The notes under the pieces: model-generated
Told to the model about the DNA's origin: nothing
The model's input: the letters and a program-made list of their open reading frames with translations, nothing else
Database searches by the model: none
Position numbers and translations under genes: made by a program
Shown: positions 1-64,000 of the stretch, in pieces
Position numbering within the stretch: the stretch's first letter is position 1
How the letters are laid out: each line of letters opens with the position of its first letter
Assembly: GCA_001632435.1 (NCBI GenBank)
Contig: KV423980.1
Coordinates: forward strand, 62,001-126,000
DNA: 64,000 nt
Direction: 5' to 3'
DNA from: Calocera cornea HHB12733
Lineage: Eukaryota; Basidiomycota; Dacrymycetes; Dacrymycetales; Dacrymycetaceae

Positions 1-265
1 AACATCGAGCGTCTCCGGTTCATCTACCTCCTCATCAGCATCACCGCCACTGACCTAAGTGCCGGCACTCACATACTTCATGTACGAGCCTCTCCTCTTC
101 AGACTCACGCTCTCATTCTGCGTCCCTTCCACCCACTGCCGCGTCTACGGGCGTGAAGACAGTATCACCCCGCGCCCAAAACCTTCGTTCCACGGCACCT
201 ATGAGGTTCGCCACAGCCTCGACCTTGGTACCATCTGCGTCAGGTGTGAATGCTTGGACTTGACG

Positions 266-1852
266 CTAGTCACAGCGAAAGGCGAGCAGAGATACCACCT
301 CCTTCCATTCATCTGTGGGGTTGTCATCATACTGAACAGAAAGACGGATGCTGGGCCAGAGTAAACTGAGAAATTGGGCTGTTTGTCGAGGAAACATATT
401 TGATCGTGGATCTTCAAAGGCGAGAAGCATAGTTGATAGTTGTGGGGACGGTTCCGGAGGACGTGGGATTGGGGGAGCCGGATTGAAGCGGTTGATGGAG
501 ACTTCTGTTAGCTCAGGACAGTGCCGTCGCAGAGCTATCAAACCTTCCCATGAGACGAAGTTGTCTGGAACCTCCGGCGGAGCATGAACAAGGTGGAGCA
601 ATACGAGCGTGCGAAGAAGAAGCCACTTTCTCGTGAGTGTCCCGAGGTCCTCATTACGAATGACTGCCCAGAATCGTTTGATGGAGAACTTCTGCAGGCT
701 TGTGCATTTTGACAGGGGCTCCAGGTCGCGCATCCAGAGAACATCGTGGTCGTTGCCGACAGCAGCATCGCATAAATGGAGCTCGTGTAGTCCTGGATAC
801 CTATGAGAAATGCAGCACGCCAATTTCCGACAGTATGATCTCGTTATCCCCGCGGAATTGACGTCAGATGGGCCCATTGAGGTAAGGGTGAGCTTCAGTA
901 AGGTCGCATCAAGGCTGGATAGTGCGTTGAGCAGAACGATGGGTCGACCAGTGATCTTCAGATCTCGCAGCGATGAGAAGAGGATCGAATTTGGTGTCGC
1001 AAAGAAGGTGGACGACATTGTCGAATCGTCGTTGTTGGCCTCCTCTACGGAAAGTTGTTGAAGCTTGCTAGCTTGACTGACTTGAGTTGCCACCAGCTCC
1101 GTGAAAAGGGGAGGCGCCGTGTGAAGACTTCGCAACGAGAACTTTCGGGTAACTTCAAGAAGTATGCGCTCCAACAATGGATTGTGCTGAGTAATCCTTG
1201 TGAGAGAGAACGCTCGGATCTTCCTTGGTGTCGTGGTTATGCGTCTCTCGAGGGCTGCGATGGCTGAAGACCATGTTGGATCACCGTAAGCGTTCTCGGG
1301 CTCCCAAGCAATAATGCAGATGCTCTCCACTGTTGGTACAATGAACCGGGAGGATGTCAGAAGCTGCTCAGCAGTACCGAGTCTGTGGAGTCGGACCGAG
1401 TGGAGACGTGGGAACCAGTGACCTTCAACATCGGAAAGAAGATCTGCCGCCCTGCGCATACGTCTCGCCATCTTCGTACCCATCCCATCTGAGGGGTCGA
1501 TATTGAGCTTACGCACAAAACTGGTGTACAAGCAAAATCGTTCAATGCATGATTTGTTAGTAAACTGAATTGGACGGCAGTTAGCACCCCACTGTTGGAA
1601 AGTGATGAAGATAATCACTATACCGTCGAGATCGGCTCCGTGGTCAAACAGGATGTTCAGGAGTTTCCACAGCGAAGCAGACTTCGCCCAATGATATTCG
1701 AGTTCATGCCACAGCTGTGGCGCAGCTAGGTCGAACAACAGGCGACTGGTACATGCCATATGGTACAGTGTCGCTCTTCCCTTCAAAGAGTCAGCTGGGA
1801 CAGCTGATGTGATCAAGTGCCCAAGTTCCGGTATGGTCCAGGCCCGATGCAT
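266..1852 (-). CDS. F-box-like / leucine-rich protein, paralogue 1 (510 aa)
   Basis: Two exons, 1619-1852 and 266-1564, separated by a 54-nt intron with donor GTGATT and a TTCAG acceptor. The intron is itself open in frame, so retention would add 18 residues. The start was chosen at the M of MHRAWTIPE, the N-terminus shared by every family member here. Residues 1-55 resemble an F-box: an IPE helix, hydrophobic helices, then a conserved LWHELE block. The rest has irregular leucine-rich repeats and ends in the family's W-P-S-I-R-L type C-terminal block. By family analogy it would be a substrate receptor of an SCF ubiquitin ligase; the substrate is unknown. Coding-like sequence continues after the TAG at 266, so the true end may differ. 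A decayed tandem copy lies upstream. Confidence 0.7.
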   Translation of the reverse strand: MHRAWTIPELGHLITSAVPADSLKGRATLYHMACTSRLLFDLAAPQLWHELEYHWAKSASLWKLLNILFDHGADLDGIVIIFITFQQWGANCRPIQFTNKSCIERFCLYTSFVRKLNIDPSDGMGTKMARRMRRAADLLSDVEGHWFPRLHSVRLHRLGTAEQLLTSSRFIVPTVESICIIAWEPENAYGDPTWSSAIAALERRITTTPRKIRAFSLTRITQHNPLLERILLEVTRKFSLRSLHTAPPLFTELVATQVSQASKLQQLSVEEANNDDSTMSSTFFATPNSILFSSLRDLKITGRPIVLLNALSSLDATLLKLTLTSMGPSDVNSAGITRSYCRKLACCISHRYPGLHELHLCDAAVGNDHDVLWMRDLEPLSKCTSLQKFSIKRFWAVIRNEDLGTLTRKWLLLRTLVLLHLVHAPPEVPDNFVSWEGLIALRRHCPELTEVSINRFNPAPPIPRPPEPSPQLSTMLLAFEDPRSNMFPRQTAQFLSLLWPSIRLSVQYDDNPTDEWKEVVSLLAFRCD

Positions 1853-2049
1853 TTTCGTAGACAGTGCTGATTGAAGTTTGGGATGTATGCTCGGCTGCAG
1901 GTATGGGAGATTCGTGGATACCTTTGGCGCTGAGCACGATGCTGGACGGGATGATATGGAAGCGTCAACATGGTGCGGAGGCAACGGGCAGAAGTCGCAG
2001 CATGCATTGGTCGAAGCACTGGTGCTATCACATATGTATGGAATGATTA

Positions 2050-2950
2050 TCGATTACTTGACCCTGACCCATTCAGTTGCCCGAGGACCCCGTGCGCAGC
2101 AGCCCCCTGTTATGCGAAGCTCAATCCTGAACTTACTACATTTCACGCTCTACATTGTTGCATTCAGAATGGCGAGAAGATATAGGCATAATAGGGGAAT
2201 AGTAACAGCATGTAGTTTCTACTAGTAAATGCTGACCGAAACCTGCTGCTTTGAAGGGATGGAGCGGGTCAGTTTGCGGGGAGCCGAAGCGCGAATCTCC
2301 GGAGCTGCCCCGGAGCGGATGACCGCAACCACCAGGCACACCTTTCGGGGTTACAGCACATTGTAAGCTCTCGATAAATGTGTGTGCAATCATTCTACAG
2401 CCATAGCAGCACGGCAGGAACCAATGTGGGCCTGATCAAATCTCATTGGTGGAGTAATCAAGTCAAGCTACGTTTATTAGCCCAAATCCGATGCTATACC
2501 CATTCAGATGTTTAAATAACGATGAGGACCATGCTGCCTACACGTATATGGTGTCGACAGCACACATCCCGGTTTACTTCCTTCCCAGCCTAGATACACC
2601 AAGTCGCCAGATGAGCAGTTGGATGCGCCGGGTCCCTAGTACCGTACAGTGATAACGATAGTGATAGATCGCGTTTCTACTACTCGCTCACGTTGTGGAT
2701 GTCATGCTTCTCGTCGACATGTAACATGTGGCTCAGCAGCAGCTACCGGAGGGTGATGGTGTCGGTTGAGCACTTGCTGGGCAGTCATCGTCTTCGACAT
2801 CGTCGGCTACGGTGAACCACCCCGATAAGAGAGCTAGAGGCACCATGAATGGCGGTAGCTGACCTGAGCTTCGCGCTACGCTCGAAATTCATTATGTTGT
2901 GGATACGGTGGGCGGCAGGGATTGAACATGTGAGTGACTGCTGACAGAGA
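2050..2950. other. Spacer between the tandem F-box copies
   Basis: I see no convincing gene, tRNA or repeat array here. Short open frames lack family resemblance. The stretch 2700-2830 weakly resembles 5240-5370 (both contain catcgtcggcta), as expected if the spacer is part of the duplicated unit, but the distances differ by about 400 bp, implying an indel. Confidence 0.5.
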
Positions 2951-3140
2951 ACACAATACAGACTATCGAGCTTCTCCGGCTCATCTACCTCCCCATCAGC
3001 ACTACTGCTGCTGACCAAAGTGCGAGCACTCACAAAGCTCATGGACGAGTGTCTGCTCTGCAGACCCGCAAACCCACTTCTCCTCTTCGTTCCCACCCGC
3101 CGCACCATCCACAGGCCTAGAAGGCAGCTCCACCCTGCGC

Positions 3141-4803
3141 TCAAAGCGTTCGGTCCACGACGCGTATGAGGTCCGCTAAGTCCTTTGTGATCTTGCTAGT
3201 GCTATACGATTCATTTTTGAAGCCTGGATTTGAAGTTGTTGACGATGAAAAGCCAGCAATGAGATCACCTCGTTCCATGCACCCCGATCCGTTGCTGTGA
3301 CATCTGACACAGAAAGACGAACACCAGGCCAGATTAAACTGAAAAAATGGGCTGTCCGCGCGGGAAACGAGTTCGAGTTTGGTTCTTGAAATTGGAGTAG
3401 TATGCTTGATAATTGGGAAAGGGATGTGGGAAACTGGATGGAAGTCTTTGACGGAGACTTCTGTTAGCTCGGGGCAGTGTCGTCGCATAGCTATTAAACC
3501 TTCCCATGAGACGAAGTTGTCTGGAACGTCCGCCGGTGTATGAACGAAATGCAGCAATGCAAAGCTGCGAAGAAGAGGCCAGTTTGTCGTCAGTGTCTCG
3601 ATGTCATGGTTGCGAATGACAGCATAGAAGTATTTGATCGAAAACTTCAGCAGGTTGTGCAGTTCGACAGGGGTTGTAGGTCGCACATCCACACAATATG
3701 GCCATCGTCATCCATTCCCGCATCCTCCAAATGGGATCTCGTGTAGTCCAGCATACCTACAGTATGAGCAATACAGTCAGATAACTCACGAGTGTAAGAT
3801 ATAGTTATTCCTCCGAAAGAGATATCAGAGTGGGACTTGGAAGTAAGGATGGGCTTCAGTAACGGTGCATCAATGCTGAGTAGCACGTTGAACAGAACGA
3901 TAGGTCGCCCCGATATTTTCAGGTCTCGCAGCGATGCGAAGAGGGTTATGTTTTGCCTTGCAAAGATCGGGGACGACACTGTCCCGTCGTCGTCTTCGAT
4001 CTCGTGCAGGGTAAGTTCGCTCATCCGACCCGCTTGGTTTGCCACCGATTCCGTGAGAACGAGAGGCGCCGTGTAAAGGCTTCGCAACGAGAACTTTCGG
4101 GTAACTTCAAGAAGCATACGCTCCAACAATGGTTCGTGTTGAGTGATGGTTGTGAGAGAGAACACTTGGATATTCGTTGGTGTCGTGATTATGCCGCTCT
4201 CGAGGGCCGAGAGGGCTAGAGACCATGCTGAATCATCGTGAACTTCTTCGGGCTCGCATTTAAGAATGTGGATGTTCTCCACTGATGGTACGATGAAGCG
4301 AGAGAGTGTGAGGAGCTGCTCGGGAGTACCAACATCAAAAGACCAGATCGATTGAAGACGTGGTAACCAGTGATTTTCAACATCGGAAAGAAGATCTGCC
4401 GCCATGCGCATACGTCTAGTCATCTTCGCGTCCTTCACATCGAAGTGGGGATCCTGAGCTCACGCACAAAGCCGGTGTACAAGCAAAAACGCTCAATGTT
4501 TGATTTGATAGCACGCTGAAATGAACGACAGTTAGCACCCTCCTGTTGGAAAATGAAGACTGTAATCACTACACCGTCCAGATCGGCCTCGTTGTCAAAG
4601 AGGATGTTCAGGAGTTTCCACTACGAAGCAGACTTCCTATAACAATAGTGGAGTTCATACTACAGCAGTGGAGCAGCCAGATAGAATGACAGGTGACTGG
4701 TGCAAGCCATATGGTATAGCGTCGCCGTTCCCGTTAGGGAGTCAGCTGCGACAGATGATGCGATCAAGTATCCGACTTCCGGTATGGTCCACGCCCGATG
4801 CAT
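3141..4803 (-). pseudogene. Decayed F-box-like paralogue 2
   Basis: The start MHRAWTIPE at 4803 and most of the family sequence are recognisable, but the frame is broken. A TAG at 4660-4662 replaces the conserved W of the PLLW-HEL block. The frame must change between the first part and the segment 4438-3647, and again near 3680, where SNCTT passes into a second frame that carries the leucine-rich LRRHCPEL-like region. The end of the reading frame at 3141 differs from paralogue 1. The intron acceptor TTTCAG is still visible near 4518. It is the non-functional twin of the gene at 266-1852; residual transcription cannot be excluded. Confidence 0.8.
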
Positions 4804-4934
4804 TCGAGAGCGAGACATAGCTCGTAAACAGGAACAATCAAAGTTTGGTGCGATCACCTGTAGGTCGTCAAGGGAGTTTTGTGGATACTTTTGGCGGTGA
4901 GCACGATGATGGACGGGATGAAGTCGCGTACGGA

Positions 4935-4940
4935 ACGCGT
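4935..4940. promoter_or_regulatory. ACGCGT box upstream of F-box paralogue 2
   Basis: ACGCGT lies about 132 bp before the start codon at 4803. This is the Mlu1 cell-cycle box sequence bound by MBF in yeasts. Similar boxes precede several other F-box genes in the window. Confidence 0.4.
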
Positions 4941-5035
4941 CGGACGTGTCAACCTAGTGCGTAGGCAACGGAGCAGGAAGGAACTGGAGTTTGCAGCCAA
5001 GTATTGGGTCAAGCACCCGTCTATCACATATGATC

Positions 5036-5455
5036 CACTTAGTGTTTCTCATAGGGCGCAGACCATTCATATTATACTGTATCTCCAAACACTAAATTTT
5101 ATCATTGCTGTTGTGTTGTCGGCGACATGCCTGATGTTCCCTTCCCCTCCCAGCCCACTCCAGGCGGCCAGATTGGCATCTCGATGCGCCCTGACTCCCT
5201 ACGAAACAGCCACAGCGACAGCTCGAGTTCTCCACACTGCGTATGGCGCCGTTGCGGACGTCAAGTCGATCGTCAATGTGTTCCAGAGCGAGGGGCGCGG
5301 TGCCAGTCGGCTCTTGCTGGACAATCCTCGTCATCGTCATCGGCATCGTCGGCTAGGGTGATTAGAACCGGCCAAGAGCAAGATTGCGATATGCTGATGA
5401 TGCTTCGCCGTTATCGATAAATCAATCTGTCCTCCCACCGCCAGATCACATCCCG
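5036..5455. other. Intergenic stretch without a supported gene
   Basis: No family-like reading frame was found on either strand. The short frame starting near 5127 is serine-rich and low-complexity. It may be the 5' flank of the duplicated F-box unit plus the 3' flank of the SOM1-like gene. Confidence 0.5.
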
Positions 5456-5942
5456 TCATCGCTGTCGATCTTCGGCAGATCCCTCCATTTCTTGCCCTGT
5501 GGGAGGTTGCTGCTGGTGCCAAGTCAACCGCGAGTGTGAGTTCATATGTTGTGTTGGCGCGCACGGCGCGCTGGGAGAGGACAGCACGCACGATGTGAGA
5601 TCAGGCAGAGTGATGTCCCCCGTCTTGGGGTCGATGGACACGAACGCGGTGATCTCCATGGCCGGGCGTCCCTCGCATCTGTCATCCGATTCGATTAGCC
5701 ATCTCTCCTCTGAGCTTTCGCACAAGCGGCCAGCAGAACACGAAATCGTGGAGCCGAGATGCAGCTTGAAATGAAAAAGAAGTGCCAGTGTGGTGCATTA
5801 CGTACAGCCTGAAGATGCGCGGGACCTCTTTGCAGGTGACAGACCGAGTAGCGAAGTCGGGATCGCACTTATATTGGACGATCTCGGCGAGCCTGCATTT
5901 GGGTTTGCCTGGTTGCTCCACCGAGGTTTCGTACGTCTTAGC
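5456..5942 (-). CDS. Som1-like mitochondrial inner-membrane peptidase accessory protein (119 aa)
   Basis: Two exons, 5806-5942 and 5456-5678, with a 127-nt intron (GTACGT...ACAG, phase 2). The spliced protein reads CRLAEIVQYKC, then CKEVPRIFRLCEG, then an MEITAF segment. This matches the cysteine pattern of fungal Som1 proteins (C-x-LxEMVQYxC, CxPVVRLFRRC), where Som1 supports the Imp1/Imp2 inner-membrane peptidase that removes intermembrane-space sorting signals. Start: ATG at 5942. The C-terminal tail is Ser/Pro/Gln-rich and unconserved. It is divergently arranged with the SAHH gene, 418 bp apart. The function is assigned from the short conserved core only. Confidence 0.7.
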
Positions 5943-6360
5943 CATCAGAGATGTGCAATCCGTCAATCAGCTGGAGAGCGGTTGTTGTGAAGAGTGTTCA
6001 ACAAGTGGAAGGCAGGGTCTCCGGCGAGAGCCCGAAGAAGAACGATTGGGTCCGCGGACGATCGGTCGTAGCGCACGTGGAGGGGCCAGGGGGACGGTTG
6101 TTGGGTGTGTGAAGCGTTGTGGGCGGCGAAGGCGAATTGTACTGTAGGGGACGGGACCAAAGGGAAGGAGGTTCTGCCGGGGATATTTTCTGCCTGACTG
6201 AACAAGCCTAAGCGCCGCTTCTTCCCCGACTGCCCCTCCTTCCCTCCCAACCAACCCTTTAAAGCCGTTCAAGGTCAGCAGCCCCGTCCCCAGCTTGTGT
6301 TTCCCACCTGTACCCCTACTCACCGTCGCTGGCAGCCCGTCCCCCACCCAGTTAAACATC
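5943..6360. promoter_or_regulatory. Shared promoter region of SOM1-like and SAHH genes, with a CACGTG box
   Basis: This 418-bp divergent intergenic region becomes pyrimidine-rich toward the SAHH start. CACGTG occurs at 6074-6079. In fungi this E-box is the Cbf1-type site commonly used by sulfur and methionine-cycle genes, which would suit SAHH; the link is inference. Confidence 0.4.
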
Positions 6361-7875
<1,515 letters not shown>

Positions 7876-8660
7876 GCGCCTCGCTCCCCTTCCGGCCTCA
7901 ACGTGCCGGATTATTGCAAAAACGCGCGTGGGGCCCGAGCCCGCAAAAACAAGGGCTGGGCCCTGGGAATCTCAACGCTTTCCCAGCTATGGCAATGTAT
8001 TGTACACATACATACTTTCTCGCGATATCCGTGTCTCCATTCTCTCGTACATCACTTTTCTCTGCCTTCTCTCTTTCCTCGCACTTCTGCATTCTCCGCG
8101 CTACATCTTATCATCTCCCTGAACCAGGGATGGTCGAGATGCGGCAGGAGCGGGTGCACGGAGCTGCCGGGATGGGGGGTTGGAAAAGAAAAGCCGGGAG
8201 CCGGATTTCCTCGCTTTCGTAGCACGCACGTTTCTTTGGGATTTTAGGGGAACTAGAATCAAAGCCGTCCACACTGTAGATCAATCGGTAGCTAGTCTCA
8301 AGTCTAGAGTCAATGAATCTTAGACGTTAGGTTGCAGAAGATTTGGTCAATTCTGGGGACGGGCGAGGAATCGCGTTGTGAGGATCAGGCACTAAGCTCA
8401 AGCTTTGCCAAGCATAGCAATGGCTCATGCCAAGGAATTGCGGGGTAAGCTCCGAAGCTGTCCAATGACCTCCAGCTCATTTCACAAAGCCCGAGAAGAG
8501 AGTTTGACGTGGGTCCCACGGAGGTGGCGCGCGGATCAGACTATACTCATCCAGTTGACCAACCATTGGTTAATGATGGATGATGATTGACAGCGAGGCT
8601 AGATAGATGCGTGGCAGAGACAGACTTGACAGTGTGTGACAGACGAGACTAGTGGTTGCC
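7876..8660. other. Convergent 3' region of SAHH and CSN3
   Basis: This 785-bp stretch between two convergent stop codons contains the presumed 3' UTRs and polyadenylation regions. I found no family-like coding sequence, tRNA or repeat. Confidence 0.5.
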
Positions 8661-10354
8661 TCATAGGTTGTCCTCCCAGCTCTCGCCCCTCATCGGCGGC
8701 ATCATACTCTCCTCGTCTTGCCAGCCCATCCCTCCAGAATCACGCTGATGCAAAGCCTGCGGGAAATGTCAGAACATCGTCTGCAGATCGACGGTGATAT
8801 GGCTCACCTTCTGAATATAGTCTCTACTCCTCCCGATCGACCTGTCCAGCTCTGCGAGCCTCTCTACTGCGTCCCTCGCTTGTACCAGTGCGGTCTCGAT
8901 CTGCAGCTTGCTGGGCTGCGGCAAGAGCGCGCTCTCTTCCTCGAAGCTGACAGTGCCGTCCGGATGAATCGAGGCCGACAGCTCGCCAGCAGCGATCATA
9001 TCCACTATCAGCGCCCGCACAGCTTTTATGTCGTCGGGCAGCCCGATCTCACGCCCGATTTCCTCCAGAGCTAGCTTCATGTACGTCTCCTTCAGCTTCT
9101 TCACGGCCAGCCAGGGTAAGCGGTCGAGGACTTGCTGCACAAGACCCATGTTGTTGTCTGTCTGAAATGCCTCGACGTCTTTTGCGAGCTTGCGAGCTGC
9201 TTCACGATCCGTAATCTCGATCGCGTTGATGAATTTCAGGTATGGTTGGGTAGTAGAGGAATTGCGGAATGCTCGAGAGACGGCAGGGGAGGTGTATTTG
9301 GGCGGCGAGGCAGTCTGCATACAAGATTAGCACTCCATCCAGCGGCCCGTCCGGTTGCACTTACCTTGCCATACAGAATGAGCTGGATCAATGACAACTT
9401 CTTATACGCTTCGACTTGTATTGCGCTTGCGACACTCGCAGGGCTCGAAACAGCTATCTCAAAGAAGTCGGCCGCCTCCCTAAATCGCTTGAGTGCGCCT
9501 AAAGCCACGCCCCCACAGTAATGGTATAGGAGATTGTCGGTATAGTGCAGATCAGATACCTTGTATGCGGTAAGCGCCCACGCTCGACGACTAGATTGGT
9601 GGGGATACGCACATCTTTATCTATCTCGGTGATCGGAACGGAGAGGATGGGGAGAGCGAGCATGAAGTGTCGTGTAGTGCAACATAACTGAAGGCAACGG
9701 TTAACTTTGCCACGTGCTACGTGACACTGATCTGACTCACTTGGACAAAGACGGGATGGATATTGGTCAAGTAAGCTGGAGATGGTGGGTAGCGGGTCAC
9801 AAGCAGTCGAAGCGGTTCTAAAGCATCTTCAGGCTATCGAATGGTCAGCATTGAGAATGAGCCTATGGCGACTTGAACTAGACATGCCTGCCCGCTCTGC
9901 TCCGCCCAACGCACGATACCCTTCGCCAGCTTTCCCACCCGGTCCGAAGCAAGCCTCGCTTGGTGGGGCTCGAAAGTCGAGCACCATTCTACGATAGTCT
10001 GGAACGACGTCTGCGGTGGACTCGTCATGCTCAGCCTAGCCGAACTATTGCCACCAACGACTGTAAGCCAGCACCCCTGGCGCAACGAGATATCGCTCAC
10101 AGCATGTATAGCGTCCCCAGCGTATATGCGGCCGCCTGCCTTCCTCCTCCCGTTCCCAGACCCATATTGAGCAGTGGGTCAGCGCCGTCGATCAGCCCTC
10201 CGAGCATCGACTCTGCCTGTCCAGCATTGTTCCATACGAGGCCCCTCAAGGTCGGCAGCAGCTGGTTGGCCACAGCGTTGAATGACTGACACGAGTGGAC
10301 GATCTGGAGGACAGAGCCCAGGTTCGTCGGCAAGTTTGGGATCGGCCCGGACAT
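8661..10354 (-). CDS. CSN3: COP9 signalosome complex subunit 3 (463 aa)
   Basis: Seven exons: 10101-10354, 9873-10044, 9741-9833, 9613-9687, 9365-9559, 8808-9314 and 8661-8756. The 39-nt second intron (9834-9872) could instead be 45 nt. Helical-repeat sequence precedes a PCI domain: DNLLYHYCGGVALGALKRF, EAYKKLSLIQLILYGK, then DNNMGLVQQVLDRL and the winged-helix part with AGELSASIHPDGTVSF. These align with metazoan CSN3 motifs (YYYYGG, EAYKK, DNNMGLVKQ, GEIFASI). The last exon encodes an acidic tail ending GESWEDNL, as expected for CSN3. It is a scaffold subunit of the complex that removes NEDD8 from cullins. It is divergent to the dehydrogenase gene, sharing 445 bp. Confidence 0.93.
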
Positions 10355-10799
10355 CCTGGAAGCGCCAGAGGGATAAGAGCGACTTTTCAGCGTGTACAGG
10401 CTAAGTTTCGCCTCGGTGGACGTCGTCTGTGGAGGGCACGAGATTATGCGCGATGATGAGGACGCGTACTAAGGGTGCAGCGGAGGCATTTGGCCCGCCT
10501 TGTTGGAGGTGACTGTCGGCGACCGCATACAGTCTGGGAATTGCATCTTGCTTTTCATTGTCATATTATCCAGCCGCCCTGTATCGGCTCGCGAATCCAT
10601 GGTTGAATGCTGAATGAGAGCTGCCAATTGCTGTAGCGAGCCGACGCCACGGCCACGGTCTCGACATGGGGAGACAATGAGTGATGTTGGGCAAACGATT
10701 CTCCGCTGTGCTTCCCGCCTGACCTCCGAGCGTGATACTACTACCCGATGAGGAACCGCAGGACGGTGGCCACTCCCTGCACCACGTTCGGGGACGAAT
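10355..10799. promoter_or_regulatory. Divergent promoter region of CSN3 and the SDR gene
   Basis: This 445-bp non-coding region lies between two start codons. I did not recognise a TATA element or a known operator. Short open frames inside it have no family resemblance. Confidence 0.4.
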
Positions 10800-11804
10800 A
10801 TGACAGCTCTAAGCATAACTGAACAGGATCTGCTGAATGCGAAGGACAAGGTGGTGATAATCACTGGTGCGTGGATCCTGCTTTGCCCACTGCATCAGAG
10901 GCTGACCTGTGACAAGGCGGCAGCGCGGGAATCGGCCTCGCAACGGCGGAGCTCTTCTCCCGCCTCGGCGCACATGTCTTTGTGGGTGATGTGAGCCCCT
11001 TTCCCAGGTCGCTGGCAAATACGACGTTCCTCCGCACGGACGTGTCGACATGGGCCGACCTGCTCGAGCTGTTCAGCGCCGCGTTCTCCGCGCACAACCG
11101 GATCGACATCGTTATCGCGAATGCCGGGATCGCCGAAGTGGAGGACATCCTGTCTGAGGAAGTGGACGATCAAGGGCGGCTGAAGGAGCCGACCTACCGG
11201 GCTGTGGATGTGAACCTCCGCGGGGTGCTTAACTGCACAAGGCTCGCGGCGCACTACATGCGCAAGACGGGCGGCGGGAGCGTGAGCATCACTGGCAGTG
11301 TGGCGAGCTATCTCGGCGGAGGGGTGCCGATTTACACCACCACAAAGCACGGCGTGAGTCCGAGCTCGCTTCCTGCAGTGATGATACTCGGCCATTGACG
11401 ATCCTGGTCTATTCTTATTCTTATCCTTCGCCTTTCCGTCCGCTCCTCTCTTGCTGTGTCTGCGGCTTCGCCAGCTGCTCGGCCTTACACGGGGGCTTGC
11501 CAAAACTCTGAAGCAGCACAACATCGCTATCAACCTGACGGCCCCGTTCTTCACGGAGTCGAACCTCATGTTCCCCGAAGTGCGCGTGTTCTGCATTCGC
11601 AAGAACATCCCCGTCTCGGACCCGTCGAGTGTGGCGAAAGCCCTAGCGTACAATGCGCTCAAGGGAGGGGACTGGACGGGCAAGGCGATCTGGGTTGCGG
11701 CCGACAAGTGGGCCGAGATTGAGGACCCGATCACGGCGCTCAGGAAGCAGTGGCTGGGCGAGGAGTTCGATGAGCTCGTCGAACGGGCGTGGGCGGACGA
11801 GTAG
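10800..11804 (+). CDS. Short-chain dehydrogenase/reductase (277 aa)
   Basis: Three exons: 10800-10866, 10917-11353 and 11475-11804; splicing restores the Rossmann motif, since the first intron interrupts the glycine loop. The protein has TGGSAGIG (TGxxxGxG cofactor loop), a VIANAG motif, a serine in SITGSVASY and the catalytic Y-TTT-K of IYTTTKHG, followed by GLTRGLAKTLK. It belongs to the classical SDR family, with overall resemblance to 15-hydroxyprostaglandin dehydrogenase-type members. An Asp ends the second beta strand (FVGD), which usually favours NAD over NADP. The substrate cannot be read from sequence. It is divergent with CSN3, but no functional link is implied. Confidence 0.85.
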
Positions 11805-13104
11805 CGAGCGACAAGGTGGGTTGCGGCGCGAATCTCGGGCGGGCTATCCCGCAGGGCTGGCTTACACGAACACTGTACTTAACTGAGGAACTTTTCGGAT
11901 CAGCCGCTTTGAGGGGAGTCATTTTTCCCATTCATTACGGGGATGTATGTTGCCAAATGCATGCATGAATAGTTCTGGCCAATCCACCATCGTCGGATCT
12001 GTCTCCCAGTCAGAGGATCGGTTAGACTGTTACCGAGGTTGGGTTGAAGCACCTTCTTGGATAGATGTCTGATCGCTTCTGCCCCCCATGGCTCTGGTAA
12101 CTTCCAAGGATTCCGGATTAGACCAGTGTCACGCTCTGACCTCACCCCACCCAACTGGCACTCCGGCAACCTGTGCAAGTTCAATCAAGCACTATAGCAG
12201 TCGATGATGCATTTTATTCCTTTATCCATTGGTTCATAACAACGCGTGTGGGTAGGGCGTCATCGGACAGGGCTCGGGCGACTGATATGTACATCTCGGC
12301 CGCCGTGGCACGGCGAAGTGTTGGAATTCAATAGTTGGTGAGCAAGCGGCCGCTGAGCGTTGCCCAGCGCAGCATACGCTCTAGCTCAGAGCGATGCATA
12401 CAACCTTGTAGTGCTTTCAGGCGACATTCGTGCGGCCGCAACTACGGGCCCGCTGGGCGGTACCGTCGCACAAAGTGCCAGTCCGATAGACGATAAGTAG
12501 GCTGCCTCCACCGCCCCGGGTTCCCTCTGACGGCTTCTCTGCGCTGCCGACAGGGCCGAGTCGCGGCCGAGGTCTGACAGTCCCCATGTTAGGCCAGTGG
12601 CGGTGCTACCCGTCGGACGGTCGCGTGGGACATGATGGAATGCGACGCTTCGCTGGGGAGCGAACGCGTCTCAGGGTGCCTGGGCGTAAAATGGTTTGGG
12701 GGAACGTATAGCTCCCTGGTGGATGACATTGGGGTGAGGCTCACGGATTAGAATGACATTGTTCCGTTGTAGCGATGTGTCGCTATAAGGTTATTGGGCC
12801 CTGCGGTCCCGGTGAGATGATCCAACGTGGGGGAATGTGGGTTGGCGTGGGGGAGTGCGGCGACTTTTCTCGAGTGTTGCGGTCGCTTCCTTTTGGGTAC
12901 GGAGGCAAATTCGTAGGGTCGTTGGGGGTGGAGGAGATCCCCGAATGGGCGGGATGCACAGGGAACGCGCGACAAGTACAAAATCACCGCGACTCTCGCA
13001 GGGGACAGAAATCTAAATACCCTCCTCGCCCTCCTCCCCACCACAACCTCCTCCCACCGCCTTTAGTGCCCTAATCAACCCGGACTACACTCGTCTGAGA
13101 CAAC
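11805..13104. other. Long intergenic region upstream of ATP-citrate lyase
   Basis: About 1.3 kb with no supported gene. 11.9-12.2 kb and 12.8-13.0 kb have short open frames without family resemblance. The last 150 bp are pyrimidine-rich, consistent with the promoter and leader of the highly expressed lyase gene. Confidence 0.5.
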
Positions 13105-16100
13105 ATGTCGTCCAAGGGTGCGCATACACTCACTCACCTTCTGGGCTCACACGCAGTGTGCTGACACCTTACGCCGCGTTCCCCAGCTATCCGCGAGTTC
13201 GATGCGAAGCTGCTGCTTGCGTACTGGCTCGAGCGCTCGCCTTCCGTCTCCCCCTCTGCCAAGATCTCCCCCGGCTTTGTCTACCCTGCGCCCCACGTCG
13301 CCCAGATCTCCTGGGACCCCGAGACCGGTGCGATCACCCCCGACTCCCAGTTGCCCCCATGGGTCTTCACCAGCAAGCTCGTTGCGAAGCCTGATCAGCT
13401 CATCAAGCGGCGAGGCAAGGCTGGTCTCCTCCTCCTCAACAAGGAGTGGCCTGAGGCGAAGGAGTGGATCGCCGCTCGCGCCGGCAAGGATGTGACCGTG
13501 CGTGCTTTCCCGCGTTGTGCCTGTTTCTCCGGTCCCGCGCGCATATACGCTGCACCGAGCGCACCCACGCTCGAGCTGAATGGCCCGTCTTGACGGTGGC
13601 CTGATTCCGGAAGGTCAGAGGACCACGGTCCCGCACTTGGCTATGTCACTCGCCCGATCGTGGAGCACACAGGCTACCGGGCCTGATACGGCGTTCCCAT
13701 CAGGCACACGAGGACAGCCGGGACCCTGACGCCGCGCCCGAGCGGGTTTCTCACCGCTTCTTCGGATTTCAAGAACCTTGCTGACACCTTGTTCTTCTAT
13801 CTGTCGATAGGTCTCCTCGACTACTGGCAAGCTTAGCAACTTCATCGTTGAGCCTTTCCTGCCCCACCCGTCCCACACCGAGTACTACGTCTGCATCAAT
13901 TCTGTCCGAGAGGGCGACAACATTCTCTTCACCCACGAGGGTGGTATCGAGGTTGGCGATGTCGATGCCAAGGCGCTGAAGCTCCTCATTCCCGTCGGCA
14001 AGGAGTTCCCCTCGCGCGATGCCATCAAGAAGGCTCTCTTGACTCATGTGCCCGAGGAGAAAAAGGACACCCTCGTCGACTTCCTCATCAGGCTCTACAG
14101 TGTCTATGTCGACCTGCATTTCGCCTACCTCGAGATCAACCCCCTGATCTGCTTGGATGGTGTCAACGGCAAGCCGCCGACGATCCACTACCTTGACATG
14201 GCCGCCAAGCTCGACCAGGTATGGCAACGCACCGCCTTCGACCGGTTCAGTCACTGATGGCATGTGCAGACCGCTGATTACCTTTGCGGACCCAAGTGGG
14301 CGATTGCCCGCGACCTCTCGGTCTACGACAGCCGGGCGCAGTCGAATGGCATTATGGCCGACCGCGGCCCTCCCATGGGTTCGTGACCTTTCCCATGACC
14401 TGGGTCTACCCGGCTAATAAATGATATTCCAGTTTGGCCTGCACCCTTCGGCCGTGACCTGACCAAGGAGGAGGCGTACATCCAGAAGCTCGACGGCAGC
14501 ACTGGTGCCTCCTTGAAGCTCACCGTGCTCAACGCCAATGGCCGCATCTGGACCATGGTTGCCGGTGGTGGTGCCTCTGTCGTCTACTCTGATGCGATCG
14601 CCGCTGCTGGCTTTGCCCACGAGCTTGCCAACTACGGCGAGTACTCTGGTGCGCCCACCGAGGGTCAGACCTACGAGTACGCCAAGACCATCATCGATCT
14701 CATCACCCGCGGTGCGCCTCGCCCTGATGGAAAGATCCTCATCATCGGTGGTGGTATTGCCAACTTCACCAACGTTGCTGCCACGTTCAAGGGCATCATC
14801 CGCGCACTGAAGGAGTACAAGGCGCCTCTGATCAACCACAAGGTTCAAATCTACATCCGTCGTGGTGGTCCCAACTACCAGGAAGGTCTCAAGGCGATGC
14901 GCCTCCTCGGCGAGTCCCTCGGCGTCCCGATCCACGTCTTCGGGCCCGAGACACACATCACTGCCATTGTTCCTCTCGCGCTCGGCCTTGTCAAGGAAGC
15001 CCAGCAGGTCACCGCGACCATCGCGAACGGCATCCATGAGGATGACGGTACCGGCAAGGGCTCCATCCAGGGTGAGGTGCAGGTCGACGAGGACCAGCCC
15101 GTTGGCCCCATCGGTCCCTCTGGCGAGCGCACCCAGCCAAATGACAAGATCGTTCACTTCGACTTCCACGCTTCTGCGAAGCGGCCCTGGTTCCGTCCGT
15201 TCGATGCTTCGACTCGCTCGCTCGTGTTCGGTCTCCAGCCACGCGCCATCCAGGGCATGCTCGACTTCGACTACTCGTGCGGTCGCCAGACGCCGTCGGT
15301 TGCTGCGATGATCTACCCCTTCGGTGGCCACCACATCCAGAAGTTCTACTGGGGCACCAAGGAGACCCTTCTCCCCGTGTACACCAGCACTGAAGAGGCT
15401 GTCAAGAAGCACCCCGACGCGGATGTGGTAGTCAACTTCGCCTCTTCTCGCTCCGTCTACCAGTCGACAATGGAGATGCTCGCCCTGCCCCAGATCAAGG
15501 CGATCGCCATCATTGCCGAGGGTGTACCTGAGCGTTACGCCCGCGAGATCCTCCACCTCGCCGAGGAGAAGCACGTCCTCATCATCGGGCCCGCAACCGT
15601 CGGTGGCATCAAGCCCGGTTGCTTCCGTATCGGTAACTCCGGCGGTATGATGGACAACATCATTGCCTCCAAGCTCTACCGTCCCGGTTCCGTTGGCTAC
15701 GTTTCCAAGTCCGGTGGTATGTCGAACGAGCTGAACAACATCCTCTCCCTCGTCACCAACGGCACCTACGAGGGTATCGCCATTGGTGGTGACCGCTACC
15801 CCGGCACTACCTTCATCGACCACATGCTCCGCTATGAGGCCGACCCGGAGTGCAAGATGCTCGTCCTCCTCGGTGAGGTCGGTGGTATCGAGGAATACCG
15901 TGTCATCGAGGCCGTCAAGAGCGGCAAGATCACCAAGCCTATTGTTGCTTGGGCGATCGGTACCTGCGCCAAGATGTTCACGACTGAGGTGCAGTTCGGT
16001 CACGCTGGCTCCATGGCCAACTCCGACCTCGAGACGGCCGATGCCAAGAACGCCGCGATGAAGGCCGCTGGCTTCATTGTTCCTGACACCTTCGAGGAGC

Positions 16101-17255
16101 TGCCTACGGTCCTCACCGAGACCTACAGGAAGCTCGTCAAGAGCGGTGTAATCAAGGTCACCGCCGAGCGCGAGCCTCCGGTCATCCCCATGGACTACAA
16201 GTGGGCCCAGGAGCTCGGCCTCATCCGCAAGCCTGCCGCCTTCATCTCCACCATCTCCGACGAGCGCGGCCAGGAGCTGATGTACGCTGGCATGCGTATC
16301 TCGGATGTGTTCAAGGAGGACATTGGCATTGGTGGTGTCGTCAGCTTGCTGTGGTTCAAGCGCCGTGCGTCCATTCCCCTCCGTTCCATTCGAATAATAA
16401 CTGACTTTCAACATAGGCCTGCCTCCCTATGCCACCAAGTTCATTGAGATGGTGCTCATGCTCACCGCCGACCACGGTCCCGCCGTGTCTGGTGCCATGA
16501 ACACTATTGTTGCAACCCGTGCGGGCAAGGACCTGATCTCCTCGCTCGCGTCTGGTCTCCTCACCATCGGTAGCCGCTTCGGTGGTGCTCTTGACGAGGC
16601 TGCAGCTATGTTCTCCGAGGCGAAGGACACTGGTCTTACTCCTCGCGAGTTCGTTGACCAGTGCCGCAAGAAGAACAAGCTCAGTACGTCTGGTCATACA
16701 TTATATCCTATCCTAGTAGCTAATCATTTTCACAGTCAGCGGTATCGGCCACAAGATCAAGAGCGTCAACAACCCTGATCTCCGTGTTGAGCTCGTCAAG
16801 GAATTCGTCCAGAAGAACTTCCCCACCCACACGCTCCTCGACTATGCTCTGGCTGTCGAGAAGGTTACCACTGCGAAGAAGGATACTGTATGTCTCACTA
16901 CCATCATCTTGTGAGGGACGTGTCTGACGTTGCCGTAGCTTATCCTTAACGTCGATGGCTGCATTGCTGTCTGCTTCGTTGATCTTCTCCGTGACAGCGG
17001 TGCATTCAGCCGTGAGGAGGCTGATGAGTACATCCGGATTGGTACTCTCAACGGCCTGTTCGTTTGCGGTCGTAGCATTGGCTTCATCGGCCATCACCTC
17101 GACCAAAAGCGCCTGCGCGCGCCCCTCTACCGTCACCCTGGTATGTCATTTCGCATGATGCTCCAATCTCCTACTAATCGTCCTTCAAAGCCGACGATAT
17201 CTTCATCAACATGCAGGACATGTCGCAGCCGCGTGTCCTCGCCAAGACTGCGTGA
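13105..17255 (+). CDS. ATP-citrate synthase (ATP-citrate lyase), single-chain form (1152 aa)
   Basis: Nine exons: 13105-13117, 13187-13497, 13811-14218, 14270-14378, 14433-16364, 16417-16683, 16736-16887, 16939-17140 and 17191-17255. The enzyme makes cytosolic acetyl-CoA and oxaloacetate from citrate, CoA and ATP for lipid, sterol and acetylation reactions. The N-terminal ATP-grasp half starts [15 protein letters not shown] and includes [13 protein letters not shown] and EINPLI. The succinyl-CoA-synthetase-like part has [11 protein letters not shown] and the phosphohistidine loop [11 protein letters not shown]. The citrate-synthase-like end has [15 protein letters not shown] and [11 protein letters not shown]. 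Both halves are fused, as in basidiomycetes and animals; ascomycetes split them. Intron 2 is unusually long (313 nt). Strong codon bias suggests high expression. Confidence 0.97.
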
Positions 17256-17755
17256 ACATCTTGTTCGGTGTTCGCGGTTCCTTTCTACTGCTCTCCCTAT
17301 CCTTCGTTTTCCATATGCCTGCATGCGCCTCCTTTGGTTTCTTCACGTATCACATTTCCTATAATGCTCTGCAACTAGGTTCCTCCATGACTATAGAGAC
17401 AAATATCAGGTGCGATATACGAAATTCTGCATCTCACCAGGCGCGCTCAAAGGGCATGCATGATGACCGGCCGCAACCCGGCATACAAAAGAGTCCCAAC
17501 GTGTGTCTTTGGCATTTCAATCGTATAAGCAGCCCGTTCGTGAAACGGACTAGATCCAAGCCTTGTCTTCATTTCTAATGACTGGACGTCTGTCCTGCCT
17601 GATGAGCAGCACAATTTGATCTGCGGACAGCGTGACCCGTGTGTGCTTTTGGAAGCTTGCGAGCCCCCACCCTGAGCTCTTCTTTTCACTCTCGCCGGAC
17701 CGTCGATACGTCAACCAACTAGCCCGCAATACGCTCGACTTCCAGCTAGTCTACC
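17256..17755. other. 3' region of ATP-citrate lyase and 5' flank of F-box paralogue 3
   Basis: A 500-bp spacer, AT-richer than the lyase gene. I found no gene or repeat in it. Confidence 0.5.
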
Positions 17756-19423
17756 ATGCATCGTGCGTGGACGATACCCGAAGTGGGCCGCTGGATCGTC
17801 TCAGCAGTCCCGAATTCCGGACACCGTGATAGCGGGAAAACTTTCTGCAATATGATGCGTACCGGTCGTCACTTTTACGATTTAGCTGCACCTCTGCTAT
17901 GGAATGATCTCTGGGCTAGAGAGGCCCTTCCTTATCTACTGGACGTACTGTCTGAGCCATCAGATTCAGAAGAGGTGGGCATAGTGAGTGCTCGATCATC
18001 TGAGTGCTAAAGGAACTCATCGCCCGTGAAGATCGCCGACGACGGCAACGTGGACCGCTTCTTTACATACTGCAGTTTCGTGCGAAACATCTTCATTATG
18101 TGGGACACAGACTCCTCGGAAGAAGTGCTGAGGCAAACTCGCCTTGCTGGGAGCCTGCTTTCTCATGTTTCAAGCCGATGGTTCCCCAAATTGAAGTCCC
18201 TCACCATTGGGTATGGACCAGCTCCGAAGATCTCATAGCGACTTTCAAGTTCATCGTACCATCTCTAAAAAAAATCACTGCGGCTCCCCGATCCCGAGCT
18301 GTATAATGCAACGCGAATGTGGTCTCTGGCCGTCGATCTTTGCTTGCACCAGCTGGCCTACACGGCGACCCATCTCGACGAGCTATCGTTGACTGGCGTC
18401 CCACGGCTCGAACCGACGTGGGGGGCCTCACTACAGGCCGTCCTTCGACAAGTGCCTCTGAAGAAGCTTCGCCTTGACTCCTGTATGTTTACCGAGTCGA
18501 TCGCAAACGAAGCCAGTAGTATGTTGGACGGCCTTGAAGAGCTTAGTCTGACGGAAGCCGACGATCCACTGGGACCCGACGCGATGCTGTTCTGCGCTTG
18601 GATGCCCATGCGGCAAGCTCCCGCAGTAATCGCCACTGTACGAAGTCTTACCCTTTCGGGACGGCCTACAATCATTCTCAACGCAATGTACAATATCCAA
18701 GCGCCGTTGTTGAAAGTCCAGGTGACAATGCTCTCTCAGCACTTCACGGTGCTGGAGCCGTTGAAGAGAGACCACTACAAGAAGATGGCCCGACGCATCG
18801 CTGGACGATATCCCGATCTACGAGAAATCTCCATTCAGTCTTCCGCACGCCGCGATAGGGACGGGCTGTGGATGTCCGACTTTCAGCCGCTGCTACACTG
18901 GAAACAAGTGGAGAAGTTCAGTTTGCAGAGGCCGAATGCACATGTCGTCATTCAACATTCCGACCTCGCTTCCCTGGCAGCAAGCTGGAGGGCTCTGCGC
19001 TCGCTACGACTTCTACATTCAATTTTCAGTCTGAACAGCGAATCTAATGACACTGGGTTTTCGTGGAAGACCTTTCTAGTACTTCGGCAACACTGCACCG
19101 CACTCGAGCACTTATGCATCAGCGAGTTCCACAACCACGGCCGCGTTTCCCTCCCTCCCAAGACATCACCAATGAATCCTGTCAAGACGCTTGAAGTACT
19201 CTCACCGCCCGATATCAAGGATGTGCAACCGACTGCCCTCTTCTTCAGTCTGCTTTGGCCCGGAGTGCCGCTGGAAACCCCGAAGGATAACAGGAAATGG
19301 GCGAACGTAGCCGCCTTACAATCATTCCACCGATGTCAGCTTCAGATCAATACTCTCGATTCTACTTCAGCATGTGGAGCGGACGAGGCCGTAGCCGAGC
19401 TTTTACAGCGTCTGGATACGTGA
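17756..19423 (+). pseudogene. F-box-like / leucine-rich paralogue 3, frame broken twice
   Basis: It starts with the family N-terminus MHRAWTIPEVG at 17756. A 57-nt intron (17975-18031) separates the F-box-like exon from the repeat region. The frame is lost near 18220 and regained at an A8 run (18267-18274); with seven A residues the codons would read on correctly into LRLPDPELYNATR. Both events are single-base shifts that cancel, leaving about 15 codons out of frame and a TAG at 18236-18238. Downstream the sequence is fully family-like to the FFSLLWPGVPL block and stops at 19423. It is either a young pseudogene or a gene carrying two sequencing errors. Confidence 0.65.
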
Positions 19424-19630
19424 CTCGATCCGTTCAAACGTCACTGAGACTAGAGTGTAAGAGTCGCGTTTTGACGAAGCTGCCCTATTTTCAGCATCGT
19501 TTCTCGTGTTATTCACTTTCGTAATACGGAATATACGATGACTTCGCTGTGATACCAGGGATTGGGCCGTCAGGGCGACTGTTTGTCGTAGCACATGGGA
19601 GGCATAACTGAGGTCAATAAGGGTGAACTG

Positions 19631-19662
19631 ACGCGTCACTTGTGGGTCCTTCCGAAACGCGT
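19631..19662. promoter_or_regulatory. Paired ACGCGT boxes before F-box paralogue 4
   Basis: ACGCGT at 19631-19636 and again at 19657-19662, 100 and 74 bp before the ATG at 19731. The sequence matches the MBF-bound Mlu1 cell-cycle box of yeasts; function here is inferred. Confidence 0.45.
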
Positions 19663-19730
19663 CGCACACGCGCTCTTCCACGGCTTCCCGCAACATACCA
19701 CCACCTGCCAAGACAATACCCACACCAAAC

Positions 19731-21427
19731 ATGCATCGTATCTTCAATATCTTAGAGGTTGTGCAACTCATCGCCGGCCACCTTGAACCGGATTCATTGC
19801 ATAGCTTCTCCTTGGTGTCCAGGCTTTGCTTCCAAGCTGGATGCCCACTCTTGTGGAGAGAGCTTGACGACGACGGCATCGAGGAGCTTCTGAAAGTGCT
19901 CTTCCGTGATTGGGACAAGCCTGATAACGTACCATACCTTGATCGGATTGCTTAATTTGCAGAATACTAAGGTCTGAGCTTCTGTAGGCAATCGTGGATC
20001 TGGGTTACGAACGCTTCACGCTATACTCCTCGTTCGTCTGGGCGATCGACTTGGAGGACGACTTCGGCGCTGGACGAGATGAAGACACCGACGAAGACAA
20101 CAAAGAGAACATCGACAAGAAATATCTGGTACGACGCCTCAGAACTGCATCTGCTCTCTTCTCCGACAACAAAGAACGATGGTTTCCCAACCTCCAGCGT
20201 CTATCACTCGTCGATCCGACCGAGATGGAGACGATCTTGCTGGCTTCCACCTTCGTCGTTCCTTCCCTGCATATAATCGCTCTCTCGGTTCCCTGTCCGT
20301 CCTACTATCGAGCCGATCATACCTGGTTCTTCGCTGTTGATGCGCTTCTCCGCCGAATATGCAGCCAAGTGCAACGTCTCAGTGAGCTGTCACTAACTGG
20401 GTTTGCATACAACGAGCCTCGGTGTGGAACCTCGCTCGTTGCCTTGCTGTCGTGGTTTTCTGTGACCCATCTCTGCACCTCTGCCGCTCTTTTCACTCAA
20501 TCTGTAGCATCGGAAGCGAGTCGTTCTCCCCCTCTTGTTGAGCTGGTCTTGAATGAAACTGAGGATACCGACCACGATCCTATCGCAGCACATCTCGACC
20601 GATCCTATGCGTTCCGCGCGCTGCAACGGCTCGAGATTGGGGGACGTCCTTCACATGTGCTCACGATCCTTCAAGTCGTCCAAGCCAAGCTACGCCGTCT
20701 TGCTATCACCTTATCCTCGCATCACGACGATCGTCCTGAGCACTTGCACAAGTATCACTACGAGCAGCTCAGTAGCCTGGTGGCCCAGAGGTTTTCCGGG
20801 CTCAACGAGCTGGCTATCAACGTTGATAGACTCGACAACGATGAAGCGTTCTTCTTCTCGTATATGAACCCCCTGAATATATGCGCTTGTCTTCGCTCAT
20901 TCGTGTTATGGTGCACGGCGGCATCCGGAGCTATGGATGTATCAGATGTCGACCTCGTTGGATTGACTTCAAGCTGGCCGATGCTCCGTCTTTTGTCGCT
21001 AAATTGGCCTACCAAGCGAGCCCGCGGCGCGCTGCGCCCAAGGAGACCTGCCTTAAACGGCTTGGTATCTCTTCGCCGTCATTGTCCTCTGCTTCAAGAA
21101 ATACATCTCTCGAGCATGGCTATCCAGCAGAGCTTTCCTTCCCTCCCCGTCACCCCGCACGCCGGCCATCGCGTGCAGTTGTACATATCCGATTCGGCAC
21201 GGGTCTATAACGTCGAGGGCACTGCGATCTTCCTTACCTTGCTATGGCCGAACCTGTGCTTGTACACTTCGAACGACTCGCCCAGCTGGAAAAAGCTTCG
21301 AGCGCGTATCGAAATGCTGGCTAACTATTACCAGGCGCAGAAGTGTCTCAGCAGTGTTGTGGGGGATGTGGGCGGGGATCAGACCAGAGACTTGTCGGGC
21401 CTGTTGAAAGCCAAGATAGAAGAGTAG
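19731..21427 (+). CDS. F-box-like / leucine-rich protein, paralogue 4 (545 aa)
   Basis: Two exons, 19731-19928 and 19988-21427; intron GTACCA...CTGTAG, phase 0. The N-terminus MHRIFNILEVVQLIAG and the LLWRELDD block form the F-box-like part. An acidic patch (GRDEDTDEDNKENIDKK) follows, then leucine-rich repeats with the recurrent phrases WFPNLQRLSL, LRRHCPLLQEIHLSS and AIFLTLLWPNL. The predicted role is substrate recognition in an SCF ubiquitin ligase, from family architecture. No domain is missing, and it is one of four members here with an unbroken frame. It sits head-to-tail between paralogues 3 and 5, consistent with tandem duplication. Confidence 0.8.
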
Positions 21428-21794
21428 GGGAACTAGTTACAAGCAATGCTCAGATGGTTTGTCCTTGCTGATGTGATGCTGTAGCCGCTGGTGCAGAGTT
21501 AATGTACCGACCATTCCCAGTCATTGGTTCCCCGCGTGCGTCAGCATTCCGTCGGTTGCTTGTGGTCACATCTCAGTAACGTACCACGTTCCTCTCTCTA
21601 TATGCAGCCGGTTGGAGTGAGTTGCTCTGGACAGAATGGGGAACTTCCAGCGCGTCGCACCGACGAGGTGTGACGAGTGTTTGTTGACTGGTGACGTCAC
21701 GCGCGAAAGTCGCTCAACGCGACGCGTCGAGACGTCCACGTCTTGGGCAACCTCTCTTCTCCGTACCACCACCTTCTGGGACGTGTTATACATT
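21428..21794. promoter_or_regulatory. Spacer and promoter of F-box paralogue 5, with an ACGCGT box
   Basis: Non-coding spacer of 367 bp. ACGCGT at 21722-21727 lies 73 bp before the ATG at 21795, at the same distance as in paralogue 4. Confidence 0.45.
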
Positions 21795-23417
21795 ATGCAT
21801 CGTCTTTGGGAAATACCAGAAATCGTACAGCTTATTGCTTCGAATGCAGAGAGGTCAGCCCAAGTCAACCTATGCTCGACATCGAGAATATGCTTCCATG
21901 CTGCGTGCCCACTCCTATGGAGAGAGCTGGATGATTACAGACTGAAGCAAATGCTCGACATTCTCTTCACTTCCGCAGACGACACGGTAAATACTACTAC
22001 CTTCAATCGCATTATTTCTTAGCTTATCAATTTGAAGGCGATTGCTACGTCCTACTGTGAGCGATTCAATCTGTATGCGTCTTTCGTTCGAGCGATATAC
22101 CTGGAAGATGCATTTCCTATGCTGGACGAGGACAACTCTGACTGTTATTGCGGCTGCTGTGAGAAGGATATCTACGAAATGGAGACCACGGCGGTGCAAC
22201 GAATGAGCCTTGTTGCAGATCTCTTTTCACATCGGAAAGAGTCCTGGTTTCCCAACTTGCGGCGTCTCTCTCTGATCCGACCGCCCAACGTGGACGTCCT
22301 CGTGCTGGCTTCCAGCTTCATCCTCCCGACTTTGCAAGTAATTCGTCTTGAACTCAAGCACACGCACGAACTTGAAAGCGAAAACACGTGGCTGTATGCG
22401 CTCAATGCGTTTCTGGAGAAGATTCGTTCTTCCGTGTCGAATCTACGCAGCATGTCTGTCACCGGCGCTGCAACTCATGATCCTCGTTGTAAAGACTCAC
22501 TCATGCATATACTTTCGAAAATCGAGCTTACTGAGCTCTGCTGCTCTCCAGTCCTCTTCAAATATCTGGGGCCGAGGCAGCGCACTCTCGCTGAGCTGAC
22601 GTTGAGTGAAAGGGACGATCCTGTGGATGCGATCTCTTCTCCTGTTCTTGCGACATCTCCAAAACTGCCGTGGAACTTCTGCAGCCTCAGGAAGCTCAAG
22701 ATCTTCGCGCGCGCAGCAGTGTCGTTAAATATCCTCCGTGATGTCGAAGCCGAACTTAACTGTCTTGACATCGAGTTTCGTTGCACCTGCGCCGCCGATG
22801 ACGAGTACTTCAGCAAGAGCGACTACCAAGATCTTTGCAGCCTCGTCGCTCAGCGGTTTCCGAAACTCACGGAACTACATCTGCGCTTACACCCATGTGA
22901 TGGCGACGAAGTCTTCCTGCTGTCATATATGCGACCCTTATATGATTGTAGATCGCTTGTCGAGGTCCATTTGCACTGTGGTGCAGGCGCTGGACACGTT
23001 CACCTCTGCGATGCCGACATCGAGCGAATGGCAAAGAGCTGGCCCATGCTTCGCATTCTCGATCTCCATTGGCCATTCGAGCATGCAGCTGAAGGACAGT
23101 CCACGCGACCTACCCTACGCAGTTTAGTCTCTCTTCGTCGTCACTGCCCAGGACTGCGAGAGTTGTGCATTTCCACCTTGGCTCTCGGACAGCGCCCTCT
23201 TTCTGAACTGCATGATCTTCCAGTGTCGTCGCATCAGGTTCATCTTTGGCTGGACTCTTCCCCAGCATGGTCGTCGATGTGGTCTGATCCCGCAGACTTG
23301 GCACATCATCAGCAGATTCGGAATAGCTCGAGGAGCCGTAGTAGCGCCTCCGTTCGATTTGGGGTGCTGTACGGAGACGCGCTCCCCGCCCGCGGCGGCT
23401 CGCCAGGGGTCCAGTGA
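21795..23417 (+). pseudogene. F-box-like paralogue 5, 3' end replaced
   Basis: Exons 21795-21986 and 22038-23417 with a 51-nt intron. The N-terminus MHRLWEIPEIVQLIA, the WRELDD block and the repeat region, including LVSLRRHCPGLRELCIS, are intact. The conserved end of the family (AIFLTLLWP and about 60 following residues) is absent. Similarity fades after HLWLDSS near 23270, and the frame runs on through unrelated Ser/Arg-rich codons into a GC-rich segment containing the first TTCGATTTGGGG motif (23353). It stops at 23417. I read this as a gene truncated where the motif-tagged block begins. The product, if made, would lack the C-terminal repeat cap. Confidence 0.75.
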
Positions 23418-23556
23418 CTCCTGTCGCGTCCTTCCCGCCCTGCGGGGTCTCACTCAGCTGGGGGTTTGCTCCCGTAGTCTCCCGGAAAAACCCTCTCTGC
23501 GCCGGAGATTCGATTTGGGGTCGGCTGTTGGGCTGCCCACCGTGTTCGATTTGGGG
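23352..23556 (+). repeat. Left motif cluster: three rightward TTCGATTTGGGG copies
   Basis: Copies at 23353-23364, 23509-23520 and 23545-23556, all in + orientation, in a GC-rich stretch unlike its surroundings. Two are preceded by G (GTTCG), the middle one by A. Confidence 0.85.
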
Positions 23557-23754
23557 CATGCCGACACGCTGCCAGGCTTTCACGCTGGGCTCTAGATAGT
23601 GTCTACAATGATATTTGTTCATTCAAACCGCGCCTCCATTATCATCTTTTACACGTTATTCACTCATCATTCTACTAGTAAGCGATATCGATTCTACATG
23701 ATTCAGACTGGTTTACAGACTGCTACAACTGACCATCCCTCCGTTCCGTAGGTC

Positions 23755-24645
23755 TCACTGACTATTGTCCTCCTCCATGTCACTTCCTTCTCCCTTGCTA
23801 TCATTCCCAGACTCGGATGAACTGGGATCGTCCAAATGGAAACTTCCGCAAGCAGTCGCTAGACCCGATTTGGCGCGGCTCCACGAGTCAAGTTCCTCAT
23901 TCAGCTGCTTGAGGTCATACGTCAGAACGTCCAGTCCACGTTTGGCAACGAAAGCCCCTTTCTTGAGCGTCATGTAGCGCCGAATCTTCTGCTGAGCCTC
24001 CGCAGACCTCTGCTCGATTTCCCGCCATTGCGCCAAATCGTTGACTTGCATCCCGGTGAAGGCCGCGCTGCCATTGGGTTCGTATCTATCGACCAGGACA
24101 CGAATGGTCTCGAGGTTGGCGTCGATATCTTTCATTACCGCGTGCAGAATGATGGTCGAGAGGGCATTGACGGGAGGGATGCCTTTGCGATAGTCGATCT
24201 CCACGCGCTGCCGGCGCTTGACGCGCAGCACATCCAGAAGCTCGTTGATCTTCCCCTTCATGGTCATAAGATCGGTCATGGCCTCGCGGCGATCCTGCGA
24301 TGCTTCCTCGACCAGTCCATCCAGCAGGTAATCAGGGACTAGCCGAATCTCGGACAGCCATTTCAGATCCATGCGAATGCGGCCTTTCTCATTGGCCTGG
24401 TGCAGGTGATCTTTAGACTTGGAGAGAAGCCACTTCAGGTGTGCCCACCGTTGACCTAGGAGACTGTTGCGTTTGTCGTCAATGGCGAAGTACGAGAGCG
24501 GGTCGAACGGGTACCGAGTCGTGGTTGCGGCCACAGGAATGGTGGATGGATCGACCGGGTTGGTATCAATGACGATCGCAGTGTATGTGAGTGGAGGAGT
24601 GCGTCCCACCAGATCAGGAAGAATCCACGGATAGCGATTAGACAT
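23755..24645 (-). CDS. Unrecognised coiled-coil protein in the motif block (296 aa)
   Basis: Single exon; start at the ATG at 24645 (MSNRYPWILPDLVG), just after a possible upstream in-frame extension without ATG. I do not recognise the family. The middle is charged and helical, with heptad-like stretches (RAEAQQKIRRYMTLKK-type and KGKINELLDVLRVKRRQRVEI), suggesting a coiled coil. The C-terminus is acidic and Ser-rich (SSSESGNDSKGEGSDMEEDN). No transmembrane segment or catalytic motif is evident. It is divergent from the 1025-aa gene across 380 bp that contain an inverted motif pair, so the two may be co-regulated cargo or helper proteins of the element (inference). Confidence 0.6.
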   Translation of the reverse strand: MSNRYPWILPDLVGRTPPLTYTAIVIDTNPVDPSTIPVAATTTRYPFDPLSYFAIDDKRNSLLGQRWAHLKWLLSKSKDHLHQANEKGRIRMDLKWLSEIRLVPDYLLDGLVEEASQDRREAMTDLMTMKGKINELLDVLRVKRRQRVEIDYRKGIPPVNALSTIILHAVMKDIDANLETIRVLVDRYEPNGSAAFTGMQVNDLAQWREIEQRSAEAQQKIRRYMTLKKGAFVAKRGLDVLTYDLKQLNEELDSWSRAKSGLATACGSFHLDDPSSSESGNDSKGEGSDMEEDNSQ

Positions 24646-25025
24646 TTTGGCTGGCCGATCCTTGAGTATCAGTAGCACCGGCTGCTATGCGGGAAGCGAG
24701 TAGTAGAGCCCACGATTCCTTTCCAGGTAGGGAGCCAGAGACACGTCACGTTTAGTCGATTCACGATATGTCCGTAACGTCGGTAAAGCAACGGTATCAA
24801 TGGCTCTGTGAGACCTTTCGGCAGAGAGCCCACGCCAGCCCGAGACGTGCCACAGTCACGGTGTGGGAGAGCTCAATGAGGGAGGTGCCGCCCCAAATCG
24901 AATAGCCTTGGAGCGGAAGCAGACGCGGCCTATGATACTCGTTCGATTTGGGGCCGCGTCCTCTCACCGCTCGTCAACCGTGTCTCCTCTATCCCCGTGC
25001 CGCCACCTCGCTTTTATCCTCCACA
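24646..25025. promoter_or_regulatory. Divergent promoter with an inverted TTCGATTTGGGG pair
   Basis: Motif copies at 24891-24902 (leftward) and 24942-24953 (rightward) lie 39 bp apart, back to back, between two divergently transcribed genes. They could be operator sites for a DNA-binding protein of the block, or abutting ends of two elements. The remaining spacer shows nothing recognisable. Confidence 0.5.
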
Positions 25026-28000
25026 ATGGCTTCGCCCCCCAAGAAACGTCGCCGTACTTCCCCTTCCGGGCCGATCGACCACTCTGCTGCGAAGAGACCT
25101 TATCGACGTAGGAAGGGTGCTCCATTCCGCCAATGGCTGCCCGACGACGGCTCCAGTGGCACTCCTCTCACTCGCCCTATTACTCGCACAACTGTCCCAG
25201 GCGGTGAACCTCACATCTCCCAGTTCGGCCCAGCTCGCTTTCCCGCTGGTTTGGACCCCTCCTTGGCAGTCACTGGGCTAATCAAGCCTGCGTCTTCCTC
25301 GACCGCCCGTACATCTTTGTCCGCTCCCGATATCACCGAGTTTCGTCCAGAACAGTACCCTGCCTACGACCACAACCCTCCCCCCCCACAAATTCAGCTA
25401 TCAAGCCCTTCTCCAACTGATACGCCCAAGCCTCTCTCAAGCTCCACGGATTCCTCACTCTCTCATCCCTCGCTGTTGTTCAAGTCACCTGCATTCGAAC
25501 ACACTCCACCCCGCCCTGTACCTCACGGCACGCCAGGCGATAGGCGCCGTCTTATCCGATGGCGTGACAGGGTTGAGGCGATTCATCGCCGACAGGTAGC
25601 GGTGCAGATGACTGCAGCTCAAGTCCTTCTGCAAAGCCCTCCCGATCAACCACTCCCTCCTCTTTTCCGCGGAGCACCTTCCGTCAGTCCACCGCCCCAT
25701 CAGCCTTCTCAGGCCTCGTCCGAGCCGTCGTATCCCATGTCGCAGTCCCAAGGCTCCCTCGCTGGACATGTCCCACCGTCCCATGCACTTCGGATGGATG
25801 CTACCATCCCACCCCACTCGACTCTTCCAAGTCAGCAAAGCTCGTACCCATCATCCAGCGAGCAGCAGACGAATGTCAAGCAATCGCAGTCCGATTCCGA
25901 ATGGGTTCCTGGTGATGAAGAAGGGGACATGGACGATTCGCAGTCCGACAGTGATCACTCTTCTTGGGGGGACGAAGACGTTTCTGACGATCTGTTTCAT
26001 GGTTCGGATGTCGGTGCAGAGTCCAGCATTGGAGAGGTGTCTGAAGCCAACTTCGTCGAAGAGTTCATGGCTGCGCCTGCTGTAGGTACTCAAGAACAGG
26101 AGGGGGACGATATTGAAGAAGAGGATGACCCTGTAGAGCATCAAGTGCGCCCGTTTAGCGCGTCCTTGGTTCATCACTTATTCGTTTGGCAGGAACATCT
26201 TGAAGAAATCCAACAAGCGCTCGCTCAAAATGCTGAAAGGCCCAACAGCGCCACTTCGGCCAGCACGTCATATAGCGACGACATCACTCGGGCAGTCAGG
26301 AAGCGCGAGCAAGCAGAAGCTGGACTGCTAGATCTAGGCAGAGAGGGTCTTACACTGAATGCGACCGAAGAACAGTTCGAAGAGTTCGAGAAGAAACTCA
26401 TGACCTTGCAGGTATGTCCATGTCATTGCACCTGTGCTTATTATGGTCGTGCTAATGAGATCTACAGCGGCAGTTCGCTTCTTGGCATCGCGATAGCCTT
26501 GCCCACGACAACGAACGTATAGATGTGGTCATTCGGGCAGCCAAAGAGCATGCCGCAGCATGGATACGACAGAACCGACGGGGAGGAGGGGGAGGTGCGG
26601 GACAGGATGATACTCGGCTCCACCACGCCCCGCTCGACGAAGACGAGGAAGAGGAATACCAGGCGCTCCTGGACACTTCGCGCTTAAACATGGAACAGCG
26701 CATACTTCGTTGCGCTGCTGCGCAGGAACTCATTGACGACCTTGAACGGTGCCCGGCCCTCCCACCCTTACATGAACTCAACCTCGTGGAAGCGCTCGTT
26801 GCCATCGATGCACGATGCAAATGGCTAGTAAGTCTGGCTTACTGTCCCCAAATCGAACGAATGACTGCTGACCACTTTCAGTCCACTTACTTTCGCCTCA
26901 TCTCAATTGGTCGATCCGTCGCTTGGCTTCAAATGCGGGGACCCCTTGCTTCCAACTTAATCGACCTATGGACGTGGAAACTACAGTACGATGTGGAAGT
27001 AAAGATCGACCATGTCAACGACGTCAACGTCGCCTTTGGAAGAAACTGGTGCATCCTCGAGCTGCTTCGAAAAGTAGAGAATGGGGAAGAGGGCTCACCT
27101 GCTGAGCGTTACAGTGTGGACCTCTACTCCACTAAGTACATCCGACGGCTTAAGGGTCTGCTTCGCCCCCGGCCCAAACTACATAGTGCTGGATTACCGC
27201 GAGTCTCGGCATGGATGACCAACACTAGATTCCACCTGGTATGCACCCTTGCCCTACAGTTGACTGGCGAATCTGACATGTATCTTCCAGGCAGATACTC
27301 TCAACCACCGCAATCTTTACAACTCGCCGCCCACCCATATCTTCGCAGCCTTCATTCTCGATGTCATGTCGTACGCCACAAAATGGCATCTCCAAAACGA
27401 TATTGAAGACTGGCCCATTCCCATGCATGGTTGGCCAGAAGCACTACTGACGGAGCTCAAACACGTGGTGGCAAATGTCCAGCGACCTGTAGATCCTTTC
27501 AATGATGAGGATCTGGCGAATTTCGACGCTGGAGGACGGCCAGTTTCCGCGAATGAGGTTTGGCATAGCATTCTGGCACACACGTCGCACATCTTGGTCC
27601 ATCACGACCGGCAAATCCAACAAGTACACGAGCGCCACCAGGGTGGCCGTAAATCTCGTCGGCAACCAGTAGGCAATATCAATCCGGAAACGCTACGTGC
27701 CCCGCCTCCCCACCTCGAAGTCGATTATATCCCGCCCATAGACGAGTGTCGTGAAGCAGGCTCCGTCTTCATCAAGAAGGTGTTGAAACACCCGTTCTGG
27801 GTAAGCTGTTCTTTCTTGACCCCGCAATAGCATCTCACCATGTCGGCCAGACCTTATTTGGGCCTTACATGTGCTATCGATGCCGAAATCGTGACTCCGT
27901 GCCCCGCCAAGGCATCCACAGGTGCTGCTACGGCGCAGATGGCGCCGCCTGTGTTGAATGTCAAGATAGCAACCAGAAGTGTTTGATGCGCCTGCCGGGG

Positions 28001-28377
28001 GCTCGCATCAAAAACAGTAAGTTCATACTTGGGTTATGCCTGTATATGTTGGGCGAACAGCTGATCTGAACATTACAGTCTCTAGCAAAGATTGGCGGCA
28101 CAAGCGTCCTAGAAAGGGTGTCATCACTGGGCTTGAGATCGCGGAAGTTTTGGACAATGCCTGGTACAATGGTAAAGCCTGCGAAGACAACGAGCCGCCG
28201 GAACAATGGGTCGAACTACATGACGAATTCTGGCTCGATATGGCCAAGTTGGAGTCAGAGGAGAAGAAGAAGAGGCGGGCGGCCAAGAAGCAGTCCGAGG
28301 CAGCTGAACGACTGCAGCAGGCAAATAAAGGGAAGAAGCGGCAGAGGGAAGACGAGGATGAAGCAGCAGAAGAATAG
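25026..28377 (+). CDS. Unrecognised 1025-aa protein with a C-terminal Cys cluster
   Basis: Six exons: 25026-26411, 26468-26827, 26882-27238, 27291-27800, 27851-28016 and 28079-28377; all junctions keep frame. The start MASPPKKRRR is followed by a basic, nuclear-signal-like stretch. Residues to about 300 are Pro/Ser-rich and low-complexity, then an acidic region (VPGDEEGDMDDSQSDSD). The middle is mostly helical and includes WLQMRGPLASNLIDLW. A late segment, CYRCRN...CCYGADGAACVECQDSNQKC, has CxxC pairs and further cysteines like a small zinc-binding cluster. The last 60 residues are a Lys/Glu/Arg-rich helix. I do not know the family. Intron 2 contains a leftward motif copy (26846-26857). A nuclear DNA- or RNA-binding role is plausible but inferred. 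Confidence 0.75.
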
Positions 28378-28722
28378 CTAGGATCTTCATCGCGCTTAGC
28401 GCCCATGTGTACCCTCCGCCCATGAATGCTATCATTGTTGGCCAAATATGACACTAATAGCACGCATAGTACCGCTGAGGCGCTACCCCCGCAGAGCATG
28501 AAATGGGGCGACCAAGGCTTAGAATGATCGCACGTTCGATTTGAGGTCGCGCGTTCGATTTGAGGTCGCGCGTTCGATTTGAGGTCGCTCACACTGGGGG
28601 CAGGCTTGCTGTGCACACACCCCCAAATCGAACGAGGTCAGGGTTATGGCATATGAGTTTCCATTGAAACTACTCTTCTTAGACAAGATCACTACACTAA
28701 TTGCAACGCCCCATTCAATGCC
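28378..28722. repeat. Central motif cluster: three tandem TTCGATTTGAGG copies plus one inverted TTCGATTTGGGG
   Basis: Copies at 28535-28546, 28554-28565 and 28573-28584 repeat with a strict 19-bp period (unit CGTTCGATTTGAGGTCGCG). A leftward GGGG copy sits at 28621-28632. With the rightward copy at 24942 the latter shares a 16-bp inverted repeat, CTCGTTCGATTTGGGG, which frames the 1025-aa gene. The cluster lies between the 3' ends of two convergent genes. No gene is seen in the rest of this interval. Confidence 0.8.
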
Positions 28723-29674
28723 TCACATGCCCCAACACACCCTCCACTGATCTTCGATCACCATGTCCTTCTCTACGTCGGGAAAGACACGGCTGATGAC
28801 TGCCGCCCACTTCTTTGAGTGCCCATACACGCACAGTGCCTATAAGCTAAGTCAGCTACGTGAATGACTACTTGCTGATGGAGTAGCTCACCAAGGCGGG
28901 GTCCCAGTGTCGTGGCATCCAACCCGCGGACTCCCAGTCGATCACGCCTGTAACATTCCCTTCTTCATCGACCAAGATGTTGAATGGGGTCAGGTCTCCA
29001 TGGGTGAAGCGCGTTTCTGCTGTGTCTATTCTCTCAGGGAGGGAAGCTGCGCGTTCCAGGCCGAGACGTGACTGGGCGCGAAGAGACATCCATGCATTGA
29101 ATGAAGGGACCGAATCGAAGGGGCCGAATGTGTCCAAAGACATGATGTACGAAGCACATCCACGCCCTCCAATCCCGCACACCATGTTGCTGGGTTGGGA
29201 GATGGCCCTGATCGAACCGAAAAACTGCGATAACTGGGTTATCAGGTGTTGCTGTTGTAGCTCCGAGAATTCATTGAGGGCGCTCCCGAGTGGCTTGCCG
29301 GGCAGAGTGGTCATCAGCAGGAGCACGCTTCCCTCGTTATCTCCGATGTTGCAGCAGTTGAAATAGGCGCGAATAAGGCGTGGAATGGTGATGATATCGA
29401 CTACCCTCGGAACCGGGACGTTAAGCGAGTCGATCGAGTTCACAAAAGCGGTCGCATCACACTCTCTGTGTGTTGTGCTCTTCACCAGCACGCCGCCGTA
29501 CATCTTGATGACCCTAGGCACGGCCGGAATCTTCCGATGCTGAATGAACCACCGTGGCTTGTTGAGGATGCTGTATAGAAGCAGCGTGTATGCCAAAAGG
29601 CTGCCTCGGAGTCCCTGCGGAAGAGCCAACCAAAGGCTCCAGAATATGGAGATGTGCTGCTGACGGGACGACAT
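28723..29674 (-). CDS. APH-fold kinase family protein (299 aa)
   Basis: Two exons, 28892-29674 and 28723-28839, with a 52-nt intron (GTGAGC...TTATAG). It has the aminoglycoside-phosphotransferase / choline-kinase-like fold: a GGVLVKSTTHRE strand pair with the nucleotide-binding lysine, LLLMTTLPGKPL, the catalytic loop FTHGDLTPFNILVDEEG (HGDLxPxN) and the metal-binding VIDWESAG, followed by MPRHWDPAL. Such APH-family proteins are greatly expanded in Agaricomycetes and their substrates are mostly unknown, so I would not call it a resistance gene. The start is the ATG at 29674 (MSSRQQHIS); its first about 40 residues are hydrophobic and could anchor it. It lies inside the motif-tagged block. Confidence 0.8.
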
Positions 29675-30123
29675 TGATGAAAGAATATGTCTGCAAGGTC
29701 TGGCGTTAGCCGGCATGCATACACCAGAGTGTAACACATACGATGGTGATCACGGTAAAGGACGGGCACCTACGTTGGTAGGCAGGTAGCAGTGGCTTTA
29801 TGAATGCACCCGGCCAGCGAGCTTGTGACGCGTCCTGCACGGGACCGCGTGCTCCTCGGGTCTCGGGCAGCCTAGCCGAGCGGCCCTGTGCCTCATTTGT
29901 ATAGTTCTCCGCCGAACTCCGGGCTTGTATTCAACGCAGGGTCAAGGCGTTGTTATCACATACACGCTGCCCATTTTCAGCTGCTTCGCGAATCCGCTCG
30001 TGCGATCTTTGTGCCGGCCGTAGTTCACGTTATCAGCCTCATGCCCGATTACCAATCACGTCCTAGCCGTTGCTCGTACTTTCATCCTACTACTCCTGGA
30101 CCTCATTCGATATCGGAGCGCCA
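29675..30123. other. Spacer between the APH-like gene and the 159-aa gene
   Basis: Divergent 5' flanks of the two genes, 449 bp. No motif copy, tRNA or other element was recognised. Confidence 0.45.
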
Positions 30124-30659
30124 ATGCCCGTCGATCCTACCAACTACGTGCCCGGTACCTACATGGTTCTGACCTGGCGCAGTGACGGCTTTCACTGGAT
30201 GATCACGACCGACGACGGTTCGACTGCTCGTTGGGCCTTCCATGCGGTCAATCAACTCGACGGCCTGGCTGGCTGGATGTATGAGATGAGGAACTTTAGT
30301 CCCGTCTCATCATTCACGGCGCTTGCCGCGGTTCAGATCGGGCCCTTCATTCCGCAAGGTGCGTGGAGTCTCAGTCGGTAACCTTACATCTGTCCTGCTG
30401 ACCTCGAACGTCAGCAACGCTCAATGCATGGTTGTCCGCCATTCCGATGCAGACCCATGTCGACGATCTCCCCGCCGCCTTCACGTGTCGCCTATGGTTT
30501 CGCCATGCCATTCGGGTGCTTACGGCTGCCGGCCTCATCAACTGCATTGATATCAATGGTCTGGAGGCTGAGGGGAATCACATTGGTGGGCTCCATCGTA
30601 ACGTCGCTTTTGAGAACCAGCTGGGAGGAGTTTATCGATCCAAATTCTGCATTTTCTAG
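30124..30659 (+). CDS. Small hypothetical protein (159 aa) in the motif block
   Basis: Two exons, 30124-30358 and 30415-30659, intron GTGCGT...CGTCAG, phase 1. Start MPVDPTNYVPGTYM. The first exon has alternating strands (MVLTWRSDGFHWMITTDDG) with an H-W pair, and the second has FTCRLWFRHAIRVLTAAGLINCID. This layout is like a small mushroom protein family that pairs an HW strand with a CxxW-type helix, but I cannot name it. No signal peptide or transmembrane segment is evident. It converges on the transposase gene, their stops being about 50 bp apart. Confidence 0.6.
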
Positions 30660-30710
30660 GCATGTACCCTGATCACGGTCTATAAGCAAATTGAGAAGTA
30701 GTAGCATAGC

Positions 30711-33700
30711 TCACATGACGTAACTAGCAAAGAAATGCAGGTCTATGTGGGGATTAACCCACAACTTCTCTGGAGCGACTATCCGAGTGAGGGGAGCGTC
30801 GCCGTCGGCCAGTGATCGATCCGAAAAGGCAACAAGATGACAGGTACGAGCAATGCTCTGGACGTGCACTACTTCACCTCGGGCCAACCCTTTTTCATCT
30901 CGCATGCGTGTGACTTGGTACATCCGCCCCGCCTGGGAGGATGGTACGGGATCGGTGTACCACTCAACATATGCCAATTGGAGATCGGGTAAGCCCGCCT
31001 GGGATGGAAGCTGAAACACGATGCGCAGAACAGCAATCGAATGTCCTGATAGAGTTATTGAACATATCTCCTTCATCAATGCCTATAGTGGCTCACCGTG
31101 AAGGGGGGTTCTAGCCCTCGACTCTCTCGTCGGAATAAGTACAGTATCAAACCGCTTGGGTTTGCTGTCTCCTCGGAGGGTTGGTTCGATTTGGGGTGGG
31201 CGACAGTGGGCCGTGATGCGCCATGCTTCTCGCTCCCCAGCAAGAGGTGGCAGAACCAAGCGGACCATTTCATGAGCGGAAATACGATCTTGTAAGGCAG
31301 GAATCCACTTGCAGTCCACGTAGTTGGTTGCGATAAAGGCTTTGAGCCCCAAGAGAAAACTGCCAGCATTGAACTTGATTTGAACCTGCTCGATCGACCA
31401 ATGAGGATATTTGGCCGCGCGGGGCAGTCGATGCTCTGTCTTCTCTGCAGGGGGGCAACGCAATGCATCCCGTCGCTGTTGTGTCACGAGACTGGGCAGC
31501 GGCTTGCCCCAGGCGTCATCGTCTCCTTGCTCGACCCCAAATCGAACGCACGTATCTTCCAAGAGCAGTGACGTGGATTCGCGCCGGTCCATATCACCCA
31601 TACCCTGGAGCCAATGCAAGTAGCGACAAAACTTCTCCACTGCTGCATCGCGTCGCAGCGCTTTCGACATGTGTCGAAACGGATCCTTTTTGTTGCCAGC
31701 TCGGTAGAGTTGCTTTGCTTGGGACTTGTGTAGGTGCTCCGGAAGCTCCGTACTATAGCCGTCTAGTGTACCGCGAGACCGTATTGCTTCGGTGTTGTGG
31801 TTTGCCTTGTGCATCTTGGGGAAGTCAAATCCATGACAAGAGGGCAGATCACGAAACACCGCTTTGAACGAATGAAACTCTTGCCATGATGCATCGAGAA
31901 GTGAGAGGGTACGATCTGAGTGCTGAGGATACTGGGAGAGATAAATGAAGTCGATCAAAGCACGAGCGGCCCTTTGAACTGCAGACGGTACCAAGCCAGC
32001 TATAGCAGCACAGAAGGTCTTCTCCATATTCTTGTATTCCGTTCCTGTCCATTGCTCGATCTTTGATATACCATGAGGGAAGGCAAGAAGACCGTGATGT
32101 GGACTGAGCGACTTGTATCGCTCGTCCAGCTGCTGCACGTCCAGAATGTCCATTGTCCATTTAACAAGGTGGTCCTTGAATAGCCCTTTATGGAGCTCAT
32201 GCAGAAGATCGGGTGTCATAGCTTCGAATATGTTGGTGACAAGAAGATTGGACCAGAAAGGGTAAGCAATCGGTAGAAGTCCGAGCGCCTTCATTTCTCT
32301 TCGAAAAGATCGTTCGTCTGGGCTGTTGAGGCCGACCTGGAGGATCGATGTAGGATCGCGGGTCGATCCTACCACGGGAGTCCCGCGCTCTTCCGGCTGG
32401 ATGGAGCATCTGGGACAGCGGTTCTGTCGGCAGGTCACAATCATGCATTGCTCGGGATGGTCGGCAACATATGAGACAAGAACTGGGTGGATACGACGCT
32501 CCAGCCCATCACCACAGACCATGAGAACACCGTCTCTTGTGGCTTGGTGCATTGGATGTAGAAGGGCGGATATGCAGTGATGAAAGACTTCATGTTGGCG
32601 TATTGATCGTTCGGCATTGCTTAAACCGAGTTGAAGCTTGCTTGTGGGAAGATAGCCAAGGAGGACCATGGAGCGCTCAGTGGGCTTGCGACGGACTTCT
32701 TTGTGGATATTGGCGAGGGAGAGATACACCGGCCAGGCGCTCTTATCGCCTCGGAACATCGACAGTTGTGTCTTGTCCGATGCCAGTATGACTGCCGCTA
32801 GTGTGGCGCCATCGGGCAGCTCTTCCTATTAGAGTAGCCGAAGATGAGTACACGGCAACCCATCTCATCCTACAACACGACTTGCCTGTGTACTCCACAT
32901 ATGGTCTCCTGTGGCATACTCCGAGTAGAGGCGTTCGGTGCGTGATACATCAACATAGTCCCGACGAGGGGCATAGTCAATGTATCCATCCAAAAGGGGA
33001 TCACCAAGAAGCTCGCGAATACACTCCAGGGGATCTCGACCCCAGAGCTCCAGAATCTCCGAAGCCATTCCAGAAGCGGCTTCAACCTCTATTTGCGTGA
33101 GCTGGAAGCGAGGAGCCGGGGGCAGGTGTTCATCGAGCAGTCGCTTCAGCTGTACCGCATTGGTGAAGGTTGGACGGGGCCTATCGCGGAGCTGGAGAAC
33201 AAGAAATGAGCTGAGTTTGTCTGGATGGATCATATTCAGCGTACCATTGGTGACTTGAGGAAGCTATTGATCCATCTATTGGAAAGGCCGCTGCGCAGAA
33301 GGTTCCACGCCAAATCCCATTCTGCCTCATTCTGGAATATGCCATGAGGCGAACCGTATCTCTCCAAGAGATAGATATGCATTTCCTCCATAGGCGCAGG
33401 CGATTTTCCATAGACAGTGCCGGCGTTGCCATAGAAGGACTGACAGAAGTGTTGTTTGGGAGTGTGGCCGAGGTTCATGTCTGAGCGCCCGCTGTCGATT
33501 CCGCTGTGATCTTGGGGCAGTTCTCCCAAACCATTAACTGAAAGTGGCGAGATCGGAGGATCCTCCATTGCAATGTCATCTTCACTGTTCGGGAACTGAT
33601 CCAGTAGCGTATCTCGATCGTCTTCACAGGTCGGATGGGCGTTCGATTTGAGGCTGGTGCCAATCTGTGCCGCGTCAAGGAAAGCCTTGTAGCACCGGGG

Positions 33701-33775
33701 CGATTGAGCCAAGTGAGAGCGCAGGCCTGCTTGTGTTGCCAACATGCGATCACAATACTCGCAGAAGGTAGGCAT
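30711..33775 (-). CDS. Plavaka-family transposase (966 aa), apparently intact
   Basis: Four exons: 33245-33775, 32886-33191, 31097-32825 and 30711-31045. The second intron is of GC-AG type (AG/GCAAGT). The N-terminus is a C2H2 finger, FCEYCDRMLATQAGLRSHL with a later C. Then come the family blocks LELWGRDPLECIRELLGDP, GDHMWSTQ, LASDKTQL, FRGDKSAWPVYLSLANIHK and VLLGYLPTSKL, then CRQNRCPRC, TPDLLHELHKGLFKDH and the typical end LWVNPHIDLHFF. Plavaka is the CACTA-related cut-and-paste superfamily of Agaricomycetes. All junctions hold frame and no stop is seen. Three motif copies lie inside the coding exons (31185, 31535, 33642) and one 62 bp before the ATG. Confidence 0.9.
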
Positions 33776-34205
33776 TGTCGGGAGTTTAGCTCAGAATCGT
33801 AGGAATCAATCCGGTTGAGGGTGCTTATTCGCCCGACCCCAAATCGAACAGGATGATAAAGGCACCAGACAAGTCACAGAGTATCAATGGACCCTGGGGA
33901 TCTTCTCGTGGTTCTGCTCCCGTCCCTAAAACGGGATTCTCAGCATCCGAAAACGTATACCATCAAGAGTCAAAACGGTGAAGAAAATGGCACTCTCCAG
34001 GGAGCAGCGACTTTTGGCATCGAAGCGACTGGACACCGTTCTCGTCTATCTCACCAGCCACTTCAAGCTTTCAGTTTCCCTTCCCTTTTCGCAGGTAAAC
34101 TGCTCCAAAATTCATGACAATCGGCTATAAGGCTGCACTAACCCTACCTACCCTTCCAAGCGAGATATGCCGCATCAGCAAATTCCGTTGTCTAGGCTTC
34201 CGGCA
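33776..34205. promoter_or_regulatory. Divergent promoter of transposase and DUF6532 gene, with one motif
   Basis: A leftward TTCGATTTGGGG copy occupies 33837-33848, 62 bp upstream of the transposase ATG and 357 bp upstream of the DUF6532 gene. That position suits autoregulation by the element's own DNA-binding protein (inference). Nothing else was recognised. Confidence 0.45.
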
Positions 34206-36159
34206 ATGAAGTCAAGGGCGAGAGTTGCTCAAGGAGGGCAGAAGCCACAAGCGAAAGGTCCCCAAGAAGGTGAGTAGCTGTCCTTGCAGCCCGAGTTCAC
34301 ACACATCGAAGGAGTTCACATCGAAGGAGTTCAACTGATTATTGGCCTGCAGACTCGAATGAAGGAAGGACCACGACGGCGCCAGCATTGCGAAAGTCAC
34401 CTCGTCTGCAACTTAGCGAGAATGGACGAGGACATATCAACCCGGATGCGGCTCGCCAACAGACGAGCAAGAAGGGTGCCCGGGCAACATCGCGTGCATC
34501 GTTGCCTACTGTATCATCGGTGGTACCCCAGAAGCGTTCAACAGAGGACGACAATGCTGGTCCGATGGAACATGTTCCCCCGGAAGAATTTGAGAGCGAA
34601 GAGGAGCAGGAAGAAATAGAAAACTGGGGTGTACCCCAGTATGAGGACGCTCTGAACGGTCTGCACCTTGTTACTTGTGTCTATTTGACTACAATCCTGA
34701 CCTGCTGCAGAGGAGGGGAATAAGCTTCGAGAGGACGGAGATTATGAGGACGAACTGGAGGATGGAGAAGCTGGCGCAGATCATGAGGATGCCAGGGCTC
34801 CACGCATCACGGGGCTGCCATCTCGGGTAAGAGATTGATTGAGTCACCGGGGCACGTCGTTTGACGATAAGCAGGTCAAATCTGCAAGGACGCTGAATGA
34901 AGATGATCTCAATCCACGGCAGAGCGTCCGACGTCAGATGGCGCCAGGACGAAGCAACTGGGGTAAAGGTGAGTCCGTCCTCGATGAGCATTTGCGCGGT
35001 ATACGACTGAGAAGATGTGTTAGAGCGGGAGAGCTTGGACAAGTCTGCTAGGTCGAATGCAAGTGGTTCCTCTGTGGGTGATCGTGCTGTGGTTCAGGTG
35101 AACGCAATCTCGGATGCTCGCACCATTGTGCGACTGGGACCCTCTACAGAGCCTAAGACTGTCATGAAGTACGTCTGAATGCAACCGTTGATGTAGTCCT
35201 GACTATATGTTGTTTGTAGTCTGACCCCTGTTGGAAATCTGTCTGAGGAACCGCCTCTCAAGCGCGCAAAATACAAGAAACCGACTGCAAGTGGAATCGA
35301 TGAAGGGGCCAAGCGGATCCTTGCCCAGGCCAACGAAATCTTTCGTGTGAACCTCTTACTGCATGGGCCATACCAGTTGCCGATGAAGATGATGAGTCTG
35401 GCAATGGAATCGTGGAAGGAAGCATGTGATACGCTTAATCGACCATACAAGGAGACGGACGACATTCTGCGAATTGTAAGTCTGTTATGGTCACGGCCTG
35501 ACGACACGAATATTCACTGATGGTTATGTTGAGATTCTTATGAGAACGTCGCACCTGACGAACGAGTTCAAGAACGCAGCTCGAGTGGCAATCGGGCGAC
35601 TCCATCTTCCTGCAAACAAAGCCGAAAAGTGTGGCTTACCAACGGGCTTTGTACAGGATCGAGATGCAGAGGCCGCAAATCGAAAGCTATCGGAATGGTT
35701 GGGGGATCGTTCTGCTGTGACCTTCGAGGTTTGCGCTAAGACTTGTGTCCCTGGAACTGTGATGCATCTGACATGGGTACTGTAGGATCCTTTCGAGCGG
35801 TCTGGAGCATATGGGTCAGAAGCACTCTCAGCGGTGATCCTCGGGTGCCTTTTTGGGACGAAGACACCAATTGGTGTACAGTATGCAGCCCAGTTTCGTC
35901 CTATCCCTCCTCAAGTGATTGCTCTGGCGGCTACGGCGGTATGTGAACACTCTCCAATAGAGATCTGCTCGATGATGCGGTGTAGCTTGACCATGTGGTG
36001 AAGGAGTGGTCGACCGGTGTGCGGAAACCAATAGACTTCACTCAAGCCTCGGCCGGCATGAAATACAGTTATCACCTCAGCTGTCTCGCCAAGTTTCAGA
36101 CTGTGAACCCCGATGGTCTGGATATGCTTCGCGAGAGGCTATATGTACAGGGCTGGTGA
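34206..36159 (+). CDS. DUF6532-domain protein (500 aa)
   Basis: Nine exons: 34206-34269, 34353-34658, 34711-34826, 34875-34968, 35024-35168, 35220-35475, 35534-35728, 35786-35938 and 35986-36159; every junction keeps frame. The N-terminal third is basic then acidic and low-complexity (KSRARVAQGG, EEFESEEEQEEIENWGVPQ), with RPKKA-like nuclear-signal stretches. The C-terminal 250 residues match the DUF6532 layout: KRILAQANEIFRVNLL, SHLTNEFKNAARVAIG, GSEALSAVILGCLFG, PPQVIALAATA and EWSTGVRKPIDF. The domain is of unknown function and greatly expanded in mushrooms. It is divergent from the transposase, so it may be element cargo or a second element protein. DUF membership is from memory of the motif order. 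Confidence 0.75.
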
Positions 36160-36387
36160 GTGAATTCCTGGCTAAACATTTTTACACCCGCTGAAAGTTC
36201 ATGAACAGCTACCGGGCGGGGGTATGTACCTCCGAAGGACAAGAGGAAACCGGCATGCCGTTGATGTCTGACGACGACTTTCTGCGCTAACTTCAATCAC
36301 TTGGGTGGCGGTCAGTGGCTTATTGTTTTCTGTTGGAAATCACTGTTGACAAGAGCCACTAGTATTCTGCGATGGTTGATGAAGGTG
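36160..36387. other. 3' flank of the DUF6532 gene
   Basis: AT-richer non-coding sequence leading into the right motif cluster. No gene recognised. Confidence 0.4.
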
Positions 36388-36567
36388 CCCCAAATCGAAC
36401 AATGTAAGTGAATTGGGCAATCCAGACCCAATTTGACCAATACACCCCATTAGGTGCCTGCCTGTATTGCGTGAACATTGACCAACCCCAAATCGAACGG
36501 CAAGATGGGATGAACATATGGGAGAGGAAGGGGGACGGGCGTGGCCGTGCGCAACCCCAAATCGAAC
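36388..36567 (-). repeat. Right motif cluster: three leftward TTCGATTTGGGG copies
   Basis: Copies at 36388-36399, 36486-36497 and 36555-36566, all on the minus strand. They mirror the three rightward copies at the left end of the block. F-box-derived sequence begins within about 25 bp of the last copy. Confidence 0.85.
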
Positions 36568-36589
36568 TATAGGTAGCCAAAGTAGATTG

Positions 36590-36999
36590 ATTTCAATGCT
36601 ATCACAGTTCATACGAGAGCAGCTCCCTGAGCACCCATGTCGTCTAGAAGGCCTGGTGGAGCTGCCAGATGCTTCAGGAGGCAGAAAGCGCCTAGGAGAA
36701 ACAAGGCGTTCGAGGAGCGCTGGGGAGCTAACATCGCGCTCCTTGACCGCTCGGAGAAGCTCTAGGGAGGGGACCCGTCTCACGATGCTCCCGTGCTCCC
36801 AAGAGCTCTGGATAGCTCTGGAGCCGCCTTCAAACCCGCTGATGATGTGGCAACCTTTCTCACGCTGCTCTGGCCGGACCTCCATCTACATGGACCCATT
36901 AGAAACTCTTCACGCTGGACCAGTCTGGACAAAGCGGTCAACATGCTGCGTACCTATAATCGTGCACGAGAAGATCTGCTGGGACGATCTGTCATGTAA
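36590..36999 (+). pseudogene. 5'-truncated F-box-like remnant
   Basis: Translating 36590-36680 gives a segment resembling the family phrase SFVSLRRHCPRLE followed by LVELPDAS. A frame change leads to DDVATFLTLLWPDLHLHG and RWTSLDKAVNMLRTYNR, the conserved C-terminal block, ending at a TAA at 36997-36999. The N-terminal three quarters are missing. The part overlapping the end of paralogue 5 uses different codons, so this is a fragment of another paralogue rather than the lost end of that gene. It abuts the right motif cluster. Confidence 0.75.
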
Positions 37000-37477
37000 G
37001 GAGGGCAATTGACGGGCTTGTCGAAGCCGAAAAATGACGATTGGAGCGAGTTTGTGTAGCTACTGCATACTATAATTTGCAGTCTACCGAAGTCTCCCTG
37101 TTCATCACATGCTGTCATTAGATTACATAGCTACGCAAATTTGCCGCAATGCACCTCATTATGCGAGACAATGAAAGCGTGTTACTGCACGTCACTTGGG
37201 ACCAGCTCCATAGGCAGTACCAAAGTTCATCTGCCCATCCACCTGTTCGACGCTTGTCGCTGGTGGGGCCTCCTTCAGGTCAAGGTCTAGGTCGTCCCTG
37301 CATGTAGGAAAGGGCAACAACAGTCAACTTGATTTATTATGTAGTCTCAGTATTGGGAGCAACAGTACAACTTCTGGGGGCATGAGCGTGTATACATGAT
37401 GTACGGGTATGATAGGAAGAGGTCGATCTCAAAGTCTCACACTTGAGCAATGGTACCATTTGTTGAAGGCCGGTGCA
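37000..37477. other. Spacer between F-box remnant and 7-TM gene
   Basis: 478 bp, AT-rich, no supported gene. It includes the probable 3' UTR of the minus-strand 7-TM gene. Confidence 0.45.
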
Positions 37478-38715
37478 CTAGTCAACATCGTCCACGATGT
37501 CTCTTTTAATCTCCAACGGCTTCATGGAGAAGCTTTCTTGCCCGTCTCCATACGACCCTTGCTCCTCATCTAGTTCAATTCCGTCGGTGCGTCGGGATTC
37601 GAATCGATGGACGGAGATGTGCATGCTACGGTCGCGGGTGTCTCTTCTGGGCGGCGCGTTCGTCTGGAAAGTCGCCTGAAGCGACTTTGTGGATCCACTG
37701 CCGAGCTTCAGGCCGACGCGCACGATAATGAGGGAGAAGGTTATCCCGATGATTGGAGACATCTACAATCATATGAGCAGAGTTGCGGACGGGCATGTGT
37801 AGCACTCACAAGCTGGAGAACGACGTAGAAGCCGGGATTGACCAGGGCGGTACATGTGACATTGACCAATGTGAGGCACGTATAGAGAACACCGGATTCG
37901 ACAACAATGCCCACTACAGGCAGAAGGCTGCTTGATTTAAACTTGGCGGCAGCCTGGTCGACCCTCCAGATACGGTACGCTACGAGACTGGTTGCCGTGA
38001 GGACTTGGGCAAGGGTGGTGGATTCAAGTATCAGTGACCATGTCGTACTGAGCGGAAGCCAAGATGAGTCGGTCGGATTTGCTGCCCAGGAGAACCGTAT
38101 CTGTATAATACGAATAGTGCTAGCTGAAACAGCTTCAGTACATCAGAGTCAAAGCGGCGAGTGAGGACATACCAAATGTAACCAGCCAGACGCAACAATT
38201 AAACACAATGAACGGCCATCGCCGCTCCCATGCTGCCCAGACGCGATAAATCTCAAGCTATCGTCAGTCATGCAGGACAGGCGCTCCGGGTAGAGGCTAA
38301 CCATGATAGCGTCTCCAGTAAGCATGTTGATTAATCTGACGGTAACCTGGAAGCAGAATTTCCAGTCCCCACTTGCGTTGAAGTACACATCCCGCAGGGA
38401 GGGGTCGGTATAAATGAGACCAACGAGAAGGCGATGGCACTCGAGAAGCACATCCGTAGAGGTGCAAATGAAAATAATGATGGTAGCTGCGACCAGCACA
38501 CGATTTGTCTGGTGCTGTAGATGGCGCCACCACATGATATGAACAGAGATAACGAAAAGAGTGAGGTAGATGCCTGGAGCCAATGTGGTCAGAACACCAT
38601 GCCGTAGGCAGTGATACACGTTCTCACCCCAAAAGCATAGCGCGGTCAGCCCGCCAATCAAGGCATTTTCGGCGCCGTTATGCGTTAGCGCTGTAGCACC
38701 GTTCGCGCTTGACAT
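37478..38715 (-). CDS. Seven-transmembrane receptor-like protein of a basidiomycete family (365 aa)
   Basis: Four exons: 38302-38715, 38173-38257, 37810-38123 and 37478-37762. The start is MSSANGATALTHNG at 38715. Hydrophobic segments follow each other: GGLTALCFWGENVY, LAPGIYLTLFVISVHIMWW, VLVAATIIIFICTSTDVLL, a segment ending DAIM, then LEIYRVWAAWERRWPFIVF, WSLILESTTLAQVLTATSL, VVGIVVESGVLYTCLTLV and PIIGITFSLIIVRVGL. About seven helices plus a cytoplasmic tail of about 70 residues (RFESRRTDGIELDEE) match the expanded mushroom family of integral membrane proteins with the IYRVW motif after helix 3-4. A receptor role is suspected for the family but unproven. Confidence 0.85.
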
Positions 38716-39326
38716 GTTGTGAGTAGAGATGGGAGTTGGTTGACCACAACAAGCAGAACTCTTATATGGTACGGACTTGGTCAAGCTGAGAGGTGGCGCC
38801 GGGGGGCTATTCCGGGTTCTAAGGGACTGCAGACACGCTTCCTGCAACTCAGTCGTCACGGAGAATAACCTGGGCCGTCAATGTGTTGTGCATTCATTCT
38901 GAGACATAGAGGAAGGCTGGTACCAAGGGACTTTGCTGCCGTAGTCAGGGCAAAGACCGCCCCACAGCGAAGTCGATGTCGCTCTACCGAATAGTCGTTC
39001 ACGTGTGAAAGCCGGTTTCTTTGTTTCGGCGCGCCCGTCAAGAAATGGCCGGTACACAAAGCTGGAAGGAAGCATCACACGTGCGGGGGTATAGGGTTGC
39101 CGTGTGCTGGGGGTAGCTTGCCGTGGAGCCACCCAGGGACACTCCCTACGTGATATTACGTTACTACTTTTGCACCCGGCGGTACTGAATGTACATCCAA
39201 ATGTATATGCCGGCATCCATCAGCCCTTTCACAGTCCTTATCGTTCGTTGAAGAAGAGGCTGGGAGCCTTCTTGCCTGGGCGCTGTAGCAACCGTTCCCA
39301 CCGACCCTGCAGGGAGAACGGGTGAA
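38716..39326. other. Spacer with no supported gene
   Basis: 611 bp upstream of the 7-TM gene. Open frames on either strand are short and without resemblance. Confidence 0.45.
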
Positions 39327-40090
39327 ATGGGGCGCCGAACCCTAGGTCTTCGACGTGCATCACAACTCGAGGTCATGGGTCCACAATGTCTTTCGTATCC
39401 GGAGTCGCGGAGATTGCTACGCAACCTGGCTCGACTGTCGCGTGTACGCATCAACAGCGCTGTTCTATTTCTCTGGGTGGAGCTCGATGAGGTATACCTG
39501 AACAACTGCCTCGACTCCTGTTATCAAAGGGTCCGATTTACAGTAGTGCCAAAATAATGGTGTGTTCTTCCGGTCATGGGTGCGTTGGCAGGGTTGCTGA
39601 CTTGCCCCGCGAACATAATCTGGGGACTCTATCCAGCTCCAAGCGCTTCCATTTATTTCTATACAATAATAATATTGCGCATCTCAGATTCACGAGCCAG
39701 TCTTAAAGGAGCAGCTACCTATTTTGAACCTGTCCAACCGGGGTCAATTTGGATATGGGCAGCTTTCGGATCAGGATTGAATTACGTATGTACATACGTT
39801 CCCAGCCTTTCAGGCTAGGCTGCACGTTGACGAGCACGCCGATATTGTGAGGGTCTCTTGTTGTAGTTTGAATTCAGTTTGCCATCTCTAGCAGCCGTTC
39901 GTATTGAGACCGTTTATCCTGAGATGCAGAGGGGATTTTGCCCTGGTCCGCTGCTCTCAGTTTACTCGCTCCTGTCCACATCTGCAAGAACGTACCGAGG
40001 CTCCGAGCATTCAGCTTGACTGGCCCTTACGTCCGTCCGACCCTTTCCATGAAGCTCCCTTGTCCGCTAATTGGCTCATCTGATGATCAT
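39327..40090 (+). pseudogene. Scattered F-box-like remnant
   Basis: Positions about 39420-39500 translate to LARLSRVRINSAVLFLWVELDE, which aligns with the F-box part of the family (LARVSHICFKGAAPILWEELDD in the gene at 55566-57256). About 450 bp later, 39960-40030 gives NVPRLRAFSLTGPYV, matching SLQSLRAFSLTAF of the same gene. The sequence in between and after is unrecognisable. It is a heavily decayed copy, with no start codon of the family left. Confidence 0.6.
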
Positions 40091-40199
40091 TATTGCATTC
40101 ATCCATCAACAACTCGAGCGGGGCCCGGAAAATTGGGATCGTATTCCCTCCCTTTGGAGCCCGTGCACCGGCTGCCTCCCCAAGTCACCTGCCCCTGCA

Positions 40200-41170
40200 A
40201 CTGTGCGTTGGTTCACGTCTCCTCGTGGCCTGTCGGGAAGGGACGATCTTCGGCCTTCGGGCCTCGGGGCGCTTGCTGGTATCGGTGCCGGTGCCGGTGC
40301 CCGGCACCTCACGTGGAGGGTGGAGGCCATCAGAATCTGCTTTGCTCGGGGGAGCCCAGGCTTTGCTGGAGGTGGACTCGCCGCTTCCCTGCGTCGCTGG
40401 CGGGTTGACGTGTCCGCGCTGCTAACTACTGGAGGGCATGCGGGTGCTCCTGCGCAACTTGTGGGAACGGCGGCCGAGGAGGCTGTGCCTGTGGAGGTGG
40501 ACGACCTGAGGAGGCGCTGGAACAGCTTGTCGACTCTCTGCGTCTAGGGCATGCCGCTAGGGAGCACGGGCGTCCCGGGCGGGGCGGTTGCCGCCGGTAT
40601 CCTGCACATGCCGTCAGCGCCATCCCGCCGGTAGCAGACCGTCAGAGCACGAATAAGACCTCTTTAAAGAGTAAGTGGACAGCGTGCGGCGCAGAGTAGG
40701 GAAGATGGAGAGTGACAGAAGAGACATAGACGCACTAGAAGAACTTCTTGGCGAGTCTTTTCTTCAGTCGGACTTGCCCGAGAACTTGTCACCGGCGCGG
40801 AGGACGCGCTTGAAGTAGGAGCGTCCCCGGGGTTCGCCTTATGGAAACGGTACGGCGAAGGGAGATGTCACTGCGAGGAGGGGTTAGTTGTGATATGATT
40901 GGAGGGAAGAAGCGGTGTACGCACATTCGGTGCTCTCCTCCACCCTCTTGCTCCTCCATCGCCCTCAACTCCGGACCATCGAAGATCTTCAGTGTACTCC
41001 TACTATCCTACACCCTGCAATCAGCATCGATTCACCCTTCTCCGAAGCTGAGAGGGAAGAGCGAGGACGTACCGCTACAATCACAGCCGAAGACGCGTGA
41101 TCGTGATGCCTTTTACCTGTGGGCAGGGGCGGCGGATGACGTCGAGCTTGAGCGCGTTGAGCTGAGCTTG
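40200..41170 (-). pseudogene. Decayed partial copy of the DCP1 gene (unprocessed)
   Basis: This stretch aligns by eye with 46480-47600, the intact DCP1 gene, in the same orientation and order. Matches include atctgctttgc (40337 and 46630), a shared stretch around cttgtc(a/g)ccggcgcgga (40783 and about 47150) and gagcgcgttgagctg (41150 and 47575). Stretches corresponding to DCP1 exon-intron junctions (gacgcacta, 40728) are retained, so it is a DNA-level duplication, not a retrocopy. Part of exon 3 is deleted and frames are broken. Confidence 0.75.
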
Positions 41171-41449
41171 AGAAAGAGCGGCCGAGTCTCGTGTAATATG
41201 CGGCGGTTTGGTGTCTGGGAACGAGGAGGGAGAGGGTGCTCGACGCAGGGAAGCGACATATCGCTGCGGGCTGCTGGGGCGGTTCGGTGTTCCTAGGCCT
41301 TACAAATCATCGTGTCTTCGCATATTGACAGCCTCTGAGAGTAGGTACACCAGTCGATCCTGTGAGAACAGGGATACATAGCATATATGGGCCATGCAAT
41401 GCGATGTCCAGGCGACGAGGTACTGGCCCGTTGGTTGTAGAAAGGAAAG

Positions 41450-41465
41450 ACGCGACGAGACGCGC
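41450..41465. promoter_or_regulatory. ACGCG repeats before F-box gene 41523-43350
   Basis: gACGCGacgagACGCGc lies 58-73 bp before the ATG at 41523, matching the core of the Mlu1 cell-cycle box at the spacing seen in paralogues 4 and 5. Confidence 0.35.
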
Positions 41466-41522
41466 GAGAACCGGATCTCGTCCACCTCTCTTCCGTACGA
41501 CTACTTTCGACGACCGGCCAAT

Positions 41523-43350
41523 ATGCATCGCGTTTGGGGGATACCTGAAATGGTGCATTTGATCGCGAATCATACTGATAAAGGGTCGCTACATGGTCTC
41601 TGCTTGACATCCAAACTTTGCTTCACCGTAGCAGCACCGCTCATTTGGCGAGACCTGGACGACCAAGGCATCGAGTATCTGCTGAACCTTCTGTTCGACG
41701 ATGTCATCGGAAGTGCTAATGTAGCTATATTGTCTTGCTCTGAGAAACCATCTGCATCCATGACTTATCGATCCACAGATTATCCTGGCTTCTACATATG
41801 CTAGATTCGCGCTATATGCACCCTTCGTTCAATCCTTAGAGATCCAGTGGGATCTCAAACCGCCCTACTGCGAGGACGAAGAAGACGATGATGGTAATGA
41901 AGATGAAGACGGCGATGAAGACGGTGCTGAAGACCAAGATGGCGATGAACAAGAAGACCGTAACGAGGAAGAAGAGGACGATGATGTAGACGACGAGGAC
42001 GACGAGGACGAGGACGCCGAAGAACCCGAGGACGATGAAGGCGACGACGACGCAGTCATAGAACGACTGAGGATTGCCGTTGGACTCTTTGCAAGCCACA
42101 AAGACGTGTGGTTCCCCAACCTGCGTAAACTATCAATCTGCAAGCCGAACAGACTAGATGTTCTGATGCTAGTGGCGAACTTCATCGTTCCTTCGTTGCA
42201 GGACATTTCTCTCGACATACCTCGAGCAAACTCGCCTCTCGAGATCGGTCTGGCATGGTCATTCGCTGTGGAGTCGCTTCTGCGCCAGATCGGAAATTCT
42301 GTGCAGTGCCTCGGCACGCTGTCACTTACCGGTGATATGAGCAACGAACCTCGCTGCGAACGCTCCCTCGTAGCCTTGCTCTCGGGATCGCGACTAACCA
42401 ACTTCTGCTGCTCTCCTGCGATTCTCACTCAACACGTGGCGCGGCAAGCGGCGAGCCTCTATTCCCTCGTTGAACTGACTGTAGATGATGTTCCGGCGCT
42501 TCCGCAGGGCTTCTACGACCGGATTCCCAGCATATGCTCTCAATCTCAAAACTTCCTCTCTCTCCAACGATTGAGGGTCTCCGGACGGCTTTTTGTCGTT
42601 TTGGATCTCCTCCATATCGTCAAAGCCGAGCTATCCAGTCTGCAGATCAACATCAGCTCCCGCGAACCGAAGCGCATGACGAAGGTGCAATATCAGGAGT
42701 TATTCAGCCTTGTGGCTCAACACTTTCTCAACCTGGACGATATTACTATTGAGATCCACGATCGTCCCGGGGACGAAGCTCTGCTATTATCGCACACGTA
42801 CCCGCTCCATCGTTGCCGCTTACTTGTCAATGTCTTCTTCAAGTACCACTCACCCGCTGGACATGGATTGCAAGTCTGCGATGCCGACATCAAGCAGATG
42901 GCAAAAAGCTGGCCCTCGCTTCGCAGTCTCAGGCTCTACTGGCCATACCAACGCGGTGCTGGAGGACGTTCAGAGCTTCCATCAGCGAAGTGTCTAGTAG
43001 ATCTTAGAGCTCACTGCCCAGAACTCCGACGGCTCCGCCTTTCTTCATTCCGGTTTGAAGGCAAATTCCCGGCCGTACCTAGCACTTCAGCCCCGCAACA
43101 TTCGGTCTACCTGTGGGTACAGTCGCCAGAGGAGCTCCCAGATGTCGACGGCGCAGCAATATTTCTTAACCTACTGTGGCCACGTGTGCAGCTCTCCTGT
43201 CCCAGTGACATGTCGAGATGGAATAAGCTTGTGGATAGCGTCAAACTATTGCGGAGATATTGTCATTCTCGCGAGCGCGTTGAGGAGATCGCTGGTAGGA
43301 ACGAATCTCCACCTAGACTGGTGCACGCTGTTACAGCGAAGCGCGGATGA
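41523..43350 (+). CDS. F-box-like / leucine-rich protein with long acidic insert (589 aa)
   Basis: Two exons, 41523-41720 and 41779-43350. N-terminus MHRVWGIPEMVHLIA and IWRDLDDQG; exon 2 begins IILASTYARFALYAPFV. A run of about 55 residues made almost only of Asp and Glu (41870-42045) follows, encoded by imperfect GAC/GAA repeats; other members have at most a short acidic patch at this place. The leucine-rich region then resumes (VWFPNLRKLSI, LRAHCPELRRLRLSS) to the AIFLNLLWPRVQL end block. The insert may have expanded by replication slippage and could act as a nuclear or histone-binding tract (inference). The frame is intact. Confidence 0.8.
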
Positions 43351-43649
43351 GTAGATCAGAAGTACAGTACTGTAGCACACCCTTCCCGCCGCGAGTTCTG
43401 CGGTGGATGAAATAATAGCTCAAATACATATGTTCGCCGACCTGGGTCCCACGAGCCAGCGAGAGCAGCCATCTCTACATCCCGATGACCGATTGTGGCT
43501 GTGGTCGTACGGAATATGCCGACGGACGCAAAGGTGTGGAATAAAGGGGTTGGGGTGCGGTGGCAGACATGGATGTGTGAGTTGGTACTTGATCACCACT
43601 GCGTGACCACATCCATATTCAATATTCCCACAAACAAACCACATCTCAC

Positions 43650-45302
43650 ATGCATCGGATCTGGACGATACTCGAGGTGGTGGGAATGATTGCCTCGAAC
43701 GCGCAAACAATGAGTACGCTCTCCAGTCTCGCTCAGACATCTCGAGTGTGCTTCCAGGCCGCCGCTCCAGTCCTCTGGAGGGAGCTCGACGACACCAACT
43801 TGAACTTGTTCGGAGTTCTGTTTGTCAAAGGTCCAAATGGTGACCCTATGGTGTATATGCACTCTTCTTGAGAGTATCATGATGCCCGCCGCTAATTGTC
43901 GTCGTCGCCACCAGCACCTCATGACCTCGAGCCGCCAACGGTTTCTTCAATACAGCCTGTATACTCGTCGTCTCCGACTAAGCGACACGAAAGAGGAAGA
44001 CTTCAGATAGTTGTCTCCACGGATAACGGTGGCAGATGGACTGCTGGCTAGCCAGCCCGCCAGCTGGTTTCCCAACTTGGAGCAACTTCACCTGTCCCAA
44101 CTGAGCGCGAAAGCCCTCACCTTCTGGCTCTGCTTGGTAGTCCCATCTTTGAGGGAGATACACGTGGACACCCAAACTTTCGCTGGAGCCCCTACGCTCA
44201 CTTATCACCTGGTTCTTGCTGTGGAATCAATCTTGAGAGCGATTGCGACCAGAGCGACTCGTCTGGACAGCTTCAGCTTGACTGGGCTGCAACGAGATGA
44301 CGAAATGTGTGAAGAAGGACTGCTGGCGTTGCTATCGACCCACCAGCCTCATTCATTGCGGCTGTTCATCACCAGTTTCACCGATCCTGTTGCGGAGGCC
44401 ATCAGCCGGCTTCCATGGCTGGGAAGCCTGAGCTTGATGGAGTGCAACCCAAAGTCGAAGGGCGACTGCATTGGAATGAGACGGGTTAGACTGCAGCAAT
44501 TTTCCTCGCTGAGAACTGTCTCCGTCCGAGGAAGACCGACTGCGGTTTTGAATGTCTTACAGGCTCTTGGAGCGACGCTGTCATCCCTGAGGATCGCGAT
44601 CCTGTCGAAGCATCGCTTCGATTCCGAGAGGATCACGCGCGATCGTTACCTCCAGATATCCGAGCGCGTGGCGCAACGGTTCCTCACCATAGCCCAACTG
44701 GGCTTCGAAGCCCCTTTGGCAAAGGAAGACGCTATCGTCTCCTTATCTTACTTCGAGGCGCTATCCCGCTGCTCGAATATGATGGAGTTCACTCTGTGTT
44801 CCCCAAAACGGCGGATGCAGCTGGACGACGTCGACCTTCGTGCCCTTGCGACGGGCTGGCCTTCGCTCCTCGTCCTCGGGTTGTACGAGCGTTTTCACGT
44901 GGAGGCTTCCCCAGGGACGAAACAGCTGTCCTGGGAAGGTTTTATTATCCTTCGAGCTCACTGTCCCAGACTCCAACATCCCACATCACCTACTTCGAAT
45001 CCAGACCACCGTTGTCACTCCCTCCAACGCCGACCGTGTCCCAGCCTCCGTTTTGTCTTCGCCTCTTGGGCCCGCCGCCGGTGGCAGATGATGAAGTCCT
45101 TCGTGCTGCGGTGTTTCTAACCACGCTTTGGCCGATCGTCGCTCTCGGCTTCCGGTTTAAACAGGCTGACACGCCGCAATGGGGTGAACCACAGAAAATC
45201 ATTGACTTTCACAGCCATCGCCCGCGGAGCGTGCGGCTGCTGGAGCAAGGGAAGGGGGGGCTGGCTTCTTGGTTGAGGTTGTTCGCGGCAGGAATTGGCT
45301 GA
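43650..45302 (+). pseudogene. F-box-like paralogue with a nonsense codon and a frameshift
   Basis: Exon 1 43650-43850 (MHRIWTILEVVGMIASN, LWRELDD), a 64-nt intron, then exon 2 from 43915. An in-frame TAG at 44008-44010 separates TKEEDFR from LSPRITVADGLL; the downstream frame is unchanged and fully family-like (WFPNLEQLHLS). A second lesion near 44970 shifts the frame, after which RAAVFLTTLWPIVALGF, the family end block, is read from another frame to the TGA at 45300-45302. Two independent lesions make a functional product unlikely. Confidence 0.75.
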
Positions 45303-45851
45303 CGATCTGAATGAGCAGTCCAGGACGAACAGTCCCACGACCTTGCCTCTCATCAAGATGGGACGCCGGGATAGAATCTAGTCTAGGATCACATGCTTTT
45401 ACATTCTCTCGCTGATCTTTTCATTTCTCTTCGTTGTTCTCTTTGATCGTTGTTAGCCCATATGAGTCAATCAGTTCTTGCAATATATGACACCTTCAAA
45501 CGTTTACATGTGGCCGATAGCGCTCAGACGCGCGTCTGCATCGATGCTCTGGACCAATTCAAGACATGGGCAACGTCCCTCCATCGTCGTTGTAAGGCGG
45601 GTCGGTCCGTACACACAACCGTTGTCATACCGGATCCAGTCTCCTCAACATCATTCATTCATTCCATTCATCTCCCTCTCGCTACTCCTAGATCACCATC
45701 GTACGCTCCCCAACATCTCCATCTCCCACCAGCCTGCAACAGCAGCTCCCTCCTCTCCCAGCCCTCCCCTCACGCTCCCAAGCACAGCACGCCTGCCCCA
45801 GCCCCCCGTCAGACAACCCCCCGTCCCCCCATCTTCCCCACCCTCCACGCA
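45303..45851. other. Convergent 3' spacer before DCP1
   Basis: 549 bp, pyrimidine-rich in its second half. Long open frames here are opposite or beside the Pro-rich end of DCP1 and are not gene-like. Confidence 0.45.
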
Positions 45852-47609
45852 TCACCCCGGGCCGGGGCGAACCTCGCCGCTCCCCGTCCTCCTCACATAC
45901 TCCTCCCAAAGGCCCTTCGTCCACTCCCTATCCGTATGGATGAGCCTCAGCACCTCCTGCACAAACTCCCTCTGGGAGATACACTCCCTCTCCTCCCGGG
46001 CCTGGGCCTGAGCCTGGGCCTGGGCCATCTTGTCCGCCAACGCGTCCTTGACGAGCTCGGGCGCGACGAGCAGCTGGCTGTTCAGCGCCGGCTGGGGGAT
46101 ATACTGATTCTGCACGGCCGAGGGCGGGAGGTGCGCGCTCTTCTTCCGCGCATGCCCGTTCTTCCCCTCCTTCTCCTTCTCCTTCTCCTTGCCCTCCCTG
46201 CCCTGCCCCTGCGCAGGCGGGTGAAGCACCCCCGCGCTGGTCCCCGACGCCTGCGACTGCGCAAGCAACGCGCTCGCCGGCGGGGTGGGCGCAGCCGGCG
46301 CGGGCCCAGAGAGCAGTCCGAAGATCTGCTTGAGGCTCATCGTCGGGTCCTGCGGTGCGCCGTCCTGCCCTGCCAGCGCCGCCGCGAAATCGGCGATGCC
46401 CTCCCTCCCGAGCCCCTGTGCGGGGTGCCCGTTCATCTGGCCCTGGAGCTGCGCGTTCGTCAGCTGCTCTTCCTGATTCGCGTCCTGTTGCGGCGGCACG
46501 CTCTTCGGTCTTCTGGGCTTCTTCCCCTTGCCGGAGGTGGTACTGGGGCCGGGGCCGGGGCCGGTGCCGGTGCTGGAGCTCGGTGGCTCCCGTCCACGGG
46601 GTGCGCCGGGGCCGGTGGACGCGGTCAGGATCTGCTTTGCGGGCGGAGCAGAGTCCTTGCCCGAGACGGACTCGCCTCGCCGCCTCCCCTGCTGGCGGGT
46701 TGGCGGGCCCTGCGCTGATCCTGCCGCAAGCGGGGGTGCGGGTGCGGGTGCGGAAGTGGGCGGGGCGGGGGAGGAGGAGGCGGTGTTTGTAGATGTGGAT
46801 GGGCCGAGGAGGCCCTGGAAGAGCTCGTCGACTGTCTGCGGCTGGGGCTTGCCGGACGGGAGGAGGACGGGCGTCTCGGGCGGTGCGGCTGTTCCGGGGT
46901 CCAGCTCGAGCTGGTGATAACTAGCACAAGGCGTCAGCCTCCTCCCACATCCCACTTCCCCCAAAGCAGCAGCCAAGCGCGAACAGCGGCATGGCATGGC
47001 ATGGCATGGCTGGGAGAGCAAGGGAGAAGACGCACTACAAGAACTTGTCTGCGAGCCGCTTCCGCTGATCGGGCTCAAACACCCACAAGCCCCAGATCTC
47101 GGCGGACCCCTCGCCCTGGAAGATGATAAAGTCGGACTTGTACTCGAACTTGTCGCCGGCGCGGAAGACGTGCTTGAAGTCGGAGAGGCCTTCGCGGTTC
47201 AGGATGTAGAAGCCGTGTGGCGGGGGGGTGTCGCTGCGAGCAGGGGGGAGCGGCGGGTCAGTGGGATGTGGGGGAGGGAGGGGAGGGAAGGAGGGGGGAC
47301 GCACTACTCGACGAGGAACATGCTCCCTTCGACATGCACGTCCTTCTTGCTCCACTCGCGCGCTTTCGACTCGGGGTCATCGGGGTTCTTCAGTATACTC
47401 CTGCGCAGAGCGTGTCAGCGCCCATTGCTCCTCTCGTAAGAGCCCCGACGGTTGATGCAAGGGCAAGGAGGACCGAGCAGGGGTAGGACGCACCGGTACA
47501 GCACGACATAAGAGGCCTGGTCGTAGATGTCTGTTATCTGCGGGCAGTGGCGCCGGAGGACCTTGAGGTTGAGCGCGTTCAGCTGGGCGGGGGCGAGCGG
47601 GTGGGGCAT
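45852..47609 (-). CDS. DCP1: mRNA-decapping enzyme subunit 1 (492 aa)
   Basis: Four exons: 47494-47609, 47305-47400, 47036-47233 and 45852-46920. The EVH1-type domain spans about residues 1-140: NALNLKVLRRHCPQI, SYVVLYR/SILKNPDD, EGSMFLVEY, HGFYILNREGL and GEGSAEIWGLWVFEP. A long Pro/Ala/Gln-rich linker follows. The end has LLVAPELVKDALADKMA and SQREFVQEVLRLIHTDREW, with the layout of the DCP1 trimerisation helix region. DCP1 activates the DCP2 Nudix enzyme in 5' cap removal in the cytoplasm and P-bodies. The start ATG at 47609 gives MPHPLAPAQLN, a normal DCP1 start. Two decayed copies occur at 40.2-41.2 and 54.5-55.15 kb. Confidence 0.93.
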
Positions 47610-48191
47610 CCTGCTCTACAGTGGGATTGGGGGGCGGGAGGAGGGGGGTTGGGGACGGGGTTGGGCGTGGTGGGCGCTGGTGGTGGTGGTAGTGTTGCGG
47701 GCGGTAGGGTGCTGGTGATGATGGACGTGGTTGTGGGTGTGCTGTGGATGTTGTGATGGACACCGGGGATGGTGTGCCAGTGCACGATGTACGTTGTGCG
47801 GTGTAGACAGTATAGCGGGTCCGGCGGCGGGGGCGAGTGTGGTCTGGTAGAGTGTGCACCCGAGGGCTCAGTCGAGTTGAGTTGCGTTCACGTCACCGCC
47901 GGTCAAGCCCACGCACGGCCGGGGGCATTCACTCGAGCGCTTCCGGAAGGTACACAGCCACGCACAACTCGGTGCTGCCATCCTGGATTCCCGGTGACCC
48001 TGAACAGGCTCTGACGAGGGCGGCCTCGTGCTTGCCGCCCGGAATGGGCCAAGCATAAATACCCCATTGTCGTAGCGCACGCCGCAGACGATACAGTACC
48101 GCCCCGTTCGCTCGCTGGCAATCCAACGTCGGTCCCTTGCTGCTCCTTCCCACTAGCACTCTCTCCAATCCCCCGCGGCAGTGACCCGAGC
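47610..48191. promoter_or_regulatory. Divergent promoter of DCP1 and the first PLAC8 gene
   Basis: 582 bp between start codons. The DCP1-proximal part is G-rich on the + strand, with several ggtggtggt-type tracts. A TATA-like ataaat at 48055-48060 lies about 135 bp before the PLAC8 ATG. Confidence 0.4.
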
Positions 48192-49100
48192 ATGGCCTAC
48201 CCCCGCCCCACCGCCGACAACGGCTACGCCAAACCGTACCCGCCTCCCCCAGGCGCCCCGGGCGCCCCTCCCCCAGTCTACCCGGCGTACGCCCAGCAAC
48301 CCGCGCCCAAAGCAGAGATGCAAGCCCGCGCCCCTCTCCCCGCGGGGAGGGAGTCGGCCCCCGCGTACCACGAGGGGCGGAACGGGGGTGCGCACTGGCA
48401 CACGGGGCTGCTAGCGTGCTGCGGGGCCGTGGACGTCTGTGAGCCCCGTCTCCGTTCCGCACTTCCCCACTTCCCACTTCGCCCAGCAGAGCAGCTTCTT
48501 TCTTTCCGATTTCAAGTTTTCAAGTTCGGCGACGACCATGCGATGCTAACGTGCGCGACCGCAGGCTGCCCAGCGTGCTTCTGCCCCTGCCTGACCTACG
48601 CGTCCAACGTCCAGCGGCTGCACGCGCTCAACAGCACCGGGCAGCCCGCGCGCGACCCGGGCGGGGCGAACGGCGACTGCGCGCTGTACGCGGGGCTGAC
48701 TGTGCTGGGGTGCTGGGGGTGGGTGCTGGGCAGGGGGGTGCGGCGCGGGGTGCGGGAGCGGTAAGCTGCACCAGTGGCGGAACGCTCGGCGCTGTTCCCG
48801 TGGCTGACATGCGCTGGTCCTGTGGTACGTAGGTATACCATCCCCGGCAGCGCCGCCTCCGACTGCCTCGCAACGAGCCTCCTCGCGCCCTGCTCGCTGA
48901 CGCAAGAGTCGCTCGAGCTGCAGATGGAGGAGCGGCGGCTGCTCACCGCGCGCCTGCAGGGCACGGCGGGGATCTACGGCCTGGGCCCGACGGACGACCC
49001 GGACGGGGTGGCGGCCGATCCGGTCGGGTGCGGCGAGGTGTGCTGCTGCTGCTGTGCGACGGTGGCGCGGGCGGGCGGGAGGGGCGCGTGCTGGTGGTGA
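48192..49100 (+). CDS. PLAC8-family cysteine-rich protein 1 (236 aa)
   Basis: Three exons: 48192-48438, 48565-48760 and 48833-49100. The N-terminus is Pro/Tyr/Ala-rich (AYPRPTADNGYAKPYPPPP). The PLAC8 core starts with CCPACFCPCLTYASN (a CC-x2-C-x-C-x-C pattern), then GDCALYAGLTVLGCWGWVL (hydrophobic), YTIPGSAASDCLATSLLAPCSLTQE and an ELQMEERR helix. PLAC8 proteins are small membrane-associated cysteine-rich proteins; fungal and plant members affect metal or Ca2+ handling and cell size. The tail is unusual: CGEVCCCCCATVARAGGRGACWW adds a run of five cysteines that the second family member in this window lacks, and might be lipidated (inference). Confidence 0.85.
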
Positions 49101-49332
49101 GCAGGTTGCGGGTGAGCCGGCCAGGGCTGGGCTGGCCGTGCCTGGCTTGCGTTGCGTTGCGTTGCACACTGCTGGACGAGCGCAGGACGAGGTTGGTGGA
49201 TACCAAGCTGGAGGATACCCCTACCCCTCGAATTATGACTACTGACGTATTCGGTACACCATCTACCCCAGTGCATGTTTACCGTGCGCCCATGTCTCCG
49301 GCGGCGCTGGGAGGCTGCCCGGCCGGCTGAAG

Positions 49333-51209
49333 CTAATGATGCCCCTTGCCCTCCCTGACCTTGAACCCCCCGCCGCGCCTGATCTCCTCGAGCTTCTCCC
49401 GCGCCCAGAGCAGTCCCTCCGCGGGCGTTATGAGCGGCGGCGGTGGTGGTCGCGGCGGGGTTGCTGGGCGCCCGTCGGTGGCGGCTGCGGGGGGTGGGGG
49501 AGGGTCGTCATGGACCGTCAGGCCGCTCATGCCCTCCTGCAGCTGCAGACGCGGCTCCTCAGCCCCCTCCTGAGGCTTCGCAGTGCCCTCCTCCCCCTCT
49601 CCCTCTGCCTCTCCTAATGTGCCCGCCCCGCCCGCCCGCCGCCCCACCAACCCCCAGTTCCTCGTACTGGGCATCCGGAGCGCCTCGACGCCGACCTGCC
49701 AGCCCAAGCGCCGTGCGACGTCCTCCATCCAGACCAAGTACGCCCTGACCCTCCCTGCGCCCTCTCCGCCCTCGTCCATCCTGCGCTCCACCTCGCTGCC
49801 CGCCAGCTTGGAGCGGTAGGAGGGCGCGGTGAACCGGCCCGTGAAGGTGTACGGGCAGCAGGGGATGACGAGCCACGCCGAGGCGGCGCACAGGGTGGCC
49901 AGGAGCGGCACGTACGGCGTCAGCTCGTCCGCGTGGTTGCCGATCAGGAATGCGTGCTCCGGGAGCGGCGGCGTGACGGGCGGGGAGGACAGCGGGGTGA
50001 TGGGCGTGGTGTGCAGCTGCTGCTGCGTGCTCGCCGGGTACGTCGCCCACGTCTTGCGCGCGCTCAGGTCCACACCGTACCCCGTGTAGCCCTGGGCGGG
50101 GTTAGTGCGTGTATGCGGCAGGAGCGGAGGGGGAGGTACTTCCTGCAGGAGGATGTGCACGAGCAGCCCGTTCCCACACCCGAGGTCTACGAACCCGCCC
50201 GGGGGGCGGCCCCAGGTGCGCCACGCGCCCTCCTCCGCCTCTGCCTGGGCGGCCCCGTCCCCGGCTGGCGGCGGTCTCGCCTGCTCCAGCGGCGGATAGT
50301 CCGCCTTCCACAGCAGCATGAGGAACGCTGCGATGGCGACGTCCTACGCAGGGCGAGTCAGCACGCAGCGCCGGGGGTCGGGGGAAGCCGTACGAGCTCG
50401 GCCTTCTTCACCTCGAACACGTGTTTCCGCGGGTCCGTCCCGAGCGGCCAGGAGGAGACATGGTGCTTGTGCCTGCGCTTGAGCAGGAGGTACAGGTCCT
50501 GGTACGCCTCGCGCGGGACGAGCACGTCGTGCCGCACGCGTTTCTTGTACCCGGCATGGTGGCCCGAGGAGTGCCTGTGCGCGGTCTCGAGCAGGTGCAG
50601 GAGGGTGCGGGAGAGGCGGGAGGCGGGGTCGAGCGGGTTTGAGGAGGCGGACGAGGAGGGGAGGACGACTTCGATGCGGAGCTCGCCGAGCTCTTCCGGC
50701 CCGCCGTCTTCTGCCGCCGGGAGGGGGGCGGGGTGGGCGATGTACATGAGCGCGAGGCGGTCCACGTCCGGGTGGTAGTACGGCGGCCTCACGCCCTCCC
50801 GCAGCTCGGGGATGAGGACAAGCATGTCCCCCTCCTCCCCGGGCGCGCTCGGGCGGTACCGGACGCAGGTCTGCACGAGCTCGGCATCCCTCTCCGGCAC
50901 GCGCGGGAGGAGGATCCTGCGGGTGACGTCGACGGGGCGCCAGCCGGGGAAGAGCTCTGTGGTGGCTGGGATGGGCGGGGTGGGCGGGGGGAGGGTGTCT
51001 GCGCGCAGGATGAGGGGCCCGGAGTGCTCTGGGTGGCGGAGGAGGGCGGTGAGGGTCGCGGCGAAGGAGGCGCAGGCGAAGTGCGCCGGGGCGGAGAGGA
51101 CGGGCTGCCATGCGCCCCCGCGGCTCGATGCGGCGTGGGGCGGGGAGAGGACCGACCGCGAGCCGGCCTGGCCGGTCGGGACGAACTTTGGCCCGGGCGA
51201 GGCGCACAT
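49333..51209 (-). CDS. TRM44: tRNA(Ser) uridine-44 2'-O-methyltransferase, Trm44-like (586 aa)
   Basis: Three exons: 50412-51209, 50140-50343 and 49333-50091. The 48-nt second intron (50092-50139, GTACCT...CCCAG) could be missed because it keeps the frame; removing it joins LLVHILLQE to GYTGYGVDLSARKTW, the family's normal sequence. The methyltransferase core has VDLGCGNGLLVHIL (SAM loop), FLIGNHADELTPYVPLLA and VIPCCPYTF, where family members carry IPCCxxxF. The C-terminus WAREKLEEIRRGGGFKVREGK is basic. It would methylate the ribose of U44 in serine tRNA in the cytoplasm. The start is the first ATG (51209); a few further upstream codons are open. It is divergent from GPI. Confidence 0.85.
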
Positions 51210-51634
51210 CGCGAGGGGGAACACAGCGGGAGGCCGGACGACGAGGAGCGGTCTAAGCGGGTCACCACACCCTCCGGGAGATTACGTCCGTGGCGGTGGT
51301 CGCTATCAGCAGCCAGCCCACGCAGCCTATCCACCCGTGAGCACGCTGTCCCCTGCACCACATTCTTCCGCCCTCACCACCGTGCTCCCTATCCTGTCCG
51401 TGTCACCACCACCACCAGCCAGCCAGCCAGCCAGCACGCACGCACAATCACCCAGCGAAGGCACATTAAGCATATATAAACGTGCGCCGCGGCTTCGCAA
51501 GGGTCTGTCTGCATACACCGCTGACTCGCGGCATACTGTACTACATACAGCTCGACCGGGTCCCACATCGTACCTCACATCACCTCCCTCCCCATCACCA
51601 CCCACCCCATCACCACCCACCCCACGAACCCAAC
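51210..51634. promoter_or_regulatory. Divergent promoter of TRM44-like and GPI genes
   Basis: 425 bp between start codons. It includes a TATA-like catatataaa (51471-51480) about 155 bp before the GPI ATG, a CAGC microsatellite near 51416-51435 and a C/A-rich leader with two copies of ccatcaccacccacccc (51592-51625). Confidence 0.5.
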
Positions 51635-53466
<1,832 letters not shown>

Positions 53467-54073
53467 CGGGGCGCCTCCTCCGGCCGGCCGCCGCCTGGGA
53501 CAGCCCGGCTGTGATGCCGGCATGCATCCCTCCTTCATCTGATCGCGTGTTCGCAGATTATAAACGTGGTAACGCAGAAAAAAAAGACTGAATCACTTAG
53601 TATGGGTCCTGCAACTAGCAAAGAGAATGGAAAAGAGAGAAGAAATGATCAATGTGGTTCTAGACTGATTTTGCGCAGCTACGAGCTGCAGGGGAGAGGA
53701 ACGGGTGCCTCCGGACCGGTCCAACCAGGCGCGGCGCCAAGCTGCTCGACAGCAGAATGTATGACTTCTGCCGGCATTCACTTCGCTGGCATTCAGTTTT
53801 GCTGTGGGTTTCGAAGCCCCGCGAGAAAATGGGAGATCGCGCAACTGTTTCAGGAGCGCGGATCCCTGGCCAACGGAGTTGAGCCAGGTCTCTCAGGGCA
53901 AAAGTGGGATAAAAGTAAGGGTCCAGGTCGTCTCGCAACCTTCTAGAACGTTCTTTCAGCTCGTCCTCATAGAATGCTGTGCTGGCTGCAGCCTATGGTC
54001 TACCGACAGTATCCAACCCTCAAACATGCTCAGTAGCATGCTCAACCACTCCGGTTGTGTATAGGCAAGCGAG

Positions 54074-54113
54074 CTGCCCCGGGGCCGGGTGGGTGGGTGG
54101 GGCCCCGGGGCAG
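54074..54113. repeat. Perfect 13-bp inverted repeat enclosing a G-quadruplex-like loop
   Basis: Arms CTGCCCCGGGGCC (54074-54086) and GGCCCCGGGGCAG (54101-54113) are perfect reverse complements. The 14-nt loop is GGGTGGGTGGGTGG, giving four G tracts with the arm. Confidence 0.9.
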
Positions 54114-54297
54114 TGAGCAACCTGCTGTACTTCCTCTCCTTTGCTGTAGAACATTTCTGTTCCTTCACTTTTTGTTGCGCAGGGATTGCGCCAGGCGGGT
54201 GCCATAGTATCATTGCACATGCTTATTATATGACATGAGAATAGTGGGATCACTGTGTGCTAATTACAGTTTCCATTGGCATCTGCCCGAAGCAGCG

Positions 54298-54332
54298 CTC
54301 CAAACGGGCGAGCGGAGCGAGTCCGTTTGGAG
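54298..54332. repeat. 10-bp inverted repeat (hairpin)
   Basis: Arms CTCCAAACGG (54298-54307) and CCGTTTGGAG (54323-54332) are perfect reverse complements around a GC-rich loop of 15 nt. Confidence 0.85.
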
Positions 54333-54504
54333 GGGTGCGGCAGGCGGGATTCACATACACCCCATCCCGTTGGCCAGGGCTCCCGGAGGGTTATCCTATG
54401 ATGACTCCGCGGCTTCAATTCGGCGCGGCTTCAGTTCCGCGCGTCAACTCTTCCACCAAGTCCTTTCTAGTAACTTAGTGCACGTCCCCTCTCACCAATC
54501 ACAA

Positions 54505-55150
54505 CACACCATGATATGTGCTTAACCATGCTCCTATCCCATTCTACTGCAGCAACGCCAACTCGAGACAACCCTTCTACTGCCAGAGTGGCGAAGACCT
54601 GTTTGGCTTCAAGCATGTATTCCCAGCCCGCCACGCGTCCCCGTACAAGTCCGACTACATCACCCCACAACCAGTCCCCCGCCCGAAACTCCCGCTCTCC
54701 TCCTGGCCGGCAAGCCCAACCGCAGAGTGTTGAAGGACCTTCCCACAACCACCGAGGCCCGTCCACGTCCACCACTTTCTCCCCTGCCTCGGCACCGTGC
54801 AATCAGTAACCAGTCCGGACCGGGGCGCGACGAATACGCGTCAGGGAAAGACTAGCTTACTGAGCTCATCCCGCTGACTAGGCGAATCTTAACCACCTCC
54901 ACCAGCCCTGGCGCACGGCGCGTCACATCCAGCTGCTCGTCGTGCCCGAGTGAGAGACACGTTGGTGGAGAAGATGCTATCGGTGTCGTGCTAGGGCGGG
55001 CGGGCGGGAGAGGCAAGGAGGTAGGAGTGTATCTCCCAGAGGGACTTTGTGCTAGACCTGACGAGGGTTATCCAACACACGCATAAGGAGTGGACGAAGG
55101 TGTTGTGGAAGGAGTATGTGAGGAGGATGGGGAAGGCGGAGGCAGAGGCG
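54505..55150 (+). pseudogene. Second decayed partial copy of DCP1
   Basis: In this orientation the sequence reads LFGFKHVFPARHASPYKSDYI, matching LSDFKHVFRAGDKFEYKSDFI of intact DCP1. PKLPLSSWPASPTAEC and neighbours correspond to the Pro-rich start of exon 4, a patch near 54930 resembles the LLVAPELVKDALADKM coding sequence, and LTRVIQHTHKEWTKVLWKEYVRRMG (55050-55125) matches the C-terminal helix. Frames change several times and most of the linker is gone. It is opposite in strand to the parent gene, so it was moved by an inverting duplication. Confidence 0.75.
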
Positions 55151-55565
55151 GGGTCATGCGCGGGTGGGAGCGAGCCGATGGACCCACGGAGAGCTCATGT
55201 CGGATTGGTGCATGGGAGGAAGATGCATGCAGAGTTGGGCGCTCGTAGGGAGGAGAAGTCAGGACTTTGGTGGATGGCAGTGATGGGTGGGAGAGGGCTA
55301 GAATAGTAGGTGTGCAATGAATGGCCGATGTTGACGCTATCTGACCCGCCCTCCTACAACTGACTACCGTGATGACCTCAGACGATCAAGGACTGTCCTG
55401 GGATGTACATTACGTACGTCGATCATTATTACAACTTGCTACAATAAGTGTAAAGAGCCTGTTGTCAATTTCCGGACCTTCTCCGAATCCACCCCTTCCA
55501 ATCTCCTTCCACAGCGTCATCGTGCACATCCAGCCCCATCCATCGACAGCACCATCGTATTCCTC
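55151..55565. other. Spacer between DCP1 remnant and F-box gene
   Basis: No supported gene; it contains the 3' flank of the minus-strand F-box gene. Confidence 0.45.
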
Positions 55566-57256
55566 CTAGTCAAAGAACTCTGGAAAGGATGCAGGTGGAG
55601 GGCTCAAGCTTCCGGGCAACGCTGCGACGAGTTTCACCAGTTGTGAGCGTTGACGGGCAAATCCGACCAGCAGACAGATACCCAGCCATTCTTCCTTCTC
55701 CCCAGAAATTAGGTGAAGATCCGGCCACAGAGTACTCAGGAAAAGAGCAGCCCGGAACGGGTCGCTGACCTCTGGAGGACTGTGCATCGTGAAGTACAAG
55801 CCAGGCGATATACCGAGCGAGGGCATTGGGCCCGGACAGGGCAGAGACTTGCTTGCGTCGAAAGACGGAACGGCGAGCAACTCCAGTCTCGGACAGTGTC
55901 GACGAAGGCTAACAAAACTCTTCCAGGAGATCTGCTTCGCTCCTGCTTTATGGGTTGAGGCGAGGTTTTTATAGAAACAGAGGCATAGCAAGGACGGCCA
56001 GCTCTGTGCGACAGCACTGATATCGTCGTCGTCCATCTCTATACCCTGGTTGGCCGTAGACAGCATGACGTTCTCCATCCCTGAGCAGCGGCACAACGAT
56101 TTGAGATAGGACAGCTGGAGGCAAGCGTCTTCGGGGACCAGCGTAGCGTGGAAGGCAATGTGGCGCAGTCGGGGATAGTGCTCTGCGACGAGCTCTGCGA
56201 TGATGAGATAGTCCGACTCTGTGATTCTTTCTGGTTGGTCTTGGTGCTTCGACGTAAGAGATATCGTGAGACGATCCAAGCGGGCTTCGACGCTTTTCAG
56301 CACGTTCTTCACAGCGGTTGGACGCCCTATGATGACCAACTCTTTCAATGCAGGGTACTTCTTCACAGATAGGGGACCGGATTTCTGGCACCTTGGAGTG
56401 CTTTCCTGGGATTCTGCGCTTCTCTCAGACTCTTCCTCCAGACTCAAAACTTTGAGCGACGGTATCAAGCTAACTGCGGAGGCAATGGCGTCGGTGAAGG
56501 TAACGAGAGACATTCGCACCGAGCGGACTTGGCAGGTAGAGAAGAGGGCAAGCAAGGAAGCCTCATAGAGGGCATTGGGTGGAAGGGCAAACGCAGTCAA
56601 GCTGAATGCTCGTAAGCTTTGTAGACTCTTGCAAAGCTTACGCAGAAGCGAGTCGACCGACAGAATACATGCGTGAGATGCGGTTCGTATATCGGGATAT
56701 GCGACGTCGATGTGAACCTCTTTCAGAGTGGGTAGAATGAATTGAAGCGGCAGTAAAAGACCTTCGACGTTGGAGTGCTCGACGATGCGTAGACGACGTA
56801 ATCTTGGAAACCAGCAATTAGTCTTGTCCGAAAACAGTCCATGAGCATTCTGAATCCATTTGGACAAGCTCATGTGGCTCTTCCTGTCCAGATTTCCGGT
56901 GAATTTAAGACCGACGACATAGCTCTCGTAAAGAACGAAACGATTGCAGCTTGACGACGTGATCAGCTACCCAGGAGAAAGGTGCGTTAGCCCAGGGAAC
57001 GAGCATAATATGGAGTTGACCCGATCTGAAGCCATGGGGCCGAACTTACACTACCAGCGCCCTCACTTGATTTAACGAAAAGAATCTCGAAGAGGCTCTT
57101 CATCTCGATGTCGTCAAGTTCTTCCCAGAGGATTGGCGCAGCCCCTTTGAAGCATATATGCGAGACACGAGCCAGCATGCACAGCGACTTCTTGTCCGAG
57201 TGAAGACTTGCTGCTATCGTGTCCACGAGCTCGGACACGGCCCATATGGGATGCAT
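55566..57256 (-). CDS. F-box-like / leucine-rich protein (535 aa)
   Basis: Two exons, 57050-57256 and 55566-56966, with an 83-nt intron (GTAAGT...GGTAG), phase 0. N-terminus MHPIWAVSELVDTIAAS, then VSHICFKGAAPILWEELDD (F-box-like). Exon 2 begins LITSSSCNRFVLYESYVVG and continues through WFPRLRRLRI, SLRAFSLTAF, LKELVIIGRP and LRRHCPRLELLAVPSF to ALFLSTLWPDLHLI. A complete, unbroken family member and a good reference for judging the broken ones. The predicted role is an SCF substrate receptor. ACGCG repeats lie about 69-108 bp upstream. Confidence 0.82.
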
Positions 57257-58565
57257 GTCGAAACGAAACGTAAGTATATGCGTACTTCTGCTTTGGAAGA
57301 CGTGGTGGTCCACTTGGAAGAAGTGACGCGCCGCGACGCGCCGCGACGCGCCGACGCGCTCGCGCGTGACAGTCCTCCGGACCGGCTAGGCTGCAGACGA
57401 GCAGCACAGTCCAAATTCTGCCACCCAAGACCCAAAAGTCATTAATGGGCATGGTGGATATGAGGCATCGCGATAGCGGCTTTATTGGGCTGAAGTGGGA
57501 TTGGCATAGCTGTTGATGCGGTCCTTCCCAAGACGGCGATGATCGACATGGACAAAGTCCATGTTTCTCTTCCTTCTGACCCACATTCATGACCATCACC
57601 TGATGGACAGTGGCTGCAGATAACGGTCGCGTTCTTACAATCAAGGCTAGGGCGAAATGTCTACGACGGAGCGGCGTCTAAACCAGGTACAGGGCGCCCA
57701 GAGATTGCCAAGATCCACATGTCCGACGGAGGCGCCCACCAAGCGTTTAAGGGCGCCGGTATGAGCGCTCGAAGGCTCAGCTCGCGGATGTGGCGGACAT
57801 ATCGACAGGTGTGAAGCTGTCAGATGTTGTCCGGCTGTCATAGCCGGTGGACAGCGAATCCGACGCTAAGCATCAGAGTTGTGATGATCGCCTTGGACGA
57901 GAAGTCCGAGGCAGATGATCGAGCGCACTTACAAATATCTTACGTTGTCCCTTCGGTCAGCACACGGCTGGCTAACACGTGCCGACAATACAAACCCGCT
58001 CGGTCTGCTCCACTGCAACGAATGTAGCGAGTTGTCAAGAGGCGCGATATGAGTAACTCATTGCCAAGCATCAGAGGAGAAATCGCCGTGGCATCCGGGG
58101 ACCGTACATGTACAGTAGTATGGTCGCGCAGCAGCGCCCGACCGTGCCCCCGATAGGGTTTGCCAAGATGTGGCTGTCCGGTGTTCTGAGTTTCAGGGTT
58201 CGGGCTTCATCCCCGTTCTTCTCGACCTTCACCGTCACATGCGGCCGCACGCCTCATTCACAACCCTGTCCGCCTTCGAGACGGTGGGCACAGGACATCG
58301 CGCTCTTACATTTCCGAGCCATCGCAGGTGCCAGCCGAGAAGCTCGTAGTCACCGCCCCGTGGATCCATCGTATGGGGGCGATACCTGACCTGTGAGACA
58401 GGCAGGATGGGGTCGTGGCACTGCGACCAGCCACCAAGGGTGCGACCTCAATCACCGTTACATAAAGGGCTATCTGTGGCCTCTCTGTCGCCCCCCAGTC
58501 ACCACCCCCTCTGTCTCTGCGCACCCTCAACCCCCTTCTACTCCCACCGCTTTACCTCTGCAGCA
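57257..58565. other. Intergenic region with ACGCG tandem repeat
   Basis: 1.3 kb without a supported gene. At 57325-57359 the unit GACGCGCCGC repeats about three and a half times, 69-103 bp before the start of the F-box gene on the minus strand. Pyrimidine-rich sequence near 58490-58560 is the likely leader of the PLAC8 gene. Confidence 0.5.
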
Positions 58566-59209
58566 ATGGAAAAGCCTGGTTTCTCCCCCCAGCCTTCCTA
58601 TGGCCATCAGCAGCCCATGGCTGGCTACAACGGCCAGCAGCCGATGGGTAACCCCGGCATGATGATGCAGCCTGGAGGAATCCGCAATGCCCTTGCCAAG
58701 CCGTACGACAAGGATGGCAAGCGTGACTGGAGCCACGGCTTAATGGATTGCTTCGCCGAATGCGGTACTTGTACGTCTCGACTTTCTCATGCCTTCTGAC
58801 GCGTTCTAATCATATTGCCCGGCAATAGGTTGCCAGGCCTGCTGGTGCCCTTGCATCACCTACAGCAAGAACAGGACGCGTCTGAACGCGCTGCAGCAGG
58901 GTCACGCACACCCGCAGGGCGGGGAGGGCTGCGGCACGGACTGCATGGTGTTCGCACTCGTCAACTGCTTCACTGGCCTCGGCTGCATCATGCAGATTAT
59001 GAACCGCGGCAACGTCCGCGAGCGCTATGCGATCTCCGGCAATGGTTGCGGCGACTGCTGCTCAGTGTGGTGCTGCCAGCCATGCACCATGACCCAGGAG
59101 GCGAGGGAGATCGAGGAGGAGGAGAAGGCTCTCATGGGCGGCGCGCCCAGGGTGAGTGCTGCACGCTCAAAGCGGCTATTTCACATCTAACGTCACCTTC
59201 TAGCGCTAA
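58566..59209 (+). CDS. PLAC8-family cysteine-rich protein 2 (177 aa)
   Basis: Exons 58566-58770, 58829-59151 and a six-base last coding exon 59204-59209 (one Arg codon and TAA). The N-terminal part is Gln/Pro/Gly/Met-rich (GYNGQQPMGNPGMMMQ). The PLAC8 core reads WSHGLMDCFAECGTCCQACWCPCITYSKN, a hydrophobic FALVNCFTGLGCIMQIM, RERYAISGNGCGDCCSVWCCQPCTMTQEAREIEEEE. This is the usual fungal PLAC8 layout, more conserved than the first gene in the window. It is likely membrane-associated, with a possible role in metal or stress handling known for the family. If the last intron were retained, the protein would end with a different short tail. Confidence 0.88.
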
Positions 59210-59668
59210 ATTACTGAACCACAGGCCTCTTCCTCCGTCTTATTCACTTCTCTCACCTCGGACTGTCGCTTGTATTCGTTTTCACACTGTTCGGAAGGTC
59301 TCATCCATCACAAATAAGTATCCCTTGGGAAACTGCGGTCGTCGTGCCTCGGACGTCGAGAGGCAAATGGTTCCTCACAGGGAGGCATATCGGGCTTCTA
59401 AAGAAGCCCGCAACGCCGGGCAGGGCATGAAAAACGTGGGTACAGAAAAGATAGCTGAACGTCAAACAACCACTAGTTGCTTGGTAGTCAGGTTCATTAG
59501 CTGTTGCCGCCAAGCAACCTTCAATAGGGCCCTGCGGGGGATGGAGCGATGCACGCGTCGCGCGGGGCGTGGGATGCGACGGTCGTATAACTACTACCGC
59601 CGGCTTGACAACGAACGACGATCTCCTTCGTGATACGACGACATCACTCTATTCCGCGTCAGAACATC
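59210..59668. promoter_or_regulatory. Spacer with ACGCGT box before a dead F-box gene
   Basis: 459 bp. ACGCGT occupies 59553-59558, 111 bp before the start codon of the F-box pseudogene, inside a GACGCG-like GC-rich patch. Confidence 0.4.
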
Positions 59669-61267
59669 ATGTGCCGTATCTGGAATATACCTGAGATAGC
59701 CAATATGATTGTTCGGCTTGTACCGGAAAGCTTACTACCGAGTGTCGCCGATCGTGACGAGGATGGTTCAATCTGGCAGCCCCTATTCTCTGGAAGGAGG
59801 TTAGTGATTGCACGAATATGGGGGCGTTGTTCGAAATTCTATTTGATGGAATAGATCCTCGAGAAGAGCCCGTAAGCGAACACCATTACTTGAAACAGAG
59901 ACCATCCACTGATGTTGATCAAGGCGATCACCGAGGATCGCTACCCCCGGTTCTGTCTATACTCTGCCTTTGCCAGATCTGCGACGCTGGCCGGCGAGTT
60001 GGAGGACGACGATCTCTTTCGAGAACAGATCAAGTTCGCATCTCAACCTTTCTCCGACAAGGTCGAAGTGTGGTTTCCAAGGCTTCGTTCTCTCTGGACT
60101 TACTGGAACTATCCGTATACCATCTCGCTGGCAGCAGGTTTCTTGGTACCTTCTCTGGATTGTCTTTTCCTGCGCGCTCCGGAACAAGATCCTGCGCGAG
60201 TTTGCCCTTTCTCAATGGATCACTTCTTTCGGAAGGCTGAGAAGGCCAACATCCATTGCGACATCCTTTATATCACTGGCTTCCACGAAATTCATACTCA
60301 CTTCCAAGACTCGCTCTCCTCCTTCATTCGGTCTCAGAGAGACCTTGCGTTACTCCAGGTGTCGACCTCTCTGTTTTCTGGTCCGATAGAAAGCGCTATT
60401 ACTCAACTGCCGCGACTGAGGAAGCTCTCGTTGGAAATGGGTACAGCGGAGTATGAATTCCTGGATCATCCGATTTCTGCTGAACGCGAGACGAGCACAA
60501 TTACCACGCTGTCCCGACTTGGAATTCAAGCGACGCCTCCCGACGCAATCACCATTCTCAAGCGTGCTCATCGCTTCAAAAACAACCTTGCGGGTCTTAA
60601 CGTTGTGGTCGTCCCATGACACCTCGAGCGCGAGGACAGTGTCTTCGAGACGCCATTACATTCAAATCACCTCAGAGAAATCATCTAGTCCATCTCGGAC
60701 CGTTTTCAAGGCCTAAACTCACTAAAGTTGAAGCTGGCAGCCGACGACTCCTTCGTGGTTGAGCCGTCGGCCTTTTCTACACTCTCACACTGCAGGTGCA
60801 TCGAACACTTCTCGTTGCGGTCGATTGGACGAAGGGTAGATAAAAATTTTCCAGAGCTCTCACTCTCTTTTCTATCAAGTTGGGCTTCACTCCATTCACT
60901 CGCTCTCGGATCGGACTCGGATTTGAGCCCCTTTTCTGCCATCTTTGACGACCCAGTGATCCAGCTGAACCGAACACGTCCTGTGGTCTACTCCTGGAGC
61001 ACTCTCATCCTCCTTTCAACCCTATGTCCAAGTCTCACGAAGCTGTATATATACTCCCTCAATGGCTCCAAGGATATCCCCAAGATCGCAAGAAGCACAA
61101 ATCGTCGCCTATTCAGTTTTCAAATCGGGCCCGCACCACGCATAAACAATCTTTGTCGAATTGCCATATTCTTCCGCAAACTATGGCCCCGACTCAAGCT
61201 CTCCTTTGGTGGACACGGCGAGTCGTCATATGAGTGGACAACTATACGGGAGCTGCTTCGAGCATGA
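59669..61267 (+). pseudogene. F-box-like paralogue, dead
   Basis: Starts MCRIWNIPEIANMIVRLVPE at 59669. A frameshift before 59770 is needed to read LAAPILWKEVSDCTNMGALFEILFDG. Exon 2 (about 59930 on) is family-like from RYPRFCLYSAFA to LAGLNVVVVP, where a TGA (60617-60619) interrupts, then a TAG (near 60690). The remainder from KLAADDSFVVEPSAFSTL to FFRKLWPRLKLSFGG, ending at 61267, is open again. At least three lesions make it non-functional. It is more diverged from the other members than they are from each other. Confidence 0.78.
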
Positions 61268-61592
61268 CGACTTTAGACACTGGACGAATACGAATGGTAA
61301 GTACTACAGTCACCTCTGTCTGGCACAAAGACCGCTATCACACTGATAGAAAATACTAGGCGGGGTCCAGCTTAAATAAATTCGGATCCTTCATTGATAT
61401 AATGGTTTTGTGTATCATTGAGATGATTATTCAGTACTGTGTGTTGTTGTGACAGTATTAATGAAGCGGGTGGTGGTGTACACGGGGCATTGGCGGGTCC
61501 AGTCCACTGCTCACCAATTGACGCGTCGAAGGGTCCTCCCTTCTGGACCGCCGTGGTGCGGCCTCTCTCCGTCGCCACCACAGTCATTCGAG
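61268..61592. promoter_or_regulatory. Spacer and promoter of CSN5
   Basis: 325 bp, no gene and no obvious box recognised. Confidence 0.4.
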
Positions 61593-63082
61593 ATGGCGAG
61601 CTCGCATTCGCATACGGCGTTACAGACATTCTCTATAGAGAATGACATCCTAAACATACCCGCACAGCATGACCTGTACAAGTTCGATGCCGCGGAGAAC
61701 AGGAAGGTGCAGCAGGCTGAGCCGTGGGCAAAAGAGTGAGTACTCGCGTGCCCTTTTGCTGTTCGCCAGAACTGACTGGCTTGTACCACTATCTAGCCCG
61801 CACTTCTTCAAGTCTGTCAAGATATCCGCGATCGCTCTTATCAAGATGGTCATTCATGCCCGCTCTGGAGTACCGTGGGAGATTATGGGTATGATGCAGG
61901 GCAAGGTGATGGGTGACAGTCTCGTCATCCTGGATGCATTCGCGCTCCCCGTACAGGGGACCGAGACGAGGGTCAATGCGGCTGCCGAGGCGAACGAGTA
62001 CATGGTTCAGTATCAGGATGGTAGCAGACAGGTGTGTCCTGTGTCGTGTTGGATCTGAGATCGCTGCTGATGACTCCCGCCGCAGGCCGGGAGGAACGAG
62101 AACTTGATCGGATGGTACCACTCGCATCCAGGATATGGCTGCTGGCTCTCTGGGATCGACGTCGATACTCAGAACCAGAACCAAAAGTATCAGGATCCAT
62201 TTGTTGCTGTTGTTGTGAGTGCATACATGCGCCTAAGATGCCATCCGCACTGACGCCCTGGGTCAGGTCGACCCAAACCGCACCATCTCCGCTGGCAAGG
62301 TCGACATTGGAGCATTCCGTACGTACCCTGAAGTACGTCCTCTATCATCAGACCCAAGTATGTCGTCTAATCATTGTCGTTTGATAGGACTATAAACCGC
62401 CCTCATCCTCATCCTCCCAACAATATCAATCCATCCCGCTGAACAAGATCGAAGACTTCGGTGTTCACAGCGAGCGCTATTATCAGCTCCCGATCAGTAT
62501 CTTCAAGTCGCCACTGGATGATAAGCTACTGAACTTGTTGTGGAACAAGTACTGGGTTGGGACGCTATCGCAGTCGCCGCTGATCTCGGTGCGCCTCGCA
62601 TACATTGTGCCCTCCAATCTCATGCTGACCCGGAACCACAGAACCGCTCCTATGCTATCTCCCAGACTCTGGATCTTTCCGAGAAGCTACAGCGCATAGC
62701 TGGTTCCATGTCATCCCGTCAAGCACCGGCGATCGCCCTTCCTCCACGTTCCTCGTCCACTAGCACCTCAGCGCTCATGGCCAACCTAGCAGCCATGGGC
62801 GGACCCGGCACCGGCGCCGGCACCGGCAAGGAGAAGGAGAAGGAGCCTGAGAAGCCGAAAGCAGAGAAGGAGCGCAAGGTGGAGGAGACCCAGCTGGGCA
62901 AGGCCGTCCGGGACAGCAACAAGATCGCGTCGGAGGCGCAGCACGGGCTCATCGCCCAGGTGCTCAAGGACGTGCTGTTCTCTTCGAGGCCTGGAGAGGG
63001 CATCGAGAGCCAGACTGGCTCGGGCACAGGGGCGGTCGCGGCTGTGGAGCAGCAGATCGCTGCTGTTGCTGGACCGAGCTAA
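61593..63082 (+). CDS. CSN5: COP9 signalosome subunit 5, JAMM deneddylase (404 aa)
   Basis: Six exons: 61593-61735, 61797-62031, 62086-62214, 62267-62332, 62388-62588 and 62642-63082. The MPN+ domain contains [15 protein letters not shown], the catalytic Glu in EIMGMMQGK, and the zinc motif [16 protein letters not shown] (HxHx7Sx2D), all present, so the enzyme should be active. It removes NEDD8 from cullins in the nucleus and cytoplasm within the COP9 complex. The N-terminal start QTFSIENDI matches the family. The C-terminal part has an inserted low-complexity, Lys/Glu-rich stretch ([19 protein letters not shown]) before a helical end [21 protein letters not shown] second subunit, CSN3, lies about 51 kb away. 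Confidence 0.95.
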
Positions 63083-63373
63083 GATGACGCGGTAGCTGTA
63101 TGCAGGGGATGCACAGTTTGTAGATGTATGCGATACGATTTCATCATGTCTTTGCGAGCTGCCTCGACAGCTGGCCTCCGGATTAGGACCAGGCGCATAA
63201 TATGCATGATGGTCGACATCGCGTCAAATTGCAAGTTGAATCGCGGATTACAATAATACAGTGCATGCAGGTGTTGAGATGCAGTTAAATTGAGTCATTG
63301 CAGAGGAGATATGCCCATCTATATCGCGCATTGCATACATCCCATCGATAGGCAGATGCTGTTATCCATAATA

Positions 63374-63904
63374 TCAGAAGCTACAATGGGAGATGAAGTT
63401 CTGTACTCTCAGGTGAGTGGTAAGATCATGTCAGCAAGGCCAGGAGACACACCTCGAGATCAGTCCTCGTCGCGACACCCAGTACGAACTTGCACTCGCT
63501 ATCCGTCACGAGAGCAAACTCCTCGACACGCAGGAAGTCCTCCAGATCCTCCATAGGCGTGTCGGACGTGATGACGCGACACGGCTTCGATGTCGTCGGG
63601 AACCGGGTGGTGTAGTTTGCTGGCAGGCCATGGGTCAGAAACGCTTAGCGCCAGCAACTTGCGACGGTGCATCATATGGACCGCGACGTCCGGGTTGACC
63701 TAGCCCTGCCCTCACCCTCCTTCAACCTCCCGACGCTCACGTATCACAGCGCCCTTCTGCCCGCGTTCAGGATCGGGATCTGGGAGAAGTCGGGCTCGTA
63801 CGCTTCGGTGATGACGCTGCTGACGGGGGCGGTGGCGGGGAGGCAGCAGGCGGGCGGGAGCCGCAAGTCGTCCACGACGGTACAGCGGTACGTCTCCAGA
63901 TCAG
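63374..63904 (-). CDS. CBS-domain protein, 3' part, with an in-frame TGA
   Basis: Exons 63716-63904, 63453-63619 and 63374-63400; the 5' part lies beyond or at the right edge of the window. The text reads YRCTVVDDLRLPPACCLPATAPVSS-type CBS sequence, FSQIPILNAGRRAL, then a TGA (63744-63746) where paralogues elsewhere have Gly before YVSVGRLKE. After the intron it continues YTTRFPTTSKPCRV, MEDLEDFLRVEEFALVTDS, FVLGVATRTDLE and ends NFISHCSF. CBS pairs bind adenosyl nucleotides and regulate partner proteins. Splicing is otherwise clean, so the TGA is either a recent nonsense mutation or a base error. The upstream acceptor at 63904 is uncertain. Confidence 0.65.
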
Positions 63905-64000
63905 CTGATCGATGTCGTGTGCCGTATCCCGTATACCGCCGAGCCTAATTGCAGCCGCCGAGGGACGCAAGGCAGGAGGAGGCGCGGAAGTTAGGGGTGA

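Follow-up and report, generated by a model that had tools for sequence, protein, structure and literature searches.

Why does one 12-bp word, TTCGATTTGGGG, recur at so many places in a short stretch of the Calocera cornea genome, and what might it serve there? A sequence-only reading of the window (the whole 64,000-nucleotide stretch of DNA analysed) had listed 13 copies with GGGG and four with GAGG, and all 17 were located at the places and on the strands claimed. Its further statement, that the word occurs nowhere else, stands for exact copies in the window and no further: a single-mismatch word, TTCAATTTGGGG, lies outside the array at 18184 (minus strand), and the genome holds 75 exact copies of TTCGATTTGGGG (39 forward, 36 reverse), compared with one of the reversed word. 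Another single-mismatch word, with GCGG, was found within the array at 35673 (minus strand). With up to two mismatches allowed, the window contains 23 matches, compared with a mean of 4.78 and a largest value of 10 in 100 shuffles.

The transposon that carries the array

The array does not delimit the element: homology edges and termini place the ends at 23307 and 36844, where a whole transposon interrupts a host gene. Its structure is as follows.

22032..23306, plus strand: 5' portion of the host gene split by the insertion, its reading frame resuming at 36847 if the transposon is taken out together with one AT
23305..23306: left target-site duplication, AT
23307..36844: whole PlavakaB-type transposon, 13,538 bp, 5'-CATCAGCAG...CCGCTGATG-3', delimited by homology edges common to seven elements, termini and the 2-bp target-site duplication
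23755..24678, minus strand: gene A, a 307-aa open reading frame without a Pfam match above cut-off
25026..28377, plus strand: gene B, 1025 aa, six exons predicted from splice signals, candidate motif binder
28868..29737, minus strand: APH-type phosphotransferase gene (PF01636, E 1.6e-20), matched in 7/7 elements
30067..30660, plus strand: small gene, probably of two exons, matched in 7/7 elements
30711..33775, minus strand: Plavaka transposase (PF18759, E 1.6e-69, 235.1 bits, cut-off 26.3), exons inferred, the last one (30711-31082) placed by eye only
34274..36158, plus strand: gene C, in several exon pieces, matched in 7/7 elements
36845..36846: right target-site duplication, AT

Seven such Plavaka transposons, 12.5-17.9 kb long, are present in the genome; five have six genes and two have five, and all contain Plavaka transposase matches. 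The left end reads CATCAGC in 7/7 elements, the right end CTGATG in five and CCGATG in two (C93 and C109). Inspection of the flanks by eye shows a 2-bp target duplication at every one (AT, GC, TG, CA, TA, TC and CA). As far as the main text of PMC12730594 describes PlavakaB of the CMCT clade, it has a Plavaka transposase, 5'-CATCA..TGATG-3' termini and a 2- or 3-bp target duplication, and we find transposase, termini and a duplication of this kind here; unlike that description, the present elements have motif arrays and six genes, gene B and an APH-type kinase among them, and the word 'subterminal' is absent from that main text. The APH pieces contain stops in C85 (two) and C64 (one), so some element copies are not intact.

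Two of the encoded proteins are candidates for a binder of the word. For six of seven gene-B homologues the database lists a precomputed match to PF26625, with the source name Putative Zn2Cys6; our own Pfam scan of six gene-B proteins returned no family (0/6 at E up to 0.01), and an AlphaFold model of gene B from a seven-row alignment proved unusable (mean pLDDT 37.4, pTM 0.20). The transposase has a C2HC/C2H2-like finger at its N-terminus (about 33692-33763), and CPRC and HKANH, candidates for the C(2)C and H(3-4)H that PlavakaB has between the second D and the last E, are present in its exon-3 frame. Exon 3 matched nothing in the PDB by sequence at E up to 1, and viral contigs scanned for Plavaka yielded 77 pattern stretches and no relative. 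One piece of gene C weakly resembles DUF6532 (17.3 bits, below the cut-off of 24). Gene A, not found in C64 and C132 among the seven elements compared, is an unlikely binder, because these two elements still keep 11 and 9 exact motifs.

Placement and conservation of the word

Clustering with Plavaka loci across the genome, which had been proposed as a test, is what we observe: 68 of the 75 exact copies fall in the seven elements with a Plavaka transposase, which make up 0.3% of the genome, and 40 permuted words gave no exact copy in the same 94,096 bases. Five of the seven copies outside the elements lie at related fragments or at loci resembling one another. Singletons were noted at C12 and C186. 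The sites along the window element, with their occupancy over the seven elements, are listed below.

23353..23364, plus strand: first left subterminal motif, from element base 47; exact or with one mismatch in 7/7
23509..23556, plus strand: two left subterminal motifs (23509 and 23545), pointing inward; the 23509 copy in 7/7
24891 (minus strand) and 24942 (plus strand): motif pair in the spacer from which genes A and B diverge; plus copy in 7/7, minus copy in 2/7
26846..26857, minus strand: motif in the gene B intron between exons 2 and 3; 7/7
28535..28632: cluster in the spacer on which the 3' ends of gene B and the APH gene converge, with GAGG copies at 19-bp intervals (three) and one GGGG copy on the opposite strand
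31185..31196, plus strand: motif in transposase exon 3, minus-strand codons PQIE; 7/7
31535..31546, minus strand: motif within transposase exon 3, in a linker of low conservation; 7/7, tandem in C132
33642..33653, plus strand: GAGG motif in transposase exon 1; 4/7
33837..33848, minus strand: motif between the divergent starts of the transposase gene and gene C; 6/7
35673..35684, minus strand: GCGG motif (one mismatch) in gene C; 4/7
36388..36566, minus strand: right subterminal motifs (36388, 36486 and 36555), pointing inward; outer two in 7/7, inner in 3/7

Counted with up to one mismatch, the seven elements hold 119 copies, 78 of them internal. Every copy less than 500 bp from an end points inward (24/24 on the left, 17/17 on the right), and the inward orientation first reported for the outer clusters of the window copy extends to every element; internal copies are mixed in strand (44 minus, 34 plus). 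The first copy begins at element base 46-47 in all seven, and both subterminal regions carry the short repeated motif, as TnpA-type elements do. Eight site positions are occupied, exactly or with one mismatch, in 7/7 elements, and four of these are internal, three of them more than 500 bp from either end in every element, the fourth in five of the seven.

The motif is kept at the same places, an intron and a transposase exon among them, in elements that have diverged up to silent-site saturation (pairwise dS is 0.36 at its lowest and, at its highest, too large to estimate). Every one of the 42 ordered pairs shows higher identity at exact sites (0.82-1.00) than in the flanks (0.47-0.78), a comparison that took in only sites aligned without gaps and that MAFFT may inflate in non-coding stretches by aligning on the motif itself, the exon site at 31185 being independent of this effect. 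Among the one-mismatch variants (n=51), positions 2, 5, 6, 11 and 12 are never changed and position 10 is changed in 25, and this spectrum of fixed and tolerated positions resembles that of a tolerant binding site.

Different words in other lineages

The sister loci C8 and C78 carry TTCGATTTAGGG, which also stands in the gap matching the same gene-B intron. At the gene-B locus C196 none of the three motif variants was present among the matches listed. A second Plavaka lineage is without TTCGATTTGGGG and has AACTGTCA instead, with 32 copies in 5 kb at one locus and 13 in 2.4 kb at another, often paired 12 bp apart. A 12-bp spacing of AACTGTCA gave 60 places, a 13-bp control spacing six. These two loci are 80% identical, a level at which 17% of sites should survive intact; they share 11 of 13 AACTGTCA sites. 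A gag/protease frame of an unrelated retrotransposon (RVP_2, E 3.7e-12) carries 12 copies of the same word within 1.1 kb. A third word, TAAAATGTCA, occurs in C8, C97, C54 and C108. At a third Plavaka locus (C93:39001-44000, a stretch that stops inside the Plavaka match) no 8-mer exceeded the shuffle maximum (4 versus 5). The reading covered a minority of the genome's other Plavaka loci.

Lineage words along the element thus come in GGGG, AGGG and AACTGTCA versions, family-specific in the manner of VANDAL/VANC motifs. Because the second family carries a different word, these data suggest that each family may mark itself for its own protein. No homologue of gene B turned up near the AACTGTCA lineage, which rules gene B out as a binder common to all.

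What the word may do

We consider it rather probable that a PlavakaB-type element uses TTCGATTTGGGG as its family-specific recognition site, bound by an element protein and serving both the ends and the interior. The 12-mer would be bound either by gene B, through its Zn2Cys6-like cluster, or by the transposase, through its N-terminal zinc finger. Inward copies less than 500 bp from each end would help to join the two ends for transposition, and the conserved internal copies would offer that same protein binding sites along the full length of the element, through which it would regulate expression, most probably by protecting the element from silencing.

The most serious rival, a real possibility that we hold to be somewhat unlikely, is that anti-silencing of the VANC type is the main function, a bound protein clearing silencing marks from the element throughout its length, with the end copies as just part of the array. 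Conserved copies in places where a transposase has no use for them (an intron, exons and a 3' intergenic space) argue for it, as does the difference in word between lineages. Matches to the DNA methylase family PF00145, some members of which act on tRNA, exist in the genome; however, CpG observed/expected ratios lie near 1 (0.84-0.98 in the seven elements, 0.89-1.08 in their flanks) and hold no trace of heavy past methylation, and strict inward orientation points to an end function too. VANDALs are Mutator-like, unlike the present elements with their Plavaka transposase. The resemblance lies in family-specific short motifs at many places in a large DNA transposon, in related families that differ in word and in a word found also in an unrelated element, as the accounts of VANDAL21 and VANDAL6 with VANC describe (PMC5735166, PMC10398659); the retrotransposon copies of AACTGTCA recall VANC6 motifs in the unrelated AT9TSD1 (PMC5735166). 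VANC motifs are described there in non-coding tandem repeats, whereas the Calocera motif also lies in exons.

The parallel originally drawn was with CACTA elements, and it holds for the inward end clusters; it is incomplete because conserved copies span the whole element, including intron and exons, a pattern closer to VANC motifs. That the word comprises classic subterminal sites of the CACTA/TnpA type only, its internal copies being side effects or autoregulatory, we regard as unlikely. The inward orientation and the fixed first copy are what it predicts, but half of the universally occupied positions, and most copies, are internal. In the text of PMC12730594 Plavaka transposases resemble EnSpm, and in that of PMC2613891 the TNPA protein of En/Spm, an element-encoded DNA-binding protein of the kind proposed here, recognises repeats in the subterminal regions, 12 bp long in En-1 and clustered at both ends, with motifs that differ between families; unlike En/Spm, the Calocera elements keep conserved copies through the interior, and their binder is a candidate. 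Short repeated sites near the ends are likewise described for Kat1 (PMC4763223), which belongs to a different superfamily, hAT. Among the literature matches listed for combinations of Plavaka, subterminal and motif, none mentions Plavaka; no paper pairing Plavaka with Zn2Cys6 was found, and subterminal repeats, transposase, fungi and CACTA together gave plant work only. The hAT element Ac also has short repeated transposase sites near its ends, and internal motif arrays are, to our knowledge, not known in hAT elements.

A site for a host factor, whether a transcription factor or a silencing protein, appears improbable: the sharing of AACTGTCA between Plavaka loci and an unrelated retrotransposon of the same genome would fit it, but so few exact 12-mers lie outside the elements, mostly at related or mutually resembling loci, two Plavaka lineages of one genome keep different words, and an element would not retain a site used against itself. 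Shared descent or local duplication of a functionless short word could account for tandem copies such as those at 28535-28573, but is very hard to credit given conservation to saturation divergence, fixed end orientation and a non-random mismatch spectrum.

Returning to a site recognised by the element's own protein, we tentatively extend it to a whole-element address system that may have evolved independently of plant VANDALs, in which each family would have its word, introns and exons included, an element zinc protein would pair the ends and prevent silencing, and unrelated retrotransposons would acquire the word and ride on that protein. The locus offers, from sequence alone, an example of a DNA-level code that a transposon has retained through long divergence, some of it within coding regions, and the genome has two such codes that differ. 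It opens tests of the coevolution of element proteins with their target words, of self-only addressing by a transposon, and of whether sequence-specific anti-silencing arose outside plants. Since the words are easy to count, any fungal genome with an intact Plavaka can confirm or refute the rule.

The Plavaka elements that carry the motif

The sequence-only reading had listed copies of a 12-bp motif (a GGGG form and a one-mismatch GAGG variant), and all of these were confirmed at their positions and strands. In the genome searched (32.1 Mb, 302 contigs), the exact 12-mer occurs 75 times (39 forward, 36 reverse), against once for the reversed word. The proposed clustering of the motif with Plavaka transposons holds genome-wide: 68 of the 75 copies lie within seven Plavaka elements, in regions of 12.5-17.9 kb that sum to 94,096 non-N bases, or about 0.3% of the genome. 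Forty permuted words, the reversed word included, gave no exact copy in these elements. The main features of the window copy are:

23307-36844, the element
23352..36567, the motif array
25026..28377 (+), gene B, encoding 1025 aa
28868-29737, an APH-type phosphotransferase gene
30711..33775 (-), the transposase (PF18759, Plavaka), with motif sites 31185 and 31535 in exon 3
34274..36158 (+), gene C

The seven regions are homologous between a common left edge and a common right edge. The left terminus is CATCAGC in all seven, while the right terminus is CTGATG in five and CCGATG in two. Two identical bases flank both sides of every element (AT, GC, TG, CA, TA, TC and CA, target-site pairs read by eye from the flanking sequence). 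These termini and duplications fit PlavakaB as described in PMC12730594, and a genome search with the left end and the motif core returned exactly these seven elements. When the window element and one AT are removed, the host frame from 22032 is 475 codons long and reaches a new stop past the insertion point; with the element in place, a stop within it ends the frame after 461 codons. The host gene is interrupted in its 3' part, and its frame carries on from 22032-23306 into 36847 onward once the element is taken out.

Gene B, the APH-type kinase, a small gene, the transposase and gene C have matches in all seven elements, and the APH-type gene is a standard component of the transposon, with a homologue in each of the six other copies. 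Gene A, a 307-aa open frame, has no match in the C64 and C132 elements among the seven compared, yet both retain the array of motifs as well as the remaining genes; the C132 element includes 4,924 N and is unread to that extent. Comparing the elements with one another gave pN/pS values of 0.15-0.53. The gene pieces used were transposase exon 3, APH, a single gene-B exon and a single piece of gene C in five elements, and gene A in four; four gene-C rows with C85, of only 15-29 codons, were excluded. Values of dS range from 0.36 to inestimable. For APH, pN/pS is 0.24-0.46 between five elements, with two stops in the C85 piece and one in that of C64. The elements have therefore diverged under purifying selection, although some copies may no longer be intact.

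The seven remaining exact copies are on C51, C8, C97, C48, C54, C12 and C186. That on C51 lies in 187 bp resembling the element's left end, those on C8 and C97 are at loci carrying a gene-B match, and those on C48 and C54 are at two mutually similar loci. An AGGG form, TTCGATTTAGGG, occurs 12 times genome-wide, with five copies in C8 and three in C78. The C8 copies span 9698+ to 22087-, the two outer ones pointing inward, and C8 and C78 each have one copy in the inter-exon gap of their gene-B matches, the equivalent of the conserved gene-B intron. Further gene-B loci are on C260, with one GAGG copy, and C196, with no motif copy among the places listed for three motif variants. A third word, TAAAATGTCA with TCGTG or CTCC after it, recurs several times at C8, C97, C54 and C108, loci that include gene-B-related ones. 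Database searching recovered seven gene-B proteins, all from the dacrymycete Calocera cornea HHB12733, one of which matches the window's protein at 100% identity across 98% of the part searched.

Orientation and conservation of motif sites

Exact copies number 5-13 per element and one-mismatch copies 4-10 (totals 68 and 51). In the terminal 500 bp, all 24 copies on the left and all 17 on the right point inward; the inward-facing outer clusters noticed in the window are thus a property of all seven elements. Interior copies are mixed (44 minus, 34 plus). A MAFFT alignment sorts the copies into 34 homologous groups. Eight of these have an exact or one-mismatch copy in every element: the left end, the right end and transposase exon 3 contribute two each, and the remaining two lie upstream of gene B and in one of its introns.

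In all 42 ordered pairs of elements, exact-site identity is 0.82-1.00 against 0.47-0.78 for flanking DNA, counting gap-free aligned sites only (5 to 13 per pair). When 13,527 element windows were ranked by identity between two subgroups, 14 of 18 window sites reached at least the 97th percentile, the exceptions being 24891, 28535, 28554 and 36388. Since the motif itself may anchor the aligner in non-coding DNA, exon site 31185 is the fairer case; it lies at the 99.9th percentile within its own exon, and its PQIE codons are almost fixed. Site 31535 is in a linker variable in length and sequence, where C132 has two tandem copies. Mismatches are not random decay, because among the 51 one-mismatch variants positions 2, 5, 6, 11 and 12 are never changed and position 10 is changed in 25. 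Other short islands conserved between the two subgroups, for example those at 27206, 28084, 29853 (upstream of the APH gene) and 34590, are not the motif.

A second Plavaka lineage with a different word

At C91:81001-86000 the 12-mer has no copy at up to two mismatches. This locus instead holds 32 copies of AACTGTCA in 5 kb, against a largest 8-mer count of 5 in 30 shuffles, and 11 of them lie within a 796-aa transposase frame. Its relative at C100:118401-120800 has 13 copies in 2.4 kb; at 80% identity between the two, 11 of the 13 sites are common, with 17% expected intact. Pairs of AACTGTCA at 12-bp spacing number 60 genome-wide, against none for the reversed control and six at 13-bp spacing, and the 10-mer AACTGTCAGC occurs 241 times against 43 for its reversed control. 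By our own count, 41 of the 60 pairs have a Plavaka match no more than 4 kb away (C78, C91, two places on C100, C154, C158, C229 and C280).

Six of the other 19 pairs lie on C14, inside a retrotransposon gag/protease open frame (C14:331451-332550) that holds 12 copies in 1.1 kb, every one on the same strand, and encodes repeats such as TVSETVSETVSGTVS. Related frames on C153, C37:118611, C170 and C1 (51-63% identity), compared for pairs only, have no 12-bp pair. A common small AACTGTCA pattern is repeated at C21:89413-90261, C37:69612-70473, C49:32607-33455 and C76:10624-10995, with no Plavaka match nearby, and is perhaps a non-autonomous element or derivative. Other contigs with pairs are C6, C102, C172, C195 and C294. 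A rule of one word per Plavaka lineage rests on two lineages and one negative, the Plavaka locus C93:39001-44000 with no enriched word, drawn from a minority of the genome's Plavaka loci.

Possible roles of the motif

That the copies near both ends face inward without exception suggests a role in end recognition, resembling that of En/Spm, whose TNPA recognises subterminal repeats (PMC2613891). Conserved internal copies (intron, exons and 3' spacer) need a function other than end recognition. They resemble the VANC system of Arabidopsis (PMC5735166 and PMC10398659), in which family-specific words are spread along a large DNA transposon, differ between relatives and also occur in an unrelated element. 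Because the ends resemble TNPA and the internal words VANC, a single element-encoded protein is proposed to serve both roles.

Gene B would be the best candidate binder in the seven-element family, on account of its Zn2Cys6-like tail with conserved cysteines and its presence in all seven elements, but the search revealed no relative of gene B close to the AACTGTCA lineage. An N-terminal finger is encoded at the transposase in both lineages, with weak Pfam scores below the cut-off. Methylase matches (PF00145) are present in the genome at C177:23357-28991 (two sets in tandem) and C104:36870-37217. Judged by CpG ratios, neither the elements nor their flanks show signs of having been heavily methylated, a result that is neutral for anti-silencing.

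The motif is a genuine feature with strong conservation and a clear tie to Plavaka elements. Motifs of this kind are already known in two forms from plants; within the literature searched, what appears to be new is their combination, the occurrence in fungal Plavaka and the use of coding regions.
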